A stretch of 34,406 nt of DNA from assembly GCF_030068445.1 (NCBI RefSeq), contig NZ_JAQPOK010000073.1:1-34406 (forward strand). The letters run 5' to 3'. Within the stretch, counting starts at the first letter, position 1; each line of letters begins with the position of its first letter. The position numbers and the translations under genes were made by a program. The notes beneath the pieces were generated by a model. The model had not been told where the DNA came from. It did no database searches and saw only the letters and a program-made list of their open reading frames with translations. Below are positions 1 to 34,406 of this stretch, piece after piece. Source of the DNA: Roseofilum halophilum BLCC-M91 (GTDB lineage Bacteria > Cyanobacteriota > Cyanobacteriia > Cyanobacteriales > Desertifilaceae).

Positions 1-95
1 AATCGGTAGTTAAATGCTCTTTCCATGTGGGATTCAAAGGAGTTCTCACATTGTAGCACCTAAGATGTAATTGTGGTAGCCTATGGTTAGTAAAG

Positions 96-112
96 CCGCC
101 CTGGAAGGGCGG
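96..112. terminator. GC-rich hairpin upstream of surE
   Basis: CCGCCCT (96-102) pairs perfectly with AGGGCGG (106-112) around a three-base loop. GGTTT and, a little later, a short T run follow. It could terminate a gene lying to the left of the window, or it could be the hairpin found at the right end of IS200/IS605-type elements, whose tnpB would be outside the window. The rest of 1-134 holds no recognisable gene. Confidence 0.5.
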
Positions 113-134
113 GGTTTCAGACCCAATTTTTCTG

Positions 135-950
135 ATGAAACTTTTAGTCAGTAATGATGATGGCATCTTTGCCCAAGGTATTCGCGCCTTAGCCAATACC
201 TTGGCAGAAGCTGGCCATCAGGTGAGCGTGGTCTGTCCAGACCGGGAACGGTCAGCCACCGGCCATGGTCTCACCTTACATAAACCCATCCGCGCTGAAG
301 AAATAGATGCCGTCTTCGATCCGAGGGTGAAAGCTTGGGCTTGTTCCGGCACGCCCTCGGATTGCGTAAAATTGGCCTTAGGGGCCTTACTGCCCGAAAA
401 ACCCGATTATGTTCTCTCTGGAATTAATCATGGGGCCAATTTAGGAACCGATATTCTCTATTCAGGAACGGTTTCGGCAGCCATGGAAGGATTAATTGAA
501 AAAATTCCGGCGATCGCCTTCAGTTTAACCAGTTATACGGCAGGAGACTTTAACGTAGCAGCTAACTTTGCCGTATCCTTAGTCAGCGCCTTAGATGCAA
601 CCCAACCCTTTGCGCCCCTGTTGCTCAATGTCAACGTCCCTCCTCTCAATACTGAGGCGATCGCCGGAGTGGCCATTACCCGTCAAGGCACTCGTCGCTA
701 TGACGAAATCTTGGAAAAACGCATCGATCCCAGAGGAAAAACCTACTATTGGCTGGCGGGAGAACTGACTGAAGATGTGCTTGACCCCCCTTCTCAAAGC
801 TCTGAAGCCTCCTCCATACTCACAGATGTGCAAGCTATCCGCCAAAACTATATTACCCTGACTCCCTTAAACTATAATTTGACTTGCTCTTTAGGCTTGG
901 AGCGTCTAAACCATCAACAGTTGCATTTACCCTATCCGCTCTTGGGTTAA
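135..950 (+). CDS. surE: 5'/3'-nucleotidase SurE
   Basis: SurE is a metal-dependent phosphatase that dephosphorylates nucleoside monophosphates in the cytoplasm. The N-terminus carries the family signature SNDDGI, with metal-binding Asp8 and Asp9. [12 protein letters not shown] and [12 protein letters not shown] follow, which form the rest of the active site, including the conserved Asn of the GINHG segment. At 271 residues it has the usual SurE length. The ATG at 135 lies directly before the motif-bearing first strand, so the start is secure. It is the first of three plus-strand genes (surE, MBL hydrolase, ribF), but gaps of 135 and 71 bases make a single operon uncertain. The fold and motifs leave little doubt about the family; which nucleotide it prefers cannot be read from the sequence. 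Confidence 0.95.
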
Positions 951-1085
951 TCCAACGATCCAGATGGAGACCTCTGCGATCGATTCAGATGAGGCCAGAG
1001 CGGAAACGTCACTTCTCAGGTTAGGCTAGTGAACAACATGCAGGTGGCACATTAGCTCAAAGGTTGTGGAATCCGGTAAACTCTT

Positions 1086-1961
1086 ATGTCTCTTACACAA
1101 CAACAATTCACGGTTCATTTTTGGGGCGTTCGTGGTTCAATTCCCTGCCCTGGCCCCGAAACCGTTCGCTATGGCGGCAATACGTCTTGTATTGAAATGC
1201 GAGTCGGCGGTCATCGTATTATTTTTGATGGCGGCACAGGCTTACGGGTCTTAGGCCAATATCTCTTGAAGCACATGCCCATTGAAGGCCATTTATTCTT
1301 TACCCACTCCCATTGGGATCATATTCAAGGCTTTCCCTTTTTTACCCCAGCATTTATTCCTGGTAATACCTTTAATATTTATGGTTGCATTGCGCCCAAT
1401 GGAGAAACCATAGAAAACCGCTTAAATAACCAAATGCTCCATCCCAATTTTCCTGTACCCCTGAAAGTGATGGGATCGACATTGGTCTTTAATGACATTA
1501 CAGTAAAGGAACCGATTAAGTTTGATGATGTGGTGGTTGACAATGCTCCTCTGAATCATCCAGGGGAAGCTGTGGGATATCGAGTCAGTTGGGGCGGCCA
1601 TACGGCGGCCTATATTAGTGATACGGAGCATTTTCCCGATCGCATGGATGAGAATGTGCTGTTCTTAGCCCGCAATGCGGATGTGATGATTTATGATGCT
1701 ACCTATACCGATGCTGAATATAATCATCCCAAAACCAGTAAAGTGGGTTGGGGCCATTCTACTTGGCAAGAAGCGGTCAAGGTGGCTAAAGCGGCCAATG
1801 TCAAGAAATTAGTCATCTTTCACCACGACCCGCTCCACAATGATGAGTTCCTCGATAAGGTGGGCGAAGATGTGGCCCAAGCTTTCCCGGATAGTCTGAT
1901 GGCTAGGGAAGGTTTATCCATAACTCTGGTTTCTCCTCCCTCTGCTCCCCTAGACCCCTAG
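1086..1961 (+). CDS. MBL-fold metallo-hydrolase
   Basis: This 291-residue protein belongs to the metallo-beta-lactamase superfamily. The metal-binding HxHxDH motif is visible as THSHWDH (His74, His76, Asp78, His79). A later SDTEHF and the terminal IFHHDPLHND supply further conserved ligands. The opening segment, with WGVRGSIPCPG followed by RYGGNTS, is typical of the subgroup related to RNase Z and PhnP, in which phosphodiester-type substrates are common. No signal peptide is present, so it is probably cytoplasmic. The same family is widespread in cyanobacteria, usually annotated only as a metal-dependent hydrolase. The substrate cannot be inferred, and the neighbours surE and ribF only hint weakly at nucleotide metabolism. 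Confidence 0.88.
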   Translation: MSLTQQQFTVHFWGVRGSIPCPGPETVRYGGNTSCIEMRVGGHRIIFDGGTGLRVLGQYLLKHMPIEGHLFFTHSHWDHIQGFPFFTPAFIPGNTFNIYGCIAPNGETIENRLNNQMLHPNFPVPLKVMGSTLVFNDITVKEPIKFDDVVVDNAPLNHPGEAVGYRVSWGGHTAAYISDTEHFPDRMDENVLFLARNADVMIYDATYTDAEYNHPKTSKVGWGHSTWQEAVKVAKAANVKKLVIFHHDPLHNDEFLDKVGEDVAQAFPDSLMAREGLSITLVSPPSAPLDP

Positions 1962-2032
1962 AACTTGGATTCGTTTTAATCGGATTTCCCTGTTACCATG
2001 ATAGGGATGTTTCATATTGCGAAATGTAAAGC

Positions 2033-2965
2033 GTGTGGTCTATTGCTTCCCCGACAACTGCTCTGAAGCCAACGGCGATCGCCCTGGGAAACTTTGACGG
2101 AGTTCACCGGGGACATCAACAAGTAATTCAACCCATTGCCGGTTTTCAGAGTCTGGGCCACGATCTGTATTCCAGTGTGGTGACCTTTTTTCCCCACCCC
2201 CAAGAAGTGTTAACGGGCCAGAAAAAGTTGCTACTCACTCCTCCAGAGGAAAAAGCGGCCTATTTGCATCAGATGGGGATCGATCAATTGGTGATTGTGC
2301 CCTTTAACCAACAGATCGCTCGTCTGAGTCCCCAAGAATTTGTCAGCCAAATTTTGGTTGAATCTCTGCAAGCAAAAATGATTAGTGTAGGGGAAGATTT
2401 TCGGTTTGGCCATCGACGTAGTGGAACCGTTGAGGACTTAAAGGCGATCGCCGCTCACTGGGGAATTAAAGCGATCGTTACTCCCCTAGAAAACTGCCAG
2501 GAAGGACGCATCAGCAGTTCCCAGATCCGGTTAGCCTTAAGCGAGGGAGATCTCCTGCAAGCCAAACGCTTGCTCGGTCGGCCCTACCAACTCCAGGGTA
2601 AAGTAATCAAAGGACAACAGCTCGGCCGTACCCTGGGCTTTCCTACTGCTAACCTGGAACTTCCCGAACAAAAATTCTTACCCCGCTTCGGAGTCTATAG
2701 CGTCCGCGTCTCTAACCCCCTCTGGACAGAGACTCAACCGGTTATGGGAGTGATGAACCTCGGAAATCGGCCCACCGTTGATGGAGTAAAACAAACCATT
2801 GAAGTTCACCTCTTTAATTGGTCAGGAGACTTGTACGATCAAGTGCTGTGCGTTGAACTCGAATCCTTCATCCGTCCAGAACAAAAATTTGCCTCCCTCG
2901 ACGCGCTCAAAGCCCAAATTAAAGCCGACTGTGAAACGGCACTATCGGTAATGGGTAATGGGTAA
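2033..2965 (+). CDS. ribF: Bifunctional riboflavin kinase / FAD synthetase RibF
   Basis: RibF phosphorylates riboflavin to FMN and then adenylylates FMN to FAD. The N-terminal nucleotidyltransferase half shows ALGNFDGVHRGH (about residues 17-28), the family's nucleotide-binding HxGH equivalent, and SSSQIRLAL near residue 160. The C-terminal riboflavin kinase half shows GRTLGFPTAN, with the PTAN substrate loop, and the FGVYSV strand. At 310 residues it has the usual length. The start is GTG; no ATG lies in frame before the conserved first strand. The last residues (VMGNG) are translated from a GGTAATG tandem repeat, which also supplies the TAA stop at 2963-2965, so the C-terminal tail is recently acquired or variable. 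The convergent radical SAM gene ends 30 bases downstream. Confidence 0.95.
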   Translation: MWSIASPTTALKPTAIALGNFDGVHRGHQQVIQPIAGFQSLGHDLYSSVVTFFPHPQEVLTGQKKLLLTPPEEKAAYLHQMGIDQLVIVPFNQQIARLSPQEFVSQILVESLQAKMISVGEDFRFGHRRSGTVEDLKAIAAHWGIKAIVTPLENCQEGRISSSQIRLALSEGDLLQAKRLLGRPYQLQGKVIKGQQLGRTLGFPTANLELPEQKFLPRFGVYSVRVSNPLWTETQPVMGVMNLGNRPTVDGVKQTIEVHLFNWSGDLYDQVLCVELESFIRPEQKFASLDALKAQIKADCETALSVMGNG

Positions 2966-2981
2966 TGGGTAATGGGTAATG
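2947..2981. repeat. Heptanucleotide tandem repeat (GGTAATG)x5
   Basis: Five exact copies of the 7-base unit GGTAATG overlap the 3' end of ribF and run on past its stop. Because 7 is not a multiple of 3, successive units present TAA in each frame, so any gene running in from the left is stopped quickly. It belongs to the class of cyanobacterial short tandemly repeated repetitive sequences. Related arrays occur near 8627, 9706, 17211, 24604 and 25700. Confidence 0.9.
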
Positions 2982-2995
2982 GAAAAATAATCAGT

Positions 2996-4426
2996 TTACC
3001 TAGCGCGAAGCGCTATATTGCGGCGATTGCTTCCCTGTGGTCGCAATGACAATGGTTTAAGCGGACTTGAGATAAAACCCTGTAAAACCGATTCTAAAAG
3101 CGGCATCATTTTGGCCAGTTGGTGAGTGCGAATCACCCAATCCCAGAACGGCTCAAATTTTTTCCAACTGCCTGCATAAACTAAATGACGTAAGCGATGA
3201 TTCAGAGTGGTTTTAGTTGCTGCTCCTTGCCAAATTGCACTCCACCGATAAAAGTCTTTATAGGCTTGCCAATATCCCCTTTCCAACGTTTCAGCACTCA
3301 TTTTTGCCGGTTGAAACACCACATGACGAGTATCGTATAAATCCCAATTTTGGGTTAAAATTCGTCCTTCTTGCACCATCCGTTCATAGAGGGCTGTACC
3401 TGGATAAGGCGTTAGAATATGAAAGGTTGCTGTTTCAATCCCCTGGGAAATCGCCCACTCTACCGTCGTCTCAAAAACACTCTCATCATCCTCATCCATG
3501 CCAAACACAAAACTGCCATTAATCATCACCCCCAAATCCTGTAAACGCCGAATGGCAGCCGTATAATCCCGATTTAAATTGTGGTACTTATGCTGTTGGC
3601 GTAAATTATTAGCATTTAAGGTTTCAAATCCAATAAATAAACTTCTGAGACCACTTTCAACCGCCAATTCTAACAGATTGGGTTGCAAGATGGCCTGAAT
3701 CGTTCCTGCGGCTTGCCAAATGCGATTCATACCCAGCATACCGGTAAATAACTCCCGTGCAAATTGGCCATTGCCAAACAAATGATCGTCGAGAAAAAAT
3801 AAATAGCGTCCCGGTAAGCGTTCAATCTCTGCTAACGCTTGGTCAACCGATTGGGTATAGAAGGATTTCCCTCCTTGGAAAAAGGCATCTTTATAACAGA
3901 AATCACAATGATGGGGACAGCCTCTAGATACTACAATGGAATTAGGAACTAGATATAATTGGCGTTTAATTAAATCTCGACGAATGGGAGGAGCGCTGAG
4001 TAAATCTCGTTCCTGAGAAATATATCGCTTTTGGGGATAACCAGCCCGAAAATCGGCTAAAAAACGGGGCCAAGTATCCTCTCCTGGCCCCAAAAAGAGG
4101 GTATCGGCATACTGTTGCGCTTCTTCGGGTAAGGCTGTGACGTGCAACCCCCCTAAAACAATATAAGCGCCTTTCTGACGATAATGATCGGCTAATTCAT
4201 AGGCTCGATAAGCCGAAGTAATATACACTTGAATGACGACTAAATCGGGCCGATCGTCTAAATTCAGAGTTTCTACATGCTCATCTTGTAGATCGATCTC
4301 ATCGTCTGGACTAAAAAATGAGGCGATCGTGGCTAAACCTAAAGGGGGAAATAGGGAATATTTAATCGGCCGACAATGGGGACTAAGGGCTTCGGTTAAG
4401 GCGGGTAAAATCATTTTAATTTTCAT
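2996..4426 (-). CDS. B12-binding-domain radical SAM protein
   Basis: This 476-residue enzyme has a cobalamin-binding-like N-terminal domain (about residues 1-140, including LGGLHVTALPEEA and FLGPGED). A radical SAM core follows, with the CxxxCxxC iron-sulfur motif at Cys170, Cys174 and Cys177 (GCPHHCDFCY). The later GMDEDDESVFETT and TPYPGTALYERM segments match the SAM-binding barrel of this class. Members methylate or rearrange lipids, tetrapyrroles and secondary metabolites; the substrate here is unknown. The final dozen residues (RRNIALRAR) are encoded by an interspersed palindromic repeat, so they are unlikely to matter for function. It is divergent from the DUF362 gene across 265 AT-rich bases that hold two inverted repeats. 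Confidence 0.85.
   Translation of the reverse strand: MKIKMILPALTEALSPHCRPIKYSLFPPLGLATIASFFSPDDEIDLQDEHVETLNLDDRPDLVVIQVYITSAYRAYELADHYRQKGAYIVLGGLHVTALPEEAQQYADTLFLGPGEDTWPRFLADFRAGYPQKRYISQERDLLSAPPIRRDLIKRQLYLVPNSIVVSRGCPHHCDFCYKDAFFQGGKSFYTQSVDQALAEIERLPGRYLFFLDDHLFGNGQFARELFTGMLGMNRIWQAAGTIQAILQPNLLELAVESGLRSLFIGFETLNANNLRQQHKYHNLNRDYTAAIRRLQDLGVMINGSFVFGMDEDDESVFETTVEWAISQGIETATFHILTPYPGTALYERMVQEGRILTQNWDLYDTRHVVFQPAKMSAETLERGYWQAYKDFYRWSAIWQGAATKTTLNHRLRHLVYAGSWKKFEPFWDWVIRTHQLAKMMPLLESVLQGFISSPLKPLSLRPQGSNRRNIALRAR
2999..3057. repeat. Interspersed palindromic (REP-like) sequence at a gene end
   Basis: The 3' end of the radical SAM gene contains TAGCGCGAAGCGCTA (3000-3014), a hairpin with seven-base arms. 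It is followed by GATTGCTTC and then GTCGCAATGAC, the two halves of an imperfect palindrome like the 'attgcga...gaagcaatc' repeats scattered in many bacterial genomes. The repeat is translated as the last residues of the protein and supplies its stop. Confidence 0.6.
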
Positions 4427-4469
4427 GAGTTTAAGCCTGCGAAATTGATGGACAATGAGGTGACTTAAC

Positions 4470-4509
4470 TTTTTAGTATGGACTAAAAATCTTTAATTGT
4501 GTAAAGATT
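4470..4509. promoter_or_regulatory. Two adjacent inverted repeats between divergent genes
   Basis: TTTTTAGT (4470-4477) pairs with ACTAAAAA (4482-4489) around four bases. AATCTTTA (4488-4495) pairs with TAAAGATT (4502-4509) around six bases. Both stems are perfect 8-base matches and they share two bases. They lie 44-83 bases before the start of the minus-strand radical SAM gene and about 180 bases before the DUF362 start. They could be operator sites or leader hairpins; no regulator is recognised from the sequence. Confidence 0.4.
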
Positions 4510-4691
4510 ATGATTTATGTATTTTTAGAACTATTTTGTATGAAAAATTAAGATATTTTAATAACATAGTTTCTTTCTGCTTAGAATCAGGTGGCGATCG
4601 CCGGAAACAGAAAGCTTCAAATCAGCCGTCCCGACGTTAATTCAATGATCGTGCTATCTTGTGCCTAGTGGTGAATGGGTTAAAAAATAGG

Positions 4692-5657
4692 ATGACTACA
4701 GTAAGTTTGGTGCGTGCCAACTCCTACGATCGAGAAGCTCTACAAACGGCTTTGGTGGAAGTTTTGGCTCCTCTGGGGGGGATCGAGTCAGTGGTGAAAC
4801 CGGGCGATCGCGTTCTCCTGAAGCCCAATTTATTAACGGGATCTCGGCCAAAGAATGAGTGTGTGACTCGTCCGGAGTTGGTGGTGGAAGTCGCGCGGTT
4901 GGTTAAACAAGCGGGAGGTGTGCCCTTTTTGGGTGATAGTCCGGCGTTTGGCACGGCTGAAGGGGTGGCTCAGTCCAATGGTTATTTACCGTTTTTGCAG
5001 GAGGTAGATTTACCGGTGGTAGAATTTCGGGGCAAACGGTATCCAACTGAGGGCGATCGCTTCGGTCATTTGTTGCTGTCTAAGGAAGCCATGGACGCGG
5101 ATGTGGTGATTAATTTACCCAAGATTAAATCCCATCAACAGTTGACCATGACCTTGGGCGTTAAGAATCTATTTGGCTGTGTGCCCGGCAAAATGAAGGC
5201 TTGGTGGCATATGCAAGCCGGGAGGAGTGCCCAGGAGTTTGGGGCGATGCTCGTAGAAACCGCTCGCACCCTCGCACCAAATTTGACCATTGTTGATGGA
5301 ATTATTGCCCATGAGGGCAATGGGCCGACGAACGGTACAACGAGGTTCCTGGGCATTTTAGGGGCATCTGAGGATGTGTTTGCTCTGGACTTGAGCTTAT
5401 TGGAAGTGTTGGGAGTCGATCCGATGAAGGTTCCCACCCATGAAGCGGCTTTGGCGGCGGGCTGTTATGCTGAGGAGGCTGTAGAGTTTCCGTTGTGTCA
5501 TCCCCAGGAGTTGGCGATCGCCGATTGGCAGTTACCCGATAGGATGCAACCCATTGATTTTGGAATGCCACGGGTGATTAAATCTACATTTAAACATTTG
5601 TATATTCGCTTAATTAAAGAACCCATCAGCGCCTATCAAGCTCAGAAGGCTTCCTAA
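4692..5657 (+). CDS. DUF362 domain-containing protein
   Basis: The protein matches the DUF362 family, which often accompanies iron-sulfur proteins and has no settled reaction. Diagnostic stretches are LLKPNLLTG near the N-terminus, GDSPAFGTAEG, INLPKIKSHQQLTMTLGVKNLFG in the middle, and DGIIAHEGNGP. An open frame extends 11 codons further upstream to a TTG at 4659, but the ATG at 4692 gives a compact 321-residue protein that begins MTTVSLVRA, as family members do, so that start is preferred. There is no signal peptide and no CxxC ferredoxin cluster. Its stop codon overlaps that of the convergent TPR gene by three bases. The function is unknown. Confidence 0.85.
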   Translation: MTTVSLVRANSYDREALQTALVEVLAPLGGIESVVKPGDRVLLKPNLLTGSRPKNECVTRPELVVEVARLVKQAGGVPFLGDSPAFGTAEGVAQSNGYLPFLQEVDLPVVEFRGKRYPTEGDRFGHLLLSKEAMDADVVINLPKIKSHQQLTMTLGVKNLFGCVPGKMKAWWHMQAGRSAQEFGAMLVETARTLAPNLTIVDGIIAHEGNGPTNGTTRFLGILGASEDVFALDLSLLEVLGVDPMKVPTHEAALAAGCYAEEAVEFPLCHPQELAIADWQLPDRMQPIDFGMPRVIKSTFKHLYIRLIKEPISAYQAQKAS

Positions 5658-6736
5658 GCCAGTGCTTTGCGTTGCTCTCGGTATTGCTCCACTTTTAGTA
5701 AGTCGCCGAGGGCACTACAGGCAACAATGAGGTTGCCTAGGGTTTGTCCGGTTAAGCGTTTGTCTTTGAGACGCAAAGCAATTTGCAAGCGCTGCTCGTA
5801 ATAGTGAGTGGCTTTCTGATAGTTACCGAGGGCATCGTGAGCTACCCCTAAACTACCTAGGGTTTGTTCTCTTACCCGTTGATCTTGCATTTGTTCGGCT
5901 AAGTGTAGCCGCTCTTCGTAATAAGTAATAGCTTGGGCGTAGTCTCCCATGGTATGGAACGTATTACCTAGGTTTCTTAGCACTTTGGCGATTAAACGTT
6001 GATTGTTGGTTCTTCGAGCTAATGCTAAAAGTTGTTGGTAATAGTCGATGGTTTGATCGGAATTTCCGAGGGCGTGGTGGGCGTTGGCCAAGTTCCGCAA
6101 AATTTGGCTTTCCATCAAGGGGTTCTCTTGCTGCTGAATGAGATGTAAACTTCGGGTTTGGTATTCGATCGCTTCCGGTAAGTCGTTGATGGCTTTGTAG
6201 ACTAGGCCCAAATTGTTGTAGCCAATCGCTAAGAGGCGATCGTCTTCGACTTGTTGCGCCAGTTCAATACTGCGACTTTCAGCAGCAATGGCTTCTGTGT
6301 AGTTTCCTTGATGGCGATAAGCGTTGCCTAAATTGCCCCAGGTTTGAGATTCTAGACGTACATTACCGAGTTGCTGGGCTAATGCTAATCGCTGTTTTTG
6401 ATATTCAATGGCGCGATTGTAGTCCCCTTGGGCATAATAGGTATGACTTAAATAGCCCAAGATTTGACTCATGCGCGGATGGTTTTGTAGCGCTTCATAG
6501 AGGGTTAAGCATTCTTGCCAATGGGCTTGAGCTTGTTTAACGTTTCCTTGTTCCTGAGAAATCCTGGCTTGTTCAAAAAGGCGATCGGCTTGATCTGCAA
6601 GGGCGATCGTTGATAGATTGGCTGCATTAAAGATTCCCTCTTCCTGCGGAACCAATGTATCCCGGTGTACCCCCTCTCGATGAAGACTAACCACAGTTTG
6701 TGCTTTCCCCTTTAAATCGGTCGATCTGGCTTTCAT
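5654..6736 (-). CDS. Tetratricopeptide repeat protein
   Basis: A 360-residue protein built almost entirely of about seven TPR units of 40 residues. Each has a consensus like LGNLGNAYRHQGNYTEAIAA followed by a second helix rich in Leu and Gln; this long-period form resembles the LGN/TPR_12 type. Such arrays are protein-protein interaction scaffolds. Residues 1-50 lack repeats and contain TLVPQEEG (27-34), a peptide that also starts the mature PEP-CTERM protein at 15523. No signal peptide or membrane segment is seen, so a cytoplasmic location is likely. The gene is divergent from the radical SAM gene at 7024. Partner and role cannot be deduced. Confidence 0.88.
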   Translation of the reverse strand: MKARSTDLKGKAQTVVSLHREGVHRDTLVPQEEGIFNAANLSTIALADQADRLFEQARISQEQGNVKQAQAHWQECLTLYEALQNHPRMSQILGYLSHTYYAQGDYNRAIEYQKQRLALAQQLGNVRLESQTWGNLGNAYRHQGNYTEAIAAESRSIELAQQVEDDRLLAIGYNNLGLVYKAINDLPEAIEYQTRSLHLIQQQENPLMESQILRNLANAHHALGNSDQTIDYYQQLLALARRTNNQRLIAKVLRNLGNTFHTMGDYAQAITYYEERLHLAEQMQDQRVREQTLGSLGVAHDALGNYQKATHYYEQRLQIALRLKDKRLTGQTLGNLIVACSALGDLLKVEQYREQRKALA

Positions 6737-7023
6737 CGTTTCGATCGCTCCCTTCTAACAGATTCACCCGGTTTACCCCCTTAGACTGCACCTGAATTAA
6801 ATATTAAGAAGGGTATACTTTTAGGATAGCCGACAGGATACGGGGAATCACTCCGTATTTTTGCTGATTTTTTATCAAGTCTTTAAAAAAGGACTATTGT
6901 TATTAGCAATCCAACCAATTTTTGAGGCAATTTCTATCAATTTGACAAAGGTGTGTTTTTTTTGTACGCTCATAGTATAAGATGCCTAGTTTATTGCCAA
7001 AATTAGATTAACCGGATTTTTCC

Positions 7024-8631
7024 TTGTCTATTCCCCTGCACGAAGAACAGCTTCTATTCTCCCCATCCTCCCCGAAAAGCACTGCTATTCCGGTAATCTT
7101 CGCCTTTCCGAACAGCTACAGTATCGGCATCACCAGTTTAGGGTATCAAGTGATTTGGTCGCAGTTATGCCAGCGATCGGATGTGGCTGTGAGTCGTTTA
7201 TTTACCGATGGGCAGGAAAAGCTACCCAGACAGGCTGAACTGGTCGGTTTCTCGTTATCCTGGGAATTGGACTATGGCAATATTTTGGCCCTGCTCGACC
7301 AATTGGGCATACCCAGACGGAGCGAGCAGCGCGAGCAGCATCATCCCCTAATTTTCGGCGGCGGGCCAGTGTTAACGGCCAATCCCGAACCCTTGGCGGA
7401 CTTTTTCGATCTGATTTTATTGGGGGATGGGGAACAGTTATTAGGGGACTTCATCGCCCGCTATCAAGAGGTGCGGAGTGCATCGAGAGCAGAGCAATTG
7501 AGATATCTAGCTCAGGGAGAAGGAATTTATGTGCCCAGTTTATATCAGGTGACCTACGAAAGTCCCACGGGAGCGATCGCCGCAATTACGCCCCTAGATC
7601 CTACCATTCCCGAACGACCCACAAAACAAACCTATCGCGGCCAAACCTTATTGGCTTCTAGAGTCGTTACCCCCCAAGCGGCGTGGGAAAACATTTATAT
7701 GGTAGAAGTCGTCAGGTCTTGTCCCGAACTCTGTCGCTTTTGTTTAGCCAGTTACCTCACCTTACCCTTTCGCACCGCTAATCTACAAGAAGGATTAATT
7801 CCGGCGATCGCACAAGGATTAAAATTCACCAACCGTTTAGGATTATTAGGCGCTTCCGTCACCCAACATCCCGAATTTAATGCCCTCCTCGATTATCTCA
7901 GCCAACCCGAATATGACCAAGTGCGCTTAAGTCTAGCTTCCGTCCGCACCAATACCGTCACCGAAAAACTTGCCCGCATTCTCAGTCAACGAGATAGTCG
8001 CTCGATCACCATTGCCATCGAAAGTGGATCGGAAAAATTGCGAGCAATTGTGAATAAGAAACTGCAACAAAACGAAATTATCCAAGCCGCCATTAATGCC
8101 AAAGCCGGAGGACTCAAAGGAATTAAATTTTATGGCATGGTAGGCATTCCCGGAGAAGAAGTCGAAGATTTAGAACCCACCTTAAACTTAATGCAAGACT
8201 TGAAAAAAGCGGCTCCCGGATTGCGCTTAACTTTGGGATGTAGCACCTTTGTTCCCAAAGCCCATACCCCCTTTCAATGGTATGGGGTAAACTCCCAAGC
8301 CAAGAAACGATTAAAGCTCTTGCAAAAAGGATTAGGAAAAATCGGCGTACAGTTCCGCCCAGAGAGTTACAATTGGTCGGTGGTTCAAGCGCTCATTTCT
8401 AGGGGCGATCGCCGCTTATCCCACATCCTAGAATTCACGCAAAATTCCGGAGACTCTCTGGGCAGTTATCGGCAAGCGTTTAAGCATTTTCAAGGACAAG
8501 TCCCCAACTTAGATGATTATGTCCATGAAAATTGGTCAACCGACAGAATTTTACCCTGGCAACATATCCAAGGGACTCTATCAGTAGACACCCTGAAACA
8601 GCATTTAGCCATCAGCGCTACGCGCAGGTAA
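7024..8631 (+). CDS. Radical SAM protein with B12-binding-like N-terminal domain
   Basis: A 535-residue radical SAM enzyme. The N-terminal 180 residues resemble a cobalamin-binding domain (FAFPNSYSIGITSLGYQ, then LIFGGGPVLTANPEPLADF and LGDGEQ). The iron-sulfur motif CxxxCxxC is at Cys233, Cys237 and Cys240 (SCPELCRFC). IAIESGSEKLR and YGMVGIPGEE are typical of the barrel. It is not a close copy of the radical SAM gene at 2996. A stop lies five codons upstream, and no ATG occurs before the conserved region, so a TTG start at 7024 is the best choice. Homologues are common in cyanobacteria without an assigned substrate. The last residues and the TAA stop come from a dispersed repeat. A possible -35 box, TTGACA, lies at 6942-6947. 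Confidence 0.82.
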   Translation: MSIPLHEEQLLFSPSSPKSTAIPVIFAFPNSYSIGITSLGYQVIWSQLCQRSDVAVSRLFTDGQEKLPRQAELVGFSLSWELDYGNILALLDQLGIPRRSEQREQHHPLIFGGGPVLTANPEPLADFFDLILLGDGEQLLGDFIARYQEVRSASRAEQLRYLAQGEGIYVPSLYQVTYESPTGAIAAITPLDPTIPERPTKQTYRGQTLLASRVVTPQAAWENIYMVEVVRSCPELCRFCLASYLTLPFRTANLQEGLIPAIAQGLKFTNRLGLLGASVTQHPEFNALLDYLSQPEYDQVRLSLASVRTNTVTEKLARILSQRDSRSITIAIESGSEKLRAIVNKKLQQNEIIQAAINAKAGGLKGIKFYGMVGIPGEEVEDLEPTLNLMQDLKKAAPGLRLTLGCSTFVPKAHTPFQWYGVNSQAKKRLKLLQKGLGKIGVQFRPESYNWSVVQALISRGDRRLSHILEFTQNSGDSLGSYRQAFKHFQGQVPNLDDYVHENWSTDRILPWQHIQGTLSVDTLKQHLAISATRR

Positions 8632-8670
8632 TGGGTAATAGGTCAATCGTTTTTCCCTTAAAGTCTTCCT
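8619..8670 (+). repeat. Dispersed repeat, copy A (heptad array plus conserved flank)
   Basis: TACGCGC is followed by GGTAATG, GGTAATA and a degenerate third heptad, then TCGTTTTTCCCTTAAA and GTC. The same order of blocks occurs in reverse complement at 25672-25730, where there is about one more heptad. The repeat covers the last codons and the stop of the radical SAM gene (TAA at 8629-8631). Confidence 0.7.
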
Positions 8671-8686
8671 TTTTTGAATAGCCAGG

Positions 8687-8716
8687 ATGACATCCAAGGA
8701 ATGGGCTTGCTATGAT
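8687..8716 (+). promoter_or_regulatory. Candidate sigma70-type promoter
   Basis: ATGACA (8687-8692, five of six bases of the -35 consensus) and TATGAT (8711-8716, five of six of the -10 consensus) are 18 bases apart. They end 35 bases before the ATG of the small secreted protein. This is a pattern match only. Confidence 0.5.
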
Positions 8717-8751
8717 AGGGTGATTTCAATTGGAAATTTTAGCGGCGCAAT

Positions 8752-9162
8752 ATGAACAATCTATTCCTAACCCGCAAGGGTCTAATTTTCAGTGCCTCTG
8801 TTCTCCTGGGTGTACTAGCAAGTGTCATACCTTTGCGTCAAGCGCTCGGTCAAACTCGCATGGCTCAATTACAAGATTATTGTTATCAAAGTGAAAGCAC
8901 TTATTTTTTAGCAGAAACTAGGAATTTTTGGGTTAGTATTTGTGGAGGTGATGCCCCTTACACTTATGTGGGTGTCGATAAACAGACTGGAGATGATATT
9001 CGCCTGAACTTGAGCGATTATGATTCTAGCGGTGAGTATTTTGAAGCCATCAATGGTGATTATACTTATTACGTTATTTTAAACACTACCAAGGGATCGT
9101 TTTTGGTGGTTGAACAGGGCGGTGAGCAAATTTTGAGAGAACCTCTCCTGGATTGGCAATAG
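8752..9162 (+). CDS. Small secreted protein of unknown function
   Basis: A 136-residue protein. It has an N-terminal signal peptide (basic MNNLFLTRKG, hydrophobic stretch to about residue 28, probable cleavage near ALG or AQT). The mature part of about 100 residues is rich in Tyr, Asp and Gly and holds two cysteines (CYQSES and SICGGD) that could form a disulfide. The remainder looks like beta strands (TYYVILNTTKGSFLVVEQ). No known domain is recognised. It sits alone, between its own candidate promoter and a strong hairpin terminator, so it is probably expressed as a single-gene unit and exported to the periplasm or outside. Confidence 0.8.
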   Translation: MNNLFLTRKGLIFSASVLLGVLASVIPLRQALGQTRMAQLQDYCYQSESTYFLAETRNFWVSICGGDAPYTYVGVDKQTGDDIRLNLSDYDSSGEYFEAINGDYTYYVILNTTKGSFLVVEQGGEQILREPLLDWQ

Positions 9163-9200
9163 GGTTAAGTAGGGGCGAAAAACTGTTATATGACTGGAGT

Positions 9201-9226
9201 GGGAGCATCTTGCTCCCTAGGTTTTT
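9201..9226 (+). terminator. Rho-independent terminator
   Basis: GGGAGCA (9201-9207) pairs perfectly with TGCTCCC (9211-9217) around a three-base loop. GTTTTT follows at 9221-9226. It lies 38 bases after the stop of the small secreted protein and before the SRPBCC gene. Confidence 0.7.
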
Positions 9227-9266
9227 AATGAGGGTATTTAAGGGAATGTGAGATCGCTATAAAATT

Positions 9267-9722
9267 ATGCTAACGTTTGAAAAATCAACTTTAATTGATG
9301 CACCAGTTGAAAGGGTTTGGGAGTTCCATGAACGGGCTGATATTTTGAGTTTGTTAACTCCTCCTTGGCAACCGGTGAAAGTGTTGCGTCGGGAAGGGGG
9401 TTTAGGAGTGGGGGCAATAACAGAGTTTGAAATTCAATTGGGCTTAATTGAGATGAAATGGTTAGCCCGTCATACGGATTGTGTTCCCTATGAATATTTT
9501 GTCGATCGCCAAATCGAAGGCCCTTGTCAGAGTTGGGTGCATCGCCACCAATTCACCCCCGAAGGCAATCAAACCCGCTTAACAGATACGATTCGCTTGG
9601 AATTGTTTGGGGGAGAGATCGCAGAATTTTTGTTGGGTAGCTTTGTGATTGACCGGCTGGAGGATATGTTTACCTATCGTCACCAAGTTACTCAACGCTA
9701 CTGCCCGTTACCCATTAATTAA
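9267..9722 (+). CDS. SRPBCC family protein
   Basis: A 151-residue single-domain protein of the START/Bet v1-like (SRPBCC, cyclase/dehydrase) superfamily. It opens with the typical strand and helix FEKSTLIDAPVERVWEFH and has the internal WVHRHQFTPEGNQTRLTDTI segment that closes the hydrophobic cavity. Such proteins bind hydrophobic ligands; the ligand is not predictable. No signal peptide is present. The last residues (PIN) and the TAA stop come from a heptad repeat that also ends the convergent cbiM gene, so the two reading frames overlap by 15 bases. Confidence 0.85.
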   Translation: MLTFEKSTLIDAPVERVWEFHERADILSLLTPPWQPVKVLRREGGLGVGAITEFEIQLGLIEMKWLARHTDCVPYEYFVDRQIEGPCQSWVHRHQFTPEGNQTRLTDTIRLELFGGEIAEFLLGSFVIDRLEDMFTYRHQVTQRYCPLPIN

Positions 9723-9724
9723 TT
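9706..9724. repeat. Heptad repeat shared by two convergent gene ends
   Basis: Read on the minus strand this is a degenerate run of ATTAATT and GGTAAC-like heptads related to the GGTAATN arrays. It carries the TAA stop of the plus-strand SRPBCC gene (9720-9722) and the TAA stop of minus-strand cbiM (9708-9710). Confidence 0.5.
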
Positions 9725-10346
9725 CAGGTTTGACTCGTTCCAAAAAGATGACCACCATGGCGGTAAATAGGCCTTCTAAAATCACTAGGGGAAGATGGGC
9801 AAACATTAAGCCCCATAAAGAGGCTTGTTCTAGGTTTGGGTCAATATCGGCGGGCAAGGTGAGTAAGACCACACTTAAGAAAAGGGTAGCGGATAAACCG
9901 ACGGCCGTGCTGCCAGAAAGAAAGCCGAATAAACCCGTCCATGGTCGGTTGTTACCACTGAAGCTCAAGCGCGAGCGAAAGATATATCCAGCGAGTAAGG
10001 CGGGAAGCCCCATTAAGATGGCGTTCACTCCGAGGGTGGATAGTCCTCCATGTTGGAACATGACGGCTTGAAAAAATAATCCGATGACGATCGCAGGAAA
10101 GGCGTAATAGCCTAACATGGCTCCGAGTAATCCATTGAGGACTAAATGGACGCTGGCTGGAGGAATGGGAATATGAAGGGAAGAGGAGACAAAAAAAGCG
10201 GCCGTGAGTAAGGAGGCTTTGGGAATTTGTTCTTGGGTGCGATCGCTTCTTTCTATCTGTTTCAAAGACCACGCCATGACTCCCCCGCTTATGGCGTATC
10301 CCGCGATCGCCACTTGCGGGGGAAGCATACCATCAGGAATGTGCAT
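9708..10346 (-). CDS. cbiM: CbiM/NikM-type S component of an ECF nickel or cobalt transporter
   Basis: This is the substrate-binding membrane subunit of an energy-coupling factor importer for Ni2+ or Co2+. The open frame extends 27 codons upstream, but the start at 10346 gives the family N-terminus MHIPDG. In NikM structures the free N-terminus, His2 and His67 bind the metal, and counting from this Met puts a histidine exactly at 67 (PPASVHL). At 212 residues with about six hydrophobic segments it matches the family. It overlaps the upstream NikL-like gene by 14 bases, which suggests translational coupling. The T (CbiQ) and A (CbiO) subunits are not in this window. NikL-like company favours nickel, but the metal is an inference. 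Confidence 0.88.
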   Translation of the reverse strand: MHIPDGMLPPQVAIAGYAISGGVMAWSLKQIERSDRTQEQIPKASLLTAAFFVSSSLHIPIPPASVHLVLNGLLGAMLGYYAFPAIVIGLFFQAVMFQHGGLSTLGVNAILMGLPALLAGYIFRSRLSFSGNNRPWTGLFGFLSGSTAVGLSATLFLSVVLLTLPADIDPNLEQASLWGLMFAHLPLVILEGLFTAMVVIFLERVKPELING

Positions 10347-10833
10347 TCGACTTACTCCGATTACTGCGTGGATTACTGCGTGAGAAAAATAGGGCGGTTC
10401 CGACAAATCCCCAGATGACTGAGGCAATCATCAGGCCTTTTTGCATAGAAGTATACCCTCCTAACGTAGCACTGGCGATCGCCGGTTGGGACTTTTCAGA
10501 GTTAGACGATCCTGAAGGATCGGGAATATGGAAAATTTGACCGTGGCCAGCTTTACGAATTCTCACCGTCCAAGTTCCGGTTTGACCCGGTTCGGGTACG
10601 AAAATAAACTCACCTTGAGGATCGGATATGCCTTGCATCCAAGGGGTAGCGGGGTCATCAGGAGCGTAGATGGTTACTTGAGCGTTGTCCATCGGTTCCC
10701 CAGAATCATAGGTGGCTTGGATTTGAACAGCCGGGATCTGATGATGTTGAATCTGCACTCCATGGGCGATCGCTTTTTCCGAGAAAGCCAACAGAGAGAC
10801 TATCCCTAACGGGATCAGTAGTTTCCATCTCAT
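10333..10833 (-). CDS. NikL-like accessory subunit of ECF nickel/cobalt transporter
   Basis: A 166-residue exported membrane-anchored protein. It begins with a signal peptide (MRWKLLIPLG to AIAHG). A carboxypeptidase-regulatory/Ig-like domain follows (DSGEPMDNAQVTIYAPDD, then DPQGEFIFVPEPGQTGTWTVRI). A C-terminal transmembrane helix (MIASVIWGFVGTALFF) and a basic tail finish it. This matches the NikL type of extra component in nickel ECF systems. If cleaved after AIA, the mature N-terminus starts with His and contains HGVQIQHHQ, a possible metal site. A longer frame starts at 10890, but Met at 10833 leads straight into the signal peptide. The 14-base overlap with cbiM supports joint function. 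Confidence 0.75.
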   Translation of the reverse strand: MRWKLLIPLGIVSLLAFSEKAIAHGVQIQHHQIPAVQIQATYDSGEPMDNAQVTIYAPDDPATPWMQGISDPQGEFIFVPEPGQTGTWTVRIRKAGHGQIFHIPDPSGSSNSEKSQPAIASATLGGYTSMQKGLMIASVIWGFVGTALFFSRSNPRSNRSKSNAHS

Positions 10834-10931
10834 AAACAATGCTTGGGTAACTGGGATAGGTGAGGACAATAAACGTCTAAGCATCAGCATAGTCAGGGCT
10901 GAACCGCAGATTGAGGTTTTTGAAGAGTAAC

Positions 10932-11774
10932 TTAAGGTTGTGTCGCCAACATCTCAGATTGCTCGCAATGGCCTTCACCCACGTGGCCGAGGGAGTTCAA
11001 AGCTTGATCGAAACGTTCCACTTCTTCGGGACTAAGTTGCGATCGCCACATCGACTCCTCCAACTCAACTGTGCCATTGTTGGCCAATTTTGCCAGGGGT
11101 TCAAACCCTAACGCCCCCACATTGATCTCATCGTCAGCCGGGGCACTGCCATCGCCAAAAATATGATCGAAATGAAAGGTTGCTTCTACATCAGCCCCTC
11201 GATCGGCCATAACAATCCCCTTTCTGCGATCGCCCACAAATTCACCGCAAGTATAGGTATACTCTTGCTCCACACTCACCCTAAAATTAATCGTCCGATC
11301 TTCTTTTTGAGCCACACCATCAAGTACCAAGGTCTGACCTTCAGCCGTCCCTTCTGAAGCCGGAACCATTCGCCAAGAGACCGCATTATAAACCCCGACC
11401 GGAACCTCCTGGAGCCGATCGACTACAATGGGTTCCGCATCCGCATCCCCAGCCGCTAAATCTACGGTTTGGGGAGAACTAAAATCTAGCGTAGTTGTTG
11501 CTTGCATTTCTCGATCGATTTCTGCATTAAATGGCGGATCGGTCTGATACACTCTCACCCGATCTAACGTAACATAGACATGATTAAATTGGATTTGCCA
11601 ACCATCTTTAGAGGTAAATCCTTGGCGCACAAAATCTTCACCATTGGCCTGAAAAGTTAAGCTTCCTGTTGTTTCTGGAGAGGTTTCTTCTGGAGGTTGA
11701 GGGCTGTTACACCCCACCAAGCCACTGGTGATTACAAGGGAAATGACTAAGCTCTGAAACCGTTGATTGACCAT
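10932..11774 (-). CDS. Lipoprotein of unknown function heading the cbiM operon
   Basis: A 280-residue predicted lipoprotein: the N-terminal signal ends in the lipobox LVGC with lipidated Cys22. The mature part is beta-rich (QIQFNHVYVTLDRVRVY; INFRVSVEQEYTYTCGEF). It contains an acidic and histidine-bearing stretch (FHFDHIFGDGSAPADDE) and a C-terminal Cys-His pair (EGHCEQ) that could bind metal. No known family is recognised. It lies about 100 bases upstream of the NikL-like gene on the same strand, so it is probably the first gene of a three-gene uptake operon. A role as a periplasmic or outer-membrane metal-binding partner is inference from position. An inverted repeat lies just before its start. 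Confidence 0.75.
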   Translation of the reverse strand: MVNQRFQSLVISLVITSGLVGCNSPQPPEETSPETTGSLTFQANGEDFVRQGFTSKDGWQIQFNHVYVTLDRVRVYQTDPPFNAEIDREMQATTTLDFSSPQTVDLAAGDADAEPIVVDRLQEVPVGVYNAVSWRMVPASEGTAEGQTLVLDGVAQKEDRTINFRVSVEQEYTYTCGEFVGDRRKGIVMADRGADVEATFHFDHIFGDGSAPADDEINVGALGFEPLAKLANNGTVELEESMWRSQLSPEEVERFDQALNSLGHVGEGHCEQSEMLATQP

Positions 11775-11783
11775 ATTTTTTGA

Positions 11784-11806
11784 CTTGACATCTATTTCTA
11801 GTCAAG
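11784..11806. promoter_or_regulatory. Inverted repeat upstream of the metal-uptake operon
   Basis: CTTGAC (11784-11789) and GTCAAG (11801-11806) form a perfect six-base inverted repeat with an 11-base centre, a helical-phase spacing suited to a dimeric repressor. It sits 10-32 bases before the lipoprotein ATG, where a bound protein would block transcription or initiation. It does not match the NikR consensus, and the regulator is unknown. Confidence 0.35.
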
Positions 11807-12020
11807 CGAAGTTCTGTAGAGATTACAATGCCCCCTATGGGGATAAAAAAAGAGAAGATATAAGGGATAAAGGGGCTTGAACGGCGTTGAGATCGAGGGT
11901 TGAGCAATCTGTTAAAAAATGATGATATTTTCTGTTGACCGGGAAAACCTCCTGCGACCGATGACCCATTCTCCTCGCCTAGCGCTATACTTTTTTTGGA
12001 GTGTGTAAGCGATCGTGACT

Positions 12021-12938
12021 ATGGACTGGACAGCCGCCCTACCTACATTTTTCGTTACCTTACGGGAAGGATTTGAGGCCGCTTTAGTGGTGGGTTTAAT
12101 TCTGGCCTGTTTATACAAGGCGAAACAAACTCATTTGAATCCCTGGGTGTATGGGGGGATTGCCTTGGGTTTAGTGGGGAGTGTTGTGGTAGGGCTGTTG
12201 TTAACCTGGGGAATTGAAGCGTTCAGTCTGGCCTATCCCCAGTATGAGACGGTAATTAAGCCGTTATTAGAAGCCGTATTTGGCACGATCGCAATTGTGA
12301 TGCTCAGTTGGATGTTATTGTGGATGACTCAACAATCGCGATCGCTCAAAACAGAGATCGAAACCTCCCTCTCTCAGGCCTTGCTTCAAGACTCCGATGC
12401 CGGATGGGCCGTATTTACCCTGGTGCTGATCGCCGTTTTGCGAGAAGGGTTTGAAACCGTCGTCTTCCTGCTCTCCTATTTTCAAGCAGGATTTGTACCC
12501 TGGTTGGGAGGGGCGATCGGCCTCAGTTTGGCGATCGTATTAGGTCTTCTCATCTTCCAAGGCTCAATTCAAATCAATATTCGCCTTTTCTTTCAAATCA
12601 TGGGCCTACTTTTACTCCTCATTATTGGTGGATTATTACTCTCTGCCCTCATCCACTATGACATCGCCCTCTATCGCTGGGTTGACCTCCATCCTCAAGC
12701 CCAGTCCCTCTGTTTCAATCCTTCCGAGTCCTCCTGTATTCTCGGCCCCAGGGTTTGGGATACCTCCAGTATTTTACCCGATCGCCAATTTCCAGGTATT
12801 CTCCTTAAAGCCCTCTTCGGGTATCGACAACACCTCTATCTGGTGCAAGCCATCAGTTATCTCATGTTTATCACCCTCATTGGCGGTCTCTATTTTCGTA
12901 CCCTAAATCATATAGCACCTAGCGCTGGTCAGAAATAA
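12021..12938 (+). CDS. FTR1 family iron permease
   Basis: A polytopic membrane protein of the oxidase-linked iron permease family (FTR1/EfeU). Two REXXE iron-exchange motifs are present, as in the family: REGFE at residues 15-19 and REGFE at 141-145. About seven hydrophobic segments are visible. A GTG at 12015 is an alternative start two codons earlier; the ATG at 12021 gives the typical short N-terminus MDWTAALPTFF. No EfeO or EfeB partner is nearby. It is divergent from the nickel/cobalt operon, so the two form a metal-transport island. The last residues (PSAGQK) are encoded in TAGCGCTGG-type repeat sequence. The convergent histidine kinase gene ends 19 bases downstream. Ferric or ferrous iron is the expected substrate. 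Confidence 0.88.
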   Translation: MDWTAALPTFFVTLREGFEAALVVGLILACLYKAKQTHLNPWVYGGIALGLVGSVVVGLLLTWGIEAFSLAYPQYETVIKPLLEAVFGTIAIVMLSWMLLWMTQQSRSLKTEIETSLSQALLQDSDAGWAVFTLVLIAVLREGFETVVFLLSYFQAGFVPWLGGAIGLSLAIVLGLLIFQGSIQINIRLFFQIMGLLLLLIIGGLLLSALIHYDIALYRWVDLHPQAQSLCFNPSESSCILGPRVWDTSSILPDRQFPGILLKALFGYRQHLYLVQAISYLMFITLIGGLYFRTLNHIAPSAGQK

Positions 12939-12957
12939 GCAGTCATCGGGTTTTTTC

Positions 12958-14319
12958 CTATTCCCTATTCCCTTGCTTAACCGGTACTTGAATCACAAAC
13001 TCCGTCCCCTTCCCTAACTCCGAATTACACCCTAAAAAACCCTGGTGCTTTTCCACCACAATCGAATGACTAATCGATAACCCCAAACCCGTCCCTTTAC
13101 CCACCGGTTTCGTCGTCACAAAGGGACTAAAAATATCCTTAATTTTATCCTCTGGAATCCCCGGGCCATTATCAGCAATCTTAATTTCCACCTTACCCCC
13201 ACTCATGGCCCTAGTCGTTAACGTAATTTCATTAGGATGCTCCCTCAAATCATCATAACGTTTATGATCATTTTCATTTTGCTCATCTAGAGCATCAATA
13301 GCATTGGCTAACAAATTCATAAACACCTGATTTAAGGGGCCAGCATAACAATGAACAATCGGCAACTCTCCATAATGTTTATTAATCTTAATTTCCGGTC
13401 GTTGATCGTTAGCCTTTAAGCGATGTCTCAAAATCATTAACGTACTTTCCAATCCTTCATGGATATCCAAATCCGTACAAGTATTACTATCCGACCGAGA
13501 AAAATTACGCAGGGATAAACTGATATTGCGAATTCGTTCAATTCCCGACTCCATAGAAGAAAGCATATTGGGCAAATCTTCCATCAAATAATCCAATTCA
13601 ATATCCTCTGCATGTTCAGCAATTGCATCTCCCGGATCGGTAAACTGTTTTTGATATAACTTCAAATGTTCAAAAATATCTTCGGTATATTCCATCGCCA
13701 TACTAATATTGCCCGCAATAAAGCCCACCGGATTATTAATTTCATGGGCAACCCCAGCAACTAACTCCCCTAAACTCGACATTTTTTCACTTTGAATGAG
13801 TTGAATCTGAGCCTGCTGAAGTTGACTTAGGGAGTCTTTTAATTGTGCTGTGCGCTCTTCCACCCGTTCTTCAAGGTCTTCTGTTAAGCTTTTTAACTGT
13901 TCATTTTGAACTTTAAATTTCCGAGTTAAGTTTTGTAACTGGAGATGAATCTTCATCCGAGCCAAAACTTCATCTTGTTGAAAGGGTTTAGTGATATAGT
14001 CCACTGCGCCAATCTTCAACCCTTTGACTTTATCAACCGTATCTGATAGAGCCGTCATGAAAATAACCGGAATGTCCTGGGTTTCCGGAGATCCTTTAAT
14101 CCGACGGCAGGTCTCAAACCCATCAATTCCCGGCATCATCACATCCAATAAGATCAGATCGGGGGTAATTTCCTGGAGTTTTTCTAAGGTGCTTTCCCCA
14201 TCCTTAGCTACCAAAACCTTAAACCCAGATTCTTTTAAAAAGCTAAAGAGGACTTTGATATTTGTCGGATTATCATCGACAATTAAGATTAAGTCTTGTT
14301 TAGCTGTTTCCATCTCCAT
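12958..14319 (-). CDS. Receiver-histidine kinase hybrid (two-component sensor)
   Basis: A 453-residue soluble signalling protein. Residues 1-130 are a receiver domain (acidic pair Asp15-Asp16, phosphoacceptor Asp59 in LILLDVMMPG, conserved Thr in FMTA, Lys in TKPF). A coiled coil follows (about 135-175). Then comes a HisKA region with His192 in GVAHEINNP, and a HATPase domain with complete N (NLLANAID), G1 (DNGPGIPED) and G2 (GKGTGLGLS) boxes. It has no membrane segment or sensor domain, so its input must come through phosphorylation of the receiver or a partner protein. Such orphan hybrids are common in cyanobacteria. It is convergent with the FTR1 gene and divergent from the DUF4126 gene. 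No cognate output regulator is adjacent. Confidence 0.92.
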   Translation of the reverse strand: MEMETAKQDLILIVDDNPTNIKVLFSFLKESGFKVLVAKDGESTLEKLQEITPDLILLDVMMPGIDGFETCRRIKGSPETQDIPVIFMTALSDTVDKVKGLKIGAVDYITKPFQQDEVLARMKIHLQLQNLTRKFKVQNEQLKSLTEDLEERVEERTAQLKDSLSQLQQAQIQLIQSEKMSSLGELVAGVAHEINNPVGFIAGNISMAMEYTEDIFEHLKLYQKQFTDPGDAIAEHAEDIELDYLMEDLPNMLSSMESGIERIRNISLSLRNFSRSDSNTCTDLDIHEGLESTLMILRHRLKANDQRPEIKINKHYGELPIVHCYAGPLNQVFMNLLANAIDALDEQNENDHKRYDDLREHPNEITLTTRAMSGGKVEIKIADNGPGIPEDKIKDIFSPFVTTKPVGKGTGLGLSISHSIVVEKHQGFLGCNSELGKGTEFVIQVPVKQGNRE

Positions 14320-14519
14320 AGATCATTTCTCCATTCTCTTTTGTTAGACTAACTTTAGGAGTTCCCTATCGGCAAGCTTGAAAGTAAAGGGCGAGTGCTG
14401 ATTCATAAGGAACATCTGAAGGGACGGGTGCGATCTCTATCATCATGCTGGTCTCGGTTCTGATCCAAATATGGGGTATTCCTCATTGATACTTCACAGA
14501 TTGTGCAAGTTCATAAGTT

Positions 14520-15119
14520 ATGATTGAGCTTTTGGCCGCTCTCTCGGCTTCTGCATCGGCAGGCCTGAGAATTGCGTTACCGTTATTAGTGATTGGTCTA
14601 TTACACGGTGATTCCCTATGGTCTCGTGTTCCTATTCTATCTTTAATTCCGCCCCAAGTTGTGTTGGGAGTGTTGGTCAGTTGGTCGTTATTTGAGTTGC
14701 TTGCTCCCAAACAACTTTTAGGTCAACGGGTGCAGCAGTTACTTCAGATTGTGTTTAGTCCTGTGGTGGGAACAATCATGGGAATGGCGATCGCCCAAAC
14801 GACTCTCGAACAAACCCCCTGGATGATTTGGATCATTGGTGGAGTGGGAGGGATCTTAGCCTTAGTCTTACAACTGGTACAAGCGGGATGGTTTTATCGT
14901 CTCCGAGGACTTCCCCTATGGGCCATTTTCCTGCAAGATTTACTCTGTGTATTTTTGGTATTCTTTGCCTTTGATGCCCCAGAACAGGGGGGACTAATTG
15001 CTCTATTGTTGTTATGGTTGGCCATTCGCAGCTCTAAGGAGTGGTATCGTTGGTACGTGGAACAGGCAAAACCAGGCGACTACCATCACCCCCGTCGCCA
15101 TAAACGGAATCCAGATTAA
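14520..15119 (+). CDS. DUF4126 family membrane protein
   Basis: A 199-residue integral membrane protein of the DUF4126 family, recognised by the N-terminal LLAALSASASAGLRIALPLLVIGL and the FELLAPKQLLGQRVQQLLQIV segment. Four to five transmembrane helices are visible. It ends in a basic tail (HHPRRHKRNPD), which suggests a cytoplasmic C-terminus. The biochemical role of the family is unknown. A strong hairpin terminator follows 50 bases downstream, so it is a single-gene unit. Confidence 0.82.
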   Translation: MIELLAALSASASAGLRIALPLLVIGLLHGDSLWSRVPILSLIPPQVVLGVLVSWSLFELLAPKQLLGQRVQQLLQIVFSPVVGTIMGMAIAQTTLEQTPWMIWIIGGVGGILALVLQLVQAGWFYRLRGLPLWAIFLQDLLCVFLVFFAFDAPEQGGLIALLLLWLAIRSSKEWYRWYVEQAKPGDYHHPRRHKRNPD

Positions 15120-15522
15120 TCTAAGAATTTTACCGATCCGGGAAAACCACTAAAATTTGCGTAGAAATCACAGGGGGTTTGACCCCTGTTTTTCTCTGGC
15201 CGTATTAAAATCAGGACTCAAAGGAATAAAAAGACTGAAATGCTTATCCTGTGAGAGATGGGCCCATTTTGCACGCTTTCAGTGTAATCGTAAAAATACG
15301 GTCATATTTTCAGTGGATTCCTAGGATTCTCGAATGCCTTGGCTCAGTCAGTTATGGGTTTTCACAGAAACTTTACATTCCAGCCACTCCAGTCTTCATC
15401 AACTCTTTACATAAAAACTCGTAAACTTCTTACTATCTTTACCTAATCTATGGCTAAAGTTGTTTAAGATAGGAGTAGATCAAGTATCAAGCCAGTATTA
15501 GAAATTATAGGAGATTACAGAC
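15120..15522. other. 403-base intergenic region with terminator and leader
   Basis: No reading frame here looks coding. The left part holds the DUF4126 terminator. The right part is the probable promoter region of the PEP-CTERM gene: TTTACA (15406-15411) and TACTAT (15431-15436) are spaced 19 bases apart, a weak match. A clear ribosome-binding site AGGAGA (15509-15514) lies eight bases before the ATG. Confidence 0.5.
15170..15193 (+). terminator. Rho-independent terminator of the DUF4126 gene
   Basis: ACAGGGG (15170-15176) pairs with CCCCTGT (15183-15189) around a six-base loop, and the run of five T spans 15189-15193. The position and shape are textbook. Confidence 0.78.
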
Positions 15523-16236
15523 ATGGTTAATCACTTCAGTCAATTCACGATTAGTGCAACCACCGCTACTCTAGCCGTAACCCTGCTTGGCTCTTCGGCA
15601 TTTGCCGGAACCCTTGTTCCTCAAGAAGAAGGTGAACTCGATGTTGGTTTTGGTTGCTTAGAAACTTGTATTGCTCTTCCTGACTTAATTTCCAGTATTG
15701 AAAGCCTCACGGACTCAACCACAGGAGCAAAAAGCCGTCTGTTTGTTGATGATGTCACTGGGAGTGCAAATACTTATACGGATGGAACAGATACCGTCAG
15801 TTTTGCCTCAGTGGATGCGGGAACTAACTCCAGTGGTTTCTGGTATCGCCCCGTGGACACAGATGAAGAAAATGGACAACTGGAAGTCGGAACCTTTAAA
15901 TTCACCTTTACTAAAATGTTGTCAGAGTTGATTGTTGGTTTCTTTGACACGGAACGCAGTGGTGAAACCGGTGTTGTATCCATTAATGATGTAGCCGTAG
16001 ATGATTATTTGGCGAAGGGGCCCAATAGTAATGTGCAGAGCAAAAGCTTTTATGACGTAAGCTCGATTACTCTGAAGTTAGGGTATGACGATTGGACTCT
16101 GATCAATGGTAAGGAAAACACGGGTGATGGAGTGAATTTCCGTCTGGCTACTGCTGTACCTGAACCAGCGAGTGTTTTGGGCTTAGGTGCTGTGGCTGTA
16201 TTGGGTGCATTGGGCTTACGCAAACGCTCTGCTTAA
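15523..16236 (+). CDS. PEP-CTERM sorting domain protein
   Basis: A 237-residue exported protein. Residues 1-28 form a signal peptide (hydrophobic TLAVTLLGSS, cleavage after AFA). The C-terminus carries the PEP-CTERM sorting signal: VPEPASVLGLGAVAV, a hydrophobic helix, then the basic end LRKRSA. An exosortase elsewhere in the genome would be expected to process it during secretion, often together with exopolysaccharide. The mature part starts with TLVPQEEG and looks like a beta-sandwich, with the internal FKFTFTKMLSELIVGFFDTE strand pair. It has a good ribosome-binding site and its own leader, so expression as a single gene is likely. The function on the cell surface is unknown. Confidence 0.88.
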   Translation: MVNHFSQFTISATTATLAVTLLGSSAFAGTLVPQEEGELDVGFGCLETCIALPDLISSIESLTDSTTGAKSRLFVDDVTGSANTYTDGTDTVSFASVDAGTNSSGFWYRPVDTDEENGQLEVGTFKFTFTKMLSELIVGFFDTERSGETGVVSINDVAVDDYLAKGPNSNVQSKSFYDVSSITLKLGYDDWTLINGKENTGDGVNFRLATAVPEPASVLGLGAVAVLGALGLRKRSA

Positions 16237-16336
16237 GATCAAAGAGTGAAGTATAGGTTGAAATCAACTTTTTATACATTCTAAGTGAAGACTGATTCAG
16301 GGTGCAGTATTTTGTGGAATAGATCTATTGAGCATT

Positions 16337-17194
16337 TCATCGATCGACAGATGAAGAGGGGTCGATCGCATCCGGTAGCTCTAAGGCCATTTGGTACAAT
16401 TTCCGTTTAGGAACATCGGTAAGTTGCGCTAAGTGACGGCTGGCTTGCGATCGCGACCATCCTTGCTCTAATAAATCAGCTAACTCGGCTTTCAGTGCAG
16501 TTTCAGATAACCCTACATTCTCCAGATTTGCACCCGCCAAAACCAGGGTAAACTCTCCTTTGGGCTGATGTTCTTGATAATATTGGATGGCTTCGTTTAA
16601 GCTTCCTCGCCAAAATTGTTCATAGAGTTTGGTCAATTCGCGAGCGATGGTAATCTGACGCTCTGCTCCACAGGTGGCGCTTAAATCTTTTAGGGTGGCT
16701 TGCAAGCGGTGGGGCGCTTCATAGAGAATGACGGTACGAGTTTCCGTTTTCAGAGCGTCTAAACGCTGGTGACGGGGTTTCCCTTTGGCAGGTAAAAAGC
16801 CTTCAAAACAGAAGCGATCGCTCCCCAAACCCGAAGCAGATAAAGCCGTTAACGCCGCATTTGCCCCAGGAATCGGAATTACATCAATTCCAGCCTCTAA
16901 CGTCGCCTGGATCAATTCATATCCCGGATCAGAAATGCCAGGAATACCCGCATCACTGACTAAGGCGATCGCCTTTCCCTGTTGCATCAGCGCCAACAGT
17001 TCCGGAATACGCTGCTGTTGATTATGTTCGTGGCAGCTCATTTGCCGCGTCTGAATTTGAAAATGTTGTAGCAACTTACCCGTATGACGAGTATCTTCTG
17101 CGGCAACGATCTCCACCGACTGCAAAACTTTCACCGCCCGAAACGTCATATCCTCTAAATTGCCTATGGGTGTTCCTACAATATATAACGTCAT
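16337..17194 (-). CDS. rsmI: 16S rRNA (cytidine1402-2'-O)-methyltransferase RsmI
   Basis: RsmI methylates the ribose of C1402 in the decoding centre of 16S rRNA using SAM. The N-terminus MTLYIVGTPIGNLEDMT carries the tetrapyrrole-methylase-type GTPIGNL motif. AAEDTRHT, then ALVSDAGIPGISDPG, then PIPGANAALTALSASG complete the signature of the family. The frame runs on upstream to 17239, but those 15 extra residues come from sequence containing a heptad repeat, and the start at 17194 places the conserved strand at the N-terminus. At 285 residues it has the normal length. It lies 58 bases downstream of the Ycf29-type regulator on the same strand. Confidence 0.95.
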   Translation of the reverse strand: MTLYIVGTPIGNLEDMTFRAVKVLQSVEIVAAEDTRHTGKLLQHFQIQTRQMSCHEHNQQQRIPELLALMQQGKAIALVSDAGIPGISDPGYELIQATLEAGIDVIPIPGANAALTALSASGLGSDRFCFEGFLPAKGKPRHQRLDALKTETRTVILYEAPHRLQATLKDLSATCGAERQITIARELTKLYEQFWRGSLNEAIQYYQEHQPKGEFTLVLAGANLENVGLSETALKAELADLLEQGWSRSQASRHLAQLTDVPKRKLYQMALELPDAIDPSSSVDR

Positions 17195-17210
17195 GTCAAT
17201 TGGGCAGAAG

Positions 17211-17224
17211 GGTAATCGGTAATT
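17211..17224. repeat. Heptad repeat (GGTAATC, GGTAATT)
   Basis: Two adjacent heptads of the GGTAATN family lie in the short gap between the Ycf29-type regulator gene and rsmI. Confidence 0.6.
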
Positions 17225-17252
17225 GCTGCTTCTCCCCATCTCCCTATCCCCC

Positions 17253-17930
17253 TTAAGATTGATTTAATCCATGCTCGATCGCAAACCGGACTAACTCCGT
17301 GCGGCTATTGGTTCCCGTTTTCACAAATAACCGGCTCACATATTTTTCCACATTCCGCACACTCGTTTCAAGACGGCGAGCAATCTCCTTATTCATCAAC
17401 CCTTCCGTCACTAAATTCAAAACACTTTGCTCTCTAGGGGTAAAATCGATTTGAATCGGGCTAGTTTGAGTTGATACCGTATTCCCCTGTTGCAGGATGC
17501 CCTGAATTTGATTGAGTTGTTGTTTAATATCATCCAATTCTGTTGAATTACTGGCTGCTGCGCGGCGGTCGAGCAAGTTTTTGACGATCACTTCTAATTC
17601 TTCTGGATCAAACGGTTTGGGGAGATAGGCATCACATCCAGCTTGATAGCCTTGGATGCGATCGGAAGTCATCCCTTTAGCCGTTAAAAATACAACAGGC
17701 AAGGACTTGAACCGCTCATCTTCCCGCAACTGTTGCAGGAACTGATAGCCATCCACTTGCGGCATCATAATATCCGAAATCACCAAATCCGGCACAATCT
17801 GTTGGACTTTTTCCCAACCTTCAATGGCATTATTTGCCACTTCTACCGTAAACCCTGAATCTTCGAGATAAGCTTGCACCGCCTCCCGTAGTCCCGGTTC
17901 ATCATCGACCAATAACAGTTTTGCTGACAT
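17253..17930 (-). CDS. ycf29: NarL-type response regulator, Ycf29/Rre1 family
   Basis: A 225-residue response regulator. The receiver domain (1-120) has Asp9-Asp10, the phosphoacceptor Asp53 in VISDIMMP, and the KPFDPEEL end. The C-terminal LuxR-type helix-turn-helix (about 160-222) reads FTPREQSVLNLVTEGLMNKE and then RRLETSVRNVEKYVSRLF. The stretches TAKGMTSDRIQGY and SVRNVEKYVSRLF with KTGTNSRTELVRFA match the Ycf29 proteins of algal plastids and the Rre1 regulator of cyanobacteria, which works with the kinase Hik2 in stress control. The family call rests on recall of these motifs. No histidine kinase is adjacent, as is usual for this gene. It may be cotranscribed with rsmI. Confidence 0.8.
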   Translation of the reverse strand: MSAKLLLVDDEPGLREAVQAYLEDSGFTVEVANNAIEGWEKVQQIVPDLVISDIMMPQVDGYQFLQQLREDERFKSLPVVFLTAKGMTSDRIQGYQAGCDAYLPKPFDPEELEVIVKNLLDRRAAASNSTELDDIKQQLNQIQGILQQGNTVSTQTSPIQIDFTPREQSVLNLVTEGLMNKEIARRLETSVRNVEKYVSRLFVKTGTNSRTELVRFAIEHGLNQS

Positions 17931-18078
17931 AGAATGTTCATCAATAGGGGTAATACTCCCATTGTAACAAATTTTGGAAACAACCCTACCTGAATTAGGA
18001 GGATGGGGTCATCCCCCCAATTAATCTTAACTTTATCCGTAGTCACTTAAGAGTGAGTCAACCCTTTAAACCCCAACG

Positions 18079-18606
18079 TTACTCTTCTTTCTCTAAAGCA
18101 CTAATTACTTCTTCTTTTTGCTCTTTCGAGAAGGCTTGAGATAGCTTTTCTTCATCCTCTCTAGACAATGAAGTTCGCAAAACTTTAGCATTATATTGAG
18201 TAATTTGATCCATCACTTTATCTTCTGTCCATTTCCGAATCAGCAGAAATAGGGCAGCATGGCCCGGTTCAATTGTTTCACCTACTTTTTTGATAAAATT
18301 ATCATCTACTCCATAATCGGTTGCTTTACCACTCAAAGCACCTGTAATAGCTCCAACAGCCGCTCCAAACCAAGGCACAAAGAACAATAGGCCAATTAAC
18401 AGACCCCAAAATGCACCACCTAATGCACCAGCACCCACCAAATTAACCACTTGGTCAATTTTGACTTTGCCCTTGGAATTGCGTTTAACAATGGCGGCAT
18501 CTCCTAACTCAATCAGATATTCTTTTTGTAACTGGGCTAGTTTATCCCGCATGGCATAAGCATCTGCTTCATTATCGAAAGCTAAGACGACTAATTCACT
18601 ATTCAT
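18079..18606 (-). CDS. DUF1269 family protein
   Basis: A 175-residue protein of the DUF1269 family. It opens with SELVVLAFDNEADAYAMRDKL. A glycine-rich hydrophobic hairpin in the middle (GAGALGGAFWGLLIGLLFF, then AAVGAITGALSGKATDYG) could insert in or associate with membranes. The C-terminal part is acidic and helical (SREDEEKLSQAFSKEQKEE). Members are often stress-induced, but the molecular role is unknown. Its upstream region carries an 11-base tandem repeat next to a possible promoter (see 18635-18670). Confidence 0.85.
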   Translation of the reverse strand: MNSELVVLAFDNEADAYAMRDKLAQLQKEYLIELGDAAIVKRNSKGKVKIDQVVNLVGAGALGGAFWGLLIGLLFFVPWFGAAVGAITGALSGKATDYGVDDNFIKKVGETIEPGHAALFLLIRKWTEDKVMDQITQYNAKVLRTSLSREDEEKLSQAFSKEQKEEVISALEKEE

Positions 18607-18634
18607 ATGGATTTCAGTTTCCGCAATACTTCAA

Positions 18635-18670
18635 AATTTAGGTTAAATTTAGGTTAATACCTATTGTCAA
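18635..18670 (-). promoter_or_regulatory. Pho-box-like direct repeats in the DUF1269 promoter
   Basis: AATTTAGGTTA is repeated exactly in tandem (18635-18645, 18646-18656). On the minus strand this gives TTAACCT twice with 11-base periodicity, i.e. 8-base units with 3-base spacers, the layout described for cyanobacterial SphR (PhoB-like) sites. A -35-like TTGACA (minus strand, 18670-18665) is followed 17 bases later by TTTAAC, so the repeats overlap the core promoter. The regulator is inferred only from this geometry. Confidence 0.4.
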
Positions 18671-18746
18671 GGTTCTTGAGTACCTAAATCGCCTACATAT
18701 ACTAACTATACCCAACATCCATTACCAGCGCCAAGCGTTATACATT

Positions 18747-19169
18747 ATGGTCAATTCATCTCCCTTCTCTAAACTACGTCGTCCCTTCATCGGTCAAGGC
18801 GTTTCCTTCCCCCTACAGGTGACTCGTCAAGGTAGTTTAGCCTTGAGTGCCGAAGATCTCAATATTCGGGAGTCCATGGTCATTATTCTGATGACTGACT
18901 TGGGGGAGAGGGTTTATCGCCCTAACTTTGGCTGTCGGTTATCGGAATTAGCCTTTGCTCCCATGAACCGAGAGACCTTAACCTTGATGCGAATTTGGGT
19001 GCAAGAAGCTCTAGAACAGTGGGAACCGCGAATTATTGTGCGGCAAGTGTTAACCCTTCCTCGTCAAGAAGAAGGGCGAGTTGACCTGATCATTCAATAT
19101 GAAATTCGGGCCAATCACGATCAGCGTAGTATGGTGTTCCCGTTTTATCTCAAGTCCGAAGAAGGGTGA
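18747..19169 (+). CDS. GPW/gp25 family protein (phage baseplate-like), isolated
   Basis: A 140-residue protein matching the GPW/gp25 (IraD-like) family. The diagnostic part is ILMTDLGERVYRPNFGCRLSELAFAPMN, followed by an amphipathic helix with WVQEALEQWEPRI and two beta strands (VDLIIQYEIRA). In phage T4, type VI secretion and contractile injection systems, gp25-like proteins lock the tail sheath to the baseplate. Cyanobacteria can carry such thylakoid-anchored injection systems. Here no sheath, tube, spike or ATPase gene is within the window, so it is an orphan. Its stop is two bases from that of the convergent chorismate lyase. Whether the rest of the machine is encoded elsewhere cannot be seen. 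Confidence 0.85.
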   Translation: MVNSSPFSKLRRPFIGQGVSFPLQVTRQGSLALSAEDLNIRESMVIILMTDLGERVYRPNFGCRLSELAFAPMNRETLTLMRIWVQEALEQWEPRIIVRQVLTLPRQEEGRVDLIIQYEIRANHDQRSMVFPFYLKSEEG

Positions 19170-19171
19170 TT

Positions 19172-19783
19172 TCAATGGATATTCTGAGGCCCCAAATACT
19201 GAATCAAATAGGGCGAAAACACCTCATAAATTAAGGTAAATGGCCGTCCATGATGCCAAAACAGATAATGGCGACCCCAAAACGGCCCCGGTTGCTCAAA
19301 GGCTTCCTCTAAGGCTTGGGAATGACCGTAATAAAGCCCTTGAATATCTCGGTATAACTCCGTTCGCAACCGAGCTAAACTGGCCCAGATGGGCAAGGAG
19401 CGATTTTGTAAATAGTCATCCACATGGCTGGCTTCCCACCAAGAAGTGGCATAGGCTAACCGTTGTCCGGATGCGGTTCTCAGCCATACTTGTCGCCTTA
19501 ACCTCGGCCCCGGAATCGCGGAAAGCTGGGCAGGTGCGCCATCGGGATTCATGCCAATGGAAGACATATCAATGACATCGACTTCCGTTCGTTCGCGGGT
19601 TAACAATTGCAAGTGACGAGTGGGGGAACCGTCGCCAAGTAAGAGAATTTGCCAAGCTGGAGAGAGTTGTTCGTGGGGCAGTCCGGTTTGGATTGCGGTT
19701 TCATCGCCTTCCCATAGGGGATGCAGGGGAAACCAAGTGGTGGGTACTGGGGTTAGGGTTTGAGATTGGGCGGTTACAGTCAA
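19172..19783 (-). CDS. Chorismate lyase, cyanobacterial DUF98 type
   Basis: Chorismate lyase converts chorismate to 4-hydroxybenzoate and pyruvate, the first committed step of plastoquinone head-group synthesis in cyanobacteria. The 203-residue protein matches the DUF98/chorismate-lyase family (homologues of Synechocystis Sll1797). Visible conserved parts are SPAWQILLLGDGSPTRHLQLL, PRLRRQVWLRTASGQRLAYA, SWWEASHVDDYL and RTELYRDIQG. It is soluble. It faces ntcB across a 159-base divergent region and is convergent with the gp25-like gene. The gene symbol is left empty because the cyanobacterial enzyme is not the UbiC type by sequence. Confidence 0.85.
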   Translation of the reverse strand: MTVTAQSQTLTPVPTTWFPLHPLWEGDETAIQTGLPHEQLSPAWQILLLGDGSPTRHLQLLTRERTEVDVIDMSSIGMNPDGAPAQLSAIPGPRLRRQVWLRTASGQRLAYATSWWEASHVDDYLQNRSLPIWASLARLRTELYRDIQGLYYGHSQALEEAFEQPGPFWGRHYLFWHHGRPFTLIYEVFSPYLIQYLGPQNIH

Positions 19784-19819
19784 GGGTCTTCACATAACTT
19801 AACGTTTCCTCTGTCTTAT

Positions 19820-19831
19820 GATAGCGCTATC
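19820..19831. promoter_or_regulatory. Perfect 12-base palindrome between chorismate lyase and ntcB
   Basis: GATAGCGCTATC is a perfect palindrome 37 bases before the start of the chorismate lyase gene. It could be an operator half-site pair or simply part of the AGCGC-containing repeat background. Confidence 0.3.
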
Positions 19832-19861
19832 GGTTGGGTAATGGGGGTTCCCTTTTTATTT

Positions 19862-19903
19862 GTAGTCTTAAATACTAAATCCGGGTTTGAGGTTCGCTAA
19901 GGT
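19862..19903 (+). promoter_or_regulatory. NtcA-activated promoter of ntcB
   Basis: GTA (19862-19864), eight bases, TAC (19873-19875) is an exact GTA-N8-TAC NtcA site. After 22 bases comes TAAGGT (19898-19903), matching the TAN3T -10 box. NtcA-activated promoters have this arrangement with 20-24 bases between site and -10, and no -35 box. It lies 40 bases before the ATG of ntcB, a gene that is known to be NtcA-controlled in other cyanobacteria. Confidence 0.8.
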
Positions 19904-19942
19904 TTGGAAATCACTTAAGACGAGGAATAGGCTAGGCAGCCT

Positions 19943-20890
19943 ATGCGTTTAGAGCAATTACAAGCATTTTTATCGGTTGCTAAAACTGGCAATTTTCAAC
20001 AGGCAGCTCATGAATGCGGGGTCACTCAATCTACCATTAGTCGGCAAATTCAGGGATTAGAGGGCGATTTGGGTATTCCCTTATTTCATCGTTCTTCGAT
20101 CGCCAAATTGACGGTTGGAGGGGAAGTGCTGCTTCCCCATGCTCGGCGCATTTGCCAAGAATGGCAAACTGCTCAAGAGGAAGTTTCGGAGCTGTTGGCA
20201 GGAAAACAGCAGGAACTGTGTGTAGCGGCTATTCCTTCTCTATGTTCCTATGGTTTACCTTTAGTGTTACAGCGATTTTGTTGGTCTCATCCAGAGGTAC
20301 AGTTACGAGTAACGGCTTTGGGGAGCGATCGCGCCTTGAAAGTGCTGAAAGATGGTTTAGTAGACTTAGCACTCATTATGCAAAATCGCTTTTTAACGGC
20401 TAGTGCTGAATTAGTGGTCGATCCCCTCTTTGAAGAAACCATCGCCGTATTAATGGCAGCCGATCATCCTTTACATCAAGAACACCTGTTATCTTGGGAG
20501 GCAATTTCCCACTATCCGCAGGTGATATTTAAGGATGGATATGGGATGCAACGACTGGTTCATGAGCAATTTAGCAAACATAATCTTCAATATCGAGCGG
20601 TTTTAGAACTTAATACCTTAGACGCTTTTCGAGGAGTCATTCGCCAAGGAGAATTTATCGCTGTATTACCCGAATCAGCAGTACGATTAGCCTCCCAAGA
20701 CCCTAGCGTGATTTCTCGTCCTCTACAACCGAGCATTCATGATGGGGGAAAACCGCTAACTCGTCAAGTGGTATTAGTGACGACTAAAGATCGGCTGCAA
20801 ATTCCACCTATTGAAAAGTTTCGCGCCTTAGCCCTAGAATATATTCCTCCCCAATTTGCTCCACAAGCGGCGATCGCCAGTGGTAGATAA
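19943..20890 (+). CDS. ntcB: LysR-type activator NtcB of nitrate assimilation
   Basis: A 315-residue LysR-type regulator. The helix-turn-helix is at about residues 18-37 (FQQAAHECGVTQSTISRQIQ), followed by the linker helix and the two-lobed effector domain. The assignment to NtcB, the nitrite-responsive activator of nitrate-assimilation genes, rests on three points: the sequence resembles NtcB (LGSDRALKVLKDGLVDLALIM; FKDGYGMQRLV; LNTLDAFRGVIRQGE), a cnaT homologue lies 34 bases downstream as in Anabaena, and the upstream region has a perfect NtcA site. An inverted repeat GTCTTAA/TTAAGAC (19865-19871, 19915-19921) brackets the promoter and might be an autoregulatory site. No nir or nrt gene is in the window. 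Confidence 0.85.
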   Translation: MRLEQLQAFLSVAKTGNFQQAAHECGVTQSTISRQIQGLEGDLGIPLFHRSSIAKLTVGGEVLLPHARRICQEWQTAQEEVSELLAGKQQELCVAAIPSLCSYGLPLVLQRFCWSHPEVQLRVTALGSDRALKVLKDGLVDLALIMQNRFLTASAELVVDPLFEETIAVLMAADHPLHQEHLLSWEAISHYPQVIFKDGYGMQRLVHEQFSKHNLQYRAVLELNTLDAFRGVIRQGEFIAVLPESAVRLASQDPSVISRPLQPSIHDGGKPLTRQVVLVTTKDRLQIPPIEKFRALALEYIPPQFAPQAAIASGR

Positions 20891-20924
20891 ATAGGTAATA
20901 CGAAAAAGGCAATAGGCATAAATT

Positions 20925-22001
20925 ATGAGTGATTCCTTCCGAGAATTGTTAAAAAAAGTAGGCAGCGGCCCCCATACCGGAAAACTCCTCACTCGTACAG
21001 AATCGGCCCAAGCAGCGCGACAGATGCTGCTGCAAGAAGCGACACCTGCCCAAATTGGGGCATTTATGATTGCTCACCGCATGAGACGACCGACACCTGA
21101 AGAGTTAGCCGGAATTTTAGACACTTATGATGAGTTAGGGCCAAAATTGCAACCCCGTCAAGAAGGGGAAAAAGTGGTGATTCTGGGAATTCCCTATGAT
21201 GGGCGATCGCGCTTGGTTCCAGTCAATATAATTACAGCACTAATCCTCAACACCGTGGGTATCCCGGTTATTCTCCATGGAGGGAATCGGATGCCAACTA
21301 AATATGGTATTCCTCTGATTGACCTTTGGAAAGGAGTAGGAGTCAATTGGGACTCCCTTTCCCTCGATCGAACTCAGGAAATCTTTCATCAAACCGGTTT
21401 AGGCTTTGTTTATCTCCCTCAGCATTTTCCCCAAGCTCATAGTTTGATTCCTTTCCGAGAGCAAATCGGTAAACGCCCCCCCTTTGCAACCACTGAACTC
21501 ATGTGGTGTCCCTATTCTGGGCCCGTTCATCTAATGACTGGGTATGTGCATCCTCCCACAGAAACCCTATTTAAACGCGCTTTAGCCCTGCGTAATATCG
21601 ATCAACTAACAACAATCAAAGGATTAGAAGGTAGTAGCGATCTCCCCTTGTCTCGCACCGCTATTATGGGACTGAGTAGGGAGCAAAATGCTGAGGTTTC
21701 GGACACTCAAGAGCCGGAAATGGTTCTTGAACGCTTCTCGATTAACTGTCGAGACTATGGACTAACCCCATCGGATGTGGGATTAGAATCAGAAGAGATG
21801 GCGATCGCCTCTATTAAAGCCATATTAGACCATCAACCGACCCCTCTTTTGAACTCTGCAATCTGGAACGGCGGATTTTATCTTTGGCGCTGTGGGTATT
21901 GTGATAGCGTGGAGACGGGTTTATCCATGGCTCAAGATCTCCTCTATGGGGATAAAATAGCCAAAACCCTGCACAATCTGCGTCGGATAATTAATCATTA
22001 A
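20925..22001 (+). CDS. cnaT: CnaT, anthranilate phosphoribosyltransferase-like protein
   Basis: A 358-residue protein of the glycosyltransferase family 3 / anthranilate phosphoribosyltransferase superfamily. The N-terminal helical domain reads LLTRTESAQAARQMLLQEATPAQIGAFMIA when its short pieces are joined. The catalytic half contains GIPYDGRSRLVPVN and ILHGGNRMPTKYG, where true TrpD has the phosphate-binding glycine loop. It therefore looks like the cyanobacterial CnaT, which in Anabaena is needed for expression of the nitrate assimilation operon and lies next to ntcB. The reaction of CnaT is unknown, and it is unlikely to serve in tryptophan synthesis. It is probably cotranscribed with ntcB and the GTPase gene (gaps of 34 and 16 bases). 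Confidence 0.85.
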   Translation: MSDSFRELLKKVGSGPHTGKLLTRTESAQAARQMLLQEATPAQIGAFMIAHRMRRPTPEELAGILDTYDELGPKLQPRQEGEKVVILGIPYDGRSRLVPVNIITALILNTVGIPVILHGGNRMPTKYGIPLIDLWKGVGVNWDSLSLDRTQEIFHQTGLGFVYLPQHFPQAHSLIPFREQIGKRPPFATTELMWCPYSGPVHLMTGYVHPPTETLFKRALALRNIDQLTTIKGLEGSSDLPLSRTAIMGLSREQNAEVSDTQEPEMVLERFSINCRDYGLTPSDVGLESEEMAIASIKAILDHQPTPLLNSAIWNGGFYLWRCGYCDSVETGLSMAQDLLYGDKIAKTLHNLRRIINH

Positions 22002-22017
22002 CAATTAATCATTAACA
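21990..22017. repeat. 14-base tandem repeat between cnaT and the GTPase gene
   Basis: ATTAATCATTAACA occurs twice in exact tandem, each copy made of two related heptads (ATTAATC, ATTAACA). It supplies the cnaT stop codon (21999-22001) and abuts the ATG at 22018. It occupies the place where a ribosome-binding site for the next gene would be, and no purine-rich site is visible there. Confidence 0.75.
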
Positions 22018-23193
22018 ATGCACAAGTGGTTTAGGGTGACTCAGTGGTTTAAAGTCAGTGAGGAGCAAATTGCCGAAATTCTGGATCGGGTGCGATCGGA
22101 ACTACCAACGACAGAAGCGCTACTCATTGGCAAACCGCAAACGGGGAAAAGTTCAATTGTGCGGGGACTCACCGGAGTTTCTGCGGAAATTGTCGGTCAA
22201 GGGTTCCGTCCCCATACCCAACATACGGAGCGCTATGCTTATCCCTCGGAGGATTTACCCCTGTTGATTTTTACGGATACAGTGGGGTTGGGGGATGTCG
22301 AGCAGGATACGGATCGAATTATTGAGGAGTTGGCGCAGGAGTTGGAAGGGAAAACTGTTGGCGCTAGGGTATTGATTTTAACGGTTAAAATTAATGATTT
22401 TGCCACCGATACCCTGCGTCAAGTGGTGCAAAAGCTGCGTCAAAAGTATCCCCAGGTTCCCTGTTTGTTGGCCATTACTTGTTTGCATGAGCTGTATCCT
22501 GCGGATGTAGAAAACCACCCCGTTTATCCTCCAGAGTTCGAGTCTTTACAACGGGCAGCATCTGCCATTGAGGAGGGATTGAAGGGCGATCGCGCCCTGG
22601 AACCGGATCGGGTGATTTTAATTGATTTTACCCTAGAGGAAGATGGGTATACACCAGTATTTTATGGTCTCGATCAATTGCGAGATACCCTGGGAGATTT
22701 GCTACCAGAAGCAGAGTCTCGTGCCATTTATCAGCTTTTGGATCAGGGAGTGGGCAAGCAGTTAGGTAGCCTCTATCGGGATGTGGGACGAAGGTATATT
22801 ACGGCATTTACAATTATGGCAGCAACGGTAGCGGCTGCGCCCTTGCCCTTTGCAACCATGCCGGTGTTAACGGCTCTGCAAGTGTCGATGGTGGGAGTGT
22901 TAGGTAAGCTTTATGGCCAAACCTTGAGCGTGTCTCAAGCGGGAGGACTGGTGAGTGCGATCGCCGGTGGATTCTTAGCCCAAGCCATTGGTCGGGAGTT
23001 GGTGAAGTTTATTCCCGGTTTCGGCAGCGCGATCGCCGCATCTTGGGCCGCCGCTTATACCTTTGCCCTAGGGGAAACGGCTTGTGTGTATTTTGGCGAT
23101 TTAATGGGCGGAAAAAAACCCGATCCCAATAAAATTCAATCCGTAATGCGCGAAGCTTTTCAAGGGGCAAAAGAACGGTTTAAAAATCAATGA
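22018..23193 (+). CDS. Era-like GTPase with C-terminal DUF697 domain
   Basis: A 391-residue protein with an N-terminal G domain and a C-terminal DUF697-type membrane-associated domain. The P-loop is GKPQTGKSS (residues 38-46), and the G3 box is DTVGLG (Asp87, Gly90). The usual G4 box N/TKxD is not seen; at the expected place the sequence is AITCLHEL, so guanine specificity may be weak. The C-terminal half contains three hydrophobic glycine- and alanine-rich segments (AATVAAAPLPFATMPVL; GLVSAIAGGFLAQAIG; GSAIAASWAAAYTFALG) and is typical of DUF697, suggesting membrane attachment. The role is unknown; its gene follows cnaT at 16 bases and may be in the ntcB operon. Confidence 0.85.
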   Translation: MHKWFRVTQWFKVSEEQIAEILDRVRSELPTTEALLIGKPQTGKSSIVRGLTGVSAEIVGQGFRPHTQHTERYAYPSEDLPLLIFTDTVGLGDVEQDTDRIIEELAQELEGKTVGARVLILTVKINDFATDTLRQVVQKLRQKYPQVPCLLAITCLHELYPADVENHPVYPPEFESLQRAASAIEEGLKGDRALEPDRVILIDFTLEEDGYTPVFYGLDQLRDTLGDLLPEAESRAIYQLLDQGVGKQLGSLYRDVGRRYITAFTIMAATVAAAPLPFATMPVLTALQVSMVGVLGKLYGQTLSVSQAGGLVSAIAGGFLAQAIGRELVKFIPGFGSAIAASWAAAYTFALGETACVYFGDLMGGKKPDPNKIQSVMREAFQGAKERFKNQ

Positions 23194-23303
23194 TTAATGC
23201 ATGGTTTTAGCCATAGACTCAATTGAGGATAGCATTACCTACAGAAAAAAGTTATAGTTAAATAAATTTCAGTACATCAACTCCAGCCATGATTTTTAAT
23301 TGA

Positions 23304-24623
23304 ATGCTGAATGTATTTTTTGTTTTATCAATTCTGGCAGGATTAATCATACTATTGCGGGTCTATCAGCAGTGGTATTCTCCCCATCCAGAATGGGTGC
23401 GTAAATTGCTTCATGTGGGAATGGGATTAGTGACGTTAAGCTTTCCCTGGTTATTCGAGTCTCCGTTGCCGGTGATCGGGTTAGCTGTGGGGGCGATCGC
23501 CTTTTTGTGCAGTATTAAGTTTATCCCTTTCTTTCATGCACGGCTCGGCAGTGTAACCGATGGTGTTGGTCGTAGCTCCTGGGGGGAAGTGTATTTTCCC
23601 TTGTCAGTTGCCTTAATTTTTACCTTATCCCAAGGAAATTTAGTCTACTATCTGATTCCGATGTTGCTTCTAACCCTCGGAGATGCGGTAGCAGCACTCA
23701 TTGGAGTTAGCTATGGATTACACACTTACAGTACCTCGGAAGGGCGCAAAAGTGCGGAAGGCTCGATCGCCTTTTTCACCGTAGCTTTTTTAAGCACCCA
23801 TGTTCCCTTATTGTTACTCACCGATATAGGACGGGCCGAAAGCCTATTAATTGGCGTGATTTTAGGCTTGCAGGTGATGGTTTTAGAGGCGATCGCCTGG
23901 GAAGGATTAGATAATTTATTTATTCCCGTCGGCGGATTCGTGATGTTACATTTATTTTTGCCCATGGATGTTCCTGATCTCGGTTTTCGCTTAATTCTCA
24001 CCTTGATTGTGGGCACATTAACCCTTAGTTGGCGACACCAAACTACCCTCAATGATAGCGCCGTTCTGGGGAGTGCTTGGTTGGGATATTTAGCCTGGAT
24101 CTTGGCAGATTGGCGCTGGTTTCTTCCCCCAGTTATCCTCTTTTTAGCCTATTGTTTATTCTGTCCTTGGACTCAACAATATCAAGAACGTCGCCATGAT
24201 ATGCGTGCCGTTTTGAGCATTGGCTCCACAGGAATTTTATGGTTATTGGTGGGTAAAATTACTGGTGAACCCCTTTATTTTTATGCTTATACCCTGGCAT
24301 TTGCGGCTCATCTGGCCATCATTGATATTGCTGTACCCCAATTTCATCCTCAATTGCCGAATGAGGCGTTTATTGGGCGCTCTGTTCTCAAGGGTTGGGT
24401 GTTAATTTTTGTACCATTTCTCTGGATTCAAGGTTGGGAACTTCGGGCGATCGCCTATGCTGGAGAAGGATTGGTTACCGTGGGACTGATAGCCATTGCC
24501 TTTGCTCTCCTACAACGGAGTTGCCGGGAACTCGATGAGACTTGGATGTGGATCGGGCGATCGGCGATCGTAGGATTGGGATCGGCAATCAGTTTAAGTA
24601 TTTGGGTAATGGGTAATGGGTAA
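23304..24623 (+). CDS. Phytol kinase-like membrane protein with extra C-terminal half
   Basis: A 439-residue polytopic membrane protein. The N-terminal 215 residues match the phytol/dolichol kinase and phosphatidate cytidylyltransferase group: RKLLHVGMGLVTL (near residue 35), LGDAVAALIGVSYG, and the kinase signature KSAEGSIAFF. Such CTP-dependent enzymes phosphorylate polyprenols or phytol, for example when recycling chlorophyll phytol to tocopherol. The C-terminal half (about 216-435) has six more hydrophobic segments; its start (SAVLGSAWLGYLAWILADWRW) faintly recalls the DUF92/VTE6 phytyl-phosphate kinase, but the DUF92 core motifs are not seen. The last residues WVMGNG and the stop come from a GGGTAAT repeat. 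It overlaps the region leading into the GNAT gene. Confidence 0.75.
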   Translation: MLNVFFVLSILAGLIILLRVYQQWYSPHPEWVRKLLHVGMGLVTLSFPWLFESPLPVIGLAVGAIAFLCSIKFIPFFHARLGSVTDGVGRSSWGEVYFPLSVALIFTLSQGNLVYYLIPMLLLTLGDAVAALIGVSYGLHTYSTSEGRKSAEGSIAFFTVAFLSTHVPLLLLTDIGRAESLLIGVILGLQVMVLEAIAWEGLDNLFIPVGGFVMLHLFLPMDVPDLGFRLILTLIVGTLTLSWRHQTTLNDSAVLGSAWLGYLAWILADWRWFLPPVILFLAYCLFCPWTQQYQERRHDMRAVLSIGSTGILWLLVGKITGEPLYFYAYTLAFAAHLAIIDIAVPQFHPQLPNEAFIGRSVLKGWVLIFVPFLWIQGWELRAIAYAGEGLVTVGLIAIAFALLQRSCRELDETWMWIGRSAIVGLGSAISLSIWVMGNG

Positions 24624-24624
24624 T
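24604..24624. repeat. Heptad tandem repeat (GGGTAAT)x3
   Basis: Three exact heptads end the phytol-kinase-like gene (TAA at 24621-24623). They also contain an ATG at 24616 in the frame of the following GNAT gene, so the array both stops one frame and offers a start to the next. Confidence 0.88.
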
Positions 24625-24636
24625 AAGTATTGTTCT

Positions 24637-25626
24637 ATGTATGATTATCATTTAATTTGCCGAGCCTCTGAGCTAGAAATCTTAGCCAGTCTTGATGGAA
24701 TTCCTGCCTTAAGTTCAACTCTGTTTCAGCAACATCAACCGGATCTGCATGTGGTAATTTTGCACGATCGAAGCTTAGTTGCTCGCTGTTCCCTTTGGTG
24801 GCAAAATACGCCCAACCATGGTCAAGAAAAATTAGGATTAATTGGCCATTATGCCGCCAAAGATGCTCAAAGTGCTAAAGCACTATTGAGCCGTAGTCTA
24901 GAAATTTTAGCTCAACACAATTGTACTTTAGCCGTTGCGCCCATCGATGGCAATACGTGGCGAAATTATCGCTGGATTACAGATCGAGGAAACCATCCCA
25001 TTTTCTTTCTCGAACCCAACAATCCTCCAGACTATGTTGAGCAGATTCTAGAGGCTGGTTTTAGTCCTTTGGCTCACTACTATTCTGCCTTAGTCACGGA
25101 CTTAAATCAAGGCGATCGCCGTTTACAGCGAGTGGGCGATCGCCTGAAAAAACTCCACATTACCCTTCGCCCCCTAAACTTAGAAGACTGGGAACAAGAA
25201 CTGCATCAAATTTATCAGATCTCTAGGGTTGCCTTTGAGCGGAATTTCTTATATACCCCCCTCTCGGAGTCCGAATTTATGGCCCAATATAGCCCAGTTC
25301 GTGACTACATTAACCCAGAATTGGTATTATTCGCCCAGCAGAGAAAAAAGATTGTAGGTTTTTTATTTTCTATTCCGGATTTTTGCTTAAAACAACGGAA
25401 CTTACCGGTTGAAACCATTATTCTTAAGACTGTTGCCATCTTGCCCCAAAGGGAATACGCCGGACTAGGGAATTTATTGGTCTACCAATGTCATCAAATT
25501 GCCCAAAAATTAGGCTATCAATCCGTAATTCATGCTCTGATGTATCAAAGCAACTCATCCCTAAACATCAGCCATCGATATGCCCAACCCATCCGTCAGT
25601 ATACCCTGTTTGCCAAAGCTATTTAA
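24637..25626 (+). CDS. GNAT family N-acetyltransferase
   Basis: A 329-residue protein whose C-terminal part is a GNAT fold: the acetyl-CoA binding region reads KTVAILPQREYAGLGNLLVY and is followed by HQIAQKLGYQSVIHALM. The N-terminal 150 residues (LVARCSLWWQNTP; LIGHYAAKDAQSAKALLSRS) look like a second, divergent GNAT-like half. The frame is open from an ATG in the repeat at 24616; the ATG at 24637 is preferred because the seven extra codons are repeat-derived. The acceptor substrate is unknown. It directly follows the phytol-kinase-like gene (13 bases) and is probably cotranscribed. Confidence 0.78.
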   Translation: MYDYHLICRASELEILASLDGIPALSSTLFQQHQPDLHVVILHDRSLVARCSLWWQNTPNHGQEKLGLIGHYAAKDAQSAKALLSRSLEILAQHNCTLAVAPIDGNTWRNYRWITDRGNHPIFFLEPNNPPDYVEQILEAGFSPLAHYYSALVTDLNQGDRRLQRVGDRLKKLHITLRPLNLEDWEQELHQIYQISRVAFERNFLYTPLSESEFMAQYSPVRDYINPELVLFAQQRKKIVGFLFSIPDFCLKQRNLPVETIILKTVAILPQREYAGLGNLLVYQCHQIAQKLGYQSVIHALMYQSNSSLNISHRYAQPIRQYTLFAKAI

Positions 25627-25631
25627 ATCGC

Positions 25632-25648
25632 TTATACTTAACGTATAA
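25632..25648. promoter_or_regulatory. Inverted repeat TTATAC/GTATAA
   Basis: TTATAC (25632-25637) and GTATAA (25643-25648) form a six-base inverted repeat with a five-base loop, just after the GNAT stop. It may be a weak hairpin or overlapping -10-like boxes upstream of the cyclase gene. Confidence 0.3.
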
Positions 25649-25671
25649 AAGTTCCCTTGCACAGAGCGCAA

Positions 25672-25730
25672 AGGCGACTTTTAAGGGAAAAACGACTTAC
25701 CGATTACTAATTACCCATTACCAGCGCGTA
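25672..25730 (-). repeat. Dispersed repeat, copy B
   Basis: In reverse complement this stretch reads TACGCGC, then heptads GGTAATG, GGTAATT, AGTAATC and GGTAAGT, then CGTTTTTCCCTTAAAA and GTC. It matches copy A at 8619-8670 block for block, with about one additional heptad. It fills most of the gap before the FHA-GAF cyclase gene. Confidence 0.7.
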
Positions 25731-25758
25731 TCGCCATATCATCCCGCTTGAGAACGCC

Positions 25759-27399
25759 ATGCCGTACTTAATCTACGCTCCCCATAGTCAGGATGAAAAA
25801 CTCTATGAATTACGTTGGGGAATCAATGCCCTGGGGCGATCGCTTGATAATACGATCGTCATTAGTCATGCCAGTCTTTCTCGACACCATGCAGAAATTC
25901 ACTGGACACCGAGAGGGGTAGAAATTTGCGATCTCCAGAGCAGTAATCATACATTTATTAATGAAAGTAGAATTAAAACGAAATGGCTCAAGGATAAGGA
26001 TATTATTCGCTGTGGTAAAGTCAGCTTCCAATATCGAGAGCAACTGGAGGTTCAGGAAGAAGAAACCGGTTTAGAGCCAGAGGACAATCGCACCATTATT
26101 AAAGAATTTTCCATCGATCAAGGCAATGTGGGAATGCCTGAATTATTGTCAGATCAAGAAAGATCCTTATCCTTACTCAAATTGCGAGAGCAGGATGAGC
26201 AAAAGCGTAAAGAAGATAAACTCAAACTCCTGTTAGAAGTGAGTAAACAGCTCTCCTATCCGAAAAGACTCGACAAGTTACTCAAAAAAATATTAGAAAT
26301 TCTGTTAGATTTAATGCAGATCGATCGCGCCGCTATTTTATTGATCGATCCCCAAACACAAAAAATGCAAGTTAAAGCCGTACATTCTCAACCCGGCATT
26401 CATGCAGACTATCAATTTTATAGTAAGAAAATTACCAATTATGTTCGCGAAAAGCAACAAACCATCATGACGGCAGATGCCCAAATTGATCGTCGGTTTA
26501 GTGATTCGGATTCGGTGATTAGTCAATGCATTCATGCTTCGATTTGTGCCCCCCTTAAACCCCGCGATACGGTCATTGGGGTGTTATATGTCGATAATTT
26601 ATCCTTGTCGAATGTCTATTCGGATGAAGATGTAGAATTTTTGACTGCCTTAGCCAATCAAGCGGCGATCGCCATAGACCATAGTCAACTCTATCAAAAA
26701 ATGGAATCTGAAGCCGTTCTCCGGGACAAACTAGAGCGGTTTTTCCCCAAAGCCGTCAGCCGTAAACTGCGGGAAGAAGGCAACCTCAACAAAATTGTAG
26801 ATACAGAAGTGACTGCTCTCTTTTCCGATGTCAGTCAATTTACGCAGATGTCCTCCCTCATGTCTCCCCGTGCAGTCATCGAAATGCTCAATGAATATTT
26901 CGGCATGATGGTAGAAGAAATTGTGTTTCCCTACGAAGGAACCCTAGAAAAATATATAGGAGATGCCTTAGTTGCCGTCTGGGGGTCACCGTACCAAAGA
27001 GAAGATGACGCAGAACGGGCCGTTAAAGCGGCGATCGCCATGCAATGGGCCGTTAGACGGCTGAATATCCAACGCCAACAGCGCAACCATCACCCCATTC
27101 ACATTCATATCGGCTTAAATACAGGACGAGTCGCTTCCGGAAATATTGGTACACAACGCCTGATTCAATATGCCCATATTGGCGATACCATGAATGTAGC
27201 CAGTCGTATTTGTAGCGAAGCCAAAGCCAATGAAATTCTAATTTCTGCCAGCACTTTCGTTAAACTAAAGCCCAATCAAATTCCTGTAGAACGTTTACCC
27301 CTTGTACAAGTGAAAGGCAAAAAAGATCCCCTACAAGTCTATCGCGTTCTCTGGGAAGAACTCCCCTATCAAGATACCTTAAATGTAGAAGAAAGTTGA
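25759..27399 (+). CDS. Adenylate/guanylate cyclase with FHA and GAF domains
   Basis: A 546-residue soluble class III nucleotidyl cyclase. Residues 1-95 are an FHA phosphothreonine-binding domain (Gly26-Arg27, Ser41 and His44 of SRHH). A GAF domain spans about 156-312. The cyclase domain (about 325-530) keeps both metal-binding aspartates (Asp357 in FSDVSQF, Asp402 in IGDALVAV), the purine-binding Lys398, and the transition-state Asn479 and Arg483. The second purine-contact position, usually Thr or Asp, is Ala472 (YAHIGD). This arrangement is widespread in cyanobacteria. It would make cAMP or cGMP in response to phosphorylation and a small ligand, and the product is uncertain. Confidence 0.92.
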   Translation: MPYLIYAPHSQDEKLYELRWGINALGRSLDNTIVISHASLSRHHAEIHWTPRGVEICDLQSSNHTFINESRIKTKWLKDKDIIRCGKVSFQYREQLEVQEEETGLEPEDNRTIIKEFSIDQGNVGMPELLSDQERSLSLLKLREQDEQKRKEDKLKLLLEVSKQLSYPKRLDKLLKKILEILLDLMQIDRAAILLIDPQTQKMQVKAVHSQPGIHADYQFYSKKITNYVREKQQTIMTADAQIDRRFSDSDSVISQCIHASICAPLKPRDTVIGVLYVDNLSLSNVYSDEDVEFLTALANQAAIAIDHSQLYQKMESEAVLRDKLERFFPKAVSRKLREEGNLNKIVDTEVTALFSDVSQFTQMSSLMSPRAVIEMLNEYFGMMVEEIVFPYEGTLEKYIGDALVAVWGSPYQREDDAERAVKAAIAMQWAVRRLNIQRQQRNHHPIHIHIGLNTGRVASGNIGTQRLIQYAHIGDTMNVASRICSEAKANEILISASTFVKLKPNQIPVERLPLVQVKGKKDPLQVYRVLWEELPYQDTLNVEES

Positions 27400-27500
27400 T
27401 GAGATAGCCTTGGGAGTTACGAAAATAAGGAAGTTTCAAGTGATTTGACGGATTAGACCCTTCCCTTTTACCCTGTACAAGTGTCTATGACTTGGTAAAT

Positions 27501-28301
27501 ATGACTGTGAAAAAAATTTGGCTTTTGTGTTTGACCCTGGCAGCGATCGGTTTATCCCTCGTTATCCCTCCCTCCGCAGATGCTAGAATTGCTCCCTGTC
27601 CCTCCCGTCCCCTCTTCCTGAGAACCCCCCTAGAATGTCGGATAGCGATCGGTGACTTGCATCCCACCCAACCCGTCGTTGGCAGGTATCAAGTCCAATA
27701 TCAAGTCGCATTTTTAAGGGTCATCGAGCGTGGAGAATCCTCTAACTATGCAACCGTTGAAGACTATGTAAATCAGCGAAGTGTCCCCGTTGTTGTAGGG
27801 CCAGGCAATCAATTTTATATGGTTGACTCTCACCACACCATGAGTTCAATTTGGGAATATTATCAGGGCGATCCCAACATTAGGGTCAACATTGAAATTA
27901 TTCAAGATTGGAGAAATAGATCCGATTTTTGGTCAGCAATGCAAGCACAAAACTATACCTATTTAGGAACCCCTGGAAATCGGATCGACCCAGACGATCT
28001 GCCCCGTAACCTCGGTGAATTAAAAAACGACCCTTATCGGGCCGCAGTAGGAATGGCGCTTAACTGGGGATTTTTTGAGCGACCGAAAGGCGAAAAAATC
28101 TTTTTCTACCAATTCAAATTGGCAGATTGTTTAAAAGAATTTGGCTTAATCTTACCGGATGAAATCAACCGTTCCCATGTGTATCAAACCCTAGCCATGA
28201 TTCACGATCCTCAGTACACCTATGGCAACAGTTCTGCCTGTACGATTCCTTCCCCTCAAGAGTTATCTTTAGAAGCGATTGCCCAACAACAAGAACGATA
28301 A
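27501..28301 (+). CDS. Exported ParB/Srx-fold protein (ParBc_2 type)
   Basis: A 266-residue protein with an N-terminal signal peptide (MTVKKIWLLCLTLAAIGLSL, cleavage after SADA). The mature region has the ParB/sulfiredoxin fold of the ParBc_2 type: VPVVVGPGNQFYMVDSHHTMSS, where Asp109-Ser110-His111-His112 corresponds to the nucleotide-binding loop of ParB-like proteins. About four cysteines in the mature part could form disulfides. Relatives occur as secreted proteins in other bacteria. The TTG nine bases upstream (27492) is an alternative start. Cytoplasmic CTP or ATP would not be available in the periplasm, so its activity is open. Its stop directly abuts the stop of the convergent hypE. 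Confidence 0.8.
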   Translation: MTVKKIWLLCLTLAAIGLSLVIPPSADARIAPCPSRPLFLRTPLECRIAIGDLHPTQPVVGRYQVQYQVAFLRVIERGESSNYATVEDYVNQRSVPVVVGPGNQFYMVDSHHTMSSIWEYYQGDPNIRVNIEIIQDWRNRSDFWSAMQAQNYTYLGTPGNRIDPDDLPRNLGELKNDPYRAAVGMALNWGFFERPKGEKIFFYQFKLADCLKEFGLILPDEINRSHVYQTLAMIHDPQYTYGNSSACTIPSPQELSLEAIAQQQER

Positions 28302-29372
28302 TTAGCAAATCCGGGGTAACTGTTCGCCACTGAGCCAATCCAGAATTCGACTGGCTCCAATCTGACTGGTTAGACTCACCTGACCAGAAAACTCAGAAGT
28401 TGCTTGTTTTCCTACTTGTCCAATCACCGATGCTCCTATGTCTGCTTCTGAAGTTTCTCTTAAAACCGATAGGGCTAACGCCACATCAGACTGGGGAATA
28501 AAGGCCACAAATCTTCCCTCATTCGCAACATAGAGGGGATCGAAACCCAGAATTTCGCAAGCTCCGCGAACATCTTCTCGAACTGGAATTAAGGATTCAT
28601 CAATGTGCAAATTCAATCCCGAACTGAGGGCAATTTCATTTAACGTACTGGCTAATCCTCCTCTTGTTAAATCCCGCAAACAATGGATGTTCACCCCGGC
28701 TTCGAGTAACCGGAGAACTGGTGCTGCAACAGGAGCGGAATCACTTTCAATGGTCGTTTCAAAGTCCAATCCTTCACGCACAGCCATAATCGCGATCCCA
28801 TGCCGCCCTAAATCCCCATTGATTAAAATGGCATCTCCCGATCGCACCTGGTGGGGAGAAATCTCGCTTTTTGACTCAATTACCCCTATACCAGACGTAT
28901 TAATAAACATCCCATCCCCTTTGCCTCGATCGACTACCTTGGTATCTCCAGTAATAATTTCTACTTCTGCTTGCTGGGCGGCAGCTTGCATCGATCGCAC
29001 CACCTGCCAAAGCGTCTCCATCGATAACCCTTCCTCCAAGATAAACCCCGCACTCAGATACAGCGGCCTCGCTCCAGCCATAGCTAAATCATTCACTGTC
29101 CCATAAACAGCCATCGAGCCAATATCCCCCCCTGGAAAGATGAGGGGATTGACCACATAGGAGTCTGTGGTAAACGCTAGGCGATCGCCCTTTACAGCAA
29201 ACACACTGGCATCATGGGAAACATCAGGACGACCAAAAACCGGCAAAAACATCTGCTCAATAAGCTGATGCATGAGCTTACCGCCCCCTCCATGGGCTAA
29301 CAGCACCTGGGGATAGTTTTGGATCGGAATCGGGCAAGATAGGGAAAAATCCGGTGCAGAAGCCATATTCAT
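28302..29372 (-). CDS. hypE: [NiFe]-hydrogenase maturation protein HypE
   Basis: HypE dehydrates the thiocarboxamide on its C-terminal cysteine to a thiocyanate, supplying the CN ligands of the NiFe-hydrogenase active site together with HypF, HypC and HypD. The N-terminal [15 protein letters not shown] and the [20 protein letters not shown] segment are diagnostic of this AIR-synthase-like ATP-binding protein. The C-terminus ends PRIC, with the essential terminal Cys. The frame starts upstream at a GTG (29405), but the Met at 29372 is preferred, giving 356 residues. Other hyp genes are absent from the window, so hyp genes are dispersed, as often in cyanobacteria. It is a second nickel-related locus after cbiM. 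Confidence 0.95.
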
Positions 29373-29441
29373 AGTTAAATAGAGATGAAACAGCCTGGAA
29401 CTCACGCTCTTTTTCAGCGTCTTCTCATCAAGAGGCTCCAG

Positions 29442-29470
29442 TTTCAGGTAATTTTAAACCATACCTGAAA
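29442..29470. promoter_or_regulatory. Nine-base inverted repeat upstream of hypE
   Basis: TTTCAGGTA (29442-29450) and TACCTGAAA (29462-29470) are perfect inverted repeats 11 bases apart. They lie 70-98 bases before the hypE start and about 150 bases before the DUF928 start. The centre spacing (GTA-N11-TAC) does not fit NtcA. It is a candidate operator for either gene. Confidence 0.4.
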
Positions 29471-29616
29471 TCTAACCCTCAATTCTTATCACATGAGCGT
29501 TTCTCAGACAAAGATAAGTAGACACAATAGAGATTAGCCTATCCGCTAAACTCTTTACCTGGGATTCTATGCCAGAGTAGATAAAGCTACCCAACTGTTT
29601 GCCCACAAGGAGATGT

Positions 29617-30357
29617 ATGCACGTTATGGCCTTTCAACTTTTCCCTTCCCCTCTTAAATTGCTGGCATTTGCCCTAGCTCCCGCTCTCCTAGCTCCAGGA
29701 GCTTTGGCCCTAGAATTTCCTCCCACTGGTGGGGTGGGCGCTCCCACAGGAGGAAGTGCTGGGGGTGGAGTCAGAGGCGCTTCTGCTTGCGTCACCCCCC
29801 AAAATGAACTCTCCTTAATGGCCTTAAAACCGCCTCAACCAGATAATTATGTCGGTCAAACTGCCAGCGAGACCCCGACCATGTTCTTTTATGTGCCCAA
29901 AACCAAAGCCAGATCGGCAGAATTTATATTAGTCGATCGGCAAGGCAATGATGTCTATACTGAGGAGCTAGAACTCTCTAAAGATGGCGGTTTAGTCAGT
30001 GTAAACATGACACTACCGGAAGCCATGGGGGATTCAACTGAATATACTTGGTTATTTCTCCTGGTTTGTAATCCCAGTGACCGAGGAGCAGATGAGTCCA
30101 TTCAAGGGCAAATTCGTCATGTTACTCTAGAGTCAAATGTAATGGCCGCTTTGGAAGAAGCCCAAGCCGAAGAAGACCTACTCAAACAAGCAGAACTGCT
30201 GGCTCAAGCTGAAGTTTGGTACGATAGTCTGGCGATCGCCGCTCAGTTACGAGATTTAGATGCTGGCCCTTGGGAAAGTCTCTTGAAATCCGTAGGTCTC
30301 GATAAATTAACCCAAACCCCGATGCTTCCCTTAGAAAGAATCACGGAAAATCCTTAG
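29617..30357 (+). CDS. DUF928 domain-containing exported protein
   Basis: A 246-residue protein of the cyanobacterial DUF928 family. A signal peptide (LKLLAFALAPALLAPGALAL) precedes a Gly-Pro-rich linker (GGVGAPTGGSAGGGVRG) and the DUF928 signature RGASACVTP, then ETPTMFFYVPKTKA. The C-terminal 60 residues are a helical acidic region (LEEAQAEEDLLKQAELLAQA). The start chosen is the ATG at 29617, five bases after AAGGAG; a TTG at 29599 and an ATG at 29626 are alternatives. Members are often encoded next to CHASE2-domain proteins, as here (75-base gap to the next gene). It is probably periplasmic; its function is unknown. Confidence 0.85.
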   Translation: MHVMAFQLFPSPLKLLAFALAPALLAPGALALEFPPTGGVGAPTGGSAGGGVRGASACVTPQNELSLMALKPPQPDNYVGQTASETPTMFFYVPKTKARSAEFILVDRQGNDVYTEELELSKDGGLVSVNMTLPEAMGDSTEYTWLFLLVCNPSDRGADESIQGQIRHVTLESNVMAALEEAQAEEDLLKQAELLAQAEVWYDSLAIAAQLRDLDAGPWESLLKSVGLDKLTQTPMLPLERITENP

Positions 30358-30432
30358 CATCATTAAGATTGTAGGGTGCAGATTCACAGGCAGCATAACT
30401 GAAGATTACTGTTTACTGTAACCCTGGGTTCT

Positions 30433-32670
30433 ATGTGGGAAACAATTAAAGATTGGTTATGGCAACAGCGAGGGGTATGGATCGCTACCCCTTCCGTGAC
30501 TGTAGTGGTCATCCTGTTTCGGTTAATGGGCGCTCTCCAAGGGGGAGAATGGGCCCTATTTGATTTGTATATGCGCTGGCGACCCTTAGAACCTCGCGAT
30601 CAGCGAATTGCGATCGTCGGTATTAATGAAGCAGATGTAGAAGCGATCGGTCAGGCCATCATTCCCGATCGCATTTATGCCGATCTGCTCCAGAAACTAA
30701 TCGCCATGGAACCGAGGGCCATTGGTTTAGATATTTACCGAGATTTACCCGTTGAACCCGGGCATCAAGACCTAGTAGAAGTTTTTGAGAATACTGATTA
30801 TTTGATCGGCATTGAAAAGGCAGTCGGAAATGACCAACGCGATCGCGTCGATCCACCTCCCGCCCTAAAAGCCAAAAATCAGGTGGGAGCCAACGATTTA
30901 TTGCCCGATGCCGATAGTAAAGTGCGTCGGGCGTTAGCCTTTCTGGAAACTCCAGAAGGGGAAACCATTTATGGTCTACCCCTTTATCTGGCTCTACTCT
31001 ATCTACAACCCGAAGGCATTGCGCCCGAAGTCATACGTGAAAACACTTGGCGTTTAGGAAAAGGACTCTTTTCTCCCATTGAAGCCAATGCTGGGGCTTA
31101 CTTGGGCGAAGCAGAGGGTGGATATCAATTAATCCTCAATTATCACGGCCCAAGTGAGTCCTTTGAGACAGTTTCCCTGATGGATGTCTTGGAGGATCGA
31201 GTCCCAGATGATTGGGCGAGCGATCGCATCGTTTTAATTGGTGCAGTGGGAGAATCCTTTCAAGACCTCTTTCCCACACCCTATACCATGACCCCCTCCC
31301 AACGGATGGCAGGAGTGGAAATTCACGCCAACATTACCAGTCTGATCCTGAGTTCTGCCCTAGAAGGACGACCCCTGATTCAAAGCTGGAATGAAACTCA
31401 GGAAAACCTATGGATTCTCTTCTGGGCCTGGGTCGGAGCCGTTTTAACCTGGAGATTACGCCATAGTGGAGGCTTAAACACATCCGCCATCCGTAAGGCG
31501 ATCGCTCCAATTGCCACCATCCCCCTGTTAATGGCAATCACCTATGGAGCCTTTTTAATCGGATGGTGGTTACCCGTGATTCCCCCCCTCCTCAGCTTAG
31601 TTGGATCTTTAGTGGTCATCACTGGGTATATTGCTCGCACTGCTGGAGATATCCGCAAAACCTTTGGCCGCTATCTGAGCCAGGAAATTGTAGCTACCCT
31701 ATTGGAGCATCCCGAAGGCCTAAAGTTAGGCGGTGAACGACGCAAAATTACCATCCTCACCTCCGATTTACGGGGCTTTACCGCTTTATCTGAGCGCCTT
31801 TCCCCAGAAGAAGTGATTAAAATCCTCAACTTTTATCTCGGCCATATGGCCAATGTAATCACCGAATATCAAGGAACCATCGATGAATTTATGGGGGATG
31901 GCATTTTAGTCTTATTTGGCGCTCCCATTCCCCGTGAAGATGACGCTCAAAGAGCGATCGCCTGTGCGATCGCCATGCAACTGGCCATGCAACAGGTCAA
32001 CGTGCAGATGAAAGAATGGGACCTCTCTGCCCTAGAAATGGGAGTTGGCATCAATACCGGTGAAGTCGTCGTCGGTAATATTGGCTCCGAGAAACGCACC
32101 AAATACGGTATCGTCGGCTCTCAAGTCAATTTAACCTATCGGATTGAATCTTACACCACCGCCGGCCAGATTTTAGTTTCTGAATCCACCCTGTTGGAAG
32201 CCGGCCCAGAAGTCAAAATCAATGGCGAGAAACAAGTCACCCCCAAGGGAGTCAAAACCCCCATTACCATCTATGATATCGGCGGTATCGGTAGCCCCTA
32301 CCAGCTTGAGCTACCCAAAGAAGAAGAACATTTTGTACCCCTCCCTCAAGCCCTTCCCCTCCAGTATGCTGTCCTAGAAGGTAAAAATATTAGCGATCGC
32401 GTCAATCAAGGCCAGTTAATTGCCCTATCCGAAAAAGGCGCAACCATTCTGGTAACCCCAGAATCCGGCGATCGAATTCCCTCCGGATTGACCAACCTAA
32501 AAATTAATTTCTTTAAGGATGAACAACCCGAAAACCGTCAAGATGTTTATGCCAAAGTGCTAGACGACAATCGATCTAACGATCAGTTCTCCATCCGATT
32601 TACCTCTAAACCCCCCCCCGTAGAAGCCAAGTTAAAGGGGTTATATGAGGCCATCTCTAAAACCACCTAA
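30433..32670 (+). CDS. CHASE2-domain class III nucleotidyl cyclase with C-terminal PilZ-like region
   Basis: A 745-residue membrane-bound cyclase. A first transmembrane helix (about 18-33) leads to an extracytoplasmic CHASE2 sensor (about 40-320; RIAIVGINEADVEAIGQ, then RVPDDWASDRIVLIGA). Two or three helices follow (about 330-405). The cyclase domain (about 430-600) has metal ligands Asp445 and Asp489, and Asn566 and Arg570 for the transition state. The purine-specifying Lys is Glu485 (DEFMGD), and the partner position is Gly559 (YGIVGS), so it may not be an ordinary adenylate cyclase. The C-terminal 110 residues resemble a PilZ domain, which can bind c-di-GMP, but the RxxxR motif is not clear. 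It is probably cotranscribed with DUF928. Confidence 0.88.
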   Translation: MWETIKDWLWQQRGVWIATPSVTVVVILFRLMGALQGGEWALFDLYMRWRPLEPRDQRIAIVGINEADVEAIGQAIIPDRIYADLLQKLIAMEPRAIGLDIYRDLPVEPGHQDLVEVFENTDYLIGIEKAVGNDQRDRVDPPPALKAKNQVGANDLLPDADSKVRRALAFLETPEGETIYGLPLYLALLYLQPEGIAPEVIRENTWRLGKGLFSPIEANAGAYLGEAEGGYQLILNYHGPSESFETVSLMDVLEDRVPDDWASDRIVLIGAVGESFQDLFPTPYTMTPSQRMAGVEIHANITSLILSSALEGRPLIQSWNETQENLWILFWAWVGAVLTWRLRHSGGLNTSAIRKAIAPIATIPLLMAITYGAFLIGWWLPVIPPLLSLVGSLVVITGYIARTAGDIRKTFGRYLSQEIVATLLEHPEGLKLGGERRKITILTSDLRGFTALSERLSPEEVIKILNFYLGHMANVITEYQGTIDEFMGDGILVLFGAPIPREDDAQRAIACAIAMQLAMQQVNVQMKEWDLSALEMGVGINTGEVVVGNIGSEKRTKYGIVGSQVNLTYRIESYTTAGQILVSESTLLEAGPEVKINGEKQVTPKGVKTPITIYDIGGIGSPYQLELPKEEEHFVPLPQALPLQYAVLEGKNISDRVNQGQLIALSEKGATILVTPESGDRIPSGLTNLKINFFKDEQPENRQDVYAKVLDDNRSNDQFSIRFTSKPPPVEAKLKGLYEAISKTT

Positions 32671-32811
32671 TTGTACAGCCATAGACAACTCTAAAACTGT
32701 CACACCCCCTAGCAACAATTTACGGATACCTTTCGACTGGGGGGGTACTGGAGAACAGAACACCTCTCTTGTACACTGCTTAAATTAAGTCTACTCATTC
32801 CTTCTCAAACT

Positions 32812-34068
32812 ATGAATAAATCACTCCTCTCCCGTTTAACTGCTATTGCCACCACTACTGTCCTTGGGATGACCACCTGGGTGTCTACCGCTCGCGCCTT
32901 CTTCGATCATAGCGAAGTCCAGCAAAATGACTTTATTGCGATCGCCGCTCCACGAGGTACAACCGCCCATCAACTCCTCATCTTGGAACAAAAATCCAAC
33001 ACCCGTCAATGTTGGAGTGAAAGCGGCCAAAGCCCCACCATTGTTAATCCTCTTTTGCTCAATTTTGACTTTACCGGTATTTGTGGCCGCAGCACCGATA
33101 GTAACGGATTTTCCATCCGCGTCAACAATCAAGATCTAGCCCTCCAGTACAGCCTACGAATCGTCAATCGCAACAATGATTTAGTCCTAGTTGGATCATC
33201 CAATACCCCAGGAGGCCCAGAAATAGAAATTGGTCGCACCTATGGCGCAACCTCCGATTTTGTCAAAATTCATCTCAATCCCGGTTGGCGGTTTGCTAAA
33301 CGCTCCTATGAAGGTCAAACCCTTGGCCATGTATACCTGCTTAACGATCAACAATTAAGCTCCTTGATTGGTACATCCCCTAATCCAATCGATCCCAATC
33401 CAGTCGATCCCAATCCCGTTGACCCCAACCCCGTTGACCCCACTACTCCCAGCTTTAAAGATATTGCTAATGATATTTATGCCACTGAAATCAATCAAGC
33501 AGTCGATATCGGTTTTATTTCTGGCTTTGCCGAAGATAGCACCTTCCGTCCCCAAAATCCCCTCACACGAGAACAATTAGTATCAATGGTTTTAGAATCT
33601 CTCAAAACCATTCCTGGCACTAACGTCAATATTCCCACCAATACCGCCACAACTCCCTACCCTGATGTAGCCTCCTCTCGATGGAGTGCCGCCAAAATTC
33701 AATGGGCAAAAGACAACAACATCGTCAGTGGCTACACAGATGGCACATTTAAGCCCGCTCAATCCGTCACCCGTGCAGAATTAATGGCAGTTCAACGCCG
33801 TGCAGCCGAGTTTGCCCGTAAAACTAGCGGCTTAAATCCCGAACTTCAAGCCAAACAAGATCCCCAATCCTTTAGTGATGTTGAAAATCATTGGGCCTCC
33901 GATCTGATTAGCCAAATGTCTACCTATTGCTCTGTGGCTTCCCCCTTAAATGAATCCGGGACTCAGTTCGTTCCCAACGATAACGCTCGTCGCAACTATG
34001 CCGCAGCCGCCACATTACGGATGCTTAATTGTGTGAAATCCGATATTACCACTGCTTCTGCTCAGTAA
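32812..34068 (+). CDS. DUF3747 protein with three SLH domains
   Basis: A 418-residue exported surface protein. A signal peptide (residues 1-28, ending STARA) precedes a DUF3747 domain (about 30-185; FFDHSEVQQNDFIAIAAP, GWRFAKRSYEGQTLGHVYL). A proline-rich linker of four DPNPV-type repeats (about 190-210) joins it to three S-layer homology domains, FKDIANDIYATEINQAVDIG, then YPDVASSRWSAAKIQWAKDN, then FSDVENHWASDLISQMSTY. SLH domains bind peptidoglycan-linked polymers. Cyanobacterial SLH proteins are often porins, but no barrel is present here, so it is more likely a cell-wall-attached protein. The upstream 140 bases hold no clear consensus promoter. Confidence 0.92.
   Translation: MNKSLLSRLTAIATTTVLGMTTWVSTARAFFDHSEVQQNDFIAIAAPRGTTAHQLLILEQKSNTRQCWSESGQSPTIVNPLLLNFDFTGICGRSTDSNGFSIRVNNQDLALQYSLRIVNRNNDLVLVGSSNTPGGPEIEIGRTYGATSDFVKIHLNPGWRFAKRSYEGQTLGHVYLLNDQQLSSLIGTSPNPIDPNPVDPNPVDPNPVDPTTPSFKDIANDIYATEINQAVDIGFISGFAEDSTFRPQNPLTREQLVSMVLESLKTIPGTNVNIPTNTATTPYPDVASSRWSAAKIQWAKDNNIVSGYTDGTFKPAQSVTRAELMAVQRRAAEFARKTSGLNPELQAKQDPQSFSDVENHWASDLISQMSTYCSVASPLNESGTQFVPNDNARRNYAAAATLRMLNCVKSDITTASAQ
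33379..33438 (+). repeat. In-frame 15-base tandem repeat in the SLH protein linker
   Basis: Four copies of a 15-base unit, each encoding PNP(I/V)D, form the linker between DUF3747 and the SLH domains. The third-base differences between units show the array is not brand new. Copy number may vary between strains and change the linker length. Confidence 0.85.
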
Positions 34069-34093
34069 CCTTCAGGGTTGCTCTGAAAACCTT

Positions 34094-34113
34094 GGACGGA
34101 GCAAGCTCCGTCC
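34094..34113 (+). terminator. Strong hairpin after the SLH gene
   Basis: GGACGGAGC (34094-34102) and GCTCCGTCC (34105-34113) are perfect nine-base arms; a realistic fold closes seven or eight of them. CTCCTTCTT follows, a poor U tract, so it is a candidate terminator or an interspersed palindrome. It begins 26 bases after the stop. Confidence 0.5.
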
Positions 34114-34406
34114 TCCTTCTTAGCACCCGCTTATATCAGCTTAAACCCCAAGGGCGTGGGAGTTAGTCCCTCATTGCCTCATCATCTGAATCTCTTTACT
34201 CTTATTGTAAAACCAAACTCAAACGCTGAAACCCTTGATTTCACTAGGTTTCCAGAAAAATCTCAAAAAACTTTGAAAAAAGGGTTGACAAAGCAAGAAA
34301 GGATTGGTTATATTCGTATTTGTGCTTGAGAGGACGGCAGCAAACCACTGACCCCTTCTCGAAGCCACCGAACCTAGAAAATTCTATAGTTTGAAAGCCT
34401 AAGCTA
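34114..34406. other. Right-end noncoding region
   Basis: No gene is seen. The stretch contains the promoter at 34285-34313 and, downstream of it, a structured leader. Nothing else stands out between the hairpin and the promoter. Confidence 0.6.
34285..34313 (+). promoter_or_regulatory. Strong promoter, possibly of an rRNA operon
   Basis: TTGACA (34285-34290) and TTATAT (34308-34313) are 17 bases apart, a full -35 and a good -10. Downstream, CTTGAGA (34324-34330) can pair with TCTCGAAG (34357-34364) with one bulged base. A segment ending CCGAACCTAGAAAA follows that resembles the leader before 16S rRNA in cyanobacteria. The leader runs off the window, so the RNA itself cannot be confirmed. Confidence 0.55.

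Follow-up and report, generated by a model that had tools for sequence, protein, structure and literature searches.

What drives transcription of ntcB, the gene for the LysR-family regulator of nitrate assimilation genes, in Roseofilum halophilum BLCC-M91? The question was addressed in a 34,406-nucleotide stretch of its genome (hereafter, the window), in which ntcB occupies positions 19943-20890 on the + strand. An exact GTA-N8-TAC, the NtcA-type site GTAGTCTTAAATAC, was read at 19862-19875 (+ strand), beginning 81 bases before the ntcB ATG at 19943, and is followed after exactly 22 bases by a -10 box of the TAN3T form (TAAGGT, 19898-19903, + strand); the exact site and the box at this spacing are the class II features visible in the sequence. 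The original prediction had described this array and placed ntcB about 40 bases away; re-reading returned the same letters and coordinates, and 39 bases were measured between the hexamer and the ATG. It had also held ntcB to be the only gene served. On the opposite strand, the hexamer at the mirror-image -10 location (19834-19839) reads ACCCAA rather than TAN3T and therefore gives no pointer to the chorismate lyase gene that diverges from ntcB.

The gene was assigned as ntcB from its domains and its orthologues. The product carries HTH_1 and LysR_substrate domains, both above the Pfam cut-offs, which places it in the LysR family, and the NCBIfam matches shown for it were all below their cut-offs. 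Among 59 genomes (the relatives set, own genome included), 57 encode an NtcB relative of at least 53% identity, one clear orthologue each, and among the matches listed the other hits have 25-32% identity, apart from G008, in which the gene is split and its second piece was matched as well. Orthology was judged within these 59 genomes, and the match to the characterised NtcB of Anabaena (all0602) is presumed. The two closest proteins among the best 80 of 488 relatives, from Roseofilum acuticapitatum BLCC-M154 and UBA2566, share 91% identity. The window's genome has nirA alongside NtcB, and two genomes (G031 and G035) have neither an NtcB orthologue nor a close nirA. G024 (L050) keeps the NtcB orthologue, but a close nirA is missing and its ntcB lacks a class II array. 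In G008 (L058), ntcB matched as two separate pieces approximately 2.6 kb apart.

The conservation of the array was evaluated before the ntcB orthologues. Fifty-six upstream regions were used from the relatives set, leaving out G031 and G035 (without an orthologue) and G018 (ends at a contig end); a named set, mostly of Nostocales, added a further 80 loci, which are the best 80 of 488 relatives. The combined 136 loci gave 130 upstreams that were distinct over their last 100 bases. The site, the 22 bases, and TAAGGT were found in all six genomes of the window's genus, at the same place. With a spacing of 21-23 bases, the exact array was present in 41 of the 56 relatives (0.3 in shuffles) and in 109 of the 130 distinct upstreams (0.8 in shuffles), and a spacing of exactly 22 bases was found in 102 of the 130 (0.3 in shuffles); these loci are mutually related, and the shuffles hold base composition but not kinship. 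Among the 21 upstreams in which the exact array was missing, one (L094) has just 62 upstream bases and was scored as a miss. The comparison with related genomes proposed in the original prediction thus showed the array to be kept.

The regulator and a second candidate target are encoded in the same genome. NtcA was identified with 386.9 bits (cut-off of 244.95), and nirA was identified by the Pfam family NIR_SIR. The nirA promoter (L066) reads GTAATTTGAAATAC-N22-TAACAT, so that class II geometry with a 22-base spacing is common to both promoters. The two differ in that the site begins 119 bases before the nirA ATG and 81 bases before that of ntcB, and in that nirA is without a clear copy of the leader element found at many ntcB genes (best matrix score of 11.4; shuffle 95% point of 10.1 and maximum of 15.3). 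After nirA and a short gene come what we take, from their translations, to be genes for a nitrate transporter, narB, and a nitrilase-like protein.

The closest published counterpart is the promoter of Anabaena PCC 7120 ntcB (all0602). PMC3898017 describes it as a canonical class II promoter for which the start is known and NtcA gives a ChIP peak. It reads GTAACAAAATCTAC-N22-TAACTT, followed by six bases and an A as the start (PMC3898017). Applying this geometry arithmetically, the start here is predicted at approximately 19910 (+ strand), an A six bases past the -10 box. Geometry, gene identity, and conservation agree in pointing to a class II NtcA promoter, as had been proposed, and for the orthologous Anabaena promoter a start and a ChIP peak are on record (PMC3898017). 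We therefore read 19862-19903 as the class II NtcA-activated promoter of ntcB, with a probability of roughly 0.93; NtcA binding, the start, and the nitrogen response are expected here by analogy with Anabaena. When nitrogen is short and 2-oxoglutarate is high, NtcA would bind GTAGTCTTAAATAC, centred at approximately -41.5, and contact RNA polymerase, and transcription would start near 19910 with TAAGGT as the -10 box. The output would be NtcB and probably also CnaT, both serving expression of the nir operon.

The alternative that survives best accepts the NtcA site as real and places the main control of ntcB in a second layer, a palindrome in the leader (ATAGGCTAGGCAGCCTAT here and TGTAATTCAGGCTACA elsewhere), to which NtcB or a second NtcA dimer would bind to repress or which would act in the mRNA. 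We regard this as possible but clearly the less probable reading. In the window, ATAGGCTAGGCAGCCTAT lies at 19927-19944 (no strand assigned), within the predicted leader and reaching into the ATG, and is a possible counterpart of the element seen in other orders and families. Many ntcB orthologues (L138, L208, L215, and others) have, in the stretch from the predicted start to the ATG, a palindrome with the consensus TGTAATTCAGGCTACA, mostly at -21. In 62 of the 130 upstreams (0.6 in shuffles), an exact GTA-N8-TAC begins 15-30 bases ahead of the ATG, and at least seven of the eight outer bases of TGTAATTCAGGCTACA were found in 72 of the 130 (2.6 expected in shuffles), both counts favouring a second layer. 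The element is commoner in the named, largely Nostocales set (55/74) than in the relatives (17/56). It accompanies 66 of the 109 exact class II arrays and is also kept in six of the 21 upstreams without one, the latter again favouring a second layer. Its inner eight bases are fairly constant (47-59 of 63), somewhat more so than those of the first site (49-98 of 109).

A search of 30 Nostocaceae genomes for TGTAATKCAGGCTACA, allowing at most one mismatch, found it in 25 (once in 21 and twice in four), with 29 hits in total versus five for a reversed control pattern. Nineteen of the 20 hits that were opened precede ntcB, the exception being L211, and this specificity is likewise on the side of a second layer. 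Against it, the canonical form was found in none of the six Roseofilum upstreams. A genus-built pattern found ATAGGCTAGGCAGCCTAT at ntcB in five of the six genus genomes, once in each, and gave a single control hit (G004); kinship alone could explain this sharing. Across 66 loci, the distance of the element to the ATG is more uniform (standard deviation of 1.3) than its distance to the -10 box (2.3), a pattern that lends no support to a promoter operator; on these values, the element could belong to the DNA or to the mRNA.

Two further readings of the leader element were tried and set aside. The first was an NtcB operator common to ntcB and nirA; a weight matrix built from 37 distinct instances was run on 49 nirA upstreams (30 + 19 loci), with script-set gene starts, leaving out L197-L206 as partial or distant hits and including two truncated loci (L175 and L195) whose start is possibly misplaced. 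Best scores in shuffles had a median of 3.4, a 95% point of 10.1, and a maximum of 15.3. Nine of the 49 exceeded 10.1 (L148, L155, L156, L159, L160, L170, L171, L173, and L176); L176 alone (16.6) exceeded the shuffle maximum, which the printed scores of L155 and L156 equalled. In five of these nine loci (L159, L160, L171, L173, and L176), the match coincides with a GTA-N8-TAC having its own -10 box. By these two counts, nirA promoters do not in general share the leader element, which weighs against the second layer, and an operator shared with nirA was rejected. As a separate observation that may deserve a look, the Hormoscilla-type loci L155 and L156 carry TTGTAAAAGAGGCTACAA, which resembles the leader element; it lies downstream of the nirA NtcA array, at 69 bases from the nirA start as set by script.

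The second reading, a conserved RNA hairpin over the Roseofilum start codon, was not supported by RNA folding of four leaders, whose z values ranged from -1.40 to +1.30. A 7-pair stem forms in the leaders of the window, L005, and L007 (z of -1.40, -0.92, and +0.43, respectively) and not in that of L008 (z of +1.30), where the folded stretch stopped just before the ATG, making the test unequal. The stem of the Roseofilum palindrome is thus not notably stable, a further point against the second layer.

The leading ideas for the leader element are that NtcB represses its own gene or that NtcA has a second site here, and the palindrome may be an autoregulatory operator. In its most specific form, a second operator particular to ntcB (TGTAATTCAGGCTACA at approximately -21) would have been rebuilt as ATAGGCTAGGCAGCCTAT over the Roseofilum start codon, and its binding by NtcB, or by NtcA at high occupancy, would shut ntcB off; we offer this tentatively, with the odds somewhat against it. 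If true, a circuit switched on by NtcA and off by its own product would keep the activator of nitrate assimilation within a narrow range. Through the leader palindrome, NtcB autoregulation would be open to a direct test, and the palindrome is the one point that merits an experiment.

The weakest alternative, in which GTA-N8-TAC and TAN3T are a functionless match from base composition, draws on the six copies of GTA-N8-TAC in the window (3.09 expected; at least six in 13 of 100 shuffles) and on at least one full array in 91 of 300 simulated windows (first-order Markov, same length), but it is very improbable in view of an array at the same place in 6/6 genus genomes and in 109 of 130 orthologue upstreams versus 0.8 in shuffles. 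When both strands were checked, only the copy at 19862-19875 had a TAN3T at 21-23 bases. As simulated windows average 0.38 full arrays, chance could account for the motif by itself in a stretch as long as this one; its geometry, taken alone, is weak evidence, and the case for the class II promoter is carried by location and conservation.

In the original prediction, control by nitrogen status probably extends to the genes behind ntcB. A cnaT-like gene at 20925-22001 (+ strand; NCBIfam PRK07394, 497.1 bits, cut-off of 287) and a gene for a GTPase with a DUF697 domain at 22018-23193 (+ strand; Pfam) follow on the same strand after gaps of 34 and 16 bases, respectively. PRK07394 is presumably a TrpD2-like family. 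A terminator-like site was not found at either the ntcB/cnaT or the cnaT/GTPase junction. One promoter-like match (10/12) lies at 20811-20840, inside the end of ntcB, and such matches were overall as frequent as in shuffles (5 versus 5.5). In the named set (the best 80 of 488 relatives), cnaT occurs within 1.5 kb after ntcB in 64 of the 80 loci, and this kept gene order together with the 34-base gap makes co-transcription of cnaT with ntcB plausible. The GTPase gene may be co-transcribed too, judging from the close spacing in the window's genome. Its case is weaker than that of cnaT, because it was found in the fetched flank of only two of the same 80 loci. Both belong to the genus of the window, and in L068, one of the two, approximately 500 bases lie between the two matches. 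Nothing supports a general tie of the GTPase to nitrogen.

On the other side of the promoter, none of the flanks of these 80 loci (again the best 80 of 488) contained the divergent chorismate lyase gene. Between that gene and the NtcA site, positions 19820-19831 form a perfect 12-base palindrome, GATAGCGCTATC, which is present in two of the six Roseofilum ntcB loci fetched (L001 and L004). Positions 18747-19169, amid housekeeping genes, hold a gene whose product has a gp25-like baseplate wedge domain (PF04965, E of 7.1e-22), a domain that occurs in contractile injection systems.

For the Anabaena ntcB promoter, the primary work is reportedly Frias 2000 (Mol Microbiol), which lies outside the literature covered here, so the leader element is not claimed as unpublished. 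Titles and opening lines of abstracts from literature searches, together with the available parts of PMC3898017, PMC4755962, PMC9430850, PMC7699953, and PMC4973221, make no mention of an additional site for NtcA or NtcB at ntcB. Expression of ntcB is described as being under NtcA control (PMC7699953). In Synechococcus elongatus, ntcB was reported to be unchanged after 24 h of nitrogen starvation (PMC4973221), which counts against the generality of such control.

In Anabaena (Nostoc) sp. PCC 7120, all0602 is ntcB (PMC3898017) and all0601 is cnaT, the latter according to a reference title in PMC9430850; the order ntcB then cnaT is shared with Roseofilum. The canonical leader palindrome of relatives of PCC 7120 (L138 and others) is absent here, and the two promoters differ in the internal bases of the site and in the -10 box (GTAACAAAATCTAC and TAACTT in PCC 7120, GTAGTCTTAAATAC and TAAGGT here). 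The ntcB promoter of Anabaena subtropica (L138) matches the published all0602 promoter at 45 of 49 bases. Since PMC3898017 had reported the PCC 7120 promoter as canonical, with a spacing of 22 bases as here, the present finding is known NtcA-ntcB biology, now in another genus, Roseofilum; the observation in the original prediction was right, as was its interpretation in the main. The Anabaena-type ntcB promoter is kept widely across its order, and a Roseofilum-type genome appears to wire ntcB and nirA alike. What Roseofilum shares with all0602 is the whole layout: GTA-N8-TAC, 22 bases, TAN3T, six bases, and an A as the start, which is predicted here.
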